Below, one piece after another: positions 1 to 64,000 of a stretch of DNA of 64,000 nt. Position 1 is the stretch's first letter, and each line of letters begins with the position of its first letter. The notes beneath the pieces are model-generated. The model was not told the origin of the DNA, searched no databases, and saw nothing but the letters and a program-made list of their open reading frames with translations. Source of the stretch: Halopenitus malekzadehii (GTDB taxonomy: Archaea > Halobacteriota > Halobacteria > Halobacteriales > Haloferacaceae); the NCBI RefSeq assembly GCF_900108505.1, contig NZ_FNWU01000001.1:698725-762724 (forward strand). Direction: 5' to 3'. Made by a program: the position numbers and the translations under genes.

Positions 1-75
1 TCGTGTGTTTCCTCGTCGTGTGTTTCCTCGTCGTGTGTTTCCTCGTCGTGTGTTTCCTCGTCGTGTGTTTCCTCG
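1..75. repeat. 15-bp tandem repeat, 5 perfect copies, coding
   Basis: The unit tcgtgtgtttcctcg is repeated five times without a mismatch. On the minus strand it encodes EETHD in frame with the ATG at 152. The array may continue beyond the left edge, so the true copy number is unknown. Confidence 0.95.
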
Positions 76-152
76 TCGCTCTTGTGTGTCTTCTCCGCTG
101 TCTCGTGCTCATCAACGTGTTCGTCGGGGTGTGTGATGGGGTGATTGCTCAT
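1..152 (-). CDS. Unknown acidic repeat protein, N-terminal fragment cut by the left window edge
   Basis: Reading the minus strand from an ATG at 152-150 gives an open frame that continues to the window edge without a stop. It begins MSNHPITHPDEHVDEHETAE and then carries five copies of the pentapeptide EETHD, each encoded by an identical 15-bp unit. The composition (Asp, Glu, His, Thr) suits a soluble or linker segment of a haloarchaeal protein, and the repeat period is a multiple of three, which fits coding. No fold can be recognised from about 50 residues. The opposite-strand frame over the same DNA reads as a Val/Cys/Phe/Leu repeat and looks like a shadow. The start is uncertain because no TATA-like box lies 25-30 nt upstream; the nearest AT-rich stretch is about 90 nt away. 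Confidence 0.5.
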   Translation of the reverse strand, partial: MSNHPITHPDEHVDEHETAEKTHKSDEETHDEETHDEETHDEETHDEETH

Positions 153-537
153 TTGCTGGGATCAGGGGCGGTGGCCGCTCGGATCGAACGGATCCGCCTG
201 ATGTCGGATCCGAGAGATGCGTCTCGACTTCGTCGTCCTCACTATAGTATAGGGCTCAAGCACGTATAAATGTATTTATATATTCCATATATATCCAAAT
301 AGAAAATTGATAGTAGACGGTCCCTATCTGTTATTCGATCCATATCGGTGTGGATCTCACTGAACGAGACGATCCGACGGATGGTAACATATAATGGTTT
401 CGCTGTAAAGGCGACTATCGGACGCCACCGGTGGGGCCGCGATCTGGTGCCGCGTGACCGATGACGATCGGGGATGTCCACAGGCTAACGCTGTCCGGAA
501 GCCAACCACTATAGGCGACGCCGCCGCAGCGATCCGT
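153..537. other. AT-rich divergent intergenic region
   Basis: About 385 bases separate the left-edge gene from the M24 peptidase. The section around 240-310 is far richer in A/T than the rest of the window and holds several TATA-like stretches readable on either strand, such as tataaatg near 265. A further TATA-like stretch, catataatgg, lies near 390. Short overlapping frames here look like chance. It is best read as a bidirectional promoter region. Confidence 0.5.
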
Positions 538-1698
538 ATGACTCGGGATCTGCCGGCGCTTGCGGAGACGATCGCTGGACGTGACGTGGATGGATATCTG
601 ATCGACGCCGACTGGGAGGACCCCACCCAGCTGTATCTCTCGGGCTTTACCGGACCGGACCCGTTTCTCACGCTGTACGCCGACGGCGGCGTCCACCTGC
701 TCGTGTCCGGGCTCGAGTACGCACGCGCCAAACGCGAGTCGCGTGCTGACACCGTTCGCCGACACGCCGAGTACGATTTCCAGTACGGCGGTCGTGAACG
801 GCGGCTCGATATGTACGCCGACTTTCTGGCCGACGTCGGCGTCGAGTCGGTGTTGATGCCGGATCGTGCTCCCGTCGGAACCGCGGACGGTCTCCGCGAT
901 CGTGGGATCACGGTCGCGGTCGACCACGAGGACGCCGTTGCGTCACTTCGAGCCGTCAAGTCCGACGATGAGGTGAACCGGATCCGGACCGCCCAGCGGG
1001 CGACCGAGTCCGCGATGGCGGCTGCGGAGTCCCTGCTCAGCGAGGCCACGGTCGAGGACGGAACGCTGGTTCACGGGGGCGACGTCCTGACGAGCGAACG
1101 GGTTCGTGAGGAGATCGAGGTGACCCTGCTGCGACACGGCTGCGCCTCCGAGGAAACGATCGTCGCCGGCGGTGCACACGCGGCTGACCCGCACGACCGC
1201 GGGTCCGGTCCTCTAAGCGCCGGCGACGCCATCGTCATCGACGTCTTTCCGCGGGACACCGACACGAAGTACTTCGCCGACATGACTCGAACGTTCGTCG
1301 TCGGCGAGCCCGGGGACGCCCTCCGCGAACGATACGACCTTACCGTATCGGCGCTGGAAGCGGCCATCGATGCCGTCGAACCCGGCGCGACCGGCGAGGA
1401 CGTCCACGTCGCGGCCTGTGAGGTGTATGAAGACGCCGGCTACCCGACGCTGCGAAGCGATCCGGACACCGACACCGGATACATCCACTCGACCGGCCAC
1501 GGCGTCGGCCTGGCGGTCCACGAGCCGCCGCGGCTCTCGATGGGGGCCGGCGAGCTCGAGCCGGGGAACGTCGTCACGATCGAACCCGGACTGTACGACC
1601 CCGACGTCGGGGGCATCCGGGTCGAGGACCTCGTGGTCGTGACGACGGACGGATGTGAGGTCATCACCGACTATCCGAAGCGGTTCGTGATCGAGTGA
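538..1698 (+). CDS. M24 family Xaa-Pro peptidase (prolidase/aminopeptidase P-like)
   Basis: A predicted cytoplasmic metallopeptidase of the pita-bread fold that would remove N-terminal residues next to proline. From the ATG at 538 it is 386 residues. The N-terminal part, to about residue 140, is a creatinase-like domain. The rest is the catalytic domain with the expected five metal ligands: Asp235 (VIDVF), Asp248 (FADMT), His321 (GHGVGL), Glu349 (TIEPG) and Glu363 (RVEDLV). The frame stays open to an ATG at 454, but the extra 28 residues lack family similarity, while [10 protein letters not shown] followed by GYLIDAD looks like a normal N-terminus. An MFS transporter follows 28 bases downstream on the same strand, so co-transcription is likely. 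Substrate preference cannot be read from the sequence. Confidence 0.9.
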
Positions 1699-1726
1699 TG
1701 CCGGCGATCGAGAGGGTGTCGAACCG

Positions 1727-2911
1727 ATGACGCGGCGATACGCGTACACCGTTCTGGGACTGTGTACCCTTGCGTTCAGCGCGACGATGGTCGCCCGGCT
1801 GGCGATCAGCCCGGTCGTTCCGCTCGTGGCCGACGATTTCGGAGTCTCCTACGGGACCGTCGGGCTCGCGCTCTCGGGAATGTGGGCGGCCTACGCGCTC
1901 ACCCAGTTCCCCTCCGGCGTGCTCGGCGAACGGTACGGCGAGCGCCGGATCATCCTCGTCGCGATCGGCGCCACGGCGGTCGCGGCGCTGCTCGTGGCGC
2001 TGTCGCCTTCGGTGTGGGCGTTCCTCGCGTTCACGGTCCTGCTCGGCGCCGGTGCCGGACTCCACTACTCGGTCGCGACGACGTTGCTCGCCCGCGAGTT
2101 CGACAGTATCGGGCGCGCGATCGGGATCCACGTCTCCGGCGGACCGGCCGCGGGTCTGCTCGCGCCGCCGGCAGCCGCACTCGTCGGGGCTCGGTACGGC
2201 TGGCGAGCGGCAGTTCTGCTGGGTGTTCTGGTGGCGGTTCCGGTGTTCGTCCTGTTCGCGTGGCGGGTTCGCCCGACCGAGCCGCTCCGGCCGGATCAGG
2301 CGATCGCGGAGCGGTTCGCGCTCGGACCGCTGGTGGAGCTCGTCTCGCGTCCGCCGATGGCCTACACGACCGGCCTCGCGATGCTCGGGGCGTTCGCGTG
2401 GCAGTCGACCGCGTCGTTCCTCCCGACGTTTCTCACGGATGCGGCGGGGCTGTCGACGGCGACCGCGAGCCTCCTGTTCTCGCTGTACTTTCTGGTGCAC
2501 GGCGGCATCCAACCGGTTCTCGGTTCGATATCCGACCGCGTCGGCCGGGACGCCGTCGCAACGCTGACGATGGGAATCGGCATTTTTAGCTATGGCGGCC
2601 TCGTCTACGCCGCGATCGCGGACTTGGGACCGATCGCCCTCGCGTCGGCAACGGCCGGCGTCGGCGTCGCGATGTCGTGGGGGGCGCCGGTCCAATCCCG
2701 GTTCATGGACCTCCTCGGCGACGCCGAGCGCGGTGCCGGCTTCGGGCTCGTTCGCACCGTCTATATGGTGCTTGGTGCCTCCGGAAGCGTCCTCGTCGGG
2801 ACCGTCGCCGACGTTGCGGATTGGACCGTCGCGTTCGGGCTGCTGGCACTCGTGATGGCGATCGGGACGACCGCATTGACGGCCAACCGGCTGTTCCGGC
2901 TCGGCCTGTGA
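1727..2911 (+). CDS. MFS transporter
   Basis: A 394-residue integral membrane protein with about 12 predicted hydrophobic segments and the major facilitator layout. A loop after the second segment reads GVLGERYGERRII, matching the GxLaDrxGrR motif. The equivalent position in the second half reads SISDRVGRD. The C-terminal half resembles the oligopeptide/organic-anion type of MFS permease, but the substrate cannot be predicted. It starts 28 bases after the M24 peptidase, so the two may form an operon, for example uptake and then hydrolysis of a small peptide or amino-acid derivative. That link is an inference. Confidence 0.88.
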   Translation: MTRRYAYTVLGLCTLAFSATMVARLAISPVVPLVADDFGVSYGTVGLALSGMWAAYALTQFPSGVLGERYGERRIILVAIGATAVAALLVALSPSVWAFLAFTVLLGAGAGLHYSVATTLLAREFDSIGRAIGIHVSGGPAAGLLAPPAAALVGARYGWRAAVLLGVLVAVPVFVLFAWRVRPTEPLRPDQAIAERFALGPLVELVSRPPMAYTTGLAMLGAFAWQSTASFLPTFLTDAAGLSTATASLLFSLYFLVHGGIQPVLGSISDRVGRDAVATLTMGIGIFSYGGLVYAAIADLGPIALASATAGVGVAMSWGAPVQSRFMDLLGDAERGAGFGLVRTVYMVLGASGSVLVGTVADVADWTVAFGLLALVMAIGTTALTANRLFRLGL

Positions 2912-3027
2912 CCGTCGGCTGTTCCGGCTCGGTCGGTCCGGATCGGCTGGAGCCGTGTTTCGACACGGGACGGTCCGTCCAGGTCGTCGAAACGGTTTAG
3001 GAACGAGAACGCGTCTCGTGGGACGAG

Positions 3028-4047
3028 ATGCGCATCCTCTCCGACGACGACGTCGCGAGCGTCCTCGACATCGAGACGCTGCTTGCGGTGGTCGATGAGG
3101 CGTTCCGGAAACAGGGTCGCGGCGAGGTCGAACGACCCGACCGGCCGCACTTCCCAGTCGGGGAGGGATTGACGCTACCGGCACCAACCGGCCCAGGATC
3201 CGACGACGCGGACCGCCCCGATTCCGTCGAGGGACCGTTCGGCACGGCCCTCGTGATGCCCGCGTACGTCCACGGAGCGGAGACCTACGCCACGAAGCTC
3301 GCGGCGGTCCACGAGGGGAACCCCGAACGCGGGCTCGACACGCTCAACGCCACGATCGCGCTCACCGACGCGGCGACCGGGGTGCCGGCCGCCACCCTCG
3401 CCGGGTCCCGAATCACGAACGCCCGAACGGGATGTATCGGCGGCGTCGCCGCCCGTGCGCTCGCGACCGACGGTCCGGCAACGCTCGGCGTGATCGGCGC
3501 CGGCCAGCAGGCGCACTGGCAGGTCCGGGCCATCGACGCCGCGATCGATCTCGACCGCGTCCGCATCTACTCGCCGAGCGACTCCCGGCTCGAGTGTGCG
3601 GACGCGCTTCGTGCGGAGGGGATCGACGCGACGGCCGTCGACGCGCCCCGCGAGGCGGTCTCGGGCGCGACGATCGTGGTCACCGCCACGCCCGCACGGG
3701 AGCCGGTCTTCGACGGGACCGACCTCGATCCCGGCACGCTCGTGGTCGCGATCGGGGCCTACGATGAGTCGATGCGCGAGCTCGACGCCGACACGATCCG
3801 TCGCGCCGAGCTGCTGTTCGGCGACGTTCCCGAGGAGGCCGTGGAGACGGGCGACATCCCGGACGACGTGACTGCCGAGGACCTGATCCCGCTTTCGGCC
3901 GCGCTCGCGGGGGCGGTCGGTCGGGAGTCCCCGACGGACGTCATCGTCGTCGAATCGGTCGGCAGCGCGGTGCTCGACGCCGCCGCTGCGACGCACGTCT
4001 ACGAGGAGGCACGGCGACTGGGCGTTGGGACCGAGGTCGATATCTGA
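3028..4047 (+). CDS. Ornithine cyclodeaminase / mu-crystallin family dehydrogenase
   Basis: A 339-residue protein of the ornithine cyclodeaminase, archaeal alanine dehydrogenase and mu-crystallin superfamily. Landmarks are the N-terminal RILSDDDVASVLDIETLL, the substrate-binding ATKLAAVHEGNPERGL segment, the conserved ARTGCIGGVAARAL stretch, and the Rossmann nucleotide-binding motif GVIGAGQQAHWQ near residue 155. It would catalyse an NAD(P)H-dependent reaction on an amino or imino acid. The family covers ornithine cyclodeaminase, alanine dehydrogenase and ketimine reductase, and I cannot separate these by eye. It follows the MFS gene with a gap of about 115 bases. Confidence 0.85.
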   Translation: MRILSDDDVASVLDIETLLAVVDEAFRKQGRGEVERPDRPHFPVGEGLTLPAPTGPGSDDADRPDSVEGPFGTALVMPAYVHGAETYATKLAAVHEGNPERGLDTLNATIALTDAATGVPAATLAGSRITNARTGCIGGVAARALATDGPATLGVIGAGQQAHWQVRAIDAAIDLDRVRIYSPSDSRLECADALRAEGIDATAVDAPREAVSGATIVVTATPAREPVFDGTDLDPGTLVVAIGAYDESMRELDADTIRRAELLFGDVPEEAVETGDIPDDVTAEDLIPLSAALAGAVGRESPTDVIVVESVGSAVLDAAAATHVYEEARRLGVGTEVDI

Positions 4048-4091
4048 TCCGTCTCTCGTCGATCGCTACGTGCTGACCGATCGCTCGACCG

Positions 4092-4604
4092 TTACTCGGC
4101 GATCTCGACGTCGACCGCGTCGCGCTCGACGGCACGCCGAAACGTAGGGACCGTTCGATAGACCACGTCGACGACGTTCTTTCGACGAAGGCTCTGTAGC
4201 GCCGCCCGGACGTCGTCCACGTCGGGATCGACGTCGAACTCCGATCGAAGCCCGTTGAGGACGCTCACGACCGATTCGGACCGCTCGTCCGGCCCCGGGA
4301 CGACCGCGAACACGCGCGCCTGCAGCTTCGGAACCCGGATCACGCTCGGGATACCGTCGCCGTTCCCGTCCGCACCGCCGGCCTCGATCCCGGGTTCGAC
4401 GTCGACCAGGTCGGCCGCCTCCTCGGTCGCACGGATGAGGCTGTTGTCGTCCCGGAAGTAGTACTCCTTCAGGTGGGACTCGAGGTAGCCGTGGACCTCG
4501 CTGCCGGAGTCCAGCTCCCACGCCGACTGCAGCTCGGCGTTCTTAGTCGGCTGCAGCCGGACCACGTCGGCGAGTCGGTCCCGCTCCTCGTCGGTGAGAC
4601 TCAT
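4092..4604 (-). CDS. Haloarchaeal conserved protein, DUF5797-like
   Basis: A 170-residue acidic protein starting MSLTDEERDRLADVVRLQPT. The N-terminal half resembles a helix-rich module (QPTKNAELQSAWELDSGSEV, then HLKEYYFRDDNSLIR), which I recall as typical of the DUF5797 family found only in haloarchaea. The C-terminal half (RAALQSLRRKNVVDVVYRTV) could be a second helical or winged-helix unit. No catalytic motif is visible and the function is unknown. The frame extends much further upstream, antisense to the CBS gene, but the ATG at 4604 gives the expected start. It converges with the ornithine-cyclodeaminase-like gene, with stops 44 bases apart. Confidence 0.75.
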   Translation of the reverse strand: MSLTDEERDRLADVVRLQPTKNAELQSAWELDSGSEVHGYLESHLKEYYFRDDNSLIRATEEAADLVDVEPGIEAGGADGNGDGIPSVIRVPKLQARVFAVVPGPDERSESVVSVLNGLRSEFDVDPDVDDVRAALQSLRRKNVVDVVYRTVPTFRRAVERDAVDVEIAE

Positions 4605-4703
4605 ACCGCCGGCTATCCCGTCCGCGAGTAAGGACGTTCCGAATCCCGACCGGAGACGGCCGGTGTCGACAGCCTTATTCGGTGTGCTACCACACGACGG
4701 TGT

Positions 4704-5108
4704 ATGGACGACATTCTCGTTGGACGCGTTATGACGAGCGAGGCGATCACCGTACATCCGGACACCTTCGTCGAGGAGGCCGCCTCGCTGCTGCTCGAGA
4801 ACGACATCGGATCGCTCATCGTCGTCGACGACGACGGCCGGCTCGAGGGCATCCTGACGACGACGGACTTCGTCCACATCGTCGCCGCCAGCAAGCCGAA
4901 AGCCAAGACGACCGTGGAGCGATACATGAGCACCGACGTCACGACCGCCAGCGCACAGGACGCGATCACCGACGTTGCCGACGTGATGATCGCCGAAGGG
5001 ATCCATCACCTCCCGGTCATCGACGACGAGGGCAACGTGATCGGCGTCGTCTCCACGACCGATCTGACCGAGTACATCTCGGGATTGAAACCGCGTCGAA
5101 CGGCCTGA
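4704..5108 (+). CDS. Two-CBS-domain protein
   Basis: A 134-residue protein that is almost entirely a tandem pair of CBS domains forming one Bateman module. The first starts at VGRVMTSEAITVHPD with GSLIVVDDDGRLEGILTTTD. The second starts at VERYMSTDVTTASAQ with HHLPVIDDEGNVIGVVSTTDL. Such modules bind adenine nucleotides or S-adenosylmethionine and regulate partners; no effector domain is fused here. It is divergently transcribed from the DUF5797-like gene, with a spacer of about 100 bases. What it regulates is unknown. Confidence 0.9.
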   Translation: MDDILVGRVMTSEAITVHPDTFVEEAASLLLENDIGSLIVVDDDGRLEGILTTTDFVHIVAASKPKAKTTVERYMSTDVTTASAQDAITDVADVMIAEGIHHLPVIDDEGNVIGVVSTTDLTEYISGLKPRRTA

Positions 5109-5183
5109 CTGGACGGGACCGCACGAGGGTGTGCGGACATCGACGGGGCTACCGGGTCCCGTTTCGCGCCGATCCGCCCGCAC

Positions 5184-6509
5184 TCACGCGCTCACCCCGA
5201 GCGTCTCCTCGACTTGCGTCACCACGGCGAGGAGGGCCCCCACTGCCAGCGCCGCTCCGACCGCGAACGGAACGATGAAGCCGTATTCGACGAGGAATCC
5301 GGAGGTCAAGGGACCGATCGCAACCCCCAGTCCGAACCCCATCGTGAGTACCGACAGCGTCGACCCGGACTCCCCCTCCGAGGCGATGTCGCCGGCGATC
5401 GCCAGCGACGGCGGGAACGCGAACGCGACCGCGATCCCCTGCAGGAGCCGAACGGCAAGCATCGTCACAGGCGTCGTGACGACCCCTTGCAGCAGCGTCG
5501 ACGGCACGAGCAGCACGAATCCCGCGAGCAGGAACGGCCGCCGGCCGAACCGGTCGGCCGCACGCCCGACCGGGACCTGAAAGACGACGTTCGCGATCGT
5601 CACCGCCGCGAACTGGATCCCGAACCAGATCGGCGCCTGGTCGAGCCGAAGGTTGATCTGGTTCTGTAATGTGGCGAAGAGCGCGACGCAGATGCCCATC
5701 GCGACGGTCGCGAGTCCGAGCGCGAACACCGGGTCGAGGAGTCGATCGTCCCCGAACACGCGGATCGAAACGTCCGTGTCGCTCGACGCCGCCGACTCCT
5801 CGGTGTCGTGAACCAGCCAGTACACGAGCGCGAACGAGAGGTACGCGCCCGCACAGGCCGCGAGGAACGCGGCGTCGAAGCCGTCGATCACCGCCGGTCG
5901 TCCCAGGACGGTCTCGATCCCGAGTCCCGACAGGTCGTAGGGGCCGCCCTCGACCACGACGCCGGCGAGGATCGGGCCGAATCCGTACCCGAACAGCCGA
6001 AACGTGTTGAACACGCCGAAGTTCTCTCCGCGCTCCTCCGCGCCGGCCGCGTACTCGTTCACGAGCGCGACGACCGCCGGAATCGTCAGCGCCGCACCCA
6101 GGCCCTGTGCCGCCCGGAGCACGACGAGCGTCCAGTAGTCCGTGGCGAAGACGTACAGTCCGCTTGCGGTCCCCAACAGCGCGATCCCCGCCAGGATGAA
6201 CGGGCGACGCGCTCCGGCGCGGTCGGACAGCCGTCCCGTCCACGGCTGGGACAGGCTGTTGAGGAACCCGAACAGCGAGAGCACGAACCCAATGAGCAGG
6301 GGCTCGGTGACCGGAACCGTCGCCGCGCCGACGCCGATCTGCCCGCCGAGCAGCCCCTCAAGGTTGACGATGCCACTGGCGATGTACAGCGGGAGGACGA
6401 CGATCAGAAACGAGTTACCGATCGCTCCGACCATCCGGGCCGATCCCAACACGATCACTCGTCTGTCGCCACCGACGATCGGTGCGACCAGCCGTCCGAG
6501 CAGTCCCAT
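5184..6509 (-). CDS. MFS transporter, drug-efflux-like
   Basis: A 441-residue protein with about 12 transmembrane stretches. The typical loop motif GRLSDRAGARRPFIL follows the second or third segment, and a matching GRAADRFGRRPFLLAG sits in the second half. This double signature and the overall layout fit efflux-type MFS permeases, but the substrate is not readable. The gene converges with the CBS gene and diverges from the TFS gene, so it is probably transcribed alone. Confidence 0.88.
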   Translation of the reverse strand: MGLLGRLVAPIVGGDRRVIVLGSARMVGAIGNSFLIVVLPLYIASGIVNLEGLLGGQIGVGAATVPVTEPLLIGFVLSLFGFLNSLSQPWTGRLSDRAGARRPFILAGIALLGTASGLYVFATDYWTLVVLRAAQGLGAALTIPAVVALVNEYAAGAEERGENFGVFNTFRLFGYGFGPILAGVVVEGGPYDLSGLGIETVLGRPAVIDGFDAAFLAACAGAYLSFALVYWLVHDTEESAASSDTDVSIRVFGDDRLLDPVFALGLATVAMGICVALFATLQNQINLRLDQAPIWFGIQFAAVTIANVVFQVPVGRAADRFGRRPFLLAGFVLLVPSTLLQGVVTTPVTMLAVRLLQGIAVAFAFPPSLAIAGDIASEGESGSTLSVLTMGFGLGVAIGPLTSGFLVEYGFIVPFAVGAALAVGALLAVVTQVEETLGVSA

Positions 6510-6574
6510 CCGTCGAGGCGTTCGACGGTTGAGTTGAAGGGTCTTCTGAACGACGAAGCTGTCCGATCCCGTCG

Positions 6575-6582
6575 TTTATATA
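6575..6582 (+). promoter_or_regulatory. TATA box of the TFS gene
   Basis: The octamer tttatata lies 24-31 nt before the TFS start codon, the spacing expected for a leaderless haloarchaeal transcript. Confidence 0.7.
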
Positions 6583-6605
6583 TCGTGACGTGGCATTCAC
6601 CGGGT

Positions 6606-6932
6606 ATGGAGTTTTGCGACGAGTGCGGTTCGATGATGAAAGCCGGCGAGGGCGAAGACCACTGGGTATGTACCGCCTGTGGCTTCGAGAAGGGCCGCAA
6701 CGAACAGGAGGAGGCGGCGATGGTGACCACGCAGGGCCAGGAGGCCTCGGAGATCATCGACGTCAGCGACGCCGAGGACAAGGGTCTCCCGACCACGACG
6801 GTCCACTGTCCGGAGTGTGGCAACGACAGCGCCTACTGGTACATGCAACAGATTCGGTCGGCTGACGAGTCGGAGACGCGCTTTTTCGTCTGCACCGAGT
6901 GCGAGCACAAGTGGCGCGAGGACGACCACTAA
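6606..6932 (+). CDS. tfs: Transcription factor S (TFIIS/RPC11-like RNA cleavage factor)
   Basis: A 108-residue protein with two zinc ribbons: Cys4/Cys7 with Cys22/Cys25, and Cys68/Cys71 with Cys96/Cys99. The C-terminal ribbon carries the acidic pair Asp87-Glu88 in RSADESETRFF, the residues that reach the RNA polymerase active site and stimulate transcript cleavage in stalled complexes. Length and architecture match archaeal TFS. The central linker is acidic, as usual in halophiles. It is a single-gene unit with its own TATA box and diverges from the MFS gene. Confidence 0.95.
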   Translation: MEFCDECGSMMKAGEGEDHWVCTACGFEKGRNEQEEAAMVTTQGQEASEIIDVSDAEDKGLPTTTVHCPECGNDSAYWYMQQIRSADESETRFFVCTECEHKWREDDH

Positions 6933-7007
6933 TCGCTGCGCCGTCGCGCCGATCGACGACCCACACCTGCACACTCGCATACCCCCACACCTGTACACCT
7001 GTCCCGT

Positions 7008-7853
7008 CTAGGGTCGCCGCGCGAACGTCAAATAGCCGGTGTGGCCGACCCCCGCGGTCGAGGGGCGTGAGCCGCGCTCGGAGAAGTCCATCTCCCGTTG
7101 GATCGTCTCCAGCGTCTCGACGTCATCGAGACCGGCCGCACGGGCGGCGTTGACGATCTCGCTCGTTCCCTCAACGAACGGCGAGTACGCGGCCAGAAAT
7201 CCGCCGGGAACGAGCACGTCCGGCGCGTGGGCGACGATTTCGGGCGCATCACCGGTGTCGAGGGTGAGCACGTCGAACCGGTCGTCGATGGGATCGGCGT
7301 TGGGGTCAGCGTCGGGGTCGGCGTCGGCGTCGGGGGCTTCCACGTCGTTTTCGTCGTGCATACCGTCCTCGTCGACCGTCCCTTCCTCCCCGGTCGGCTC
7401 CTCCGACAGGATCGTGGCGAGATCGCCGGTCCGGACGTCGACCTGGTCGGTCACTCCCGCGATCCGCATGTTCTCACGCGCCACGTCGGCGAACTCCGGG
7501 TCCCGCTCGTAGGTTCGCACACGTGCACCCGTGCGTCCGAGCGCTGCCGCGAGAATGCCCGTTCCGGTCCCGGCATCGAGGACACGATCACCAGCGGCGA
7601 CGCCGACGTGACCCATAATCAGTCCGACGTCTCGGGGCATCATCGGGGCGCCGGTTCGGTCGAGGTGGTCGAAGAGGTCCGGCAGGCGCAGCTCACGAAC
7701 CTCGAACGCCTCGCCGAGGTGCGTCTCGATCACGTCGCCGTGTTCGGCGTCCGCGGGGACTTCGAGCACGCCGAGGTCGGTGCCGAACTCCGCGCCCGGT
7801 TCGAGCAGGTACTCCCGACCGTCCCCGATCAGGAGGTAGGCGGGGTCGGTCAC
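7008..7853 (-). CDS. trmI: tRNA (adenine-N1)-methyltransferase TrmI
   Basis: A 281-residue SAM-dependent methyltransferase of the TrmI family, which in archaea makes m1A at tRNA positions 57/58. An N-terminal domain ([15 protein letters not shown]) precedes the SAM-binding motif [16 protein letters not shown] and further conserved pieces ([27 protein letters not shown]). Between about residues 165 and 195 there is an Asp-rich insertion with a [12 protein letters not shown] pattern, probably a surface loop. The start codon is GTG at 7853 and overlaps the stop of the upstream NAC gene by four bases (GTGA), so the two are translationally coupled. Confidence 0.9.
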
Positions 7854-8260
7854 TCCAGGCGGGCGATGGCGGCCGCGAGGTCACCCTCCTCGGCCTCGAG
7901 CGCCTCGATGGCGTCCTCCTCGCTGACGCCGGCACGCTCGGCGACGATCATCACGTCGTCCTCGGGGATCGCCAGACCGGCCGCCTCCGCATCGCCGTCG
8001 CCGTCACCGGCGTCCAGCTCGGCAGCCGGTCCCGCGCCGCTGCCGCCGGTTCCCGGATCGACGGACTCGGGCTCGCCGACGACCTGGTAGGTCTCCTGGC
8101 CCTGGGCGTCCATTCGCGTGACCTGAGGACCGTCGAAGACGAGGTCCTCGTCGTCGGTTCGGATGACGACCTCCTCGACGTCGAGTTCGGTGACGTCGAT
8201 CCCCATCTGTTTCATCATCTGTTTCATCTTCCGTGGGTTCATACCGCCGCCTCCAAGCAT
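7850..8260 (-). CDS. nac: Nascent polypeptide-associated complex protein (NAC)
   Basis: A 136-residue archaeal NAC-alpha homologue that binds ribosomes and shields emerging chains. After a Gly/Met/Lys-rich start ([16 protein letters not shown]) comes the NAC beta-barrel ([20 protein letters not shown], then [15 protein letters not shown]). An acidic linker leads to a C-terminal UBA domain ([10 protein letters not shown]-type helices, here [20 protein letters not shown]). The ATG at 8260 is preferred over the open frame nine codons further up. The gene overlaps trmI by four bases. Confidence 0.92.
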
Positions 8261-8338
8261 ACCTTCGTCTCGCGCTCGTGGCAGCAAAAGGGTGACGAAC
8301 GTGCGAAAGGTGGATCGACCGTCGACCGCCGATCGGCG

Positions 8339-8806
8339 TCAGTCGTCCGGCTCGAAGCTGCCGATCCCGGCCGCGGGCGGCGAAACGATCTCGAAGCTCC
8401 GCTCGCTCCAATCGTCCTCGACGAACACGAAAACGCGGCCGCCGGCGGTCTCGGGATCGGCCTCGATCTGCGTGCGTTCGCCGGCGCGTCTGGCCGCCAC
8501 GCCCGGGAACAGTTCCTCGCCCTCGCCGGGTTCGAAGATCACGCGCCCGACGCCGGTGTCCTCAAGGATCTCGTCGTGCGTCTTCAGGTCGTTCACGTAG
8601 GTCATCACGCCCTCGGTCTCGGTCGGGTCGGTGACGAGCACGTGCGTCTCCTTGCCGGGACCGGCCGTCAGCGTCCCCTCGACGGTCGTGGGAACGCCGC
8701 GATAGAGCGTGGTTCGGCCGTCGAGGTACTCCACGACGACGCCCTCCTCCCGAAGCTCGATGCCGAGGGTGGTGGGCGGGATGTCGGACCGCGCTGACGA
8801 GGACAT
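8339..8806 (-). CDS. Haloarchaeal conserved protein, DUF5796-like
   Basis: A 155-residue beta-rich protein starting MSSSARSDIPPTTLGIELRE. It contains EGVVVEYLDGRTTLYRGVP, HVLVTDPTETEGVMTYVNDL and FEPGEGEELFPGVAARRAGE. I associate these with the haloarchaea-restricted DUF5796 family, whose role is unknown. No enzyme motif is visible. The frame extends far upstream, but that extension is antisense to shikimate kinase and is a shadow. The ATG at 8806 fits the family start. Confidence 0.78.
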   Translation of the reverse strand: MSSSARSDIPPTTLGIELREEGVVVEYLDGRTTLYRGVPTTVEGTLTAGPGKETHVLVTDPTETEGVMTYVNDLKTHDEILEDTGVGRVIFEPGEGEELFPGVAARRAGERTQIEADPETAGGRVFVFVEDDWSERSFEIVSPPAAGIGSFEPDD

Positions 8807-8995
8807 ACCGGTAGGTGTGGTCGCGGCGGCAAAAAGGGACGCGTTCCGGCCGTGACTCCCGGCCTGGTCGCCGACCGGGACCGCCGATCGCGGCCGCTGA
8901 CCGGGACCCCCGCCCGAAACCACCGACCGGGACCGCCGATCGAGACCGTCGACCGAGACCGCCACACCTATGGCCCCGCTCGGGAGTCCCTCGAT

Positions 8996-9892
8996 ATGGA
9001 GGGACGGGCAGCCGCGCTGGGCGCCGGAACGATTCTCAACGCGCTGGCGACCGGCACCGGGTCCGCGTTCGGCATTGACGTCGAGACGCGTGCGACCGTT
9101 ACGCTTGATCCGGACGCTGACGGCGTGACGGGCACCATCGCCGAGGCGCCGGATGCGGACACGCGACTCATCGAACGCTGCGTCGACCTCGCGACCGAAC
9201 GCTGGGGCGCCCGCGAGGGTGGCACGGTGCGGACCGACAGCGACGTCCCGCTTGCGGCAGGACTGAAAAGCTCCAGCGCCGCCGCCAACGCGACCGTGTT
9301 GGCCACCTGCGCGGCGCTCGGGCTCTCGGTGGGCGACGCGGACGATCCCACGACGGACGTCACCCGTCTGGAGGCGTGTCGGCTCGGCGTCACCGCCGCC
9401 CGAGACGCCGGCGTCACCGCCACCGGCGCGTTCGACGACGCCTCGGCGTCGATGCTCGGCGGCGTGACCGTCACCGACAACACGGCCGATGAGCTCTTCG
9501 ACCGCGATACCCTCGAGTGGGACGTCCTCGTCTGGACCCCGCCCGAGCGAGCCTACAGCGCCGACGCCGACGTCGAGCGATGCGGCGCCGTTGCGCCGAT
9601 GGCGGACCTCGTCGCGGAACTCGCGCTCGATGGCCGCTACGCCGATGCGATGTCGGTCAACGGCCTCGCGTTCTCGGCCGCGCTCGGGTTTTCCCCGGAG
9701 CCGGCCGTCGAGGCGATGCCCCACGTCACCGGCGTCTCCCTGTCCGGCACCGGCCCCAGCGTCGTGGCCGTCGCCGACCCGGCGGACCCCGAGACCGACC
9801 TCGACCGCGTTCACGATCTGTGGGCCGCCCGCGACGGGACCGTTCGAACCACGAGGACGCGCTCCGACGGCGCGACGATACATTCCCCCTGA
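8996..9892 (+). CDS. aroK: Archaeal shikimate kinase (GHMP family)
   Basis: A 298-residue GHMP-superfamily kinase that would phosphorylate shikimate at O3, the fifth step of aromatic amino-acid synthesis. Archaea use this GHMP enzyme in place of the bacterial P-loop AroK. The ATP-binding GHMP motif is PLAAGLKSSSAAANA at about residues 85-99. The C-terminal motif GVSLSGTGPSVVAVAD matches the family's third motif. The start is the ATG at 8996; the upstream open stretch lies over degenerate gaccgggaccgccgatcg-type repeats and is not conserved-looking. Chorismate mutase follows on the same strand, a pathway-coherent pair. Confidence 0.92.
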   Translation: MEGRAAALGAGTILNALATGTGSAFGIDVETRATVTLDPDADGVTGTIAEAPDADTRLIERCVDLATERWGAREGGTVRTDSDVPLAAGLKSSSAAANATVLATCAALGLSVGDADDPTTDVTRLEACRLGVTAARDAGVTATGAFDDASASMLGGVTVTDNTADELFDRDTLEWDVLVWTPPERAYSADADVERCGAVAPMADLVAELALDGRYADAMSVNGLAFSAALGFSPEPAVEAMPHVTGVSLSGTGPSVVAVADPADPETDLDRVHDLWAARDGTVRTTRTRSDGATIHSP

Positions 9893-9987
9893 AGACCGAT
9901 GTGTCACGCCATTTCACCCACGCGATCGCCGATCGTGACCGTCCGGAACCAATCACTTCAAACTCCCCGACCCCGATCCACCACACA

Positions 9988-10284
9988 ATGAGCACTGACG
10001 ACATGAATCCCGAAGAGATGGACCTTGCGGAACTGCGCGCGGAGATCGAGGACATTGACCGCGAGATCGTCGAGCTGATCGCCCGGCGGACGTACGTCGC
10101 CGACACCGTCGCGGCCGTCAAAGACGATCGGGATCTGCCCACGACCGACGAGTCACAGGAGGCCCGCGTGATGGAGCGCGCCGGCGAGAACGCCGAACAG
10201 TTCGACGTCGACGCGAATCTGGTGAAGGCGATCTTCCGACTGCTGATCGAGTTGAACAAGGTGGAGCAACGGGAGAGCCGGTAG
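9988..10284 (+). CDS. Chorismate mutase, AroQ type
   Basis: A 98-residue all-helical AroQ-class mutase converting chorismate to prephenate for Phe and Tyr synthesis. The pattern is LAELRAEIEDIDREIVELIARR for the first helix, then VAAVKDDRDLPTTDESQEARV and a final IFRLLIELNKVEQ helix, matching monofunctional archaeal enzymes in length and charge. It lies about 95 bases after shikimate kinase, so the two may share a transcript. Its stop is one base away from the end of the convergent toxin gene. Confidence 0.9.
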   Translation: MSTDDMNPEEMDLAELRAEIEDIDREIVELIARRTYVADTVAAVKDDRDLPTTDESQEARVMERAGENAEQFDVDANLVKAIFRLLIELNKVEQRESR

Positions 10285-10285
10285 C

Positions 10286-10639
10286 TCAGTTGAGGCCGAG
10301 ACTCAGTGTTAACGCCTCGTCGACTGCAGCCATCGTGGGTCCGTCGAGTGAACCGACGACCGAGTGAATCCGTTCCGGAACCGAGACGGTTCGAATCTGG
10401 TCGAGCCGGATTGACGAGTCCTTTTCGAGCGGTGACCCGTCCGCCTCGACGAACACCTCGAACGGATACTCTCGGTAGGTCCCCGTGACGGGCGCGACGA
10501 TGGTCGTACTGGAGTTTCGGTTTCCGATATCGTTTTGAATAACCACGGCCGGCCGCGTCTTCTTCATCTCGTGTCCTTCGGCGGGGTCAAGCCGAACGAT
10601 AACCACATCGCCCCGTCGCACATCCGTGCCGTCACTCAT
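10286..10639 (-). CDS. MazF/PemK-type toxin (mRNA interferase family)
   Basis: A 117-residue protein with the MazF/PemK/Kid fold. It shows RRGDVVIVRLDPAEGHEMKK, then TRPAVVIQND, the SSTTIVAPVTG strand and the C-terminal LDQIRTVSVPERI block. In family members the first two blocks line the RNA-cleavage site. Its start overlaps the end of the upstream small gene by eight bases, a classic toxin-antitoxin arrangement. Activity is inferred from family only. Confidence 0.88.
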   Translation of the reverse strand: MSDGTDVRRGDVVIVRLDPAEGHEMKKTRPAVVIQNDIGNRNSSTTIVAPVTGTYREYPFEVFVEADGSPLEKDSSIRLDQIRTVSVPERIHSVVGSLDGPTMAAVDEALTLSLGLN

Positions 10640-10868
10640 CGAGGTGCTCCCACGCTTCGCCGGACGCTTCGCTCCACTCCTCGGCGAGTTCCTCCGCGCT
10701 CTCGGAGGCCTTCCGATACGCGGTCGCTAGCTCGTCGTCGTCCGGCCGGTCGGACTCTACCTCAACGACGGCGACGGTTACGCGCTTGTTCGCGTACTCG
10801 GTGCCGAGGTAGACTCGACCCCGGTCGTCCGTCTCGTTCGTTTTGAGGTCTGTCGCGTCGACTTTCAT
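10632..10868 (-). CDS. Probable antitoxin partner of the MazF-like toxin
   Basis: A 78-residue acidic protein starting MKVDATDLKTNETDDRGRVY. The first half (RGRVYLGTEYANKRVTVAVV) looks like a small beta-rich DNA-binding unit of the AbrB/SpoVT type. The second half (EELAEEWSEASGEAWEHLDE) is a charged helix that would wrap the toxin. It precedes and overlaps the MazF-like gene by eight bases. The assignment rests mainly on position, size and two-part shape. The ATG at 10868 is preferred; the frame is open for 17 more codons. Confidence 0.7.
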   Translation of the reverse strand: MKVDATDLKTNETDDRGRVYLGTEYANKRVTVAVVEVESDRPDDDELATAYRKASESAEELAEEWSEASGEAWEHLDE

Positions 10869-10944
10869 CGAGGAACAGTACGGACCCGCGGCTGATATGT
10901 GTTGCCCACTATTACCCACGGATTTCCCTAGCAGTCACGGGCTG

Positions 10945-11853
10945 TCAACGGTCCGTCCCAGGAACGCGTCCGAGGTCGTCGTCGACGAGGCTGGGATGCG
11001 TTCGCTGGCGGTCCTCGTGTGGCGTCGCGAAGTACTCCTGCATCGCGGCGATCGACTCGCGTTCACGGGCGCGCCGCTCGGTCTCCGAGACCTCCTCACA
11101 CCCCGGTGGAACCTCGCGGCCGCGGTCGGTGAAGTAGCCCTCGGGAGCCACCCAGTCGTGGTAGAAGGGGATCTCCGCGTCGTGGATCAGCGTGATCGCC
11201 GTTCTGGCGCCGTCACCGGCTGCAACCACCGCTTGGTGGTAGCGCTCGGCGAGTCGACCCGCGGCGTACAGCCCCTCGACGGTCGTTCGCCCGTCGCCGT
11301 CGTCCTCGAGGTACGTCTTCGAACCCGCCTCCCGGCGGTCGGGATCGACCGGATCCAGATAGCTCGCGTCCGCCCAGGAGGCCGCGATCACGCGCTCTGC
11401 GGCGATCGTCCGATCGGTCGCGGCGGTGGCTCCCGACCCAGCGTCTCCGGCCGCATCGTTCCCGGCCGCGTCGGCGTCGGTGTCCGCGTCCCCGGCGATC
11501 GTCGCGAGGAAGCGAGCGTCATCGCTCACGTCGAGATCCCCGTCGGCGGTCCCGACGTGTTTCAATCGCGTGACGCGGCCGTGCACCATATCGGCCCCGT
11601 TGCGGGTCGCCTGGGACCGCTGCATATCGATCAGGAGTCGCGGATTCACGCCCGCCGGGAAGCCGGGGTAGTTCTCGACGTGTGCGTTCCGTTTGAGTAT
11701 CGACTCGCCGGCGGTTATCACGGCGGTGTCGAGACTCGCCCGCGCGGTGAAGGTCGCCGCCGATAGCCCGGCGACGCCGCCGCCGACGATCAGTACCTCA
11801 TAGGTGTCGATGGCCGACTCGTCCGTGTTCGTGGGGTCCGTCGTCGTGCCCAT
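10945..11853 (-). CDS. Thioredoxin-reductase-like FAD protein lacking the NADPH domain
   Basis: A 302-residue flavoprotein. The N-terminus has the FAD-binding motif VLIVGGGVAGLSAATFTARA and the ENYPGFP segment typical of low-molecular-weight thioredoxin reductases. The second FAD contact is GLYAAGRLAERYHQAVVAAG near residue 215. Between them, where a thioredoxin reductase carries about 120 residues of NADPH-binding domain with a redox CxxC, there is only an acidic spacer and a short segment. No CxxC is present; the only cysteine I see is near the C-terminus (PPGCEE). It may be an electron-transfer or FAD-binding protein with another partner. The gene lies just after psmA on the same strand. 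Start is 11853 or, less likely, 11925. Confidence 0.75.
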   Translation of the reverse strand: MGTTTDPTNTDESAIDTYEVLIVGGGVAGLSAATFTARASLDTAVITAGESILKRNAHVENYPGFPAGVNPRLLIDMQRSQATRNGADMVHGRVTRLKHVGTADGDLDVSDDARFLATIAGDADTDADAAGNDAAGDAGSGATAATDRTIAAERVIAASWADASYLDPVDPDRREAGSKTYLEDDGDGRTTVEGLYAAGRLAERYHQAVVAAGDGARTAITLIHDAEIPFYHDWVAPEGYFTDRGREVPPGCEEVSETERRARERESIAAMQEYFATPHEDRQRTHPSLVDDDLGRVPGTDR

Positions 11854-11943
11854 ACGACTCGCTGGAGGAGTTGCACCAAATAGTCCCGGATCCACGTCGA
11901 ACGTCGGTCCCGGTGCGTTCGACACGGGACCGGTTGTTCCTCG

Positions 11944-12801
11944 TTACTCCTCGGCGTCTGCGTCGTCGGTGTCGTCGGTGTCGTCGGTATCGTCGGCGCC
12001 GGTGTCGTCCGCGGCGTCTGCCTCGTCATCGGCATCCTCCCCATCCGCGGCCTCCTCGTCTTCGTCCGTCGCGAGGAGGTCGTGTTCCTCGAGGATCGCT
12101 TCCTTCTCGGCGGCGGAACGCTCGTGGAACGTCGGGTCGTCGACGGTCACGGTGGCGACGCCGACGCCGTCCGGCGTCAGTCCGTCGTCCTCGTTCACCT
12201 CGGCGAGCGCCTCGAGCGCGAGGCCGACCGCCGCATCGATCGAGAGGTCCTCCTCGTAACGCTCCTCGAGGTATTCCCGGATGTCGGTTCGGTTCGACCC
12301 GATCGACAGCGCCTGCCACTCGTAGGGCGTCCCCGAGGGGTCCGTCTCGAACAGGCGCGGCTCGCCGTTCTCGATCCCGCCGACCACCAACGCGACGCCG
12401 AACGGGCGCGCGCCGCCGACCTGGGTGTACTGTTGGATGTGGTCGGTGATGTTCTTGGTCAGCGTCTCGATGCCGATCGCCTCGCCGTACCGCAGCCGGT
12501 TCACCTGCGCCTGGCGGCGGGCGAAGTCGATGAGTTTGCGTGCGTCGGCGACGTGGCCGGCCGACGCGACGCCGACGTGGTCGTCGGCCTTGTGTATCTT
12601 CTCGACGCTTTTCGGCTCCATCAACGGCGATCGGGCGCGCTTGTCCGCCACGAGGACGACGCCGTCCTCGGCGCGGACGCCGATGCTTGCGGTGCCGCGT
12701 TTGACGGCTTCACGAGCGTATTCGACCTGGTAGAGCCGACCGTCCGGCGAGAAGATCGTGATGCCGCGGTCGTACGCCTGCTGTTGGGCTTGTCCCTGCA
12801 T
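11944..12801 (-). CDS. psmA: 20S proteasome subunit alpha
   Basis: A 285-residue alpha subunit forming the outer rings of the 20S proteasome, gating entry and docking ATPases such as PAN or CDC48. The N-terminal gate and alpha signature are plain: QQQAYDRGITIFSPDGRLYQ, then VEYAREAVKRGTASIG. Conserved body motifs include KIHKADDHVGVASAGHVADA and GGARPFGVALVVGG. The last 45 or so residues are an Asp/Glu/Ala tail with DDT repeats, longer than usual. It sits seven bases after the RNase P Rpp14 gene, the order found in the archaeal RNase P-proteasome gene cluster. Confidence 0.97.
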   Translation of the reverse strand: MQGQAQQQAYDRGITIFSPDGRLYQVEYAREAVKRGTASIGVRAEDGVVLVADKRARSPLMEPKSVEKIHKADDHVGVASAGHVADARKLIDFARRQAQVNRLRYGEAIGIETLTKNITDHIQQYTQVGGARPFGVALVVGGIENGEPRLFETDPSGTPYEWQALSIGSNRTDIREYLEERYEEDLSIDAAVGLALEALAEVNEDDGLTPDGVGVATVTVDDPTFHERSAAEKEAILEEHDLLATDEDEEAADGEDADDEADAADDTGADDTDDTDDTDDADAEE

Positions 12802-12807
12802 ATGGTA

Positions 12808-13293
12808 TCACTCGAGATCGAGTCGCGTCGCGCCGACGTGGCCGGACTCCGCCGACACGTCGACCGCGTCACCGCGGATGACGGCCGGTCGGTCCGCCCC
12901 GTCGAGCGCGACGTCTCTCTGCCGTGACGGTCCGCCCGCGCGACCCATATATCTTTCTTCACACGCCCGGACCGTCCCCGAAACGCCGCGAACCCGTATG
13001 CCGACCGGGTCGTCATCGATCGCGGAGACGCAGGCGACCGCGGCACGCGCCGGCTCGACGTGGGCTCGTCGCACCTGAACCACCGCCTCCCCCTCGCCGA
13101 CGGCGTCGTCGAAGGTGAACGACAGCACTGACAGCTTCGCGTCCGCGCTGCCCGGATCGCCGAGGAGGTTCCCCGCGGCGTACCACAGCGCCCGCTGGAA
13201 GTCGCGCCGACCGATGGATGTGGTCGGCCACGTCTCGAGCCCCACGCCGAGGTACCGCCACCGCGGCCGGAGGTGTTTCGGGAGGTGCTTCAC
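12808..13293 (-). CDS. rnp2: Ribonuclease P protein component 2 (Pop5/Rpp14 family)
   Basis: A 161-residue protein of the Pop5/Rpp14 family, a partner of Rpp30 in archaeal RNase P that assists the catalytic RNA in tRNA 5' maturation. The start MKHLPKHLRPRWRYLGVGLE and the block RRDFQRALWYAAGNLLGDPG fit the family. The C-terminal 40 or so residues run into a low-complexity stretch. It starts with GTG at 13293, overlapping the stop of the Rpp30 gene by four bases (GTGA), and is followed seven bases later by psmA. Confidence 0.88.
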   Translation of the reverse strand: MKHLPKHLRPRWRYLGVGLETWPTTSIGRRDFQRALWYAAGNLLGDPGSADAKLSVLSFTFDDAVGEGEAVVQVRRAHVEPARAAVACVSAIDDDPVGIRVRGVSGTVRACEERYMGRAGGPSRQRDVALDGADRPAVIRGDAVDVSAESGHVGATRLDLE

Positions 13294-14057
13294 CGGTCCA
13301 CCCCCGATCCGGTGTCACCCTCACGTCCGTCACCCTCACGTCCGTCACCCTCACGTCCGGCGTCGTCGCCGTACCGGCCGCGTCGGACGCCCGGTTCGAC
13401 GAACGACTCCGAGAGTCGGTGTCGGTTCCGCTCGGCGATCCGCTTCCACGCACGGAGCCCGTCATCGATCGCGTCCGCGTCGAACCCGATCGCCTCGCCG
13501 ACGGCCCGCAGCTCCCGCGGCGCGCGAAGCTCGAGGTGTGACGCCGCGGTCGCGCTCACCACGTAGGGCGCGTCGTAGTGGTCGACGATCTCCCGGAGCT
13601 TTCGAAGGTCCGACAGCGCCTGCACCCGGCGGCCGCCGGTCGCCCGGAGGACCGGTCCGAGGTCGAACTCGAGGGCGACGCCGTGGTCGGCCGCGGCCTT
13701 CACGAGCACGTGGTTGACGTCCCCACGACCGGCCATCGGCTTCGAGAGCACGTCGATGCGGTCGGACTCGACGGCGAACCGGTTGAGCGCGTTCGATCCG
13801 CCCCGGAGCGTGAGCACCGTGAAGTCGGGGCGGAAGTTCCCGACCGACCCGCTCGCGGCTGACGGGTCGTCCGCGTCGATCTCGACGCCGGTGACGACGT
13901 CGATCCCGTATTCGTCGCCGATCGCCGTCGGCTCCATCGCGCGCGAGGCGGACCGGGTCCGGATCACCAGTCCCGAATAGCCGAGCCGGGCTGCCGTGCT
14001 GGCGAGCCTGGCGACGGTGCTGTCGCCGGCCGGATACGCCTGGACCGCCTCATACAT
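13290..14057 (-). CDS. rnp3: Ribonuclease P protein component 3 (Rpp30 family)
   Basis: A 255-residue TIM-barrel-like protein of the Rpp30/Rpp1 family. Landmarks are the opening MYEAVQAYPAGDSTVARLAS, VLTLRGGSNALNRFAVESD, the SKPMAGRGDVNHVLVKAAAD block and VALEFDLGPVL. It pairs with Rpp14 in RNase P. The C-terminal end carries three GREGD repeats encoded by a 15-bp tandem array, a disordered acidic/basic tail not expected to be conserved. It is translationally coupled to the Rpp14 gene. Confidence 0.92.
   Translation of the reverse strand: MYEAVQAYPAGDSTVARLASTAARLGYSGLVIRTRSASRAMEPTAIGDEYGIDVVTGVEIDADDPSAASGSVGNFRPDFTVLTLRGGSNALNRFAVESDRIDVLSKPMAGRGDVNHVLVKAAADHGVALEFDLGPVLRATGGRRVQALSDLRKLREIVDHYDAPYVVSATAASHLELRAPRELRAVGEAIGFDADAIDDGLRAWKRIAERNRHRLSESFVEPGVRRGRYGDDAGREGDGREGDGREGDTGSGVDR
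13316..13360. repeat. 15-bp tandem repeat, 3 copies, in the Rpp30 gene 3' end
   Basis: Three copies of caccctcacgtccgt, the last with one change, encode GREGD repeats near the C-terminus of RNase P component 3. The reading frame is kept. Confidence 0.95.
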
Positions 14058-14186
14058 ACGCCGGGATTCGCCGGCCGGGGTTTTGGAGATTGCGCTTGGT
14101 GGACCACTGCGTGTGTGGGGTATGTCCGTGCTGAACCGACTGCGCCACCGTGATTGCCGGCCGCTCCCGCCAGAAACACGTCCTGT

Positions 14187-16898
14187 TCACTCCCCGACGC
14201 TATCGGGATCGTGAACCGCCGTGACGACGTCGACGGCGGCCCGGTTCGTCGCCACATCGTGCACGCGGATAATGTCCGCCCCGCGGTCGACGGCGACCGC
14301 CGTCCCGGCGACGGTCGCGGCACCTCGCTCGTCGGCATCGTACCCGAGTGCGCCGAACATCGACTTGTGGGAGTGGCCGACGAGGACCGGACAGCCGAGC
14401 GCGGCGAACTCCTCGATGCGGGACAACACCGCGAACTCCTCTGACGGTGACTTTGCGAACCCGAGTCCCGGATCGACGATCACGTTCCGGCGGTCGATCC
14501 CCGCGGCCTCCGCGCGCAGGATCCGTTCCTGGAGGGCGTCGAGAACGTCCTCGACGACGTCCTCGTACTCGATCTCCGTGTCGGGATCGACCGGAGCCTC
14601 GACGCTGTGCATCACGACCACCGGGCAGCCGGCCTCTGCGACGACCTCGCGCATCCGTGGGTCCTCGAGCCCGGTCACGTCGTTGATGACGTCCGCACCC
14701 GCCGCGATCGCGGCGTCCGCGACGTCGGGTTTGCGCGTGTCGATCGAGATCGCGACGTCGCCGTCGGCGATCGCCGGGAGATCCTGGAGCGCCTCCACGA
14801 CCGGTACCACGCGGTCGATTTCGTCGTCGACGGGAACCGGGTCGGCGCCCGGTCGCGTCGACTCGCCGCCGATGTCGATGATCCCGACACCGGCGTCGAT
14901 CATCCGCCGTGCGCCCGACACCGCGTCCGCGAGCGTCCCGTGCCGGCCGCCGTCGTGGAAGGAGTCCGGCGTGACGTTGAGGATCCCCATCACCGTCGGG
15001 CCGTCGGTCCAGGGCCAGGACGTCGAGGGGTGGGCCGATTCGCCGGCTGTCGTAGACGGATCGGCTGTGGTCGACGAACCAGGTGTGGTCGCCGGATCGA
15101 CGACGTCACCGCTTTCCGCACGATCGCGGATGGTCTCGGCCAGCCCGGGAAGACCGATTCCGCGATGGGTCAGTTGGTCGTCGGTGTGGGCACCCTGGTC
15201 GTCGGTGTGAATCCTCGGGTCGGCGGTGTGAATCCTCGGGTCGGCGGTGTGGGTGTCCGCATCGTCGATCACGTCGGCCAGCTCGTGGAGTCGGTCGACG
15301 GTCCCGCCGATCACGACCGCGATCGATTCGCCGCCCGTCCCGACGTCCGAGACCGCACACTCGAGCCCGCAGTGGAGTGCCGCCCGCCGCAACGCCTCGG
15401 CCTGGCTCGGATCGAGTCGCGTGCGAAGGACGCGATGGACCAGTCCGTCGCGAACGCGGTCGCGTTCGGGGTCGCCGACGTCGGCATCCGTGAGCAGGGT
15501 CTCGGCGTCCGCCGGCGTGTCAACCTGTGTGGGAACGACGCGTCGTGTGTATCTCGCGCGTCCCTCCGCGACCGCGAACAGCGACCCGGTCAGGAGCACA
15601 CAATCGTCGGCGTCCGCCCGGTCGATCGCCGCCTCGAGCGCGTCGGCGACCGCGGGCACGACCGTCGTCCCCTCGATCCCCGCGTTCCGAAACGCGGCCG
15701 CCAGCACGTCGGGGTCCGCCGCCCGTGGGTGGTCGGGTTGGCAGGTGTGGACCGACTCGGGCGTCGGCAACGCATCGATCGTTCCCTCGTGGTCCTTGTC
15801 GTGCATCGCGGCGAACGCGAGATGAAGGTCATCGTACTCGTACTCCGACAGCGTTCCCGCCAACGTTCGACAAGCGGCGGGATTGTGTGCCCCGTCGAGG
15901 ACGACGAGGGGATCGGTTCCGAGGACCTCGAAACGCCCGGGCCAACTCGCGGTTGCAAGCCCGTCGCGAACCGACTCGGCGGGAATCGGCGCGCTCGCCG
16001 ATGATGCGTTTCCTCCGTCGCTCCGGGCGACGGCTTCGTGTGCGATCGCGACCGCGATCGCCGCGTTGGTCGCCTGATACTCACCCACGAGCGGGAGTCG
16101 CGCGTCGTAGCTCCATCCCGAGCCGGTGACCTCGATCCGCGAGTCCGTCGGACTGCGTCGCCCCGAACGCGTTTCGATGCGGCCGTGGTACGTGGCCGTC
16201 ACGTCCGGGTTCGGATCCGGGTCGGATACGGTCGGTCCGTCGACCGTCCGGACGTCCTCGCCTGCGTCCGTGACGACTTCCCGGATGACCGACAACGCGC
16301 TGCCTCCGCAGGCCGTGATGACGGGCGTCCCCTCGTCGGCGATCCGCGCCTTCGTTCGAGCGATCTCCTCGACCGACTCGCCCAGTACCGCGGTGTGTTC
16401 GAGCGAGACGTTCGTGATCGCGGCCGTCACGGGATCGACCGCGCTCGTCGCGTCGTACTCGCCGCCCATTCCGACCTCGAGCACCGCGACGTCGACGTCG
16501 CGGCGGGCGAACTCCCAGATCCCCATCGCGGTGACGACCTCGAAGAAGGTGAGCGGCTCGCCGGCGGCGGCGCGGTCGACGAGCCAGGGGCGTGCCCGCT
16601 CGATGAAGGTCGCGATGGCGTCATCGCTCATTGGGTGCCCGTCGACCCGGATGCGCTCGGAGAGGTCATCGAGGTGGGGCGAGGTGTACAACCCCACCGT
16701 TCGGTCGGTCTGCCGAAGGATCGACTCGGTGATCCGGGCGGTGCTGCCCTTCCCGTTCGATCCGGCGATCTGGACGAACTCGAGCTCCGTCTCGGGGTTC
16801 CCGAGGTGATCGAGCAGCGCCTCGACGGCGTCGGTACCGGGGCGAACCGAGAAGCGGCGGAGGTCGAACAGGAAGTTCGCCGCCTCGTGGTAGTGCAT
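14187..16898 (-). CDS. folP: FolC-FolP fusion: folylpolyglutamate synthase and dihydropteroate synthase
   Basis: A 903-residue bifunctional folate protein. Residues 1 to about 440 are a FolC-type ligase with the P-loop IAGSNGKGSTARI near 45-57 and later LDGAHNPAACRTL, which adds glutamate to folates. A middle region of about 180 residues is poorly conserved and Asp/His-rich; part of it encodes a heptad repeat (HTADPRI, HTADPRI, HTDDQGA, HTDDQLT). From about residue 630 a dihydropteroate synthase follows: MGILNVTPDSFHDGG, then DIGGESTRPGADPV, SIDTRKPDVADAA and VGHSHKSMFGALG. Such FolC-FolP fusions are known from haloarchaea. The start is the ATG at 16898. Confidence 0.93.
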   Translation of the reverse strand: MHYHEAANFLFDLRRFSVRPGTDAVEALLDHLGNPETELEFVQIAGSNGKGSTARITESILRQTDRTVGLYTSPHLDDLSERIRVDGHPMSDDAIATFIERARPWLVDRAAAGEPLTFFEVVTAMGIWEFARRDVDVAVLEVGMGGEYDATSAVDPVTAAITNVSLEHTAVLGESVEEIARTKARIADEGTPVITACGGSALSVIREVVTDAGEDVRTVDGPTVSDPDPNPDVTATYHGRIETRSGRRSPTDSRIEVTGSGWSYDARLPLVGEYQATNAAIAVAIAHEAVARSDGGNASSASAPIPAESVRDGLATASWPGRFEVLGTDPLVVLDGAHNPAACRTLAGTLSEYEYDDLHLAFAAMHDKDHEGTIDALPTPESVHTCQPDHPRAADPDVLAAAFRNAGIEGTTVVPAVADALEAAIDRADADDCVLLTGSLFAVAEGRARYTRRVVPTQVDTPADAETLLTDADVGDPERDRVRDGLVHRVLRTRLDPSQAEALRRAALHCGLECAVSDVGTGGESIAVVIGGTVDRLHELADVIDDADTHTADPRIHTADPRIHTDDQGAHTDDQLTHRGIGLPGLAETIRDRAESGDVVDPATTPGSSTTADPSTTAGESAHPSTSWPWTDGPTVMGILNVTPDSFHDGGRHGTLADAVSGARRMIDAGVGIIDIGGESTRPGADPVPVDDEIDRVVPVVEALQDLPAIADGDVAISIDTRKPDVADAAIAAGADVINDVTGLEDPRMREVVAEAGCPVVVMHSVEAPVDPDTEIEYEDVVEDVLDALQERILRAEAAGIDRRNVIVDPGLGFAKSPSEEFAVLSRIEEFAALGCPVLVGHSHKSMFGALGYDADERGAATVAGTAVAVDRGADIIRVHDVATNRAAVDVVTAVHDPDSVGE
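15176..15259. repeat. 21-bp imperfect tandem repeat, 4 copies, in the FolC-FolP linker
   Basis: Four 21-bp units, each starting ggtcgtcggtgtg or ggtcggcggtgtg, encode a seven-residue motif beginning HTADPRI/HTDDQ in the linker between the folate domains. The second and third units are nearly identical; the outer ones are diverged, so the array is older than the perfect ones elsewhere in the window. Confidence 0.9.
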
Positions 16899-17074
16899 AT
16901 ACGATGACGCTCGGGCGGGGCATCGCTTGAGGGTGACGATGTCGACGATCGAGTCGGCCGCCAGTATCCGAAACACGAACCGATCGCCGGTACGCGAATC
17001 GATGCCGGTACACGAGCCGGCAGCCGCGGCCGCAGGAGGAACGTTGAAATCGACCCGTCACACAGGGATCCAAC

Positions 17075-18145
17075 GTGAAGCGAATCAGGCTCGGGAATGC
17101 GGTCTTCGAAGGACTCAACAACGTCTACGTCCTCGACGGCGAGACGACGGCCCTCGTGGACACGGGGATCTCAACGCCGGCGGTCGAATCGGAACTGGCG
17201 GACGGGCTCGCGGAATTCGGGCTCGAGTTCGCCGACGTCGACGAGATCCTTCTCACCCATTGGCACCAGGACCACGCCGGGCTCGCCGGCGTGATCCAGC
17301 GGGAAAGCGACTGCATCGTCCGCGCCCACGAGGCCGACGCGCCGCTCGTTTCGGGCGCCGAACTGCCCCCGTCAAGCGACTCGGCGGGACGACGAGCGGT
17401 CTTCGACCGCTGGGGAATGCCCGATGCGGCGCGCGAGGAGCTCGAGGAGGTGCTCGACGCCAACGAGTCCTACCGCGAGGTCGGCGCCGACGTCACGCCG
17501 TTCGCCGACGGCGACCGGTTCGCCGTGAACGGGATCGAGTTCGAGGCGGTGCATCTCCCCGGCCACGCGGCGGGGCTCGCGGCGTTCGCGTTCGACCTGA
17601 CGGCCGCCGACACCGCGGCGCTCGATGATCACGAAACGGGCAGCGGGCGTGGCGATCGCGGCGACACCGCCGCCTTCGTCGGCGACGCGATCCTCCCGCG
17701 GTACACGCCGAACGTGGGCGGCGCGGACCTGCGGATGACCGGCGCGCTCGATCAGTACGTTCACAGCCTCGTTCGGGTCATCGATCGGGACTGGTCGGTC
17801 GCGTATCCCGGCCACCGGGACACGATCACGGCGCCGAGCCGACGGGCCGCAGTGATCCTCGAACACCACCGCGAGCGCACCGATCGCGTCATCGACGTTC
17901 TCCGCGAACACGGCCCGCTCGACACCTGGAGCGTCTCCGCACACCTCTTTGGCGACCTCTCGGCAGTCCACATCCTTCACGGCCCCGGCGAGGCGCACGC
18001 ACACCTCGAGCACCTCGCGGACGCCGGCATCGTCGATCGCGACGGGACGGAGTACGCCCTGGTCGACGCGGATCCCGACGTCAGGTCGCTGTTCCCCGAG
18101 ACGCGGTTTTGCGGCCGGGTCGAGGCTGAAACCGAGGGTCAGTGA
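17075..18145 (+). CDS. MBL-fold metallo-hydrolase
   Basis: A 356-residue metallo-beta-lactamase-fold enzyme. The metal motif HxHxDH is THWHQDHAG, with His62, His64, Asp66 and His67. Later ligands are GHAAG (His near 168) and VGDAIL (Asp near 207). The C-terminal third (AVILEHHRERTDRVIDVLRE, then DTWSVSAHLFGD) is the winged-helix tail seen in glyoxalase-II-like and LACTB2-like members. The function could be hydrolysis of a thioester, phosphodiester or RNA. The start is GTG at 17075. It diverges from the FolC-FolP gene. Confidence 0.85.
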   Translation: MKRIRLGNAVFEGLNNVYVLDGETTALVDTGISTPAVESELADGLAEFGLEFADVDEILLTHWHQDHAGLAGVIQRESDCIVRAHEADAPLVSGAELPPSSDSAGRRAVFDRWGMPDAAREELEEVLDANESYREVGADVTPFADGDRFAVNGIEFEAVHLPGHAAGLAAFAFDLTAADTAALDDHETGSGRGDRGDTAAFVGDAILPRYTPNVGGADLRMTGALDQYVHSLVRVIDRDWSVAYPGHRDTITAPSRRAAVILEHHRERTDRVIDVLREHGPLDTWSVSAHLFGDLSAVHILHGPGEAHAHLEHLADAGIVDRDGTEYALVDADPDVRSLFPETRFCGRVEAETEGQ

Positions 18146-18239
18146 CGCGGTCGGGGCGACGGGTCAGCGGTGACGATCGTCTTCAAGAAGTGACCGTTTG
18201 GTCCCAATGGTGACCGTTCGACGGCCCGACCGGCCGCGC

Positions 18240-19781
18240 TCACCGACGCCAGAAGCTGCCCGTGAACACGACGAGGACGGGCAGGATCTCGAGCCGGCCG
18301 AACCACATCAACAGGACCATCACGAGCTTCGAGGTGGCGGGGAGATCGAGGTAGGACCCGAAGGGGCCGAGCCGACCGAACGCCGGGCCGATGTTGCCGA
18401 TCGCCGCAAGGCTCGCGCCGATCGCCTCGAGCGCGGTCAACTCGAGCCCGATCCGGGCAGCGTCGAGCGCGATAACGAGCACGCCGGCGCCGAACAGCCC
18501 GAGGTACAACAGCGTGAACACGACGACACCCCGGATGGCGTTCTCGTCGACGACGGTCCCCGCGAGCCGGATCGGCTGGACCGCGTCGGGGTGGGCGGTC
18601 CGGAACAGCTCGCGATGGAGCGCCTTACAGACGATCAGCCAGCGAACCACCTTGATCCCGCCGCCGGTCGATCCGGCCGAGCCGCCGACGAACATCGCGA
18701 ACAGCAGCGTGAGCTGTCCGTAGGTGCCCCACTGCGCGAAGTCGCTCGTGGCGAACCCGGTCGAGTTCAACAGCGAACCGATCTGGAAGGCGGCGTGCCG
18801 GAGCGCGGGTTCGGCGGTTCCCTCGGTGGTGCCGCCGATCTCGAGCGGCGGCGCGACGCCGGCATACAGCAGGCCGAAGACGAGCGCGACGAAGGCGGCG
18901 ACTGCGCCGGCGTAGGTCCGCAGCTCCGTGTCGTCGAACAGGTCGCGGGTGTCGCCCGCGAGGACGTGCCAGAACAGCGCGAAGTTGACCCCGGCGACGA
19001 CCATGAACGGGATGATCGCCCACTGGACGGCGGCCGAGAACGCCGCAATGCTGTCGGCCTTCGTGGAGAACCCGCCGGTCGGCATCGTCGAGAAAGCGTG
19101 TGCGATCGCGTTGAACAGATCCATCTTCGGCGCGACGCCGACAAGATGGAGGCTATAGAGGACGATCGCGAGCAGCAACGTGAACGCGAAGTAGACCTTC
19201 CAGAGAACCCTGGCGGTCTCCTGGATGTGAGGGGTGAGCTTCTGGAGCTGCGGGCCGGGGGCCTCCGCCTGGATGAGGTCGGCGCCGTTGACGGCCAGCT
19301 CGGGAAGGATGGCCACCATCAGGACGATGATCCCCATTCCGCCGAGCCACTGGGTGAGCTGGCGCCACAGCAACAGCGCGTGGGAGTGTTGGTCCGTCGA
19401 GATCTCGCCCATCACGGTCGCGCCGGTGGTGGTGAATCCCGACATCGACTCGAAAAAGGCGTTGACTGGGTGGGCGAGCGTCGAGGCGGTTCCGTAGCCC
19501 GCCAACAGATACGGGATCGTCCCGACGACGCCGACGGACAACCAGGCGAGCGCGACGAGGAGGAGGGCCTCCCGCGGCCCCAGATCCGGGTCGGGGTCGG
19601 CCCGCTCGAGCAGGATGCCGGCCCCGAGTACGCAGAAGATCGACGCGCCGAAGACGAGCAGGTCCTCGCCGTACACGAGCGCGACGACGAGCGGGATCGC
19701 CATCGCGACGGCGGTGTATTTGACGACCGTGCCGGTGACGGCGACGCTCGTCCGCCAGTCGACTCTCACCGACGTGGACAC
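18240..19781 (-). CDS. trkH: TrkH family potassium uptake protein (first copy)
   Basis: A 513-residue membrane subunit of a Trk/Ktr-type K+ transporter, with four pore-loop repeats. Filter-like stretches are SMSGFTTTGATVMGE, FSTMPTGGFSTKADS, LNSTGFATSDFAQWG and near the C-terminus NIGPAFGRLGPFGSY. Haloarchaea keep molar K+ in the cytoplasm, so uptake systems are often multiplied. A second TrkH and a TrkA lie directly upstream on the same strand. The GTG start at 19781 is the first in frame; an internal GTG a few codons later is possible. Confidence 0.92.
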   Translation of the reverse strand: MSTSVRVDWRTSVAVTGTVVKYTAVAMAIPLVVALVYGEDLLVFGASIFCVLGAGILLERADPDPDLGPREALLLVALAWLSVGVVGTIPYLLAGYGTASTLAHPVNAFFESMSGFTTTGATVMGEISTDQHSHALLLWRQLTQWLGGMGIIVLMVAILPELAVNGADLIQAEAPGPQLQKLTPHIQETARVLWKVYFAFTLLLAIVLYSLHLVGVAPKMDLFNAIAHAFSTMPTGGFSTKADSIAAFSAAVQWAIIPFMVVAGVNFALFWHVLAGDTRDLFDDTELRTYAGAVAAFVALVFGLLYAGVAPPLEIGGTTEGTAEPALRHAAFQIGSLLNSTGFATSDFAQWGTYGQLTLLFAMFVGGSAGSTGGGIKVVRWLIVCKALHRELFRTAHPDAVQPIRLAGTVVDENAIRGVVVFTLLYLGLFGAGVLVIALDAARIGLELTALEAIGASLAAIGNIGPAFGRLGPFGSYLDLPATSKLVMVLLMWFGRLEILPVLVVFTGSFWRR

Positions 19782-19940
19782 GCGGCGTCACCTCCCGATC
19801 GGCGTCCCCGACGACGCGTGACCGTCCCGGTCCGCATTCGAGACATATCCCAGCCGAGACGGGGATCCGGCAAGAATCCACCGGGTTCATCGCGCGTCCG
19901 GTCGCCGTATTCGGCGAACCCGATCGTCGCTCTCGGCGCC

Positions 19941-21494
19941 TCACGACCGCCAGTACCCGGGCGTCAACAGTACGAATACGGGGATGATCTCGATCCGGCC
20001 GACCCACATCAACACGATCATCGCGAGCTTCGTGGCGTTCGAGAACGGGTGATAGCTGCCGAACGGTCCCGCGATTCCGAACGCCGGCCCGATGTTGAAG
20101 AAGGTCGCCGCGGCGGCACTCATCGCCTCGAACTCCGAGAGGACGAGTCCGGTCCGGGCTGCATCGACCGCGATGAACGCGGTGAGCGCGAAGAAGATCA
20201 CGACCGACACGAGCGTGTACGCGTAGACGTCACGGACTGTCTCCTCCTCGACGACGGTCCCCGAGAGCCGGATCGGGCGGATCGCGTCCGGGTGGACGGC
20301 GGTGAACAGGTCCCGCCGGAACCCCTTCAGCACGATGATCCACCGCAGGAGCTTGATCGAACAGGTCGTCGAGCCGGCCATCCCGCCAAGGAACATCAAC
20401 AGGAACAGCACGTGTTTCGCGGCCGGGGACCAGCCGTTGAAGTCGACGGTCGCGAAGCCGGTCGTCGTGAGGATCGACACGACCTGGAAGGTGGCGTGTC
20501 GGAGCTTCGCCTCGAGGGGGAACGAGACGCCGGGATCGGTGAGCAACAGCAGCGCGACCAGGATGACCGCACCGACCACGACGCCGACGTAGTACCGGAA
20601 CTCCTCGTTTCGAACCGGCCGGAGCCAATCGCCGCGCACGAAATAATAAATGAGGATGAAGTTGGTCGCCCCGATGAACATGAAGGGCACGATCGTCCAC
20701 TGCGCCGCCCGCGAGAACGCCCCGACGCTGCCGGGGTCCGGCGAGAATCCCGCGGTCGCAACCGCCGTGAGTGCGTGGGCGATCGCGTTGAACGGCGTCA
20801 TTCCCGGTGCGACGCCGATCAGGTGGAGCACGTAGAGCGCTCCCGCACACGTCAACGTGATCCCCGCGTACAACGACCAGAGCATCCGGGCGGTCTCCTC
20901 GATGTGTGGCGAGAGCTTGTGGACGTCCCGGGTCTGTGTCTCGGTCTCCATCAGCTGTGTCCCGCCGATCGACAGCTGTGAGAGCACCGAGATCGCCAAC
21001 ACGAGCACCCCAAGCCCGCCGAGCCACTGGATCACCTGTCGCCACATCAGGATCGACCGTCCGTGAACGGAGAAGTCGACGAGCACGGTCGCGCCCGTCG
21101 TCGTGATCCCCGACATCGACTCGAAGAGCGCGTCGATCGGATGGGAAACGACCCCCTCGCCGGCGACGAGGAAGGGGATCGCGCCGATCACGCCGACGAA
21201 CAGCCACGCGAGCGCGACCATCAGGAACGCCTCACGGCCGCCGAGGTCTGCGTCGCCGGACAGCCGCTCGAGCCATCGTCCGATCCCGAGGGTAACCGCG
21301 ATCGTGACGAGGAACGGGAGGAGCGGTTCGTCGTAGTACCCGGCGAGCACGAGCGGAAACGACAGCGGGACGGCGAGCCAGACGAGAATGCTGCCGACTA
21401 ACCCGAGGCTGGCCCGCCAGCGAACCCGGACGGGACGGCGTCGCCACCGGTCGATCCGGTCGGCGATCCCCGTGGGGTCCGGGAGCGAGAGCAT
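19941..21494 (-). CDS. trkH: TrkH family potassium uptake protein (second copy)
   Basis: A 517-residue paralogue of the neighbouring TrkH with the same pore repeats: SMSGITTTGATVLVDF, HALTAVATAGFSPDPGS, TTTGFATVDFNGWSP and NIGPAFGIAGPFGSY. The two proteins align along their length but differ at many positions, so the duplication is old. The ATG at 21494 lies 14 bases after the TrkA stop, suggesting one transcript. The open frame further upstream overlaps trkA and is rejected. Confidence 0.92.
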   Translation of the reverse strand: MLSLPDPTGIADRIDRWRRRPVRVRWRASLGLVGSILVWLAVPLSFPLVLAGYYDEPLLPFLVTIAVTLGIGRWLERLSGDADLGGREAFLMVALAWLFVGVIGAIPFLVAGEGVVSHPIDALFESMSGITTTGATVLVDFSVHGRSILMWRQVIQWLGGLGVLVLAISVLSQLSIGGTQLMETETQTRDVHKLSPHIEETARMLWSLYAGITLTCAGALYVLHLIGVAPGMTPFNAIAHALTAVATAGFSPDPGSVGAFSRAAQWTIVPFMFIGATNFILIYYFVRGDWLRPVRNEEFRYYVGVVVGAVILVALLLLTDPGVSFPLEAKLRHATFQVVSILTTTGFATVDFNGWSPAAKHVLFLLMFLGGMAGSTTCSIKLLRWIIVLKGFRRDLFTAVHPDAIRPIRLSGTVVEEETVRDVYAYTLVSVVIFFALTAFIAVDAARTGLVLSEFEAMSAAAATFFNIGPAFGIAGPFGSYHPFSNATKLAMIVLMWVGRIEIIPVFVLLTPGYWRS

Positions 21495-21508
21495 TGCTGA
21501 GTCGGGGG

Positions 21509-22849
21509 TTACAGCAGCGCCGTGACCTCGTCGACGACGGGCGTCTCGACGAAGACGACGACGTGGTCGCCGGCGCGGAGCTCGGTGTCGCCGCGCGGGA
21601 CGATGAACTCCCGGTCGCGGGTGATGGCGCCAATGACGACGCACTCGGGGAGATCCGCCATCGCGTCCCGAATCGTTTTGCCAGCGAGCGCGCTGTCAGC
21701 GCCGATCTCCACCTCCAGTACCTCGGCCTTATCCGACTCGATGAACGCGACGTTCTCCGCGGCACCTGACTGGGTGAACCGCGTGATTTCCTCGGCGACG
21801 ACTTCCCGAGGTGAGACGCCGACGTCGACGCCGACCGTCTCGAAGAGGTCGACGTAGGAGGTCCGGTCGATGACCGCGACCGTTCGCTCGACGCCGAGCC
21901 GCCGCGCGAGCAGGCACTCGAGGAGGTTCTTCTCGTCGGAGTCGAGCGTCGAGACGAGGATGTCCGCGTCGCCGACGTGCTCCCGCTCGAGAAAGCCCAT
22001 ATCGGTCGCATCCGACTCCATCACGAGCGTCTCGGGGAGGTTCTCGGCGAGGGTTCGAGCGCGCTCGTGGTCCTGCTCGACGAGACGCGGCGAGAGGCCG
22101 CGTTCCTCGAGCAGGCGGCAGACGTGATAGCCGATCTCGGAGCCGCCGATGACCACGACCTCGGCCGATTCTTCCGGAGACTCCTTGGGAGCGATCGTGC
22201 GGGCGAACGTCTGGACGCTGTGTGGCGACCCGATGACGACCACGCGGTCGCCCGCCAACAGACAGGAGTCTCCGCGTGGCACCTCGACGTCGCCGTCCCG
22301 GAGGATCGCGGCGAAGGTGAGCGAGTCGAACCGGTCGGCCTCCTCAACGGTCTGGTCGACGATCGGCGACCCCTCGCCGATCTCGAACTCGGCCATCTGC
22401 ACCCGGCCGCCGGCGAAGACGTCGGCGTCGCGAGCCGCCGGCAACCCGACGACGCGCACGATCGACTCGGCGGTGAGGAGGTTGGTACAGACCATCAGGT
22501 CGATGCCAAACGCGCCCTCGTCGTGTTCCCACGTCCGGAGGTATTTCGTGTTCTTGATGCGAGCGATGGTGAACGCCGCGGGAGTGATCGCCTTCGCGGT
22601 CGAGCAGGCGACGATGTTCGTCTCATCGTCGTCGGTGGTGGCCAAAACCATGTCGGCCTCCTCGATGCCGGCCTCCAGAAGCGTGTTCAGATCCGTTCCG
22701 TCGCCGGTTATCGTCAGGACGTCCAGCGCGTAGGTCAGTTCGTCTGCTCGGTCGGCGCGACTCTCGACGACCACGACGTCGTGGTCGTGTTGGAGATCGG
22801 CGGCGATGCTCTCGCCGACCTGGCCCGCCCCGATGATGACTACGTGCAC
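21509..22849 (-). CDS. trkA: Trk potassium uptake system protein TrkA
   Basis: A 446-residue cytoplasmic regulatory subunit of Trk transporters with two RCK units in tandem. The first NAD-binding motif is VHVVIIGAGQVGESIAADL at the N-terminus, and the second is VVVIGGSEIGYHVCRLLEE near residue 230. Each is followed by a TrkA-C domain (GSPIVDQTVEEADRFDSL; ADSALAGKTIRDAMADLPE). It would gate the adjacent TrkH channels in response to nucleotides. The GTG at 22849 gives the standard start. It is the first gene of a likely trkA-trkH-trkH operon. Confidence 0.93.
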   Translation of the reverse strand: MHVVIIGAGQVGESIAADLQHDHDVVVVESRADRADELTYALDVLTITGDGTDLNTLLEAGIEEADMVLATTDDDETNIVACSTAKAITPAAFTIARIKNTKYLRTWEHDEGAFGIDLMVCTNLLTAESIVRVVGLPAARDADVFAGGRVQMAEFEIGEGSPIVDQTVEEADRFDSLTFAAILRDGDVEVPRGDSCLLAGDRVVVIGSPHSVQTFARTIAPKESPEESAEVVVIGGSEIGYHVCRLLEERGLSPRLVEQDHERARTLAENLPETLVMESDATDMGFLEREHVGDADILVSTLDSDEKNLLECLLARRLGVERTVAVIDRTSYVDLFETVGVDVGVSPREVVAEEITRFTQSGAAENVAFIESDKAEVLEVEIGADSALAGKTIRDAMADLPECVVIGAITRDREFIVPRGDTELRAGDHVVVFVETPVVDEVTALL

Positions 22850-23070
22850 GGGGCGATCTCCTCGTGTCTCATACGCCGGCGTTCTCGGAGGAACGATAAA
22901 TGGGTTGTGTCCCGGACACCGTCGCAACCACCGCTGCGATCGTCGATCCGGCGGGTGAAGAGAACACCCTTAAGAGGCTCGGCGGGAACTCACTCGTGGG
23001 AACAGCACAGCCGTAAGTCTGACTCGCCGGGGCGATCGCCCACGGCTCGGGATTGCGGCAGTGCACCGTG

Positions 23071-23087
23071 AGTCCCCGATGGGGGCT
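23071..23087 (+). other. Stem-loop in the leader of the rps15 operon
   Basis: The sequence agtccccgatgggggct can pair seven bases around a three-base loop (one G-U pair). It lies about 45 nt before the rps15 start codon. A role in translation control, or a small RNA, is possible; it may also be chance in GC-rich DNA. Confidence 0.3.
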
Positions 23088-23129
23088 CGCGGTCACGCTT
23101 TTGCGGTTGTGCCGTTCCAACGACAGACA

Positions 23130-23597
23130 ATGGCACGAATGCATACACGCCGCCGTGGCTCGTCCGGTTCGGACAAGCCCGTGGCAGACGACCCGCCGGA
23201 GTGGAGCGACGTCGACGCCGAGGACATCGAGGCTCGCGTCGTCGAACTGGCAGAACAGGACTACGACCCCAGCCAGATCGGAATGAAACTGCGCGATGAG
23301 GGCGTGACCGGCACGCCGATCCCGGACGTCAAGCTGGCGACCGGGAAGAAGATCACCGAGATCCTCGAGGAGCACGACGCCGCCGCGTCGGTCCCCGAGG
23401 ACTTCCGGAACCTCGTCGAACGCGCGGTCCGGCTGCGCGAACACATGGCGGAGAACCCGCAGGACCACCAGAACAAACGGGCGCTTCAGAACACGGAGTC
23501 GAAGATCCGCCGGCTCGCCGACTACTACCGCGGCGACCAGCTCGACGAGGACTTCACGTACACCTACGAGAACGGCGTCGAGCTCCTCGAGGAGTGA
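23130..23597 (+). CDS. rps15: 30S ribosomal protein S15
   Basis: A 155-residue archaeal/eukaryal-type S15 (uS15). It begins MARMHTRRRGSSGSDKPV and carries the archaeal N-terminal domain (PPEWSDVDAEDIEARVVELA). The core S15 helices follow (LREHMAENPQDHQNKRALQN, then TESKIRRLADYYRGDQLDED), which bind the 16S rRNA central domain. It heads a compact cluster with a RecJ-like protein, Pcc1 and S3Ae, an order I recall from other haloarchaea. The ATG at 23130 is the conserved start. Confidence 0.97.
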   Translation: MARMHTRRRGSSGSDKPVADDPPEWSDVDAEDIEARVVELAEQDYDPSQIGMKLRDEGVTGTPIPDVKLATGKKITEILEEHDAAASVPEDFRNLVERAVRLREHMAENPQDHQNKRALQNTESKIRRLADYYRGDQLDEDFTYTYENGVELLEE

Positions 23598-23715
23598 TCG
23601 ACTCACGATCCCGATCCGACGGACCCCGATAACCGACGCCCATCGATCCAACACACGTCCCGATAGATAACCCACGTCCCCCGATCCGACACATCCCGAC
23701 CCCACACACGTCCCG

Positions 23716-24993
23716 ATGACCGATTCCGTGATCGCACCCGACGCGACGCCCGACACGATCGCCGGCGTCGTCCGTGACGCGCCGTTCGTTCGGCTCGTCG
23801 CTCGCGACGACGGCGATTCCCTCGCAGCGGCGTCGCTGCTTGCAGGGGCCGCACGCGGCGTCGACACGCCGTTCCAGATCCGGATCCATCCGGATCCCGC
23901 CGGGACGATCGACGGTACGACCGGCGACTCCGGGTCGGGCCCGTCCGCAGGAACCGATGACGAGGTTCACGTGCTCGTCGGCGTCGAGGGGATCGAAACG
24001 ACGACCGCGTCCGCGGACGGCGGATCGGCAGACGACGGAGCGGCGGACGATAGGTCGACGGCAACCGAGTCATACGTCCTCCGGAGCGACGGTCGTCCGG
24101 CAAGCACCGCGGCCTTCGCGGTCGGAACCGAGCTCGGGGTCGACCCCGATCCGGTGCTCGCGCTTGCCGGCGTGGTCGCCGCCGGATCCGTTCCGGGAAC
24201 GGACGGATCCGGAACCGCACTCGACGTTGCGACCCAGCGTGGACTCGTCGAACGGCAGCCAGGTCTTGCGGTCCCGTCCCCGGAGACGGATGACGGGCTC
24301 GCGACCGGGATCGCCGCCTCGACGCTGTTCCACGCGCCCTACTCGGGCGCTCCCGACGACGTTCGGGCCACGATCGGGGCGGACGTCCTCGCGGACGCCG
24401 ACCGCCGCCGGGTCGCGTCGACGGTCGCCGTCGACGTGGTCGCGCCCGCGGCAGCGACGCCACGTGCGTCGTCGGCCGTCGAACGCGCGCTGCGACCGTA
24501 CGCGACGACCGGTCCCGTCGGAACCGTCGGCGGCTACGCCGACGTTCTCGACGTGCTTGCACGCGAGTCGCCCGGAACCGGGATCGCGCTCGCGCTCGCC
24601 GGCACCGACGTGAACGATGACCTGCGATCGGCCGCGATCGAGACGTGGCGGATCCACGGGACCGCCGCCCACGCGGCGATCGCCGAGACGACGATGGCGC
24701 GATACGACGGCGTGTCCGTCGCTCGCGTGTCCGCACCGGCGGCCACGCTGCCCACCGTCGCTCGGCTGCTTCGGGAGTATCGATCGCCGGAGCCCGTCAC
24801 CCTCGTCCTCGAACCGGATGCGGGGCGCGTCGCCGCGGCGGCGACGGACCCGACCGGTATCGGGACCGCGCTTCGGCGCGTTGCGACCGAACGTGACGGC
24901 ACCGGCTGGGGCGGACCGACCCGTGGCGGCGCACGAGTACCGATGGACGACGACGGTTCGGCCGTGATCGCGGCCACGAGGGAGGCGTTATGA
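23716..24993 (+). CDS. RecJ/Cdc45-like protein without a clear DHH catalytic motif
   Basis: A 425-residue protein in the position of the haloarchaeal RecJ homologue beside rps15. The N-terminal strand-turn that in RecJ reads HxDxDG-like is here LVARDDGDSLAAASLLAGA, so only part of the metal motif remains, and I find no DHH triad further on. The rest is Ala/Asp/Val-rich with GVVAAGSVPGT and a possible C-terminal nucleic-acid-binding part (VSAPAATLPTVARLLREY). Archaeal RecJ relatives include Cdc45-like scaffolds of the replicative helicase, so a structural role is possible. It overlaps pcc1 by four bases. Confidence 0.7.
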   Translation: MTDSVIAPDATPDTIAGVVRDAPFVRLVARDDGDSLAAASLLAGAARGVDTPFQIRIHPDPAGTIDGTTGDSGSGPSAGTDDEVHVLVGVEGIETTTASADGGSADDGAADDRSTATESYVLRSDGRPASTAAFAVGTELGVDPDPVLALAGVVAAGSVPGTDGSGTALDVATQRGLVERQPGLAVPSPETDDGLATGIAASTLFHAPYSGAPDDVRATIGADVLADADRRRVASTVAVDVVAPAAATPRASSAVERALRPYATTGPVGTVGGYADVLDVLARESPGTGIALALAGTDVNDDLRSAAIETWRIHGTAAHAAIAETTMARYDGVSVARVSAPAATLPTVARLLREYRSPEPVTLVLEPDAGRVAAAATDPTGIGTALRRVATERDGTGWGGPTRGGARVPMDDDGSAVIAATREAL

Positions 24994-25409
24994 ACGGGAT
25001 CGACGACGGTGCCGGCGGCGACCACGCCGGTGACACCGATGCCCACCCTGGCGACGGCGCCGGGGGTCGCCCCGCTCGGACGGCGACCGTCCGGACGCGC
25101 CACGACGATCCCGAACTCGTTCGGGACGCCCTGGCGCCCGACAACACCGACTCGATGGACGCCCGCGTCGACGACGACGCGGTCGTCTGTTCGATCGAGC
25201 GGGAAACGACCGGCGGCCTGCAGTCGACGGTCGACGACTATCTCGTCAACCTGCAGGTGGCCGATCGCCTCGTCGATCGCGGCGCGGAACACCGGCATAT
25301 GGCCGGGGAGACGCGGGATGAGGGGCGGAGTCGATCTCGGGATCGGGATCGAGACGTGGACCCGACGAACAGACAGACGACCGACACAGACACGACACAC
25401 CAGACATGA
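24990..25409 (+). CDS. pcc1: KEOPS complex subunit Pcc1
   Basis: A 139-residue protein whose middle part matches Pcc1, the dimerising subunit of the KEOPS complex that makes t6A in tRNA. The block ATVRTRHDDPELVRDALAPD is followed by ARVDDDAVVCSIERET and TVDDYLVNLQVADRLV. The N-terminal 30 residues are Gly/Asp-rich and the last 45 are an Arg/Asp/Thr-rich tail (SRSRDRDRDVDPTNRQTT), both unusual and probably disordered. It overlaps its two neighbours by four bases each (ATGA), indicating coupled translation in the rps15-recJ-pcc1-rps3ae unit. Confidence 0.85.
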   Translation: MNGIDDGAGGDHAGDTDAHPGDGAGGRPARTATVRTRHDDPELVRDALAPDNTDSMDARVDDDAVVCSIERETTGGLQSTVDDYLVNLQVADRLVDRGAEHRHMAGETRDEGRSRSRDRDRDVDPTNRQTTDTDTTHQT

Positions 25410-26047
25410 GCGAACGATCCGTATCAAAACAGACGCAAGAGAAGCGATGGTACTCGGTGCTCGCCCCCGAGCAGTTCGACCGGGACGAGATCGGCGAGAC
25501 CCTCGCGGAGGAACCCGAGCAGGTCGTCGGCCGGACGATCACGACAACGCTCGGCGATCTGAACCAGGACAGCAGCGGCAACAACACCAAGCTGACGTTC
25601 AAGATCACCGACGTCGGCAGCGACACGGCCTACTCCGAGTTCGTGAAGTACGAGCTGACGCGGGATTACCTGCGCTCGCTCGTGCGGCGCGGCTCCTCGA
25701 AGGTCGAGGCGTCGATCACGGTCCTGACGACCGACGACTACCGCGTCCGGCTCCAGCCCGTGTCGCTCACGACGAAGAAGGCCGACCGCTCCCAGGAGCA
25801 GGCCATCCGTCGCGTGATGATCGACCAGGTCCACGAGGCTGCCGCCGACCGGACCTTCGAGGAACTCGTCGACTCGGTCGTCGAGGGGCGACTCTCCTCG
25901 GCGATCTACGGCGACGCGAAGACGATCTACCCGCTCCGCCGCGTCGAGGTCCAGAAGCTCACCCTCGAGGCCCGACCCGAGGAGGTCGCGGCCGAGGAGG
26001 AAGCGTCCGTGGACGTCGACACCGAGGACGTCACCGTCGACGAGTAG
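25406..26047 (+). CDS. rps3ae: 30S ribosomal protein S3Ae
   Basis: A 213-residue small-subunit protein of the archaeal/eukaryal eS1 family. The opening MSERSVSKQTQEKRWYSVLA and EQFDRDEIGETLAEEPEQVV, then GRTITTTLGDLNQDSSGNNT and VKYELTRDYLRSLVRRGSSK, are characteristic. The C-terminal 25 residues are Glu/Asp-rich, as common in halophiles. It overlaps pcc1 by four bases and is the last gene of the cluster; a T-run follows about 30 bases after the stop. Confidence 0.97.
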   Translation: MSERSVSKQTQEKRWYSVLAPEQFDRDEIGETLAEEPEQVVGRTITTTLGDLNQDSSGNNTKLTFKITDVGSDTAYSEFVKYELTRDYLRSLVRRGSSKVEASITVLTTDDYRVRLQPVSLTTKKADRSQEQAIRRVMIDQVHEAAADRTFEELVDSVVEGRLSSAIYGDAKTIYPLRRVEVQKLTLEARPEEVAAEEEASVDVDTEDVTVDE

Positions 26048-26074
26048 GCCGGCGCGCCGTTCGACCGACCGACG

Positions 26075-26080
26075 CTTTTT
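26075..26080 (+). terminator. Possible T-run terminator after rps3ae
   Basis: A ctttttc run 25-35 bases after the S3Ae stop. Archaeal termination often occurs at such U-runs, but five T residues are few, and the signal may instead belong to the rpoL promoter. Confidence 0.3.
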
Positions 26081-26160
26081 CGAGCCGTCCGCGGCGGATG
26101 GCATCCGACCCGTCCCCCCGAGACGAAACGTTGAAACGCGGCTCGCACGAACCGCTGGCT

Positions 26161-26439
26161 ATGGAACTGCGGGTCATCGACAAGAGCGAGGCGGAACTCC
26201 GCATCGAGATCGCGGGCGAGGACCATACCTTTATGAACGTCCTGAAGGGCGCGCTGTTGGAGCACGAGGACGTCGCCGCCGCGACCTACGACGTCAACCC
26301 CGAACAGTCGGGCGGCCAGACGGACCCCGTCTTGACCGTCAAGACCGAATCCGGAGATCCCCTGGACGCGGTCGAGGACGCCGCCGCCGCGATCACGGAC
26401 AAGACGGCGGCCCTCTCTGACGTGGTTCGCGCGGCCTGA
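26161..26439 (+). CDS. rpoL: DNA-directed RNA polymerase subunit L (Rpo11)
   Basis: A 92-residue subunit forming the assembly platform with Rpo3 in archaeal RNA polymerase, homologous to bacterial alpha and eukaryal Rpb11. It shows MELRVIDKSEAELRIEIAGE, then DHTFMNVLKGALLEHEDVAA and ATYDVNPEQSGGQTDPVLTV, the typical dimerisation helices and strands. A frame open upstream gives 20 extra codons, which I reject because the family starts at MELRVI. It converges with hisF. Confidence 0.95.
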   Translation: MELRVIDKSEAELRIEIAGEDHTFMNVLKGALLEHEDVAAATYDVNPEQSGGQTDPVLTVKTESGDPLDAVEDAAAAITDKTAALSDVVRAA

Positions 26440-26547
26440 GGCGGTTCGCACGGCCTGAACGGAGACGCGACGTGAGCGTGGCACGGTCTGAGACCTGGTG
26501 CGGCGTGATCGTGCGGTGGGGACGTCTCGACGTGCTGGCACCCGTCG

Positions 26548-27363
26548 TTACAGCCGAACCGGCACGCCGCGGTCGTCCAGGTACTCCTTGAGTTCGGTGA
26601 TCGTGTACTCGCCGAAGTGGAAGATCGACGCCGCCAGCGCCGCGTCCGCGTCGGCCTCGGTGAAGACCTCGTAGGCGTCCTCCGGCCCGCCACAGCCCGA
26701 GGAGGCGATCACGGGCGTCGAGACGGCCTCACAGACGGCGGTCATCAGCGGGACGTCGTAGCCGTCCTTGGTGCCATCGCGGTCGATGGAGTTGATGAAC
26801 AGCTCGCCGGCGCCGCGCCGTTCGGCCTCCATCGCCCACTCGACGGCGTCGATGTCGGTCCCCTCGCGGCCGCCCTTCTTCGTGCACTCGAACCAGACCG
26901 ACTCCCCGTCGGCCTCAACGTAGTGTTCGCCGGCCTCGTCATACCGCCGCCGAGCGTCGATCGAGATGACGATACACTGCGAACCGAACGCGGCCGCCCC
27001 CTCGTCGATCAGGGCGGGACGGTCGAGCGCGCCGGTCGTGATCGATACCTTGTCGGCTCCAGCTCGCAGCGTCTCCTTGATGTCGTTGGTCGTGCGGATC
27101 CCGCCGCCGACCGTCAGCGGGATGAAGCACTCGTCGGCGACGCCGCGGACGACGTCGAGCATCGTCTCGCGGCCGTCGGCCGAGGCCGTGATGTCGAGGA
27201 AGACGAACTCGTCGGCGCCCGACTCGTTGTACTTGCGCGCCAGCTCCACGGGGTCGCCGGTGTACTCCAGGTTCTCGAAGTTGACCCCGGTGTAGACGGC
27301 CGCGGTGCCGTCCTCGTCGAGGTCGACGTCGATACACGGGATGATGCGTTTGGTGAGTCCCAT
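26548..27363 (-). CDS. hisF: Imidazole glycerol phosphate synthase subunit HisF
   Basis: A 271-residue (beta/alpha)8 barrel that cyclises PRFAR with ammonia from HisH to give IGP and AICAR in histidine synthesis. The two catalytic aspartates are in place: Asp12 in [14 protein letters not shown] and Asp136 in [11 protein letters not shown]. Phosphate-binding loops [15 protein letters not shown] and [16 protein letters not shown] are clear. Typical haloarchaeal acidic changes lie on the surface. No other his gene lies nearby, so the pathway is dispersed here. Confidence 0.97.
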
Positions 27364-27468
27364 TCGCTGTCGAGTCCTTGGCCGCGGACGGTACTAAAAC
27401 CACCCGGGGCGGCGATCGGCAACCGGCTGCCGGCCGCCACGTCCGGGCTGGCGATCGGGTCGCGCCGG

Positions 27469-27945
27469 CTACAGCTCGACGCCGGACGGGATCAGGCTCT
27501 CACCGCGAAGCAGGTTGCCGTCGGGGTCGTACACGAGGAAGGTCCGCTTCTCGTAGGTGACCAGATCCTCGTCGTCGACGGTGATCTCGACCCGGTAGCG
27601 TCCCTCCTCGTCGTCGGCCGACGAGCGGCCGTACTCGCGAGCGGCGCGGATGAACCGACGGACGTCGTCGGCCTCCTCGTTCAACTCGAGGACGAAGTCG
27701 CCGGTCACGCGGTTCGTGACCGCCACCACGCCCTCGGCGTCGGGGCCGTCCTCGAGCGAGTCACGGAGTCGGAAGGCGACGTCCGTCTCGTCGGCCGCCA
27801 GCAGTTCGCCGTCGGGCCCGGTCAGTCGTTCGGTCAGCAAGCCGTCGGGGCCGTGAAACGCGATCCGGACCAGCGGCTTGTGGTCGTCGCCCTCGGCGTC
27901 CGGCTCGACGTTCTCAACCGTCAGTTCGAAATACTCCCGCCGCAT
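27469..27945 (-). CDS. Haloarchaeal conserved protein, DUF5793-like
   Basis: A 158-residue acidic protein starting MRREYFELTVENVEPDAEGD. Its strand pattern (LVRIAFHGPDGLLTERLTGP, DVAFRLRDSLEDGPDAEGVV, VTNRVTGDFVLELNEEADD) and the end (RTFLVYDPDGNLLRGESLIP, then SGVEL) fit what I recall of the haloarchaeal DUF5793 family. Function is unknown. The frame can begin one codon earlier with TTG, but the ATG at 27945 is the natural start. It lies about 105 bases from hisF on the same strand. Confidence 0.72.
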   Translation of the reverse strand: MRREYFELTVENVEPDAEGDDHKPLVRIAFHGPDGLLTERLTGPDGELLAADETDVAFRLRDSLEDGPDAEGVVAVTNRVTGDFVLELNEEADDVRRFIRAAREYGRSSADDEEGRYRVEITVDDEDLVTYEKRTFLVYDPDGNLLRGESLIPSGVEL

Positions 27946-28052
27946 CAACTGTCTGATCCTTATCGGTCAGCCCGTATGAACGTAACGCCCCCGGATCATC
28001 CGGTCGGCGCCGATCGATTCGGAGCCGGCGGCCGTCTCGCCATCGACGGACG

Positions 28053-28060
28053 TTTTTAAG
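28053..28060 (+). promoter_or_regulatory. TATA box of the membrane-protein gene at 28084
   Basis: The stretch tttttaag is 24-31 nt before the start codon, as expected for a leaderless transcript. Confidence 0.6.
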
Positions 28061-28083
28061 TGATCGCGAGGGTGCCTACACGT

Positions 28084-28635
28084 ATGGTCTGGGTCCGATC
28101 GGAGTATGCCGGGGAACTGGCCGTCGTCTCGGCGTGGCTCGCCGCACTCATTCCCTGGAACCTGACGTACGCCTCTATCCCGGGATACGGGACGATACTG
28201 TACCTCCGCTACCCGTTCCTCGAGGTGCAGTACCTCGTCGGCTGGACGATCGACGATCGGTCCTTTTTCCTGCATTCGATCCCCGCCGCGCTCCGCAACC
28301 AGGCAGGGCAGGTCGTCGCCGACGCGTATCTCGCGTGGGCGGCGGGGTCGACGCTGATCGCCGTCGCCGTGCTCACCGCGATCGCCTACTACCTCGCCGA
28401 GGAACGCGTCGAGAACGGGCCAGTTGACCCCGTCAGACTCATCGGCGGGCTCCTGCTGGCCGCGGGGATCGTCCTTCTCGCCGCAACGTATCTCCTCGTC
28501 ACCCTCGGCGTGCCGGGGATCCCGCTCCCGGTCGGAACCCTCCTCCTCGGCGCTCTCGGCGCGATTCTGCTTCTGGCCGATCGACGCGAGGACGCGGTGG
28601 ATGAGACGGAATACCGAGCCGACCACGCCGAATGA
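28084..28635 (+). CDS. Small haloarchaeal membrane protein upstream of the pilus ATPase (TIGR04206-like)
   Basis: A 183-residue protein with about four transmembrane segments. They lie near residues 11-32, 75-105 (AAGSTLIAVAVLTAIAYYLA), 118-140 (IGGLLLAAGIVLLAATYLLV) and 145-165. The first 50 residues (LIPWNLTYASIPGYGTILYL, then RYPFLEVQYLVGWTI) resemble a haloarchaeal family I remember as TIGR04206, without known function. Its position just ahead of the pilus ATPase and platform genes suggests a link to that machine, which is inference. Its 3' end lies in a 24-bp tandem repeat that contains the stop codon. Confidence 0.65.
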   Translation: MVWVRSEYAGELAVVSAWLAALIPWNLTYASIPGYGTILYLRYPFLEVQYLVGWTIDDRSFFLHSIPAALRNQAGQVVADAYLAWAAGSTLIAVAVLTAIAYYLAEERVENGPVDPVRLIGGLLLAAGIVLLAATYLLVTLGVPGIPLPVGTLLLGALGAILLLADRREDAVDETEYRADHAE

Positions 28636-28702
28636 CCGGTGGTGGACGACGCGGAATGACCGGTGGTGGATGACGCCGAATGACCGGTGGTGGCGAAACG
28701 GG
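28625..28702. repeat. 24-bp tandem repeat spanning a stop codon
   Basis: Units starting aatgaccggtggtgg occur at 28631, 28655 and 28679. The first copy includes the TGA stop (28633-28635) of the small membrane-protein gene. Because 24 is a multiple of three, each later copy repeats the same in-frame stop. Confidence 0.92.
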
Positions 28703-28730
28703 CTCCGGCGTGATCCGGCGACGGTACAGC

Positions 28731-28738
28731 ATTTAAGT
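28731..28738 (+). promoter_or_regulatory. TATA-like element of the pilus ATPase gene
   Basis: The stretch catttaag lies about 31-38 nt before the ATG at 28769, close to the usual distance. It suggests that the pilus ATPase gene has its own promoter next to the tandem repeat. Confidence 0.5.
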
Positions 28739-28768
28739 CGACGCGGGTCGACGACCGGATAGGAACCG

Positions 28769-30466
28769 ATGTCCGGACCTTCGGATGCCGATCGAGAACC
28801 CGACGGGCGGCTCGAGACGCTTCGCCGCCGCACCGTCCGAACCTGGGAGATGCTTCGCGGCTCGGACATCGCCGTTCGCCCGTTTCGTCCCGGCGAGGAC
28901 GGCCCGCTCGGTACCTTCACCGTCCCGGACGGCCACGAGGAGATCGACCGATACTGGGTGAACGCGCCGTTCGCGTACGTCGTCGTCACCTACGACGACG
29001 AGGAGAGCCAACACCGCTATCACGCCGTCGAGCCCGATCTCGACCGGTTCACCACGTCGCTGTTGCGTCGCGTCATCGACGACATCAGGGATCCGCTGCT
29101 GTTTCAGGACGGAGCGGGAACGACCGCGGAAAAAACGCTCAAAGCGGAACTCGAGACGCTGCTCGAACAGTACGGGGTTGACGCCGATATGGCGACCTTT
29201 CACGCCCTGGCGTACTATCTCTACCGTGATTTCCGCGGGTTCGGAAAGGTCGACCCGCTGTTGAACGACTCCCACATCGAGGACGTCTCCTGTGACGGCT
29301 ATGACCTTCCGATCTTCGTCTACCACGACACCTACACCGACATCGAGACGAACGTCTCCTACGGGAAAGAGGAGCTCGACAACTACGTGATCCGGCTGGC
29401 ACAACAGTCGGGACGTCACATCTCCGTCGGGGAACCGATCGTCGAGACGACCCTTCCGGACGGCTCCCGTGCGGAGCTGGCGCTCGGTGAGGAGGTGACC
29501 CCGCGTGGGTCCGCGTTCACGATCCGCCAGTACGCCGACGAGCCGTTCACGCCGATCGACCTGATCAATTACGGGACGTTCTCGATCGACCAGATGGCGT
29601 ACTTCTGGCTGTGTATCGAGCACAACAAGTCGCTCATCTTTGCCGGCGGGACCGCCTCGGGAAAGACGACGTCGATGAACGCCGTCTCGATGTTCATCCC
29701 ACCGCGCGCGAAGGTACTCACGATCGAGGACACGCGCGAACTCTCGTTGTACCACGACAACTGGCTCTCCTCGGTCACTCGCGAGCGTCTCCACGAGGGT
29801 AGCGACATCGACATGTACGACCTGCTTCGCTCCGCGCTCCGGCACCGCCCGGAGTACATCCTCGTCGGCGAGGTCCGTGGCGAGGAGGCCGTCACCCTCT
29901 TTCAGGCGATGAACACCGGCCACACCACGTTCTCGACGATGCACGCCGACTCGATCGAGACCGTCATCAACCGGCTCGAGAACGAGCCGATCAACGTTCC
30001 CCGGGCGATGGTCCAGTCGCTCGATATGCTGTCGATCCAGACGCTCGCCAGGTTCGGCAACGAGCGCGTCCGGCGCGCGAAGGTGATCGGTGAGATCGGC
30101 CAGATTGACCAACGAACCGGCGAGCTCGACTACTCGTCGGCCTTCGAGTGGGTTCCGGAATCCGATACGTTCACAATGAACGATTCGGAGCTGCTCAGCG
30201 AGATCCAGGAGGAACGCGGTTGGGACCGTGCCGAATTGCTCACGGAGATAGATCGTCGGGAACGGTTCCTCGAACTCCTCCGCGAACTGGGTATCACTGG
30301 ATACAAGCGATTTACGGCCCTCGTTAACGAGTATTACGCCGATCCCGAACGCGTGATGGAGCGTCTCGAGGGCGAGTCGGAGACGGCCGACACAGCCGAC
30401 ACGGCCGACACGAACTCGATGGGTACGGACGCGACCGAATCCGGGACGGAGGTGCCGGACGCGTGA
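28769..30466 (+). CDS. Type II/IV secretion (archaeal pilus-type) assembly ATPase
   Basis: A 565-residue hexameric ATPase of the PilB/TadA/ArlI group that powers pilus or archaellum assembly. The catalytic core has the Walker A IFAGGTASGKTTSMNA (Lys299), an acidic box (TIEDTRELSLYHDNW), the Walker B-like ILVGEVRGEEAVTLFQAMNT and the His box TTFSTMHADSIETV. The N-terminal 200 residues are the usual helical and all-beta module. The C-terminal tail is Asp/Thr-rich with ADTADTADT. The membrane platform gene follows about 40 bases downstream. No prepilin or archaellin gene is near, so PilB-type rather than ArlI seems likely. Confidence 0.88.
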   Translation: MSGPSDADREPDGRLETLRRRTVRTWEMLRGSDIAVRPFRPGEDGPLGTFTVPDGHEEIDRYWVNAPFAYVVVTYDDEESQHRYHAVEPDLDRFTTSLLRRVIDDIRDPLLFQDGAGTTAEKTLKAELETLLEQYGVDADMATFHALAYYLYRDFRGFGKVDPLLNDSHIEDVSCDGYDLPIFVYHDTYTDIETNVSYGKEELDNYVIRLAQQSGRHISVGEPIVETTLPDGSRAELALGEEVTPRGSAFTIRQYADEPFTPIDLINYGTFSIDQMAYFWLCIEHNKSLIFAGGTASGKTTSMNAVSMFIPPRAKVLTIEDTRELSLYHDNWLSSVTRERLHEGSDIDMYDLLRSALRHRPEYILVGEVRGEEAVTLFQAMNTGHTTFSTMHADSIETVINRLENEPINVPRAMVQSLDMLSIQTLARFGNERVRRAKVIGEIGQIDQRTGELDYSSAFEWVPESDTFTMNDSELLSEIQEERGWDRAELLTEIDRRERFLELLRELGITGYKRFTALVNEYYADPERVMERLEGESETADTADTADTNSMGTDATESGTEVPDA

Positions 30467-30506
30467 TCCGTCGTCCCGACGACTCCTCCGGCGAGGCCGA
30501 CGATCG

Positions 30507-32669
30507 ATGATCCAGGTGCTCCCGCTGGTCGCGCTGGTTCTCGCGGTCGGCATTCTCCTGGCACCGGCGGTAAACCGGCGGTCGAATCTGATCGTCACGC
30601 GACTTGCGCTGTCGCTGTTCGGCGAGTACGTCGCCGACGAGAGCCCGCGGAAACAGGACCAGAGAGAGCTGTTGCGGGCCGCCCATGCCGCAACGACACA
30701 CCGAGTGTATGCCTCGAAGACGCTGTTGTACGCCGGGACGGCCGGGATCGCGGGGGCGATCATCGGAACCTATCTGGCCGCTGGCGTCCTGTATGCGCTC
30801 GAAGTCGGCGCCGACCGGATCGAGGCGGCACTCCCGACCAGCCTCGCGTTCCTTGCGGACCTCGCGCGGCTGTCGACGATCGGTGCCGGCGAGCTGTTCG
30901 TTCTTCTGCTGTTCTTCTCGGGAACGATCGGCGCAGCGCTTTCGATAAGCGTGTACTACGTCCGGTGGTTCCTGTTGGACCAACGCGCCCACACTCGCGG
31001 CGCACGGATCGACGCGACGCTGCCGCGAACCGTCGCGTTCGTCTATGCGCTATCCCGGTCCGGAATGACGTTTCCGACCGTGATGGATACCCTCGCGGAG
31101 AACGAGGACGTCTACGGCGAGGCGGCGACCGAACTCGGCGTCGCGGTCAGGGACATGAACACCTTCGGGACCGACGTGCTGACCGCGTTGCGTCGCGTCT
31201 CACACCACACACCGAGTGAAAACCTCGAGGAGTTCGCTGAGAATCTGGCGTCGGTCCTCGGGTCGGGGCGTTCGATCTCGGCGTTCCTCAACGACCAGTA
31301 CGAGCGCTATCAGGAGGAGTCGGAGGCCCAGCAGGAACAGTACCTCGAGCTGCTGTCGACGTTCGCGGAGGCGTACGTGACCGTGTTGGTGGCTGGACCG
31401 CTGTTTTTCATCACCATTCTCGTCGTGGTCGGCTTGGTCATTCAGGATACCGTTCCGATCCTCCAGATCGTCGTGTATGCCGGGATTCCGCTCGCGAGCA
31501 TCGGCTTCATCGTGTACGTCGACAGCGTCACACAGCCCGTCGACGACGCCACCGGTTCGGCAGTCGGCGACGACGCCGACGATGCCGACGCCCAGGTGGT
31601 TTCCGGCACCTCGGCGACGACTACCGGGACACGCTCGGACGGCGGCGGCATCGGAATTTCCGGGGAGACGGAGGCCGACCGATGGCAGGCCAACCGGGAA
31701 CGCCTCGAGCGATACGACAGGTTCCAGCGGTTTCTCGGATGGATCAGGGAGCCGAAGCAGCTGTTGCTGTGGAACCCGCTCACGTCGCTTGCCGTAACGG
31801 TACCGCTGGCGCTCGTGTGGATCTGGTCGGCGTCGGCCCCGATCCCGACGTCGTCGATCGACGCAGCGGTTCGCGGCGTCGATGACGCCGTCGTTCAGTC
31901 GACGACGTTCGTGCTTGCCGTCTATGCCGTCCTCTATGAGATCCAGAGCCGACGAACGTCACGGATCGAGGCCGCAGTGCCGGACTTTCTCGACCGACTC
32001 GCGTCGATCAACGAGGCTGGGATGACCGTCGTGGAGAGCCTCGAGCGCGTCCAGCAGTCGGATCTCGACGACCTCACCCCCGAACTCGAACGAACGTGGC
32101 GGGACATCGAATGGGGATCGGACGCGGAGTCGGCGCTCTATCGGATGGAACGCCGGATCAAGTCGCCGCTCATCTCCCGGTCGGTCGCGTTGATCGTGAA
32201 CGCGATGCAGGCAAGCGGCGACATCGCCCCCGTGCTCAACATCGCCGCCGACGAGGCACGAGCAACCCGCCAGCTCCGCCGCGAGCGCAAGCAGGTGATG
32301 CTCACGTACCTGATCGTGATCTACATCTCGTTCCTGGTCTTTCTCGGGATCATCGCCTCGCTCACGCTCGCGTTCATCCCGGCGATCGAACAGGCCGGAC
32401 AGGCGGGTGGCGCAGCCGGGATCGGCGGTGGAGGTGCCGGTGGCGTTGGCGGCGTCGGCGGCGGTGTCGGCGGAATCGCGGGCGGACTCGGCGACGCGAA
32501 CATCGAGGGATATGAGTTGATATTCTACCACGCCGCGGTGATACAGGGGATCTGTTCCGGGATGATCGCCGGACAGCTCGGCGAGGGTGATCTCCGGGAC
32601 GGCGTCAAACACGCCGTCATCCTCCTGGGAGTGACGTACGTGTCCGCGGTCGCGATGGGTCTCATTTGA
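30507..32669 (+). CDS. Type II secretion F-family membrane platform (PilC/TadC-like), double domain
   Basis: A 720-residue membrane protein with two T2SSF units, the inner-membrane platform that works with the upstream ATPase. The first unit contains RTVAFVYALSRSGMTFPTVM and VLTALRRVSHHTPSENLEEF. The second contains VPDFLDRLASINEAGMTVVE and LINAMQASGDIAPVL-type text (here LIVNAMQASGDIAPVLNIAA). About seven or eight hydrophobic segments flank them. A cytoplasmic linker near residues 350-400 is Asp/Ser/Gly-rich. Near residue 635 a Gly-rich stretch (GGVGGVGGGVGGIAGGLGD) sits between the last membrane segments. Such doubled platforms are usual in archaea. Confidence 0.87.
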   Translation: MIQVLPLVALVLAVGILLAPAVNRRSNLIVTRLALSLFGEYVADESPRKQDQRELLRAAHAATTHRVYASKTLLYAGTAGIAGAIIGTYLAAGVLYALEVGADRIEAALPTSLAFLADLARLSTIGAGELFVLLLFFSGTIGAALSISVYYVRWFLLDQRAHTRGARIDATLPRTVAFVYALSRSGMTFPTVMDTLAENEDVYGEAATELGVAVRDMNTFGTDVLTALRRVSHHTPSENLEEFAENLASVLGSGRSISAFLNDQYERYQEESEAQQEQYLELLSTFAEAYVTVLVAGPLFFITILVVVGLVIQDTVPILQIVVYAGIPLASIGFIVYVDSVTQPVDDATGSAVGDDADDADAQVVSGTSATTTGTRSDGGGIGISGETEADRWQANRERLERYDRFQRFLGWIREPKQLLLWNPLTSLAVTVPLALVWIWSASAPIPTSSIDAAVRGVDDAVVQSTTFVLAVYAVLYEIQSRRTSRIEAAVPDFLDRLASINEAGMTVVESLERVQQSDLDDLTPELERTWRDIEWGSDAESALYRMERRIKSPLISRSVALIVNAMQASGDIAPVLNIAADEARATRQLRRERKQVMLTYLIVIYISFLVFLGIIASLTLAFIPAIEQAGQAGGAAGIGGGGAGGVGGVGGGVGGIAGGLGDANIEGYELIFYHAAVIQGICSGMIAGQLGEGDLRDGVKHAVILLGVTYVSAVAMGLI

Positions 32670-32775
32670 TCCGAGGGTCGTCCGTCTGTCCATCCATCCG
32701 TCCGTTCGGATCGCCGTGAACTCCCCGAATCCGAGTCGCCTGGGTTTTTGAGGGACGAACCCGAACGATGTCACG

Positions 32776-33099
32776 ATGGCAGTACGCCCCCCGAGCAACG
32801 ACGCCGACGAACCGGACGTGATCGAGTTCGGGATCGCCGCACTCGATGCCCGTCTCGACGAGTCCGACGTCGAGTTCCCCGCGACCCGGCAGGAGGTGCT
32901 CGCGGGGCTTTCCTCGACGGCGATCCCCTACGACGCCTCGGGACGGTCGCTGGAACTCGCGGACGCACTCGAGCGCGTCGACGCGGAGCGATTCGAGACG
33001 CGTGGGGAACTGATGAACGCGGTGCATCCGGTCTTCGAGGAGCGTCGGCGCCAAGGCGGATCGGTTCTCGACCGGATCCGCGAGGCGCTTCCGTTTTGA
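32776..33099 (+). CDS. Small conserved haloarchaeal protein, DUF5789-like
   Basis: A 107-residue soluble acidic protein: VIEFGIAALDARLDESDVEF, then PATRQEVLAGLSSTAIPYDA and ERVDAERFETRGELMNAVHP. The pattern resembles small haloarchaeal proteins of the DUF5789/DUF2795 kind, which may be winged-helix-like, but I am unsure. It lies about 105 bases after the platform gene. Its last codons and stop lie inside an 18-bp tandem repeat. A T-rich TATA-like stretch near 32746 may give it its own promoter. Confidence 0.6.
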   Translation: MAVRPPSNDADEPDVIEFGIAALDARLDESDVEFPATRQEVLAGLSSTAIPYDASGRSLELADALERVDAERFETRGELMNAVHPVFEERRRQGGSVLDRIREALPF

Positions 33100-33178
33100 T
33101 CGACAGTTCCGTTTTGATCGACAGTTCCGTTCCGAGCGACAGTTCCGTTCCGAGCGACAGTTCCGTTCCGAGCGACCG
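33089..33178. repeat. 18-bp tandem repeat, 5 copies, starting inside a gene's 3' end
   Basis: Five units, ttccgttttgatcgacag twice and then ttccgttccgagcgacag three times (the last ends in cg), fill the space between two convergent genes. The first unit contains the final two codons and TGA stop of the small gene ending at 33099. The two subtypes sit in blocks, a sign of stepwise duplication. Confidence 0.95.
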
Positions 33179-33211
33179 TCTCGACCACCCACGGCCTTTC
33201 GACGGGGTAGT

Positions 33212-34126
33212 TCACTCCCGCTCGTGTCCGTCGATCCCTTCCCGATGCAGGGTGAGGATCATGTCCGCCAGGAACCCGAACATCAACAGCTGGAAGCCGA
33301 GCAGGATCCCGGCTGCGGAGACGATCGCCAGAATCTCGTGGCCGACCCCGTTCGCGATCCAGTCGTAGAGAACGTAGATCGCCATAAGGACGCCACCGGC
33401 GGTCGCGGTCGCCCCGACGCTGCCGAAATAGAACAGGGGATTGTTCGTCTTCGCCTTCCGGTACAGCTCCAGAAAGATGATCCCGCCGTCCCGGATCGGA
33501 TGGAGATTCGTGTCGGAACCCTCCGGACGCGGTCGGTACGTGATGGGGACGACCTCGACCGGAACGCCGCGCTTGACACACTCAACCGCCATCTCGGTCT
33601 CGATGCCGAACCCCTCCGCGGCCAGCGAGAGCTCCTCGAACGACTCCCGCGTGAACGCGCGATACCCCGACAGGATGTCCCGGTAGTCTCGGCCGTGGAT
33701 CCGGGCGAACGCCCGGTTGATCAGTCGGTTGCCGATGCGGTTGAGCCGCGTCATCGCGCCGGGGCGCATATCCGCGAATCGGTCGCCGATGACGTGTTTG
33801 GTCCGCCCGTCCCGGAGGGGTTCGAGCATCGCCGTCGCATCCGCGGCGTCGTAGGTCGCATCCGCGTCCGCGAGCAGTACGAACTCGGCGTCGACGTGCT
33901 CGGCGACCGCCTCACGGACCGCCTGTCCCTTTCCCTCGCCCGACTGTTCGACCACCCGTGCGCCCGCCTCGGCCGCGAGCTGCCGGGTCTCGTCGGTTGA
34001 CCCGCCGTCGACGACGAGGACGTTCTCGAACCCCGCCTCACGGTAGTCGGCGACGACGTCCGCGATCGTGGCGGCTTCGTTCATCGTCGGCAGGAGGACA
34101 CATACCTCGGGCGACCCGGTCATCAT
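33212..34126 (-). CDS. aglJ: Family 2 glycosyltransferase, AglJ-like (S-layer N-glycosylation)
   Basis: A 304-residue GT-A glycosyltransferase followed by two C-terminal membrane segments. The N-terminal motifs are VCVLLPTMNEAATIADVVAD and VLVVDGGSTDETRQLA, and the DxD motif is LLADADATYD. Further conserved text is SGYRAFTRESFEEL and PITYRPRPEGSDTNLHP. In Haloferax volcanii, AglJ adds the first hexose to dolichol phosphate for S-layer glycan assembly, and this protein has the same length and layout. A TATA-like box on the minus strand at 34151-34159 places the start at the ATG at 34126, with a second ATG directly after. Confidence 0.8.
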   Translation of the reverse strand: MMTGSPEVCVLLPTMNEAATIADVVADYREAGFENVLVVDGGSTDETRQLAAEAGARVVEQSGEGKGQAVREAVAEHVDAEFVLLADADATYDAADATAMLEPLRDGRTKHVIGDRFADMRPGAMTRLNRIGNRLINRAFARIHGRDYRDILSGYRAFTRESFEELSLAAEGFGIETEMAVECVKRGVPVEVVPITYRPRPEGSDTNLHPIRDGGIIFLELYRKAKTNNPLFYFGSVGATATAGGVLMAIYVLYDWIANGVGHEILAIVSAAGILLGFQLLMFGFLADMILTLHREGIDGHERE

Positions 34127-34150
34127 CGAGTGGTGGTTGACCAGTGTGGT

Positions 34151-34159
34151 TAAGTATGG
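34151..34159 (-). promoter_or_regulatory. TATA box of the glycosyltransferase gene
   Basis: On the minus strand catacttaa lies about 25-33 nt before the ATG at 34126, giving a leaderless start. Confidence 0.55.
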
Positions 34160-34242
34160 GGGTTTCACCGCTCGATCGCCGCCTCCACACCGATCGACGG
34201 GCTCCGATCACCGTTCGAACGTCCGCGCCCCCGACACACAAC

Positions 34243-34250
34243 CACTATAC
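34243..34250 (+). promoter_or_regulatory. TATA-like box of the TraB gene
   Basis: The stretch actatacg lies 25-32 nt before the ATG at 34275. Confidence 0.5.
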
Positions 34251-34274
34251 GCGGGGATCGACTAGCGGCTCCCA

Positions 34275-36128
34275 ATGCCCGATACGCCCGAGGAACCGGA
34301 CGATCGATCCGGCGGATCGTCCGGCACCCCGTCACCGTCCTCGACCTCGTCCGTCCGTGAGCCGGACGTCGGGGACGACGCTGATGCGGACCATCCACAC
34401 GCATCCACGTCGAACGCCGACGGCGACGGCGATATCGACGGCGACTCCGGGTCCATAGCCGGATCCGGATCGGTGACCGTGGTCGGTACGGCCCACGTCT
34501 CGAGCGAGAGCGTGACTGAGGTCGAGGAGACCATCGAGCGCGAGCGGCCGGACGTCGTCGCGGTCGAACTCGACGAAGGACGCTACCGACAGCTGCAGGG
34601 TGAAACCCCCGACGATCTGGACGCGAGCGACCTCCTCAAGGGGAACACCGTCTTCCAGTTCCTCGCCTACTGGATGCTGTCGTACGTCCAGACACAACTC
34701 GGCGAGCGGTTCGACATCGAACCCGGCGCCGATATGATGGCGGCCGTCGAGACCGCCCAGTCGTTGGGGATCGACGTCGCGCTCGTCGACCGCGACATCC
34801 AGACGACGATGCAACGCTTCTGGGCCCGGATGACGATCACTGAGAAGCTCCGGATGGTCGGCGGGCTCGCGTTCGGCGTGACGGACTCCCGGATCGTGGG
34901 GCTGCTCGTCGGCCTCATCGCGGGGCTGCTCGTCGGTCCGGCGATCGGACTGTTCGGCGGTGCGATCGGCGTGACGGACGCGATGCTGCTTCGGACGGCC
35001 GGCGGGGTGATCGTCGGCGGGATCGCTGCATACCTCGTCACAACGATCGGGTCCCGATCCCTCGACCCGGAGACATGGATGATTACCGCGCTCGCGACCG
35101 GACTCTCGGTCGCAGGGATCGCCGCGCTCACCGGCGTCCTCGACGGCGTTCTGACCGCGTGGCTCAGCCCGTTTGCGATCCGCGCGCTCGGGAGCCTTGG
35201 CCTGGGTCTGTTCGGTGGCCTGACGCTCGGTCTGTTCGTCGCCGGCGTGCTCAGCCTGTTCGGTGGCCTCGAACCGACCGAGGAGGGCGGGATCGAGGAG
35301 TTGGAGCTTTCCGAACTCACCGACGCCGACGCCGTCACGATGATGATGGAGGAGTTCCGCCAGTTCTCCCCTGGCGGTGCGGAGGCACTCATCGACGAGC
35401 GGGACGCCTACATCGCACACCGGCTCGTGGTGCTTCGTGACCGTGGGTTCGACGTCGTCGCGGTCGTCGGCGCGGGCCACCGGCAGGGGATCGAGTCGTA
35501 CCTCGCGAATCCCGCGACGCTGCCGCCGGCGGAGACGCTGGTCGGGACCGAACGCACGAGTGCCCGCCGCATCCCGTGGGGAACGATCCTCGGGTACGGG
35601 ATCACGATCGCGTTCGTCGCCTTCTTCGTCCTGCTGGCGATGGCGGGCGTAAGCAACGGATTCCTCTTCCGGGTGTTCGCCGCGTGGTTTGCGATCAACG
35701 CCGTCTTTGCGTTCGCGTTCGCGAAGCTTGCCGGCGCCAGATGGACGTCCGCCGGCGTCGGCGGCGCCGTCGCGTGGATGACGTCGATCAATCCGATGCT
35801 CGCGCCCGGCTGGTTCGTCGGCTGGGTTGAACTGCGGACGCTCTCGGTCAACGTGAGCGACATCGCCACGCTGAACGAACTCCTCTCCGACGAGACGAAA
35901 CCCGTATCGCAGATCCTCTCGGAAATGTTCGATGTCCCCCTGTTTCGACTCATCATGGTCGTCGCGATGACGAACATCGGCAGCATCGTCGCGAGCTTCC
36001 TGTTCGCGACCTATCTGGTTCCGCTTTTCAGCGCCGAACTCGGCGGCGTCGCCGACGTCTCGCAGTTGATGGTCGATGGCGCTCGCCGGAGCGCACGGAC
36101 GATCTGGGAGGTGTTTGTGACCCGATGA
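34275..36128 (+). CDS. TraB/PrgY family membrane protein
   Basis: A 617-residue protein with an acidic N-terminal tail, a TraB domain and a long membrane region. The TraB domain starts at SVTVVGTAHVSSESVTEVEE and DVVAVELDEGRYRQLQGE, with later RDIQTTMQRFWARMTITEKL and VVAVVGAGHRQGIESYL. These keep the family's conserved histidine- and glutamate-bearing blocks. Hydrophobic segments lie near residues 205-335 and 430-610. Relatives include PrgY, a membrane protein that limits peptide pheromone activity, and TraB is thought to be protease-like; the archaeal role is unknown. It overlaps the next gene, an M50 protease, by four bases, suggesting a functional pair. Confidence 0.87.
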   Translation: MPDTPEEPDDRSGGSSGTPSPSSTSSVREPDVGDDADADHPHASTSNADGDGDIDGDSGSIAGSGSVTVVGTAHVSSESVTEVEETIERERPDVVAVELDEGRYRQLQGETPDDLDASDLLKGNTVFQFLAYWMLSYVQTQLGERFDIEPGADMMAAVETAQSLGIDVALVDRDIQTTMQRFWARMTITEKLRMVGGLAFGVTDSRIVGLLVGLIAGLLVGPAIGLFGGAIGVTDAMLLRTAGGVIVGGIAAYLVTTIGSRSLDPETWMITALATGLSVAGIAALTGVLDGVLTAWLSPFAIRALGSLGLGLFGGLTLGLFVAGVLSLFGGLEPTEEGGIEELELSELTDADAVTMMMEEFRQFSPGGAEALIDERDAYIAHRLVVLRDRGFDVVAVVGAGHRQGIESYLANPATLPPAETLVGTERTSARRIPWGTILGYGITIAFVAFFVLLAMAGVSNGFLFRVFAAWFAINAVFAFAFAKLAGARWTSAGVGGAVAWMTSINPMLAPGWFVGWVELRTLSVNVSDIATLNELLSDETKPVSQILSEMFDVPLFRLIMVVAMTNIGSIVASFLFATYLVPLFSAELGGVADVSQLMVDGARRSARTIWEVFVTR

Positions 36129-36793
36129 CCCGCCGCTCCGTCGATCGTGGGCTCCGGATCGCCGGGCTCCAGTTTAGTCGGACGGAGCTGCGCGATCTCC
36201 TCGTCGCCTGGGTCGCACTCGGCGTGGCGTTCGCCGTGTTCTTCGAGGGTGGAGCGGGGGCGATCGGCGCGCTCGTGTCCCCCGCCGGGATCGTGTTGGT
36301 CGGCATCAGCCTGGCGACGGCCGGCGTCGCGTTCCTCCTCCACGAGGTCGCACACAAGGTCGTCGCGGTCCACTACGACCAGATCGCCGAGTTCCGGGCA
36401 GACCACGGGATGTTGTTCCTCGCGGTGATGTCGGCGTTCCTCGGGTTCATCTTCGCGGCACCCGGCGCGGTCCACCACCGCGGTCGGTTGACCCCGCGGG
36501 AACACGGCCACATCGCTCTGGCCGGCCCTGCGGTGAACCTTGCGCTCGGCGTGCTCTTCGCGCCGATTCTGGGGATCGGCCTCGCCACCCAGTCGACGAT
36601 CGTCTCGGTGCTTGGCGCGCGCGGCGTCGCGATCAACCTCTTTCTCGCGGCGTTCAACCTGATCCCGTACGGTCCCCTCGACGGGAAGACCGTGATCGGC
36701 TGGAACAAGCCGGTTTGGGCGGTCTGTTTCGTCGTCTCAGCGCTCGCGACGGTCGGGTTCCTGCTCGGCGGTGCCGGCGCGTACGCGTTCTGA
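36125..36793 (+). CDS. M50 (site-2 protease-like) membrane metalloprotease
   Basis: A 222-residue membrane protein with the zinc motif HExxH as LLHEVAHKVVAVHYD (His73, Glu74, His77) in its second membrane segment. The second metal site lies in AAFNLIPYGPLDGKTVIGWN, matching the NxxPxxxLDG motif with Asp as a ligand. The LAGPAVNLALGVLF segment is typical of the family. It would cut membrane-embedded or membrane-proximal substrates. Coupling to the TraB gene by an ATGA overlap is notable. Confidence 0.88.
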   Translation: MTRRSVDRGLRIAGLQFSRTELRDLLVAWVALGVAFAVFFEGGAGAIGALVSPAGIVLVGISLATAGVAFLLHEVAHKVVAVHYDQIAEFRADHGMLFLAVMSAFLGFIFAAPGAVHHRGRLTPREHGHIALAGPAVNLALGVLFAPILGIGLATQSTIVSVLGARGVAINLFLAAFNLIPYGPLDGKTVIGWNKPVWAVCFVVSALATVGFLLGGAGAYAF

Positions 36794-36905
36794 CCAACTG
36801 ACCGTCGTCGGGGATGGGGCGCCACCGGACCTCGACGCCGACGACCCGGAACCGCTGCGGCCGGCAAGCGGTGTCCTTTTGGACCGGCGAGCCGCCTGCA
36901 CGAGT

Positions 36906-37928
36906 ATGACCGACGAGGATTCCGGACCGGACGCCGCGGCGGACGATGTGGCGGATGGCGACGGCGACGACGCGGAACTCACCTACGCGGACTCGGGCGT
37001 CGACATCGACGCGAGCGAGGCCGCGACGGCGGCCCTCATCGGAGCCGTCGGCGACTCCGAGGGCGACTACGCCGGCCTGCTCGACATCGGCGACCGCTAT
37101 CTCGCGCTCGCGACCGACGGGGTCGGGACGAAGCTGCTCGTCGCCGAGGCGCTTGGCGACTACTCGACGATCGGGATCGACTGTATCGCGATGAACGTCA
37201 ACGATCTCGTGGCGGCCGGGGTCAGACCGGTCGCGTTCGTCGACTATCTCGCGGTCGAGGATCCCGACGAGGACGTCTCCGAGCAGGTCGGACGCGGACT
37301 CGATCGCGGTGCCGACCGTGCCGACATCGAGCTGGTCGGCGGCGAAACGGCGGTGATGCCCGAGGTGATCCAGGGACTCGACCTCGCCGGAACGGCCGCC
37401 GGGCTCGCGGGGAAGGACGACGTCTTCGAGGGGGTCGCTCAACCGGGAGACGCCATCGTCGGGTGGCGATCCTCGGGGATCCACTCGAACGGGTTGACTC
37501 TCGCCCGGACGGCGGCGACGCGGACCCACGAGTACACCGACCCGTATCCGTACGACGACTACGAAACGATCGGTGACGCGCTCCTGGAGCCGACCCGGAT
37601 CTACACGGACCTGCTTGACCCCCTGCGCGCCCACGGTGTCCACGGGGCGGCCCACGTGACCGGCGGCGGCTGGACCAATCTCAAGCGGCTCGGCGAACAC
37701 CGGTACGTGATCGACGATCCTTATGAGGCGCAGTCGGTCTTCCGGTTCGTTCAGGAGGAGGGGAACGTCTCGGACGAGGAGATGCACCGGACGTTCAATA
37801 TGGGGACCGGATTCGTCGCCGCCGTCGATCCGGATCGGGCGTCATCGCTCGCCGACGCAAGCGGTGGTCGCGTGATCGGGCACGTCGAGGACGGCGACGG
37901 CGTCGCGATCCGCGGGCTGGAGCTGTAG
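36906..37928 (+). CDS. purM: Phosphoribosylformylglycinamidine cyclo-ligase (AIR synthetase)
   Basis: A 340-residue purine-synthesis enzyme closing FGAM to AIR with ATP. After an acidic leader, conserved blocks are LTYADSGVDIDASEAAT, LALATDGVGTKLLVAEALGD, DCIAMNVNDLVAAGVRPVAF, VGGETAVMPEVIQGLDLAGT and WRSSGIHSNGLTLAR. The C-terminal HVTGGGWTNLKRLGEH and FNMGTGFVAAVDP fit PurM rather than PurL. The ATG at 36906 gives the start, leaving about 112 bases after the protease stop. Confidence 0.96.
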   Translation: MTDEDSGPDAAADDVADGDGDDAELTYADSGVDIDASEAATAALIGAVGDSEGDYAGLLDIGDRYLALATDGVGTKLLVAEALGDYSTIGIDCIAMNVNDLVAAGVRPVAFVDYLAVEDPDEDVSEQVGRGLDRGADRADIELVGGETAVMPEVIQGLDLAGTAAGLAGKDDVFEGVAQPGDAIVGWRSSGIHSNGLTLARTAATRTHEYTDPYPYDDYETIGDALLEPTRIYTDLLDPLRAHGVHGAAHVTGGGWTNLKRLGEHRYVIDDPYEAQSVFRFVQEEGNVSDEEMHRTFNMGTGFVAAVDPDRASSLADASGGRVIGHVEDGDGVAIRGLEL

Positions 37929-38114
37929 GCGATCGGAAGCGGTAAGTCGGGATCGCTGATGGACCGTCGACGGGTCTTGATGGCGAACAGGGTACGCGTC
38001 GCGTGGATCCACTCCGGCGCGTACCGCACCCGTCCGGACCGGGAGTGAACGATTCTCACCGCACAGGTGCGCTGGTTCGTAATGGCTTTTAAATGACGGG
38101 GCGATCCCGGATCG

Positions 38115-38654
38115 CTACGAGAGATGCGCCGCGATGTCGGCTTCGGTGATGATGCCGACGGTCTCGCCGCCGTCGGTGACCATCACGGCCTTGTAGTGGT
38201 CGAGGAGGTTGCGCAGTTCGTCGACGGTGACGTCGCGGGCGACCGTGGGGAACGACTCGCTCATCACCTCGCTCACCGGATAGTTCCCGACGTCCTCGCC
38301 GGCCTCGTTGATGTCCGAGAGGCTGAGGGATCCGACCGGGATCCCGTTTTGGAGCACCGGGACCTGCGAGTACGCCTCCTCGTCCATCAGATCGAAGGCG
38401 TCGCTGACGGCGTCGTCGGGCGCGACGCTGACCACGGTTTCGTGCATCAGGTCCTCGGCACGGACGACTTCGCCTTCGGCCTCCTCGAGCGCGTTGACGA
38501 TCCGACGAAGCGTCGAGAGTCGCGGGTCGACGTCGCCGCCCTCGATCCGGGCGATGAGGGGCTGTGAGACGCCGGCCGACTCCGCGAGGGCGCTTTGGGT
38601 CAGTCCCAGGGAGGTGCGGCGTTCCCGAAGGTCCTGTGGCGTGGGTAGGTCCAT
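38115..38654 (-). CDS. HTH (XRE family) regulator with two CBS domains
   Basis: A 179-residue protein. Residues 6-60 form an XRE-type helix-turn-helix (LRERRTSLGLTQSALAESAG, then VSQPLIARIEGGDVDPRLST). A CBS pair follows (AEDLMHETVVSVAPDDAVSD and VSEVMSESFPTVARDVTVDE). The domain pairing suggests a transcription regulator that senses adenine nucleotides or SAM. A short inverted repeat overlapping the promoter could be its own operator. It converges with purM; the upstream UPF0212 gene is on the same strand after 133 bases. Confidence 0.9.
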   Translation of the reverse strand: MDLPTPQDLRERRTSLGLTQSALAESAGVSQPLIARIEGGDVDPRLSTLRRIVNALEEAEGEVVRAEDLMHETVVSVAPDDAVSDAFDLMDEEAYSQVPVLQNGIPVGSLSLSDINEAGEDVGNYPVSEVMSESFPTVARDVTVDELRNLLDHYKAVMVTDGGETVGIITEADIAAHLS

Positions 38655-38662
38655 GGGGAGGG

Positions 38663-38677
38663 ATAACTATGGGTTAT
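38663..38677. promoter_or_regulatory. Inverted repeat upstream of the HTH-CBS gene (possible operator)
   Basis: ATAAC-TATGG-GTTAT has perfect five-base arms. It lies 9-23 nt before the ATG of the HTH-CBS gene and overlaps an AT-rich stretch (minus strand cgtataac) at about the TATA distance. That position suits autorepression. One isolated palindrome is weak evidence. Confidence 0.45.
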
Positions 38678-38787
38678 ACGAAAAGGTTTCGGCGCCGGTC
38701 GATCTCGCCCGCGAGATGGGTCGGAGATGGGCCGGCGATCGGGACTCCGTCGGCGATCGGGGATCGGTCCGCGATCGGCGTTCCCAG

Positions 38788-39147
38788 CTACTCGTCCTCG
38801 TCGGCCTCAGTCTCGACGATCTCGATGACCTCGAGGGGAACGTCACGGAGCGCGCCGCCGACCTCGCTTTTCGCGATCCGGGACGCGTGCTCCTCGCTGT
38901 CCGCGTTGAAGATCTCGATCTCCAGAAGGAGGCCGACGAGCGCGGTGCTGGCGGCGATGAACGCGGAGTCAAAGGGCTCGCCGCAGGCGGGACAGGGGGT
39001 CGCGCCGACCTCGACCTCCACGTACTGTTTGTCGGTCTCGTTGAGTCGCTTGCCGGCCTCACTGACCGCGACGCCGATGGCGTCATCGATGTCCTCGACG
39101 TCACGAACCAACCAGGCGGCCTCCATCGCGACCAGGTAGTTGCTCAT
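38788..39147 (-). CDS. UPF0212 / DUF555 family protein
   Basis: A 119-residue archaeal protein of unknown function. The family pattern is clear: MSNYLVAMEAAWLVRDVEDI, DDAIGVAVSEAGKRLNETDK, then EVGATPCPACGEPFDSAFI with a zinc-type CPxCG, and the end RDVPLEVIEIVE. A single CxxC makes metal binding as a dimer conceivable. The frame is open eight codons further, but the ATG at 39147 is the family start. Confidence 0.88.
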   Translation of the reverse strand: MSNYLVAMEAAWLVRDVEDIDDAIGVAVSEAGKRLNETDKQYVEVEVGATPCPACGEPFDSAFIAASTALVGLLLEIEIFNADSEEHASRIAKSEVGGALRDVPLEVIEIVETEADEDE

Positions 39148-39539
39148 ACCCGTAACTGGATGCGGGAACACACGTGCTTTGCGGTTTGGGCTCGCCGTTC
39201 CGGCGGGGATCGATCGTCGGTACAGTAACGAGCGAGACCGACCGCGGAGTGGTCTTCACGGCGATCGGAACGTGTCAGAGACACCCACGATGAAAGTGAA
39301 CATATCAGACACACTCACGATCGGATCCGTTGATACGCGCACGACTCGACGTGCTTTTTCATACGTTATGAGAATAATACGAGGCGCCCAACCGTTCTAT
39401 CGGCGTGGATCCGCCCACGGAGTGGTCGCGCGATCACCGTCGCGGTCAATCCGATAATCGGCAGACTGCGGCGTGGTCCGGTCGACCCGCCGGTGGGAAG
39501 GTTTATATATGCCCTCCGTCTGGTCCGGAGCGAAGATCG
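39148..39539. other. Intergenic region between UPF0212 and the small membrane-protein gene
   Basis: About 390 bases without a supported gene. It contains a near direct repeat (tcagagacacccacgat and tcagacacactcacgat around 39273-39322). An AT-rich section near 39355-39380 has the imperfect palindrome tcatacgttatga. The TATA box of the next gene lies at its end. Overlapping short frames look random. Confidence 0.4.
39502..39509 (+). promoter_or_regulatory. TATA box of the small membrane-protein gene
   Basis: The octamer tttatata, 31-38 nt before the ATG at 39540, is the clearest promoter element in this section. Confidence 0.65.
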
Positions 39540-39713
39540 ATGCTCAGTCGCACCCGACACGCCATCCGATTCGGACTCCATCAGCTCACCATCACTCTCG
39601 GTATCGCCCTGTTCCCGATCATCCTCGCGGCCCGCCAAGCCGGGATCCCGATCCCCATCGCGATCAGCCGGCTCGTCCGCGCAACGGGTGCGGCATCGGA
39701 CGCGGCGAAGTGA
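39540..39713 (+). CDS. Small single-span membrane protein (57 residues)
   Basis: A 57-residue protein starting MLSRTRHAIRFGLHQLTITL. One hydrophobic segment (TITLGIALFPIILAARQAGI) follows a basic N-terminus, and a short polar tail ends ATGAASDAAK. A strong TATA box at the right distance supports expression. I recall similar small proteins in haloarchaea but cannot name a family. psmB follows on the same strand after about 215 bases with its own promoter-like stretch. Confidence 0.6.
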   Translation: MLSRTRHAIRFGLHQLTITLGIALFPIILAARQAGIPIPIAISRLVRATGAASDAAK

Positions 39714-39927
39714 CGCCACCGATCGGTCTGCCGGACCGCTTCCGCGATCGACGATCGGCGCTCCCCGCTCGATTCACCCGTATGGATTCTGCTCCATCTA
39801 GCGCCGGCTGTGCTCCGCCATCGGCGTCGCATCGTTCTCCAGCTGTGTCGGACCGTGGTCTCGCTCGTCGTGGTCGCAGGGGACCGAAGGGTTGCCTTTA
39901 TCAGCGCCCGTGGCGAACCGGTACCTA

Positions 39928-40647
39928 ATGCGAACACCGACAGGCGACCTCTCGATGGAACCGTCGAGCGACCAGCCGGTCTTCGGTCCTGAGCTCGGCG
40001 AGTTTACCGATCGTGAGCAGCGAGCCGCCGAGGCGAACGACGGCGAAGGGATGAAGACCGGAACGACCACGGTCGGGCTCACGACCGACGAGGGCGTCGT
40101 GCTGGCGACGGATATGCGCGCCTCGATGGGGCACATGGTCTCCTCGAAGGACGTCCAGAAGGTCGAACAGATCCACCCGACCGGCGCGTTGACGATCGCC
40201 GGGTCGGTCTCGGCCGCCCAGTCGCTCATCTCGACGCTGCGTGCCGAGACGAACCTCTATGAGGCGCGTCGCGGCAAGGAGATGTCGATGCAGGCGCTCT
40301 CGACGCTTACCGGGAACCTGCTCCGCTCGGGCGCGTTCTTCATCGTCCAGCCGATCCTCGGCGGCGTCGACGAGGAGGGTGCCCACATCTACTCCATCGA
40401 CGCCCTCGGCGGAACCACCGAGGAGGAGTACACGGTCACCGGTTCGGGATCGCAGTACGCGCTCGGTGTCCTCGAACAGGAGTTCGAATCGGGCCTCTCG
40501 ATCGACGGCGCAAAGACCGTCGCCACGAAGGCCATCAAGTCCGCGGTCGAACGCGACCTGGCCTCCGGTAACGGGATCAACGTCGCAGTCGTCACCGACG
40601 AGGGCGTGGAGATCACGCGCCACAAGGACATCGACGGCCTGCTGTAG
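39928..40647 (+). CDS. psmB: 20S proteasome subunit beta
   Basis: A 239-residue proteolytic subunit of the inner rings. A 45-residue propeptide ends at GMKTG before TTTVGLTTDEGVVLATD, so autocatalytic cleavage would expose Thr46 as nucleophile. Conserved elements are DMRASMGHMVSSKDVQKVEQ and GSGSQYALGVLEQEFE. With psmA elsewhere in the window, both 20S subunits are present, though not in one operon. The ATG at 39928 lies about 27 nt after a ctttatc TATA-like stretch, which supports it over the ATG at 39892. Confidence 0.96.
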   Translation: MRTPTGDLSMEPSSDQPVFGPELGEFTDREQRAAEANDGEGMKTGTTTVGLTTDEGVVLATDMRASMGHMVSSKDVQKVEQIHPTGALTIAGSVSAAQSLISTLRAETNLYEARRGKEMSMQALSTLTGNLLRSGAFFIVQPILGGVDEEGAHIYSIDALGGTTEEEYTVTGSGSQYALGVLEQEFESGLSIDGAKTVATKAIKSAVERDLASGNGINVAVVTDEGVEITRHKDIDGLL

Positions 40648-40732
40648 GTCGACAGTTGCGTCGGCGACGAGTTTGCTGTACAGCCGGGTTATGACTTAAC
40701 TGATCGACGGGCACCACCCGTGAGCGACGGCG

Positions 40733-42283
40733 TTACCACTCCGTGAAGCTCCCGTCAACGAGCGTCTCCGCCTGCTTTTGAATGTACTCCCGTTGCGTCT
40801 CCACGACGGCGTCCACAAAGGACGCGCCGTCGTCGAGTCGGTTGCGAACGCGCTCGCGCTTCCAGCGAGCCGGCGTCATCCGTTCGGTTGCCCGCCACCG
40901 GAGCGGTGCGATCCATCGTTCGGCAGTCGAGGGCGAACAGCCGGCCGACTCCAGGCCCGCGACCGCGTGGTCGAGGAGGTCGGTGAAGAGCTCCTCGTGG
41001 TCGTAGGTGAGCTCCCCGTGGTTGCCGATCCACGTCAACTCCGCGTCGATTCCGTCGGCGACGGCGGCGTCGAAGTTCTCGCGGGCCCGTTCCCACGGGA
41101 GATCGATGACGGGGTGTTCCCGGCGGGGCAGTTCCTCGAGCAAGCCGGCAAAGGCGGCCTGAAACGCGATCGAATCGCCGACGGTCGGCTGTGCGGGGAT
41201 CGGACGGAATTCGATCCGCGCGTTCGCCGCCGATCGCGTTGCGCCGTCGAAGACCGGCCGAACCCACCGCCAGTAGGTGCCGTGTTTGCTCCGGAAAGTC
41301 GCAAAGTCGTCGTCGAATCTGGTTCCCGTCTCCGGATCGACCGGAACGAACGACTCGTCGGCGGCGATCCGGTCGACGGCTTCTTCGACCGTGTCGAAAT
41401 CGCGCGGGAATCGGACCTTGGGCTCGGCCGTACGGCTGTTCAACACCGACTCGAAGACGTGGATCCGGTTTTCGTGTGCGCCCTCGGCGAGCACTCGCTC
41501 GCCGTCCCAGTCCTCGTCGTACAGCGACGGCGGGAAGAACGGCGAGTTGACCCCGAGCGCCAGCAGCGGTCCCGCGATCCGCAGCGCATACCTGAAGTGA
41601 ACCGGCAACATCGCCGCCTGCGAGACCTGGTAGTGGGGCTGGATCGAGGTGATCAGACTCTCCGGCATCACCGTTTTCGTGGTCAGCGAGACGCCCGGCG
41701 CCTCGAGTTCGGTCTGCCGGCCGCTGGATCCGTCGGCGGTCGCGTTCGCCATCGCGTGATACCGGACCGCGTTGCTCATGTTCGTCGCGATGTGGACGCC
41801 GTCGATCTCCACGCTGTCGGTAAGATACTCGGTGGCGGTTTCGCCGGTCGGCGGAATCGTCCACAGGCCGTCCGAGACCAGCCGCATCCCCTCGGCGGAG
41901 GCGCACTCGAGTGCGGCCTGCAGACGGGCGCGCACCTCCGAGAGCTGCGCCTCGAGCCCGTGGTTCGAAAGCGGCTGCGGGCTCGTGGACATCTCGGCGT
42001 TGTGGAGGCCGAGCTCCTTTTCGAATCCCATCAGCTCGAGCAGGCGTCGCGGCACGCGCATCAGGGAGAACTCGCCGTCGTGGGATTCCGCGTTCCATCG
42101 GCCGTCGCCGACTGCGTAGAACTCGTACTCGAAGCCGACGATCGACTGATGATTGTCGAAGGCGCCGTCGCGGAGCCGCTGCTTGACGACCTCGGCGTCG
42201 GCCTCCGCCCGTGCGTGAAACGCCTCGATGTCGATGTCGAGGGCCTCACGGACGCGTGCGGAGAGCTCGTGGTCGGTGTCCAT
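40733..42283 (-). CDS. GCS2-family glutamate-cysteine ligase-like protein
   Basis: A 516-residue carboxylate-amine ligase of the glutamate-cysteine ligase type 2 fold. Recognisable pieces are SIVGFEYEFYAVGDGRWNAE, LGLHNAEMSTSPQPLSNHG, the MLPVHFRYALRIAGPLLALG block and ARIEFRPIPAQPTVGDSIAF. Haloarchaea make gamma-glutamylcysteine as their main thiol, and a GshA of this superfamily does that. This protein is longer than the best-known haloarchaeal GshA, so it may be GshA or a paralogue with another substrate. Its start is the ATG at 42283, divergent from DNA ligase. Confidence 0.75.
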   Translation of the reverse strand: MDTDHELSARVREALDIDIEAFHARAEADAEVVKQRLRDGAFDNHQSIVGFEYEFYAVGDGRWNAESHDGEFSLMRVPRRLLELMGFEKELGLHNAEMSTSPQPLSNHGLEAQLSEVRARLQAALECASAEGMRLVSDGLWTIPPTGETATEYLTDSVEIDGVHIATNMSNAVRYHAMANATADGSSGRQTELEAPGVSLTTKTVMPESLITSIQPHYQVSQAAMLPVHFRYALRIAGPLLALGVNSPFFPPSLYDEDWDGERVLAEGAHENRIHVFESVLNSRTAEPKVRFPRDFDTVEEAVDRIAADESFVPVDPETGTRFDDDFATFRSKHGTYWRWVRPVFDGATRSAANARIEFRPIPAQPTVGDSIAFQAAFAGLLEELPRREHPVIDLPWERARENFDAAVADGIDAELTWIGNHGELTYDHEELFTDLLDHAVAGLESAGCSPSTAERWIAPLRWRATERMTPARWKRERVRNRLDDGASFVDAVVETQREYIQKQAETLVDGSFTEW

Positions 42284-42366
42284 ACAGGGTCCACACACCC
42301 ACGACGGTATAAATGTCCACGACCTGCGGCGCTCATCCCGGTCGACGCTCGAGTCGATCCACTACC

Positions 42367-42421
42367 GACCCGCCACCGACCCGTCACCGACCCGCCACCG
42401 ACCCGTCACCGACCCGCCGCC
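42367..42421. repeat. 11-bp tandem repeat, 5 copies, in a divergent promoter region
   Basis: Units gacccgccacc and gacccgtcacc alternate (five copies, the last ending ccgcc), giving a 22-bp higher order. It lies between the GCS2-family gene and DNA ligase, about 40 bases before the ligase ATG. The period is not a multiple of three, which suits non-coding DNA. Confidence 0.95.
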
Positions 42422-42460
42422 CATCGGCGCGTTTTTCACCGGGACCGGCGGATCCGGCGT

Positions 42461-44344
42461 ATGGAGTTCGCCACGTTCGCCACCCGTGCCGAGGCGATCG
42501 AGAGGACCGAGGCCGACCACGCGACGACCTGGATCGTGGCGGATCTGCTCGCGGACGCCGACGAGGACCTCGAGACCGTCGTCCGGTTTCTGCTCGGTCG
42601 TGTCTTCCCGGCTCACGAAACCTGCACGATCGACGTCGGTCCGGCTCTCTGTCGGGAGGCGATCGCCAAGGCGGCCGGCCCGAACGTGGACACGGCAGAC
42701 GTCGAGGATCGGCTCGCCGACCGCGGCGAGATCGGTGCGGTCGCTGCCTCCTACGACTTGGGCGGCCAGCGTGGGCTCGCGGCGTTCTCGACGGATGGGG
42801 CCGACGCGACCGTGGCCGTTGCCGACGTCGACGACACGCTTCGGGAGATCGCTGCCGTCGAGGGTGACGGCAGCGAGGGAACGAAACTCGACACGCTGTT
42901 CGGCTTGTTCAACCGACTCGACCCGCCGGAGGCCACGATCCTCGCCCGACTCGTGCTTGGCGAAATGCGGCTCGGCGTCGGCGAGGGGACGATTCGGGAT
43001 GCGATCGCGGAGGCGTTCCTGGCGACGGAGTCGGAATCGGGATCGGCTGGTGAGGCGCCCGACGATGTCGACGGAGCAGCGTCCGGTGATGGCGAGGCGG
43101 AGGCGACGGAGGACGGCAAGGTTGTAGTACGCGAGTCGGACGACGTGCTCGCCGCGACCGATGCGGACGTCGCGGCGGTCGAACGTGCCCTTCAGGTCAC
43201 CAACGACTACGGACGCGTCGCGACGATCGCTCGCGATCGCGGCCGGTCCGGACTCGCGGAGCAACGATTGGTCGTGGGTCGGCCGGTGCAGGCGATGCTC
43301 GCGCAGGCTGGGACGGCCGCTGACGCGCTCGAGGAGTGGGACCGGGCGGCGGTGGAGACCAAGTTCGACGGTGCGCGCGTGCAGGTCCACTATGCGCCGC
43401 CGGCGAACGGCGATCCGCCGACGGACGAGAACACGCCGTCAAACGGCGACGTCGGCCCGAAACTCTACTCGCGGAATATGGACGACGTCACCGAACCGCT
43501 GCCCGAGGTCGTCGAGCTGATCGAGGACCGCGTCGACGTCCCGGTCATCCTCGACGGCGAGGTCGTCGCGGTCGACGCGGACGGCGATCCGCTCCCGTTT
43601 CAGGAGGTGCTCCGGCGGTTTCGCCGGAAGCACGACGTCGACCGGATGCGCGAGGAGGTCGACCTCCGGTTTCACGCCTTCGACTGCCTCCACCACGACG
43701 GCACGGACCTCCTCGACACGTCGCTTGCGACGCGTCACGACCGGCTTCGCGAGGCGGTTCCGGACCTCGCGGCAACGCTTACCCTCGCCGACGACGTGGA
43801 GACGATCGAGGCGATCGAACGCCGGGCGTTGGAGGCGGGCCACGAGGGAATCATGCTCAAAGACCCCGAATCGCCGTACACGCCGGGGGATCGGGGACGA
43901 AACTGGCTCAAGCGGAAGCCGGACGTGGAGACGCTCGATCTCGTCGTGACCGGCGGCGAGTGGGGTGAGGGGCGGCGGGCATCGCTGTTCGGCACGTTTG
44001 AGGTCTCGGTCCGCGTCGACCGTGACGACGACGACGGGAACGGAACCACACACACGGACCCGCGGCTCGAGCCGGTCGGCAAGGTCGCCACGGGGATCAC
44101 CGACGAGCGGCTCGCGTCGCTCACGGACCGGTTCGATCCGCTCGTCCGGTCCGAGGAGGGGACGACGGTGGCGTTCGATCCACAGGTCGTCTTCGAGGTG
44201 GGCTACGAGGAGATCCAGCGGTCGCCCACCTACGGATCCGGCTACGCGCTCCGGTTCCCACGATTCGTCGGCGTCCGCGAGGACAAGGACGTCGGGGATG
44301 CGGATACGCTTGCGCGCCTCGAGCGGTTCGCCGACGCGCAGTGA
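42461..44344 (+). CDS. lig: ATP-dependent DNA ligase
   Basis: A 627-residue replicative ligase joining Okazaki fragments. The catalytic lysine is Lys301 in ETKFDGARVQVHY (motif I). Other motifs are LYSRNMDDVTEPLPEV (III), ILDGEVVAVDADGDPLPF (IIIa), HEGIMLKDPESPYTPGDRGR (IV) and NWLKRKPD (V). It is longer than typical archaeal ligases because of three acidic/Gly-rich insertions. One lies near residues 187-225 in the N-terminal domain, one right after motif I, and one in the OB domain (DRDDDDGNGTTHTDPR). The long open frame upstream of the ATG at 42461 is antisense shadow. Confidence 0.95.
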   Translation: MEFATFATRAEAIERTEADHATTWIVADLLADADEDLETVVRFLLGRVFPAHETCTIDVGPALCREAIAKAAGPNVDTADVEDRLADRGEIGAVAASYDLGGQRGLAAFSTDGADATVAVADVDDTLREIAAVEGDGSEGTKLDTLFGLFNRLDPPEATILARLVLGEMRLGVGEGTIRDAIAEAFLATESESGSAGEAPDDVDGAASGDGEAEATEDGKVVVRESDDVLAATDADVAAVERALQVTNDYGRVATIARDRGRSGLAEQRLVVGRPVQAMLAQAGTAADALEEWDRAAVETKFDGARVQVHYAPPANGDPPTDENTPSNGDVGPKLYSRNMDDVTEPLPEVVELIEDRVDVPVILDGEVVAVDADGDPLPFQEVLRRFRRKHDVDRMREEVDLRFHAFDCLHHDGTDLLDTSLATRHDRLREAVPDLAATLTLADDVETIEAIERRALEAGHEGIMLKDPESPYTPGDRGRNWLKRKPDVETLDLVVTGGEWGEGRRASLFGTFEVSVRVDRDDDDGNGTTHTDPRLEPVGKVATGITDERLASLTDRFDPLVRSEEGTTVAFDPQVVFEVGYEEIQRSPTYGSGYALRFPRFVGVREDKDVGDADTLARLERFADAQ

Positions 44345-44447
44345 TCCGCGATCGATGTCGAGTGCGTCGGTCGACGGCGATCCGTCCTGCCGCTCCGTGC
44401 AGCCCGTGACGGTAGCCTCAAGGCTGCGGCCTCCCGATCGCGATCCA

Positions 44448-45161
44448 ATGACGGTTCGGTACGGCGACCTGACGGTGGAGTGGCTCGGCTACGCGACCGC
44501 GCGGCTGGAGACGGCCGACGGGCTCGTGGCCTACACCGACCCCGGCCGGTACGGGGTGCTCGACGACTACTGGGCGCGGGACGGTGACCTCGTCGTGGTC
44601 ACCCACGACCACCACTACGACCCGGACGGGATCCGGTCGGTCGCGGCCGCGGACGCGACGATCGTGGTCTACGACGGCGTCGACGCGGACCGGATCGACC
44701 GCAACGTCGAGTCGGTGGCCGATCTCGCGGCCGACTACGAGGTCGTCCGCGTCGACGAGACCGACCGGGTGACCGCCGGGGACGCGACGGTCTGGTCGGT
44801 GCCCGCCTACAACGAACCGGACGGTCCCCGTGCCCGGTCGGACGGGACGCACCCGGAGGGGTTCGGCTGCGGCTACCTGCTGTCGCTTGCGGGGACGACC
44901 GTCTTCTGGCCGGGTGATTCCGACGCACTCGATGGATTCGCCGAGCTCGATGTCACGGTATTCCTCGCGAACATCGGCGGCGGGGTGGTCGCGGACCGCC
45001 ACGAGGCGGCCGACCTCGCGGAGCGACTCGATCCCGAACTGGTCGTGCCGATCCATTACGACACGATCGAGACGCTCGCTGCGGACGGCGGCGCCTTCGC
45101 CGCCGACGTCGCCTCGCGGTCGATCCCCGTGGCGCTCGACGAGCGCTCGGCGACCCAGTAG
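44448..45161 (+). CDS. MBL-fold metal-dependent hydrolase (UlaG/YfiT-like)
   Basis: A 237-residue metallo-beta-lactamase-fold protein starting MTVRYGDLTVEWLGYATARL. The metal motif reads VVVTHDHHYDPDGI, where the classical HxHxDH is changed to HDHHYD. Later ligand-like elements are FWPGDSD and VVPIHYDT, the latter typical of the UlaG-like branch. It is likely a cytosolic phosphodiesterase or lactonase-type enzyme with unknown substrate. It follows DNA ligase by about 100 bases. Confidence 0.82.
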   Translation: MTVRYGDLTVEWLGYATARLETADGLVAYTDPGRYGVLDDYWARDGDLVVVTHDHHYDPDGIRSVAAADATIVVYDGVDADRIDRNVESVADLAADYEVVRVDETDRVTAGDATVWSVPAYNEPDGPRARSDGTHPEGFGCGYLLSLAGTTVFWPGDSDALDGFAELDVTVFLANIGGGVVADRHEAADLAERLDPELVVPIHYDTIETLAADGGAFAADVASRSIPVALDERSATQ

Positions 45162-45200
45162 CGGGCGGATTCGCCGCCGGTCCTGTGAGACCTCGTCCAC

Positions 45201-45659
45201 TCACTCGTCGTCGAACGCCATCGCGACCGAGTTGATACAGAACCGCTTCCCGGTCGGCTTCGGCCCGTCCTCGAAGACGTGGCCGAGATGGGAGTCGCAG
45301 TTCGCACACCGGACCTCGGTGCGGCGCATCCCGTGGCTCGTGTCGCGGTGGGTCGTGACCGCGTCGTCCTCGGCGGCGTAGAAGGCCGGCCAGCCGCAGC
45401 CGGAGTCGTATTTCGTGTCGGCATCGAACAGGACCGTCCCGCAGGCGCCACACCGGTAAACGCCGTCGGCGTCGTGGTCGACGTACTCGCCGGAAAAGCG
45501 CGCCTCGGTGCCGGCTTCCCGGAGGATCCGGTACTCCTCCTCGGAGAGCCGGTCGCGCCACTCCTCGTCGGTCAGTTCGCTCGGGTCAACGGTCTCCGTC
45601 GGATCGGACTCGGTCGGCTCGGGATCGGTCCGATCGGGGTCGGCAGCGGAATCGCTCAT
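45201..45659 (-). CDS. msrB: Peptide-methionine (R)-S-oxide reductase MsrB
   Basis: A 152-residue repair enzyme reducing the R-form of methionine sulfoxide. The zinc site has Cys70/Cys73 (YRCGACGTV) and Cys118/Cys121 (VRCANCDSH). The catalytic cysteine is Cys141 in GKRFCINSVAMAF. Cys88 in SGCGWPAFY may act as resolving cysteine. The first 25 residues are an acidic extension. It could start two codons earlier. It converges with the MBL-fold gene. Confidence 0.95.
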   Translation of the reverse strand: MSDSAADPDRTDPEPTESDPTETVDPSELTDEEWRDRLSEEEYRILREAGTEARFSGEYVDHDADGVYRCGACGTVLFDADTKYDSGCGWPAFYAAEDDAVTTHRDTSHGMRRTEVRCANCDSHLGHVFEDGPKPTGKRFCINSVAMAFDDE

Positions 45660-45748
45660 ACCCATCGTACTCGTCGGACGCCGAAGGGCGTTTCGGCGGC
45701 GTCCGGACCGACGACGACCCCGGATCGACGATGACCTCGGATCGGCGG

Positions 45749-47092
45749 CTATCCCAGATCGACGTCGACGCCCAGATCCGCGAGCGTCCGGAAGAAGTCC
45801 GGGAACGAGACGTCGACGTGTTCGGCGCCCTGAACGGTCGTCTCCCCGTCCGCGACCAGCGCCGCGACCGAGAGGGCCATCACCAGCCGGTGGTCCCCGC
45901 GGCCGTCCACGGTCGCGCCGTGGAGGTCGCTCTCGCCGCCGTGGATCGTCAGCGTGTCCGGGTCCTCGGTGACGCTTGCACCCATCGCCGAGAGCTCCTC
46001 GACCATCGCCGACACGCGGTCGGTCTCCTTGTACCGGACGTGTTCGCAGTTCACGATCCGGGTCTCGCCGTCGGCGACCGCGCCGAGCGCCGCGATCGTG
46101 GGGAGCAGATCGGGCGTGTCGCCGACGTCGACCTCGACCCCGGAGAGGTCGCTGCGGCGAGCGTGGATGGTCGCGTCCGCGCGATCCCACTCGACGTCGG
46201 CGCCCATTCGCTCGAGGACGTCGACGATCGCCGTGTCGCCCTGCGCGCTCTCGACCGCGCCCCGGACCGTGACGGCGTCGTCGGGGGCTGCCGCGACGGC
46301 GCCTGCCGCGGCGAGGTAGGAGATCGACGAGAAGTCCCCCGGAACCGTATACGTCCCGTCGTCCGGGGCGTATCGCTGGCCGCCGGCGACCCGGAACCCG
46401 TCAGCGCCCGCGGCCGTGTCGCTGCCGATCGGCCCGGCGTCGACGCCGAAGTCCGCGAGCACCTCCAGGGTGATGTCGACGTAGGGTGCCGACTTGAGGT
46501 CGGTCGTGAGGTCGATCGTGATCCCCTCGTCGCTTGCCGCCCCGGCAAGCAGCAGCGCGGTGATGTACTGCGAGGAGACGTCTCCCGGGATGGCGACGTC
46601 CCCGCCCGATATGGGGCCGAACACCACGAGTGGCGCCTGCCCGTTCCCGCGGGTCGAGTCTGCTCGCGCACCGAGCTGCTCGAGCGCGTCGAGGAGCGGT
46701 CCCTGCGGGCGCGACCGGAGCGACGCGTCGCCGGTGAGGACGGTCCCACCGTTTGCGAGCCCCGCGGCGCCGGCGACGAGTCGCGTCGTCGTTCCGGAGT
46801 TGGCACAGTCGATGACGTCGGCGGGGACGGCCGGGTCGCCGGCGAACCCGTCGATGGCGAACGCCACCTCGTCGGTCCCACCGGATGCCTCGGCGTCCGG
46901 GTCGCGATCGACCGTGCCGCCGAACGCCTCGACCGCGCGGGCGGTCGCACGCGTGTCGGCGCTGTCGAGTGGCGACCGAACGACCGCACCGTCGCTGTAG
47001 CCCGCCGCGAGGATCGCCCGGTGGGTGTAGCTCTTCGAGGGGGGTGCCCGGACGGTCCCGCCGACGTCGCCGGGCGTGATGTGTGCGTCCAT
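45749..47092 (-). CDS. aroA: 3-phosphoshikimate 1-carboxyvinyltransferase (EPSP synthase)
   Basis: A 447-residue enzyme transferring enolpyruvate from PEP to shikimate-3-phosphate. The N-terminus ([20 protein letters not shown]) holds the substrate-binding KS pair. Further motifs are [40 protein letters not shown] and [12 protein letters not shown]-like text ([14 protein letters not shown]). The C-terminal [20 protein letters not shown] is diagnostic. The open frame continues far upstream, antisense to the MBF1 gene, but the ATG at 47092 is the right start. It is divergent from MBF1. Confidence 0.95.
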
Positions 47093-47147
47093 ATCCGTCC
47101 GTTCGCCCCCGGCCGTATCAGCGTACGGTTTCGATCGCAGCGTACGG

Positions 47148-47155
47148 TTTATAAC
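47148..47155 (+). promoter_or_regulatory. TATA box of the MBF1 gene
   Basis: The octamer tttataac lies 23-30 nt before the ATG. It follows the second copy of an 11-bp direct repeat, gcgtacggttt, at 47121-47131 and 47140-47150; the repeat could be a regulator site. Confidence 0.6.
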
Positions 47156-47177
47156 ACCGGACGCGTTAGCCGGAGGT

Positions 47178-47720
47178 ATGCCACAGTGTGAGATGTGCGG
47201 CGCCGAGCAGGCCTCGCTGACGACGACGAAGGTCGAAGGCGCCGAACTGGAGCTCTGTGACTCCTGTACGGACTTCGGGACGGAGGTTCGCCAGGAGCCC
47301 GACTCCACGACCACGAGCAAGTATTCGACGTCCTCCAGCTCGGGCAAGTCGTCCGGATCCTCCGGATCCAGCTCCGGCTCCGGTTCGGGATCCGGCTCCG
47401 CCGGCTCCTCTGGCGGCGGCCGCCGTCGGGACATGTTCGACGAGATGGACGAGGTCGCGGCCGATTACGACGATCGGATCCGGAAGGCTCGGGAGGAACG
47501 CGGACTCAGCCAGGAGGAGCTCGCCGACCAGCTCAACGAGAAGGCGAGCCTCATCCGCAAGCTCGAGCGCGGCGACATCCTTCCGCCGGACGACGTCCAG
47601 CGGAAGCTCGAACGGACGCTCGAGATCTCGCTCGTCGAGGGGACCGATGTCGACGAGGAATGGGACTCCGGGGACTCCTCGTCGATGACGCTCGGCGACG
47701 TCGTCAAGCGGAAGGATTGA
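47178..47720 (+). CDS. Multiprotein bridging factor 1-like (zinc ribbon and HTH)
   Basis: A 180-residue transcription cofactor. The N-terminal zinc ribbon has CEMCGAEQ and later LCDSCTDFG (Cys4, Cys7, Cys32 and Cys35 by my count). A Ser/Gly-rich linker follows (about residues 47-80, [20 protein letters not shown]). The XRE-type helix-turn-helix is [20 protein letters not shown] then [20 protein letters not shown]. Archaeal MBF1 is thought to bridge TATA-binding protein and regulators or to act with ribosomes. The longer-than-usual linker is unusual. Confidence 0.92.
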
Positions 47721-47737
47721 TCGAGGACGGGACCGGG

Positions 47738-48532
47738 TCACTCGTCGGCGCCGCCGGGTGCGGTGACGCCGTACGTTTCTGAGACGTGCGCGATCGCCCC
47801 GTCGACGGTTTCGTGGTCGTAGGTCCAGAACCCGAAGAATCGGTTCGGTTCACGCTCCTCGGCAAGCAGTAGACACGCGTTCTCCTCGAGACCGCCGCCG
47901 TCGTAGGCCACGAACCACGCCTCCCGAATCTCGGGTGCGCGTTCGACGTGGACCTCGAAGTCGGCATCCGGAACCGGCCCCTCCGGCGCGGCGTAGGCGT
48001 GGACGGCCAGCCCCTCGCGCTCCGCCAGTCGGTTGTACGTCTCGACGGCCCCCCCGAGCGTCGCAAGCGTTTGAAAGCCCGCGTGAAGCTCCCCGGAGCC
48101 GACCCGCCACGCGCGGTCCTCGATCTCCCGGGAGGCCGCCACCATCTTCCGCTTCGAGTAGGAGGTGAACGTCGTCTCATCGAGCGCGTCGAGGACCGAG
48201 GCGTACGATCGCCGATCGAACTCCGGGGCCGTTTCGTCCGATGACGGGCCGCCCGATGACGAGTCGTTCTGCGAGGTCCCGGGTGACGAGTCGTTCTGCG
48301 AGGTCCGGGATGGGGACAGGAGGTCGTCGATCGCCACAGCGGTGACGAACTCCCCGTCACGAGCGAGCACGGCGAACCGGTCGGGTGCTCCGGGGAGCGT
48401 GGCCTCGGTCACCACGAGGTTGCGGTCGGCGAACGTCTCCGCCAGCTCCTCGCGTGCCGTGGCGTTCGCATTGACGACCAGCAGGGTTGCTGCGGTCGCC
48501 TCCACCCGGGCAATGAGTTCGATGAGTGACAT
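47738..48532 (-). CDS. DICT sensory domain protein
   Basis: A 264-residue soluble protein. The C-terminal part (KRKMVAASREIEDRAWRVGS, GELHAGFQTLATLGGAVETY, then NRLAEREGLAVHAYAAPEG) fits the DICT domain found with diguanylate cyclases and two-component systems and suspected of light or signal sensing. No output domain is fused. The N-terminus (LIELIARVEATAATLLVVNA) may be a separate small domain. The acidic insert near residues 75-100 contains a doubled TSQNDSS motif from a 27-bp repeat. It converges with MBF1. Confidence 0.75.
   Translation of the reverse strand: MSLIELIARVEATAATLLVVNANATAREELAETFADRNLVVTEATLPGAPDRFAVLARDGEFVTAVAIDDLLSPSRTSQNDSSPGTSQNDSSSGGPSSDETAPEFDRRSYASVLDALDETTFTSYSKRKMVAASREIEDRAWRVGSGELHAGFQTLATLGGAVETYNRLAEREGLAVHAYAAPEGPVPDADFEVHVERAPEIREAWFVAYDGGGLEENACLLLAEEREPNRFFGFWTYDHETVDGAIAHVSETYGVTAPGGADE
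48258..48311. repeat. 27-bp tandem duplication in the DICT gene
   Basis: Two near-identical units beginning gacgagtcgttctgcgaggt at 48258 and 48285 encode the doubled TSQNDSS segment of the disordered insert. Confidence 0.85.
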
Positions 48533-48651
48533 ACGGACGGTACGTATACGCCGACAGGGCGGTCGAACGCTTGTAGTTTTCGGCGATGCGGTTTCGGCGA
48601 CCGTCGATGCCGAGTATCAAACTATTTGCGCGGGCACCGTCGACTGCGGGT

Positions 48652-49296
48652 ATGTTCGTTCTCGTCAACCTGAAGGCGTATCCCTGTGACTCGATCGCGG
48701 TCGCGACGGCCGCACGAGACGTCGCCGACGACGCCGGTGTCCGGATCGCCGTCGCCCCGCAGGCGGCCGACCTCGCGCGCGTCGCCGACACCGGCGTCGA
48801 GACGTGGGCCCAACACGTCTCGCCGATCGACCACGGGTCCCACACCGGATCGACACGCCCGGCGACGGTCGCCGACGCCGGCGCGGTCGGCACCCTGATC
48901 AACCACTCCGAGCGCCGGCTCACGCTCGCGGACATCGACCGCGCTCGCGAGGTGGCCGCCGACAACGGTCTCGAGACGATCGTCTGTGCCAACAACCCCG
49001 CCCAGGCCGGCGCCGCGGCGGCGCTCGGACCGGACGCGGTCGCGGTCGAGCCGCCGACACTCATCGGCGGCGACGTCTCGGTCGCGAGCGCCGACCCGGA
49101 CATCGTCACGGACGCCGTCACGGCGGTGACCCAGGTCGACGACTCCGTCGACGTGTTCTGTGGAGCCGGCGTCTCGACCGGGTCGGACGTCGCGGCGGCC
49201 GCCGACCTCGGCGCCTCGGGCGTCCTGCTCGCCTCCGGCGTCGCGAAGGCCGACGACCCGAGCGCGGCCCTCACGGACCTCGTTTCGAAGATCTGA
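48652..49296 (+). CDS. tpiA: Triosephosphate isomerase (archaeal type)
   Basis: A 214-residue short archaeal TIM, interconverting DHAP and glyceraldehyde-3-phosphate. Catalytic residues are all visible: Asn6 and Lys8 in VNLKAYP, His85 in LINHSERRL and Glu133 in [11 protein letters not shown]. The phosphate-gripping loops near the C-terminus are [20 protein letters not shown] and [14 protein letters not shown]. The ATG at 48652 is chosen over one 22 codons earlier. It is divergent from the DICT gene. Confidence 0.97.
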
Positions 49297-49327
49297 GGCA
49301 CGACCGCGGCGCACGGCGGGTGGCTGG

Positions 49328-50218
49328 CTACCGTTCGACACCGACGAGCGGGAGCGCCGCCGCCAGCCCGACGAGATAGCCGGCCAGGTGGGCCCAGACG
49401 TTCGATCCCGGCGGGACGAGGAGCATCGATCCGACGATCCCGGAGACGACGACGCTCGCGCCGAGGACGAGGAGGAACTCCCGAACCGGGTCGATCGGGG
49501 CGGAAGACGTCGGGGACGCGACCGAGTCCCGACGGCCGGATCCCGCCGGCCGTCGCAGCCGGATCCGGGCGAACGCGAGCGCGCTCACCCCGGCCGCGAC
49601 CGCCGCCGCGGCCGGATATTGGGGGAAGTACCACACCGACGAGGGTGTCGCAAGGATGACGGCGACCGATGTCGGCGCCGCAACCGATACCCACTCCCGC
49701 GGGATCCGGCCGTGGGTCGACCGATCGGCGGCGACGAACCACACGACGAGGAGGTACCCCAGGAGGGCGGTATTGACGTCGGAAAACCCGATCGACGGCG
49801 CGTCAGTGATCGGGCCGAGTGCGGTCAGCGTCGCCCACGCCGAGACGACCGGAACCACGAGTAGGCACGCGATCGTGACGCCGACGAACCGGGATCGCCA
49901 TCCCGCCACCGCCGACAACGGGTACGCCACGCCGACGATCATCCAGTAGACGGCCACGTTGTGAAGCAGGTGGTTCACGTCCGCGTGGACGTAACTCGAG
50001 GCGAACGCCGTCCAGAGCGTCCATCGGCTCGTGAGGACGCCGTCGTTCGCGAGCGAGAACGCCCACGCCTCGCTGCCGGGCAGGAGGTGTGCGACGACGA
50101 GCACGCTCGGGACGGCGAGAAAGACCGCGGCGAGTTCGACGCCGCCGACGGTGCGCGCGCCGTCCATCGCCGCGGCCCCGATCCGACGGGCGACCTCCCG
50201 GGCCCCGGGCCGATCCAT
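49328..50218 (-). CDS. Rhomboid-like intramembrane serine protease
   Basis: A 296-residue membrane protein with six or more hydrophobic segments. The rhomboid hallmarks are HADVNHLLHNVAVYW in the second segment, a putative nucleophile in IGFSDVNTALLGYL, and the partner histidine in SNVWAHLAGYLVGL near the C-terminus. The usual GxSG is here GFSDV, so activity is probable but not certain. The start at 50218 excludes a long upstream frame over the CDC48 end. It converges with tpiA and shares its strand with CDC48. Confidence 0.78.
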   Translation of the reverse strand: MDRPGAREVARRIGAAAMDGARTVGGVELAAVFLAVPSVLVVAHLLPGSEAWAFSLANDGVLTSRWTLWTAFASSYVHADVNHLLHNVAVYWMIVGVAYPLSAVAGWRSRFVGVTIACLLVVPVVSAWATLTALGPITDAPSIGFSDVNTALLGYLLVVWFVAADRSTHGRIPREWVSVAAPTSVAVILATPSSVWYFPQYPAAAAVAAGVSALAFARIRLRRPAGSGRRDSVASPTSSAPIDPVREFLLVLGASVVVSGIVGSMLLVPPGSNVWAHLAGYLVGLAAALPLVGVER

Positions 50219-50327
50219 ACCGTCTACAGGCACGCGATCGACAAAAACGATCGTTCCCCGGAAGCGGAGTGCACGGGAGCATCTCGGGGGGAGCGGAGCA
50301 GGGGATCGGTTCCCGGGAGCGGACCGC

Positions 50328-52649
50328 TCAGGATCGGGAGTCGACGACCGACGCCACCGCCATCCGGTAGTGGTCGGCGGTGATCCGAACCGCATCGGAG
50401 TGGTCGACCGCGGACTCGCCGTAGGTTTCGGTCACGTCCTCGATCGCGGCGAGGGCGGCCTCCCGACAGATCGCGGCGAGTTCTGCGCCCGATAACCCCG
50501 CGGTCTCCGCGGCGATCGCGTCGAGGTCGACGTCCTCGGCGAGGGGCTGGTCGGTCGTGTGGACCTCCAGGATCGCGACGCGGGCCTCCCGATCCGGGTT
50601 CGGGACCTCGACGTGAGTCTCCAGCCGTCCCGGACGCAACAGGGCGGGGTCGAGGGCCTCCCGCCGGTTGGTGGCCGCGATCACCACGAGCGAGGGGTTC
50701 TCGGCGGCGCGGTCGAGTTCGGTGAGCAGCTGGGAGACGACACGCTCGCCGACCGCGGATCCGCCACCGGAGCCCCCGGCTGCGCCACCTCCGCTGCCAC
50801 CTCCGCCGCCACCACGCGCCGTCGCGATCGCGTCGATCTCGTCGAAGAAGACGATCGTCGGGGCGGTCTGGCGGGCGCGCTCGAACACCTCGCGGACGGA
50901 CTTCTCGGACTCGCCGACGTAGCGGTCGAGCAACTCGGGACCCGCGACCTGGATGAAGTTGACCCCGCTTTCGCCCGCGATCGCCCGCGCAAGCAGCGTC
51001 TTGCCGGTTCCTGGTGGCCCGTGCAGGAGGACCCCGGTCGGCGGATCGGCCGCTGCGGCCTCGAAGAGGGGCCCGTACGAGAGCGGCCAGGTGACGGCCT
51101 TTTCGAGGGCTCGTTTGGCCGGTTCGAGCCCGCCGACGTCCGCGAAGGTGGTTTCGGGCGTCTCCGCGACGTACTCGCGCATCGCGCTCGGCTCCACGGC
51201 GGTGAGGGCGTCCTCGAAGTCACCCCGCGTCACCGTTACCTCGGTGAGGTCCGCGCCAGCCTCCCGCGCGCGCCGCAGCGCCGTCATTGCCGCCTCCTGG
51301 GTGAGGCTCTCGAGGTCGGCGCCGACGAACCCGTGCGTGCGGGCGGCGATCGCGCCGAGGTCGACGTCCTCGGCGAGCGGGGTGCGTCGGGTGTGAACGT
51401 CGAGGATCTGTCGCCGACCGGCCTCCCCGGGGACGCCGATCTCGATCTCGCGATCGAACCGACCGCCCCGGCGAAGCGCCGGATCGAGCGCGTCGACGCG
51501 GTTCGTCGCGCCGATCACGATCACGTCCCCGCGGGCATCGAGCCCGTCCATCAGCGAGAGGAGTTGGCCGACGACCCGGTTCTCGAGGTCGCCGCCGTCG
51601 TCTCGCTCGCCGGCGATCGAGTCGATCTCGTCGAAGAAGACGATCGCCGGGGCGTCCTCCCGCGCACGCTCGAACACCTCGCGGAGCCGCTTTTCGCTTT
51701 CGCCCTTGTACTTCGAGGTGATCTCGGGGCCATCAACCGTGATGAAGGTAGCGTCGACCTCGTTGGCGACCGCGCGTGCGATGAGCGTCTTCCCGGTCCC
51801 CGGAGGGCCGTACAGCAGCACGCCCTTGGGCGGGTCGACGCCGAGCCGGGTGAAAAGCTCCGGCGAGGAGAGCGGCAACTCGACCAGCTCTCGAACCAGA
51901 TCGAGTTCCTCGTCGAGGCCGCCGATGTCCTCGTAGGTTGCGCCGGCTCGAGGGGGCTCCTCGGTGCGGACGGGCTCGGGACCCGACGCTCCGGTGTCGG
52001 GTGCTCCGAGATCGGACGCTCCGGTGTCGAGTGTCCTGGGCTCCGACGTCCCGGAGCTGCCCTCCCCGGAATCGGGCGTGGTGTCGGCGTCCGTCTCGGC
52101 GGTCGATCCGCCCGATCCCTCGGTGGTCGATCCGCCCGATCCCTCGGCGGGGACGACCGAGACGTCGGTCCGATCGGTGAGGCGGATGGTTCCATCGGGA
52201 TCGGTCGACGTGACGGTGAACCGGAGCCCGCCCAGGCGCTCGACGTGGACCGACTCCCCGGCGGTGAGCGGGCGGTCCCGGAGGTCGCGGGCGATCGACC
52301 GCTCGATCGTCTCACGGTCCACGTCGACGGTCTCCAGGCTCCCCGGGGCTTCGAAGGTCACGGCGGTGGCGTCCGCGACCGCGACCGGCGAGACGCGGAC
52401 CGTTTCGCCCACCTTGACGCCGGCGTTGGCACGGGTGTCCGCATCGATCCGGACCGCGCCGTCGGGGACGTCGTGGCCGCCGGGCCACACCTTCGCGACC
52501 GTCGCTCGGTCACCCTCGATCCGAACGGTATCGCCGCTGAGGACGCCGAGGCGTGTACGAGTCGACTCCGAGAGACGTGCGATCCCGCGGCCGGCATCGC
52601 GCTTCTCGGCGGCGCGGACCGTCAGGTCGACGTCCGCGGTGTCGTTCAT
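50328..52649 (-). CDS. cdc48: CDC48/VCP-type AAA ATPase
   Basis: A 773-residue double-AAA unfoldase that would feed proteins to the proteasome. The N-domain runs from [20 protein letters not shown] to about residue 165. D1 has the Walker [20 protein letters not shown] (Lys287) and Walker [20 protein letters not shown]2 has the Walker [20 protein letters not shown] (Lys550) and Walker [17 protein letters not shown]. Two parts are unusual: a Gly/Ser/Glu linker of about 70 residues before D1 with short repeats ([16 protein letters not shown]), and a Gly-rich insertion of roughly 20 residues right after the D2 Walker B. Confidence 0.95.
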
Positions 52650-52794
52650 ACCCCCCGTTTCGTCCGGGACGCCTTGAGGGTTGCTTGCGGGCCATCCTGC
52701 CGGAGGGCCGGATCGAACGGACGAACGGAGATGGCGGCGTTCCGGTGCTGCAGCTCACGCTCGTGGCGACCGGTGCACAGCAGAATCCTCGTCG

Positions 52795-53073
52795 TCAGAT
52801 CTTGCTCTCGGCGTCGTCGGCGAGCTCCTCCATCCGCTTGCCGACGCGGCCCGCCGCCGAGAACTCGTCCTCGCTCATCGCCGTCGCCAGCGCGTTGCCG
52901 AGAACGAACACCGCATGTTTGTGTTCACTCTTCGACTTATGAACGTGGGACGGATCGATGTCGAGTTCCTCGTAGGGATCGAACAGCTCCGATCGGACGT
53001 CCTCGCGCTCGCGAAAGTGCTCCATGATCGTTACCATCTGTTCGTGGAGTTCGAGGAGTTCGTCTTTATGCAT
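52795..53073 (-). CDS. UPF0058 family protein
   Basis: A 92-residue small archaeal protein of unknown function: MHKDELLELHEQMVTIMEHF, REREDVRSELFDPYEELDID, then HVHKSKSEHKHAVFVLGNAL, all-helical and charged. It matches UPF0058 in length and sequence. A TATA box on the minus strand at 53096-53103 sits 23-30 nt before the ATG at 53073, which decides the start against a longer frame. Confidence 0.85.
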   Translation of the reverse strand: MHKDELLELHEQMVTIMEHFREREDVRSELFDPYEELDIDPSHVHKSKSEHKHAVFVLGNALATAMSEDEFSAAGRVGKRMEELADDAESKI

Positions 53074-53095
53074 AGATATGGGTACGTTCGAGACG

Positions 53096-53103
53096 CTTTT
53101 AAG
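53096..53103 (-). promoter_or_regulatory. TATA box of the UPF0058 gene
   Basis: On the minus strand cttaaaag lies 23-30 nt before the ATG, giving a leaderless transcript. Confidence 0.65.
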
Positions 53104-53261
53104 GGTTTTTGCGATCCGGTCTCCAACATATCCGGTCGCCGCAGTCGTGGGGTCGATCGACGCGATCTTCACTTGGTACGAGGCGTCCCCCACGTCGATC
53201 CGTCACCCCACGTGGTCTTCCGAAATCGTGTTTTAATACATTATATGATATGTAAATGTAT

Positions 53262-53555
53262 ATGACTATCCGTCTGGATTTGCATCCGGACGACCCGCAG
53301 ATCTGGTCGATCATCGGACAGAGGTTCGTCGACGTCCGGCTCGGCATCGGGGACGGAATCGAGGGCGGAACCGGGACGGAATCGGGAACGGAATCGGGAA
53401 CGGAATCGGGGACTGAGTGGCGGTGGGATGGCGAACGGAACGCGACTGGGTTTGCAACGAGCTATCGCCCTCTGGATCGGAACGACCGTGTGAACGTATC
53501 GAACGCAGATCCACGATCGGGAGTCAGCCGAGAGGTTCCTGGTGTGGTTATATAA
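53262..53555 (+). CDS. Doubtful small hypothetical protein
   Basis: A 97-residue open frame starting MTIRLDLHPDDPQIWSIIGQ. A TATA-like stretch lies about 25-30 nt ahead, which is the only positive evidence. The middle consists of GTES repeats from the 12-bp array, and the C-terminus lacks obvious structure. I know no homologue. It may equally be chance in a promoter-rich stretch. Confidence 0.22.
   Translation: MTIRLDLHPDDPQIWSIIGQRFVDVRLGIGDGIEGGTGTESGTESGTESGTEWRWDGERNATGFATSYRPLDRNDRVNVSNADPRSGVSREVPGVVI
53376..53411. repeat. 12-bp tandem repeat, 3 copies
   Basis: Unit acggaatcggga, three copies with one terminal change, with degenerate copies before it. It encodes GTES if the overlapping frame is real. 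Confidence 0.9.
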
Positions 53556-53677
53556 TTGATCCGAGAGAGGATCCGGATCGTGTCAAACATATTAGAACCC
53601 CATCCGATTCGGCTGCCGCGATCGAACCGGCCGCCAGCCGCGGCGCGCGGCGTCAGGCGACGGCCGTTCGATCGGCG

Positions 53678-54961
53678 CTAGGCGAGGAGCCTCAACGCGG
53701 AGTCGGATAGCACCGACACGCCGATCGAGAGACTCCGCTCGTCGATATCGAAGGCGGGGGTGTGGTGACCGCTCGGGTTGCTGGCACCGATGCCCAGATA
53801 CGTCGCCGTGCCGCCGTTCTCCGAGACGGCCTGCATCAGGTACGTGGCGTCCTCGCTCGCCGCCAGCGCGTCGCGGCGGACCAGCGAGAGCGAGTCGGGG
53901 TGGTCGGTCACTATCCCGCTCACCAGCTCCACGAGCTCCTCGTCACTGTCCTGCCGGATCGACTCGCCGGTGAGCTCGACCGTGGCCTCACACTCGTGCA
54001 TCTCCGCCGCGGTCTCGACGTACCGATCGACGGCATCGCGCATATACTCCATCAGCTCGGTGGATTCGCCGCGGACCTCGACCGACGCGGTGACGCGATC
54101 GGCGATGACGTTGGCGGCGTTGTCGGCGTGAATCCCGCCGACGTTCACGCGCGTGTTCCCCTCCCGATGGCGCGGGATCGCGTAGATGTTGTCCGCGGCG
54201 GCGATGAACGCCTGCACCGCGTTCCGGCCTTCGTTCGGCGCCAGCCCGGCGTGGGCGGACTCGCCCTCGAAGGTGACGTCCATCCGGGAGAGGGCCAGCG
54301 CCTCGTCGAGCCCGGCCACGACCGTTCCGACCGGCGTGTCCAGGCCGACGTGGGCGCCGAACAGGTGGTCGACGTCGTCGACGTGCGGACCGGCAGCCAT
54401 CGCCTTGCCGCCGCCCAACAGCTCCTCGGAGGGCTGGAAGAAGACCTTGAACGTCCCCGAGAACTCGCTGTCAAGCACCGTTCGGAGGACCCCCAGCCCG
54501 AACGTGATGTGGGCGTCGTGGCCGCAGGCGTGCATATACCCCTCGTTCGCCGACCGGAAACCCTCCGCGACGGGTCGATGGTCGTCGTCGGTCGACTCGG
54601 TGATCGGCAGCGCGTCGATGTCCACACGCAGGCCGACGGTCGGGCCCTCGCCGTTCTCGACGACGGCGACCGCGCCGGTGTGACCGCCCTCGAGCCGTTC
54701 GAGAACGTCCGTCCGGTCGGTCTCTGCGGCCGCCTGCTCGAACCACTCCGCGAGGACGTCGTCGTCGGGCACGCCCAGCCGCTCCTCGGAATCGAGGGCG
54801 TCAGGGCCGACGTGGATCTCGTCGACGCCCATCCGTTCCAGTTCCTCGACGATCCGCACCGTCGTTCGGAACTCACACCACCCGGGTTCGGGGTGGCGGT
54901 GGAACTCGCGTCGCAATTCCGTCAACTCCGCGTCCGATGGGCTCGTCGTTTGTGTCGTCAT
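53678..54961 (-). CDS. M20 amidohydrolase similar to AbgA (p-aminobenzoyl-glutamate hydrolase subunit)
   Basis: A 427-residue M20-type metal-dependent amidohydrolase. The start LTELRREFHRHPEPGWCEFR and the segment EERLGVPDDDVLAEWFEQAA resemble Escherichia coli AbgA (as I recall it) more than simple indole-acetyl-amino-acid hydrolases. Metal ligands appear in GLRVDIDALPITES, GYMHACGHDAHITFGL and the FQPSEELLGGGKAMAAG block. Later motifs are SAHAGLAPNEGRNAVQAF and ASEDATYLMQAVSENGG. In bacteria AbgA with AbgB splits the folate breakdown product p-aminobenzoyl-glutamate. No separate AbgB-like gene is here. Two membrane-protein genes upstream on the same strand suggest linked uptake. Confidence 0.82.
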   Translation of the reverse strand: MTTQTTSPSDAELTELRREFHRHPEPGWCEFRTTVRIVEELERMGVDEIHVGPDALDSEERLGVPDDDVLAEWFEQAAAETDRTDVLERLEGGHTGAVAVVENGEGPTVGLRVDIDALPITESTDDDHRPVAEGFRSANEGYMHACGHDAHITFGLGVLRTVLDSEFSGTFKVFFQPSEELLGGGKAMAAGPHVDDVDHLFGAHVGLDTPVGTVVAGLDEALALSRMDVTFEGESAHAGLAPNEGRNAVQAFIAAADNIYAIPRHREGNTRVNVGGIHADNAANVIADRVTASVEVRGESTELMEYMRDAVDRYVETAAEMHECEATVELTGESIRQDSDEELVELVSGIVTDHPDSLSLVRRDALAASEDATYLMQAVSENGGTATYLGIGASNPSGHHTPAFDIDERSLSIGVSVLSDSALRLLA

Positions 54962-55015
54962 GGGGTATCGGTCGTTGTCTATAGATTCGCTCGCAACCTC
55001 TTGATTCTTGCTGCT

Positions 55016-55759
55016 TCAGGAGTCGTCCGGGGCCTCGATCATCCCCTGTTCCCACATCCATCGGGCGATCAGGATCGTTCCGAAGACGGAAACGATGATC
55101 ACCACGTACAGCGGGTAGCCCGGGAGGAAGTTGAGCAGGCCCTGCTCCAACAGCAGCGTCATCGCCAGCGCGAGCACGAACCCGACGGCGGCGACCTTCG
55201 GGTAATCGCGTCCGAACTGCGCGAAGATCGCCCCGAACACCGCGGGAACGAGGTAGGATTCGAGCGCGTTCTGCCACAGCTCGGGCATCGCCTGGAACGC
55301 CGACACGAGCGCGAAGGCGCCGACGCCAAGCAACGTCGTGTTCACGACGATCGACGCCCCGATCGCGATCGTGGAGATGATGCTCCCCTGCGGCGTGCCG
55401 GTTTGGACGTCGGCGCTCTCCTGGGCCGCGGCGGCACAGGGTAGCCGGAGGTTCGAGATGTTCCCGGAGAGGAACGCCATATAGGTGCCCGGGATCCCCA
55501 GCACGGGGTAATACGAGATCGGCTCGACCACCCAGAAGATGCCGAACGTCGCCGCCACCGAGACGAACGCGCCGATGACCGCCTGTGACGGCGGCACGAT
55601 GTCGAAGACCGTAAGGAGGACGACTGCGGGCCCCAGCGACAGCAGCACTGCGAGGAGATTCGTCCGGCGCCCCCACGTGTTGATGTACGGAATGAAGCTG
55701 TCCTGGTAGACGTCCGAACCGGCGTCCGATCCGTCGGCTGCAGCTGATTGCTCGGACAT
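55016..55759 (-). CDS. Unknown membrane protein, partner of the DUF5058 protein
   Basis: A 247-residue membrane protein with about six hydrophobic segments. The N-terminal 40 residues are soluble and acidic. A notable motif lies near residues 85-112: YYPVLGIPGTYMAFLSGNIS, then NLRLPCAAAAQESADVQ, a polar-rich re-entrant-looking loop with the pair GNISN and a cysteine. Its start is one base after the stop of the DUF5058 gene and its stop is about 54 bases from the amidohydrolase start, so the three genes are one unit. I cannot name a family with certainty; it could be half of a two-component permease. Confidence 0.7.
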   Translation of the reverse strand: MSEQSAAADGSDAGSDVYQDSFIPYINTWGRRTNLLAVLLSLGPAVVLLTVFDIVPPSQAVIGAFVSVAATFGIFWVVEPISYYPVLGIPGTYMAFLSGNISNLRLPCAAAAQESADVQTGTPQGSIISTIAIGASIVVNTTLLGVGAFALVSAFQAMPELWQNALESYLVPAVFGAIFAQFGRDYPKVAAVGFVLALAMTLLLEQGLLNFLPGYPLYVVIIVSVFGTILIARWMWEQGMIEAPDDS

Positions 55760-55760
55760 C

Positions 55761-56510
55761 TTACCACCCTCCTCCCACGGTGACCTGCAGCGCGACGCCG
55801 ACGAAGAGGCCGACGATCATCGCCACGCCGAGTGCCCACTCGCGTATCCACTGGAGGTCACGCTCGTCGGCGATCCGCAACAACACCAACATCACGAGCC
55901 CCCCCACGGCGACGGACCCGGCCTCCGGGGTGCCCGTCGTGACCTCGCCGGTCAGGAAGTAGGCGAAGGCCCCGAGCATCGCGGCGGAGCTGATGATCGG
56001 GATGAGCTTCTCCTTGCCGTTCCCCAACTTCTGTCGCGCCTTCTCCATATGCGGCGTTCCGAGCGCCGAAACGAGCAGCCAGCCGGTGCCGCCCAGCGTC
56101 ATCGACCAGACCGCCGTGGCGTACGCGGTCTCGGTGATCCCCTCGTCACCCAGCCCGTAGCCGAACTGGCTGACGCCCAGCTCGGCCGCCGGAAGCTCGA
56201 ACGCGACCGACCCGATGACCGACAGGCGCATCCAGGCGACGGGACCGCCGACGGTCGCGATCAGCGCCAACATCCCGACCAGGACGGCGACGGCGGGGCC
56301 GATCGCTGAGATGAATCCGGTCTTGAAGCCGGAACGAAGTTGGTCATCGGAGAGTCCCATCTCCTTCCCGTCGTTCCAGGCCCGCCGGAGGAAGATCGCC
56401 GCCTGCAGCAACACGACCGAAACGACGGGCAGCGTGGAGAGCCACAACCATCGACTGTTAGCGATATCCATATATGCTGGAACGACTGTTAAGATTTCAT
56501 ACCATACCAT
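55761..56510 (-). CDS. DUF5058-like membrane protein
   Basis: A 249-residue membrane protein with about six or seven hydrophobic segments. The start region AYMDIANSRWLWLSTLPVVS, followed by VVLLQAAIFLRRAWNDGKEM and SGFKTGFISAIGPAVAVLVG, matches what I recall of the DUF5058 family, a membrane family often next to M20 peptidases. The transport role is a guess. A TATA box on the minus strand (56537-56544) lies inside the longest possible frame, so translation cannot start at 56549; the ATG at 56510 lies about 27 nt downstream and is chosen. Another ATG at 56471 is possible. Confidence 0.72.
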   Translation of the reverse strand: MVWYEILTVVPAYMDIANSRWLWLSTLPVVSVVLLQAAIFLRRAWNDGKEMGLSDDQLRSGFKTGFISAIGPAVAVLVGMLALIATVGGPVAWMRLSVIGSVAFELPAAELGVSQFGYGLGDEGITETAYATAVWSMTLGGTGWLLVSALGTPHMEKARQKLGNGKEKLIPIISSAAMLGAFAYFLTGEVTTGTPEAGSVAVGGLVMLVLLRIADERDLQWIREWALGVAMIVGLFVGVALQVTVGGGW

Positions 56511-56536
56511 GGCTGGTACTGCCTCTCTCATTTCAA

Positions 56537-56544
56537 TATATAAA
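56537..56544 (-). promoter_or_regulatory. TATA box of the DUF5058-amidohydrolase operon
   Basis: On the minus strand tttatata is 27-34 nt before the ATG at 56510 and decides the start codon of the first gene of the operon. Confidence 0.65.
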
Positions 56545-56758
56545 TCCATCGGTGGATGATTGAGACCCCATCGGTGGATGATCGAGGATCAATCGACGAT
56601 CGTTCGAGACGTGACTCCACGCGAGGCCGTGGCGGGCGGCGTCGACTGGATGACCGGATCGCCGGAATGGCCGGATCGGCGCTCAGTCAACGTCCGATCC
56701 GCTCGAACCCCCGAAACCACAGCGTTCAAGGACGTTACCCGCCAAACCGTATTCACAG

Positions 56759-57436
56759 GTGTACGAGTCGCTTCGAGCCGTCCTGGGTGATCCGTTCGCG
56801 ATCATGAACTCGATCGGCCTGATCGCGTTCGCCCTCGTCGGGGCCGCGAAGGCGATCCGCGAGGAGTTCGACCTGTTCGGGATCACCGTCGTCGGCCTCA
56901 CCACGGCGTTCGTCGGCGGCGCGACAAGGGACGTGATCGTCGGCCGGATCCCGCTTGCGCTCAGTTCGATGGGTGAGATCTCGCTCGGGATGGTCGGGGT
57001 GAGCCTCGCGGTGGGGTTACACCTCGTGTTGGACTCCCCGGACGACCACCCGATCACCGTCGTCTCGGACGCGGTCGGGTTGGCGGCGTTCACGACCACC
57101 GGCGCCATCGTGGCGACCGAAACCGGAGTGTCGAGCTTCGGCGTCGTCGCCATCGCCACGATCAACGCGGTCGGCGGCGGCGCGTTCGCCGACATCCTGC
57201 TCGACCGATCGCCGTTCATCCTGGTGACCGACTTCTACGCCAGCTGTGCCGTCCTCGGTGGGACGACCTACTGGCTCCTCGCCGTCGCGCTCGGCGCCGG
57301 CAACGTCGCTGCCGCGCTGTGTGCAGTGGTCACCGTCGGAACCCGACTGTATGCCGTCCGGTTCGGGTGGCATCTCCCGACCGCTCAGTCGGTCAATACG
57401 GCGGTCGACGATCGGTTTCGCAAGGGCTCGGAGTGA
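56759..57436 (+). CDS. UPF0126/TRIC-type cation channel family membrane protein
   Basis: A 225-residue protein with seven hydrophobic segments and two internal repeats of the UPF0126 type. The first repeat has AFALVGAAKAIREEFDLFG and FVGGATRDVIVGRIPLAL; the second has TTGAIVATETGVSSFGVVAI and AVGGGAFADILLDRSPFIL. Bacterial and archaeal relatives are trimeric K+-permeable channels related to animal TRIC. The frame starts with GTG at 56759; an ATG at 56804 also fits. Confidence 0.85.
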   Translation: MYESLRAVLGDPFAIMNSIGLIAFALVGAAKAIREEFDLFGITVVGLTTAFVGGATRDVIVGRIPLALSSMGEISLGMVGVSLAVGLHLVLDSPDDHPITVVSDAVGLAAFTTTGAIVATETGVSSFGVVAIATINAVGGGAFADILLDRSPFILVTDFYASCAVLGGTTYWLLAVALGAGNVAAALCAVVTVGTRLYAVRFGWHLPTAQSVNTAVDDRFRKGSE

Positions 57437-57620
57437 CCCACGCTGGCCCGATTGGGAACGTATAAACCACCTCGCGAACCATTGACGATCGGACGATACG
57501 GACGATGAGCGTGAGCCCCCACCGAACGGACGGGACTCGCGCGTTCACCTCACGTGGTCGCACCGTCCCTCCCGGAGACGGGTGGGTCGTCGCCGCGATG
57601 CCGCGTGATTCACCACCACA

Positions 57621-59066
57621 ATGAGAACCACTGACGCACACATCGACACGGACGTAGCGGTCATCGGCGCCGGACCCGGCGGATACGTCGCCGCGATCCG
57701 CGCCGCACAGCACGGTCTCGACGTGACGCTGATCGAGAAGGACGCCTACGGCGGGGTGTGTCTCAACGCGGGCTGTATCCCCTCGAAGGCGTACATCCAC
57801 GCGGCCAACCTCGCCCACGAGGCGACCCACGCGACCGATCTGGGTCTTCGGGGCGACGTCGAGGTCGATATGCCGACGCTGCAGGAGTGGACGGCCGGCG
57901 TCGTCTCCCGGATGAGCCGCTCCGTGGAGAAGCTCTGTAAGGCGAACGGCGTGACCCTCGTCGAGGGCACGGCGACGTTCGCCTCCGAATCCGAACTGGA
58001 CGTCGACGGCGCGGACGCGGCGCCCGAGACGATCGCCTTCGAGCACGCGATCGTGGCGACGGGGAGCCGGCCGATCGAGGTTCCGAACTTCCCGTTCGCC
58101 GACGATGCGGTGTGGTCTTCACGCGACGCGCTGGGTGCGGAGACGGTTCCCGACCGACTCGTCGTCGTCGGCGCCGGCTACATCGGGATGGAGCTCTCGA
58201 CGACCTTCGCCAAGCTCGGCGCCGACGTCACCGTGGTCGAGATGCTCGACGACATACTCCCGATCTACGACGACGACGTGAAACGCGTCGTCCGATCGCG
58301 GGCCGAGGAGCTGGGGATCGAGTTTTCGTTCGGCGAGGGCGCACGCGCTCTGCGCGAGACCGACGACGGGGACGGGGACGGAGACGGGGACGGGATCGAG
58401 ATCGTCACCGAGACCGAGGACGGCGAGGAGTCGGTCTATGGGGCCGACCGCGTGCTGGTCGCGGTCGGTCGCGAGCCGGTCACGAACACGCTGGAGCTCG
58501 AGGCTATCGGCCTCGAGCCCGACGAGAACGGCGTCCTCGAGACGGACGCGGAGGGCCGGACCGACCTCGACCACGTCTTCGCGGTCGGCGATGTCGCCGG
58601 CGATCCGATGCTCGCCCACGCCGCCAGCCACGAGGGCATCGTCGCCGCCGAAACCATCGCCGGCGAACCCGCTGGCAACGCCGACGGGCAGGTCGTCCCG
58701 AACGCGGTGTTCACCGACCCCGAGATCGCCACGGTCGGACGCACGGAGGCCGAGGCCGCCGAGGAGGGATTCGACCCCGTCGTCGGCGAGATGCCGTTCC
58801 GGGCGTCCGGGCGCGCGATGACCGCCGACGCGACGGACGGCTTCGTCCGCATCGTCGCCGACGCCGACGGCCACGCCGTGCTCGGCGGACAGATCGTGGG
58901 GCCCGACGCCTCCGAACTGATCGCGGAGATCGGCCTCGCGGTCGAGACGGGTGCGACGCTCGAGGACGTCGCGACGACCGTTCACACCCACCCCACGCTG
59001 GCGGAGGCCGTGATGGAGGCCGCCGAGAACGCGATGGGGCAGGCGATTCACACGCTCAACCGGTAG
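57621..59066 (+). CDS. lpdA: Dihydrolipoyl dehydrogenase
   Basis: A 481-residue FAD enzyme reoxidising dihydrolipoyl groups, the L protein of glycine cleavage and the E3 of 2-oxoacid complexes. The FAD motif is VAVIGAGPGGYVAAIRAAQH. The redox disulfide is YGGVCLNAGCIPSKAYIHA. The NAD motif is LVVVGAGYIGMELSTTFAKL. The C-terminal catalytic pair is in VHTHPTLAEAVMEAAENAM. A loop near residue 255 is extended by alternating Asp/Gly (DDGDGDGDGDG). The glycine cleavage genes are about 1.4-6 kb away on the other strand. Confidence 0.95.
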   Translation: MRTTDAHIDTDVAVIGAGPGGYVAAIRAAQHGLDVTLIEKDAYGGVCLNAGCIPSKAYIHAANLAHEATHATDLGLRGDVEVDMPTLQEWTAGVVSRMSRSVEKLCKANGVTLVEGTATFASESELDVDGADAAPETIAFEHAIVATGSRPIEVPNFPFADDAVWSSRDALGAETVPDRLVVVGAGYIGMELSTTFAKLGADVTVVEMLDDILPIYDDDVKRVVRSRAEELGIEFSFGEGARALRETDDGDGDGDGDGIEIVTETEDGEESVYGADRVLVAVGREPVTNTLELEAIGLEPDENGVLETDAEGRTDLDHVFAVGDVAGDPMLAHAASHEGIVAAETIAGEPAGNADGQVVPNAVFTDPEIATVGRTEAEAAEEGFDPVVGEMPFRASGRAMTADATDGFVRIVADADGHAVLGGQIVGPDASELIAEIGLAVETGATLEDVATTVHTHPTLAEAVMEAAENAMGQAIHTLNR

Positions 59067-59075
59067 GTCGGTTGG

Positions 59076-60311
59076 CTACTCGTCGGGTGCCCCGGTCGGA
59101 ACGACGCGCTTGATCGTGTATCCCGCCGCCTCGATGTCCCCGATGATCCGGTCGATCGCCGCGGTGCCGGGCGTCGTCATCCTGATGACGAGGTCGGCCT
59201 TGCCGACGGGGAGCCCCTCCTCGGACCGGTCGTGGCGAACGCTTCGCACGTTGGTGTCGTGATCGCCGATGATCTCGGCAACCTCCCCGAGTACCCCCGG
59301 TCGGTCGTCGATCCTGACGGTGAGCGTGACGAACAGTCGTCGATCGACGAGCGCCCGCGTGAGGATGTCCTGGAGGGTCGCGACGTCGATGTTCCCGCCG
59401 CCCAACACGGGGACGACGGTCTCGCCGCGGCAGTCGATCGTCCCGCTGAGAAGCGGCGCCACGGCCGCCGCGGCGGCCCCCTCGACGAGCTGTTTCGTCC
59501 GCTCGAGCAGGAACAGCGTCGCCTGTGCGATCTCGGTGTCGGTGACCGTCACGACCTCGTCGACGCGCTCGGAGATGATGTCGAAGGTGAGATCCGAGAC
59601 GCTCCCGGTCGCGATCCCGTCGGCGATCGTGTCTGGCGTCTCGTTCGCGACCGGATACCCCTTATCGAGGCTTTGAGGCACCGTCGCGGCCGACTCGGCC
59701 TGGACGCCGACGATCCGAACGGAGTCGTCGATGGCCGTCACCGCGGTCGCGATCCCGCCGATCAACCCCCCGCCGCCGATCGGGACGGTGAGGAGGCTCA
59801 TCTCGGGCACCTGCTCGAGCAGCTCCAGGCCGATCGTTCCCTGCCCGGCGACGACGTCGGGATCGTCGTAGGCGTGCACGAACTCGGTGTCCGACTCCGT
59901 GGCCGCCGAGCGCGCCGCCGCCATCGCCTCGGCGAAGGTGTCGCCCTCGAGCCGGACCGTCGCGCCGTATCCCTCGGTCGCGTCGACTTTCGCCTGCGGT
60001 GCCGTCTCGGGCATCACGATGAGCGACTCGAGACCGAGCTCGGTCGCCGCGTACGCAACGCCTTGGGCGTGGTTGCCCGCGCTCGCCGCGACGACTCGAT
60101 CGGCGTCGCCCCCGGCGATCCGGTGGATGGCGTTGAACGCGCCGCGTGGTTTGAACGATCCCGTCTTCTGGAGGTGCTCGGCCTTGAGCCGGACGTCCGC
60201 GCCGAGCCGGTCGCCGAGCGTCGTGCTCGTTTGCACCGGGGTCCGTCTGATGCCCGCTGCCTGGTCGATCCGCTCTTCGGCCGCCGTGATGTCCTCGATG
60301 GTGATGGTCAT
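59076..60311 (-). CDS. ilvA: Threonine ammonia-lyase with C-terminal ACT domain
   Basis: A 411-residue PLP enzyme deaminating threonine to 2-oxobutyrate for isoleucine synthesis or threonine breakdown. The PLP lysine is Lys54 in KTGSFKPRGAFNAI. The Gly-rich loop is LLTVPIGGGGLIGGIATAVT. The ACT domain from about residue 330 (FVTLTVRIDDRPGVLGEVAE) gives allosteric control. The real start is the ATG at 60311; the open frame above it runs through a repeat array and the end of gcvPB. It converges with lpdA with only nine bases between stops. Confidence 0.94.
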   Translation of the reverse strand: MTITIEDITAAEERIDQAAGIRRTPVQTSTTLGDRLGADVRLKAEHLQKTGSFKPRGAFNAIHRIAGGDADRVVAASAGNHAQGVAYAATELGLESLIVMPETAPQAKVDATEGYGATVRLEGDTFAEAMAAARSAATESDTEFVHAYDDPDVVAGQGTIGLELLEQVPEMSLLTVPIGGGGLIGGIATAVTAIDDSVRIVGVQAESAATVPQSLDKGYPVANETPDTIADGIATGSVSDLTFDIISERVDEVVTVTDTEIAQATLFLLERTKQLVEGAAAAAVAPLLSGTIDCRGETVVPVLGGGNIDVATLQDILTRALVDRRLFVTLTVRIDDRPGVLGEVAEIIGDHDTNVRSVRHDRSEEGLPVGKADLVIRMTTPGTAAIDRIIGDIEAAGYTIKRVVPTGAPDE

Positions 60312-60411
60312 ATGAATGGCTGTGTGACGTTGGGAGGTCCGTCGGTCGATGTGGTCGGTGTCCGTGATTTCGCGGATGCCGTCGGTGTGGCCGCTGTGAC
60401 TGGTTGCCGAT

Positions 60412-60483
60412 GTGACCGGTGTAGCCGATGCCGTCGTGACCGGTGTAGCCGATGCCGTCGTGACCGGTGTGGCCGATGGCGGG
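60412..60483. repeat. 24-bp tandem repeat, 3 copies, between ilvA and gcvPB
   Basis: Units beginning gtgaccggtgtagccgatg at 60412, 60436 and 60460; the third has two changes. It lies 11 bases beyond the gcvPB stop. The minus-strand frame would read PVTTASAT but has no own start. It ends before the ilvA promoter region. Confidence 0.93.
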
Positions 60484-60493
60484 GGGACGTCGG

Positions 60494-61921
60494 TTACTCC
60501 GACAGCTGCTGCCAGCTCAGCGTCGGATCCCTCGCGGCCGTCGTCTGGTCGATCCGCTTTGCGGCCGTCGTTTGCGGGGCGTCCGCGATCGTGTCCGCGT
60601 CCTCGTCGCTGACCGCGTTGAACGCTGCAGCCAGCTGTTCCAGGGAGCGTTTGCTCTCGGCCTCGGTCGGCTCGGTCATCAGCGCCTCGTCGACGATCTC
60701 GGGCCACTTCGTCGTCGGGGGGTGGACCCCGTTGTCGAGCATCGCCTTGGCGAAGTCCGCGGCGTCCGTCTCGCCGGCGCTGGCCACGAACTCGTGGTGG
60801 AATGGCTCGAAGGGCACCTCCAGGTCGATCCGCTCGGCCAGGTAGTTCGCGTTCAACACCGCCTTCGCGCTGGTGTCGGTCAGGCCGTCGTCCCCGAGCC
60901 GGGAGATGTAGGCGTGCGCCTTGAGCAGGACGAGCCAGTTCCCCATCGACCCGTGCACCTTCCCGATCGATTCGTCGGGCTCGACGAGCGTGTACTCGTC
61001 GCCGTCCGTCCGAACCTGGGGTGTGGGCAGGAACTGCTCGAGCCCCTCCCGGACGCCGATCGGTCCGGCACCGGGACCCCCGCCGCCGTGGGGCGTCGCG
61101 AACGTCTTGTGGACGTTGAAGTGCATCACGTCGAAGCCCATGTCGCCGGGGCGGGCCCGTCCGAGGAGGGCGTTCAGGTTGGCGCCGTCGTAGTACAGCA
61201 GGCCGCCGGCGTCGTGAACGATGTCGGCGATCTCTTCGATGTCACGCTCGAACAGGCCGAGCGTGTTCGGGTTGGTCAACATCAACGCGGCGGTCGTCTC
61301 GCCGACCGCCTCCGTGAGGGCGTCGAGATCGACCCGACCGTCGTCGTCGGCCGGCAGCTCGACGATGTCGTAGCCCGCCATCGCGGCGCTGGCGAAGTTG
61401 GTTCCGTGGGCGCTTGCGGGCACGAGGATCTCCTCGCGCTCGTCGCCCTCGCCGTTGTGCTCGTGGTAGGCCTTCGCGATCAGGATCCCGGTCAGCTCGC
61501 CGGCCGCTCCCGCGGGCGGTTGCAGGGTGACGGCGTCCATCCCGCCGATCCGGGACAGGTAGTCCTGTAGCTCGTGGTAGACCTGCAGCGCACCCTGTGA
61601 CAGCTCCGGGTCGCGATCGGGGTGGATCGCCGCCGCCGTCGATCCCGCGATGTCCTCGGTGAACTTCGGGTTGTACTTCATCGTACACGACCCGAGCGGA
61701 TACGGTCCGTCGTCGATCCCGTAATTCATCTGCGAGAGCCGGGTGTAGTGACGCACCAGTTCCGGCTCCGACAGCGAGGGCAGTTCGATGCCGTCACGCG
61801 TCAGATCGTCCGGCAGATACGTGTCCTCCGGCTCGTGACGGGTGCTGTCCTTCTCGGACAGCAGCGGTTCGTGACCCTCGGAGGTCGTCTCGTCCCATTT
61901 CGTCTGTCGGTGTCGTTGCAT
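60494..61921 (-). CDS. gcvPB: Glycine dehydrogenase (decarboxylating) subunit 2
   Basis: A 475-residue PLP-binding half of the split P protein of glycine cleavage. It decarboxylates glycine and passes the aminomethyl group to GcvH. Conserved elements are NYGIDDGPYPLGSCTMKYNP, VTLQPPAGAAGELTGILIAK, ILVPASAHGTNFASAAMAGY and the PLP lysine Lys272 in HFNVHKTFATPHGGGGPG. The ATG shares one base with the gcvPA stop (TGATG), so the two halves are co-translated. Confidence 0.96.
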   Translation of the reverse strand: MQRHRQTKWDETTSEGHEPLLSEKDSTRHEPEDTYLPDDLTRDGIELPSLSEPELVRHYTRLSQMNYGIDDGPYPLGSCTMKYNPKFTEDIAGSTAAAIHPDRDPELSQGALQVYHELQDYLSRIGGMDAVTLQPPAGAAGELTGILIAKAYHEHNGEGDEREEILVPASAHGTNFASAAMAGYDIVELPADDDGRVDLDALTEAVGETTAALMLTNPNTLGLFERDIEEIADIVHDAGGLLYYDGANLNALLGRARPGDMGFDVMHFNVHKTFATPHGGGGPGAGPIGVREGLEQFLPTPQVRTDGDEYTLVEPDESIGKVHGSMGNWLVLLKAHAYISRLGDDGLTDTSAKAVLNANYLAERIDLEVPFEPFHHEFVASAGETDAADFAKAMLDNGVHPPTTKWPEIVDEALMTEPTEAESKRSLEQLAAAFNAVSDEDADTIADAPQTTAAKRIDQTTAARDPTLSWQQLSE

Positions 61922-63309
61922 CAGGCCATCACCTCCCGAACCTGCTCCAGGAAGTCGTCGACGTGCGCCTCGTTCGCCTCCGTGACACAGACCTGGATCG
62001 CGTCCTCGCCACGCTGATGGACCGCGAACCCTCGGTCGGCCAGCTCCGAGACGACTGCCTCGGCGTCGCCGTCGATCTCGGCGGTGAACTCCCGGAAGTG
62101 GTAGGCGTCGTTTGCCGGCGCCGACACACCCGGAACCTCGTCGAGTTCGGCGGCGAGCCGCGCGGGCAGGCGCGTACAGCGGTCCGCGAGGTCGGTGAGC
62201 CCCTCGGGACCGAGGTACGTCGCGTGGATCGCCGTCCGAAGCGCGACCCACGCCTGGTTGCTGCAGATGTTACTCGTCGCCCGTTCGCGGCGGATGTGCT
62301 GTTCGCGCGTCTGGAGCGTGAGCGTGTACGTCCGGTCTCCGTCGGCGTCCTCGCTTGCGCCCACGAGCCGCCCGGGCACCTGTCGGAGGAACTCCTCGCG
62401 GCAGGCGAACAGCCCGATGCCCATCCCGAAGGCGTTCGGCAGTCCCAGCACGCCGGCGTTTCCGACCACGACGTCGGCGCCGACCGTGGCCGGGTTTTCG
62501 AGCAGCGACAGCGCCAGGAGGTCCGAGCCGAGACAGAACAGCGTCTCCCGGTCCTCGAGGATCGACCCGACCGCCCCGAGGTGCTCCTCGATGACGCCGT
62601 CGGTGGTCGGGGTCTCGACGTACACCAGGAGGACGTCCTCGTCCAGAGCCGTCTCCAGCGCGTCGGGATCGACCATCCCGTTCTCGGTCGGGAACTCGCA
62701 GATCGACAGCCCGGCGCCGTCGGTGTAGTTCTCGAGGACCGCCCGTCGCTCCGCCCGCAGGTAGTCCGGCACGAGGATCGTCGATCCGTCCGCGGCTCGC
62801 ACCCGGTCCGCCAGGGTGGCGGCCTCGCCGAGGGCGGTCGCGGCGTCGTACATCGAGCAGTTCGCGACGTCCATCCCCGTCAGCTCGGTCACGAGTGACT
62901 GGAACTCGAACAGCACCTGGAGGAATCCCTGTGAGATCTCCGGCTGATACTGCGTGTAGGACGTGATGAACTCCGAGCGCAGCGAGAGGGAGTCGACGAC
63001 CGACGGCACGTAATGGGCGTAGTGGCCGCGACCGAGGAACTCGGTGACGTCGGCGTTCGCGTCCAACGTTCGTTCGAGGCGTCGTCGGACGCCCTGCTCG
63101 GACTCCCCCTCGATCCCGAATGACCCGTCGTAGCGGACTGGGTCCGGGATGTCGAACAGCTCCTCGACGTCGTCCACGTCGATGGCGGCCAGCATCTCCG
63201 CCACGTCGTCCGCGTCGTGCGGCGTGAACGGGCTCCCCGATTCGGCCTGCGCCAGGTCGTCTATCTGGGGAATCGGTTCACGCGTGGGGTGGGCTCGTTC
63301 CATCGTCAT
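61921..63309 (-). CDS. gcvPA: Glycine dehydrogenase (decarboxylating) subunit 1
   Basis: A 462-residue non-PLP half of the P protein, required for the heterotetramer with GcvPB. Family blocks are [80 protein letters not shown] and [20 protein letters not shown]. Length and order fit subunit 1. The ATG at 63309 overlaps the gcvH stop by four bases (ATGA). Confidence 0.96.
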
Positions 63310-63686
63310 ATCTGCTCCTCGTACTCCTCGGCCGTGAGGAGGTGGTCGACGTCGTCATCGGTGCGTATCTCGACGAGCCAGCCGTCGCCGTGTGGGTCCT
63401 CGTTGATGAGCTCCGGCTGGTCCGTGATCGCTTCGTTGACCGCCTCGATCGTTCCCGAGACCGGGAGGTAGATGTCCGAGACGGCCTTGATGCTCTCGAC
63501 GACGGCGAACTGGTCGCCCCGGTCGAACGTCTCACCCTCCCGCGGCAGCTCCGCGAAGACGATATCGCCGAGTTCGTCCTGCGCGAAGTCGCTGATGCCG
63601 ATCCGGAGGACGCCCTCCGCGTCGGTCTCGTGTACCCATTCGTGCGATTCTGCGTATCGCCGGTCGGTTGGTATCTCGTGGTCCAT
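63306..63686 (-). CDS. gcvH: Glycine cleavage system H protein
   Basis: A 126-residue lipoyl carrier shuttling the aminomethyl group between P, T and L proteins. The lipoylated lysine is Lys67 in [19 protein letters not shown]. Flanking blocks are [39 protein letters not shown] and [13 protein letters not shown]. The frame extends 30 codons upstream through a Thr/Pro/Lys repeat that overlaps the gcvT end; the ATG at 63686 is the family start. Confidence 0.97.
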
Positions 63687-63690
63687 GGCG

Positions 63691-64000
63691 TTATTCGTCG
63701 GTTTCGTGGGTTGCGTCGTCGGATTCGTCGGCGTCGTCGGTTTCGTCGGCGTCGTCGGTTTCGTCGGTGTCGACAAGGGAGTCGAGGAACCGCTGGCCGA
63801 CGATCGTCGCCGGCACCTGCCGCCCGCGTACGTCGACCGCGATCGATGTCCCGGTCGAGGCGTAGTCGGCGTCGACGTATCCGAGCCCGATCGGCTCCGA
63901 GAGCGTGGGACTCATCGTCCCGCTCGTGACGTGGCCGATCCGTTCGTCGTCGTGGTGGATCCCGTACCCGCTTCGTGGCACTCCGCGTCCGTTCAGGTGG
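63691..64000 (-). CDS. gcvT: Aminomethyltransferase GcvT, C-terminal part, cut by the right window edge
   Basis: The last 102 residues of the T protein, which transfers the one-carbon unit from GcvH to tetrahydrofolate. The readable part runs from [20 protein letters not shown] through [20 protein letters not shown] to the barrel end [19 protein letters not shown]. The true start lies outside the window, since no in-frame stop occurs before the edge. The C-terminal 25 residues are an Asp/Glu/Thr tail from an 18-bp tandem repeat. gcvH begins four bases after its stop. Confidence 0.93.
63718..63771. repeat. 18-bp tandem repeat, 3 copies, in the gcvT 3' end
   Basis: Units gtcggtttcgtcggcgtc with small changes encode DETDDA-type repeats at the extreme C-terminus of GcvT. 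Confidence 0.93.

Follow-up and report, generated by a model that had tools for sequence, protein, structure and literature searches.

The operon examined here, from Halopenitus malekzadehii, encodes two membrane proteins and an amidohydrolase of the M20 family, and it raises the question of which compound the three proteins handle together. It lies in a 64-kb stretch of DNA that was analysed over its whole length and is called the window below. A sequence-only reading of the window had proposed a system for the salvage of folate fragments, in which the two membrane proteins replace AbgT as a two-subunit permease and an AbgA-like enzyme works without AbgB. We followed up this proposal with profile searches, structure models, a phylogeny, and a survey of gene neighbourhoods in haloarchaea and Bacillota.

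Operon and promoter region

The genes for a DUF5058 protein, a second membrane protein (PART), and the M20 enzyme form a compact operon on the minus strand with spacers of 1 and 54 bases. Three same-strand genes with such spacers (the second given as about 54) and a TATA box had been described before, and all coordinates and the box were found again in the DNA. The DUF5058 gene (55,761 to 56,510) encodes 249 amino acids, the proposed permease subunit 1. Its product, which was aligned with 25 archaeal and Bacillota homologues, matches PF16481 with an E value of 9e-77 and 258 bits against a gathering score of 28.2, and is therefore a member of that family; the DUF5058 protein of H. persicus is 94% identical. 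A longer reading frame from an ATG at 56,549 is possible, and the relatives begin at the ATG at 56,510. PART, the proposed permease subunit 2, is a protein of 247 amino acids (55,016 to 55,759, minus strand) that is recognizable from its invariant columns and from its DUF5058 neighbour at all of the intact loci examined. The M20 gene (53,678 to 54,961, minus strand) encodes 427 amino acids.

The TATA box, TTTATATA (56,537 to 56,544, minus strand), is located 27 to 34 bases upstream of the DUF5058 ATG at 56,510. Most of the relatives' genes shown are likewise preceded by a TATA-like box in that region, and the box is clearest in near relatives. Because of this distance and this recurrence, the transcript of the operon is probably leaderless or has a very short leader. 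A 15-bp direct repeat, CCATCGGTGGATGAT, with a period of 22 bp (copy 1 at 56,546 to 56,560, copy 2 at 56,568 to 56,582) directly precedes the TATA box and is a candidate regulator site; the 64-kb window contains these two copies and no third. An ACCGAT-like core precedes the TATA box in several relatives too.

The M20 enzyme is of the AbgA type

The M20 protein matches TIGR01891 with 260.7 bits, and its best solved structure is that of Klebsiella AbgA (3io1, 300 bits), whereas all others score 116 bits or less. It aligns with E. coli AbgA at 37% over 418 residues (259 bits), compared with a partial match of 36 bits to AbgB. The motifs WCEFR, ERLGVPDDD, and HACGHDAH, on which the AbgA assignment had first been based, are all present. 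The alignment with 3io1 shares the metal-site motifs HACGHD, PSEE, HVG, and GHH as well as the W.EFR and RLG.PD motifs of the AbgA-specific N-terminal segment. M20D enzymes that hydrolyze hippurate or N-acyl amino acids (YxeP, CpsA, ILL2, and N-alpha-acyl-glutamine aminoacylase) belong to the same TIGR01891 superfamily and have the same metal-site motifs, but they reach only 92 to 116 bits and lack the AbgA-type RLG.PD segment (residues ~50 to 92).

In the phylogenetic tree, whose deeper part is limited by long branches, the DUF5058-linked haloarchaeal M20 enzymes form one clade (support 100/99), which also includes the orthologues L187 and L188, both unlinked and both from small genomes, and is separate from both the AbgA-like paralogues and AbgB. 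Among the matches listed, every M20 copy with at least 64% identity adjoins DUF5058. The earlier assignment to the AbgA type is therefore upheld by the scores, the structure match, and the tree. The genome encodes three TIGR01891 proteins above the cut-off, all of them AbgA-like, so that no AbgB-type enzyme was found among them, and the search for AbgT (PF03806) in this genome was empty as well; the expectation that neither abgB nor abgT would be found elsewhere in the genome was thus confirmed.

These comparisons support AbgA-type ancestry, and hydrolysis of p-aminobenzoyl-glutamate is only a predicted label. Ancestry does not fix the substrate, because some AbgA-like paralogues without the membrane pair sit with genes for a BCCT transporter, an aminotransferase, and RidA. 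Nearly all Halobacteria encode an AbgA-like enzyme (282 of 292 genomes), compared with 17 of 292 for DUF5058. One paralogue cluster, an AbgA-like amidohydrolase with a BCCT transporter, one or more class III aminotransferases, and often a RidA-like protein, is conserved in haloarchaea (L079, L181, L183, L184, and L186).

The membrane pair

While profile searches placed the DUF5058 protein in PF16481 and the M20 enzyme in TIGR01891, PART had no match in Pfam, NCBIfam, or the PDB. The sequence-only reading had pointed to a conserved-looking polar loop in PART. This loop, EP...G..GxY...LSGN..N...P, turned out to be the most conserved stretch of the family: 11 residues (E79, P80, G88, G91, Y93, L97, S98, G99, N100, N103, and P107) do not vary among the 27 sequences compared from archaea and Bacillota. 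About six membrane helices and short half-helices are predicted in each of the two proteins. AlphaFold models of the single chains, built from alignments of 25 to 27 rows, are weak (pLDDT of 70 and 60); both contain two long helices, two short half-helices (~residues 89 to 115), and then longer helices. The half-helices, modelled at low confidence, would fit a re-entrant hairpin.

A local motif at corresponding positions is similar in DUF5058 and PART, with hhalign probabilities of 5 to 16% compared with 0.2% for reversed controls, although shuffles that keep blocks of 12 to 25 columns score equally high. Together with the matching helix order of the two models, the motif is suggestive of homology between the two proteins.

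Neither protein matched a transporter in sequence or in fold, and a fold search of the PDB with both models gave no match. An origin of the pair from AbgT was rejected, since neither protein has a Pfam match to PF03806 and hhalign of each family to AbgT gave ~0.1%. An origin of PART from Gate-domain proteins (YjiG/YjiH and SpmA/SpmB; PF07670) was rejected as well: an LGIPG-like stretch is alike by eye, but for neither protein were profile scores better than those of reversed or column-shuffled controls. The E. coli yjiH-yjiG-iadA operon resembles the trio in that two small membrane proteins are encoded with a small-peptide hydrolase (isoaspartyl dipeptidase), but YjiG and YjiH are Gate-domain proteins, which the PART and DUF5058 profiles match only at the level of these controls. 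No paper in the literature collection searched mentions DUF5058, and none deals with M20/permease/N-acyl operons or with Halopenitus and hippurate.

Recurrence of the pair and its partner hydrolases

The expected recurrent link of the three families was recovered in the neighbour survey. PART adjoins DUF5058 in 45 of 45 Bacillota loci and in every intact haloarchaeal locus that was examined. In most of them the two frames overlap or lie a few bases apart (genes in high-GC loci were called with a codon-scored caller). An M20 enzyme is encoded within 2.5 kb of the pair in 36 of the 45 Bacillota loci, and a C45, M42, Amidohydro_1, or Amidohydro_3 hydrolase is adjacent in four further loci. Of the 44 Bacillota loci that could be assessed, 40 thus encode an amide or peptide hydrolase beside the pair, in a set where one of the five remaining loci ends at a contig end and one genome (G299/L061) is counted twice. 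The M20 partners in Bacillota belong to CPS1-type, PepT-like, CpsA-like, and AbgB-type groups. The pairs of Clostridiales and Natronococcus jeotgali are flanked by AbgB-type enzymes (38 to 40% to E. coli AbgB), and in N. jeotgali such an enzyme (L036, 11,119 to 12,522) replaces the AbgA type at a pair locus linked to glycine cleavage genes. The M20 gene is divergent yet adjacent to the pair at three haloarchaeal loci (L023, L033, and L037), which have no glycine cleavage genes and encode a carbamoylase-family enzyme alongside. The partner hydrolases have in common that they cut small peptides or amino-acid conjugates at an amide bond. This suggests that the pair has a shared uptake function and that the partner enzyme sets the substrate.

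The second N. jeotgali copy (L037, 9,586 to 11,764) has a PART gene split by ~1.4 kb, which suggests an insertion; the flanking genes encode a carbamoylase and, in divergent orientation, an AbgA-type enzyme. Decayed remnants of DUF5058 or of the trio are found in Halorubrum saccharovorum and other haloarchaea (L038 to L041), and the module has therefore been lost repeatedly. In two Bacillota loci (L129 and L131), a PGA_cap gene (capsule synthesis-type metallophosphatase) follows PART directly.

The glycine catabolism neighbourhood

Glycine cleavage system (GCS) genes begin ~1 kb from the operon, and family models bear out the earlier observation that the window encodes these enzymes. A divergent neighbour on the plus strand (56,759 to 57,436) is a homologue of the UPF0126 "glycine transporter" family (PF03458, 2.7e-33). 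It is followed by the genes for dihydrolipoyl dehydrogenase, the GCS L protein (57,621 to 59,066, plus strand; TIGR01350, 517 bits), and threonine ammonia-lyase (59,076 to 60,311, minus strand; TIGR01127, 425 bits). Also on the minus strand are the glycine dehydrogenase subunits GcvPB (60,494 to 61,921; NF003346, 669 bits) and GcvPA (61,921 to 63,309; NF001696, 497 bits), GcvH (63,306 to 63,686; NF002270, 160 bits), and the C-terminal part of GcvT (63,691 to 64,000), which runs off the window and is assigned from gene order and not from a family model, since its homologue immediately precedes gcvH in L027 and further loci.

Of the 23 distinct intact haloarchaeal loci, 16, among them the one in this window, have GCS genes within ~9 kb of the trio (16 of the 20 loci of the main enzyme clade), compared with none of 10 loci of AbgA-like paralogues; the seven other intact haloarchaeal loci have none. 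A naive binomial estimate (~0.8% chance per genome) gives ~1e-30, a figure that treats the loci as independent although the 16 linked ones are related by descent. Because the loci share ancestry, we place weight on the varied gene orders and orientations, which are found across several haloarchaeal families, and not on this figure. Frequent companions of the trio and GCS genes are the UPF0126 homologue, threonine ammonia-lyase, SHMT, LipA, and RidA. The survey found the PF03458 homologue close to the trio at 11 loci. In 11 bacteria, according to a review (PMC12173739), members of the UPF0126 family were important for the use of glycine. As GCS and SHMT are also folate-dependent, this neighbourhood is compatible with a folate role too.

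Proposed function

We suggest, with a probability of about 0.5, that DUF5058 and PART form a two-subunit secondary permease for N-acyl amino acids or short peptides that works with the adjoining cytoplasmic hydrolase, and that glycine is the likely product in haloarchaea. The heterodimer would import an N-acyl amino acid or short peptide, which the amide hydrolase encoded next door, the AbgA-type M20 enzyme in haloarchaea, would cut in the cytoplasm. The amino acid released in haloarchaea would most likely be glycine, possibly serine or threonine, and could be consumed by the enzymes of the adjoining GCS, SHMT, and threonine ammonia-lyase genes. The survey would thus give the pair, one member of which (PART) has no Pfam or NCBIfam entry, a concrete job in uptake for small amide hydrolases. 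It also ties an AbgA-type enzyme of archaea to the breakdown of glycine, a warning that the p-aminobenzoyl-glutamate label should not be transferred to archaea. A bolder version is tentative and, in our estimate, probably too strong: the pair would be a new heteromeric secondary transporter family of two distantly related subunits of ~250 amino acids, each with a re-entrant helical hairpin, dedicated to N-acyl amino acids across Bacillota and haloarchaea, and with the AbgA-type hydrolase and GCS it would make up a haloarchaeal acylglycine catabolic island.

The closest known parallel is E. coli abgABT, where an AbgA-type M20 hydrolase is likewise encoded with a membrane transporter and import followed by amide hydrolysis serves as the model. 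However, the trio has two unrelated proteins of ~250 amino acids in place of AbgT, lacks AbgB, and is embedded in glycine cleavage genes instead of lying beside abgR. Of the earlier proposal, the two-subunit permease is kept as the natural reading of the recurrent link, whereas the folate-fragment substrate is not supported. That substrate would require the pair to import p-aminobenzoyl-glutamate and the AbgA-type enzyme alone to cut it to p-aminobenzoate and glutamate, which we consider improbable. The type of the enzyme, the AbgB-type enzymes beside the pair in N. jeotgali and Clostridiales, the lack of AbgT and AbgB in this genome, and the folate-dependent enzymes among the GCS, SHMT, and LipA neighbours all speak for it, but in E. 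coli the hydrolase is built as a heterotetramer of AbgA and AbgB (PMC5082436) and hydrolases unrelated to AbgA/B also accompany the pair. A full AbgT is present as well in seven Bacillota genomes (Peptoniphilus-type and Facklamia), that is, in most of the DUF5058-bearing Peptoniphilaceae and Facklamia genomes searched; the 292 Halobacteria genomes contain no clear AbgT homologue, only short or weak partial matches. The FolC-FolP fusion (Mur ligase and pterin-binding domains; 14,187 to 16,976) is indeed in the window, as had been noted, but lies ~37 kb from the operon and is absent from the recurrent neighbours found. Folate salvage is therefore less likely than a module for N-acyl amino acids, because AbgA-type enzymes are general in haloarchaea, unrelated hydrolases are found with the pair, and the neighbours that persist (threonine ammonia-lyase, RidA, and UPF0126) belong to amino-acid catabolism and not to folate synthesis.

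The glycine role itself is open to a plainer account, which we regard as doubtful: the module may scavenge short peptides and N-acyl amino acids generally, the GCS linkage being an inherited haloarchaeal gene order. The diversity of linked hydrolases in Bacillota, where a single locus (L064) has GCS genes near the pair, favours this account, but the linkage recurs across haloarchaeal families in differing orders and orientations, and UPF0126 stays near the trio even at loci without GCS genes (L032 and L048). It is improbable that the pair exports the product, an amino acid or an acyl fragment, or that it anchors the hydrolase in the membrane or acts as its sensor. The direction of transport is not readable from the sequence, and many Bacillota partners are CPS1-type M20 enzymes with an N-terminal hydrophobic segment; the haloarchaeal M20 translation, however, has no such segment, and the helices, half-helices, and invariant polar stretch are more in keeping with a permease than with an anchor.

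In the preferred reading, a permease and hydrolase for N-acyl amino acids, the acyl part could be aromatic, as in hippurate- or phenylacetylglycine-like compounds. Among the loci without GCS genes, the trio is near a benzoate-CoA-ligase-family gene in L043 (TIGR02262, above the cut-off) and near PaaF-, PaaH-, and PaaZ-like genes in L032. Hippurate itself is doubtful as the haloarchaeal substrate: for Halomicroarcula rubra F13, which has the trio inside a GCS cluster (L047), hippurate, benzoate, and glycine reportedly do not serve as sole carbon sources (PMC8600319). IclR-family regulator genes lie near the trio at L027 (71 to 823), L036 (8,371 to 9,081), L033 (14,369 to 15,133), and L048 (9,026 to 9,745). 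The last of these loci, from Halobellus rarus, also carries creatininase-family, Amidohydro_3, and UPF0126 genes, which hints at other glycine-yielding compounds.
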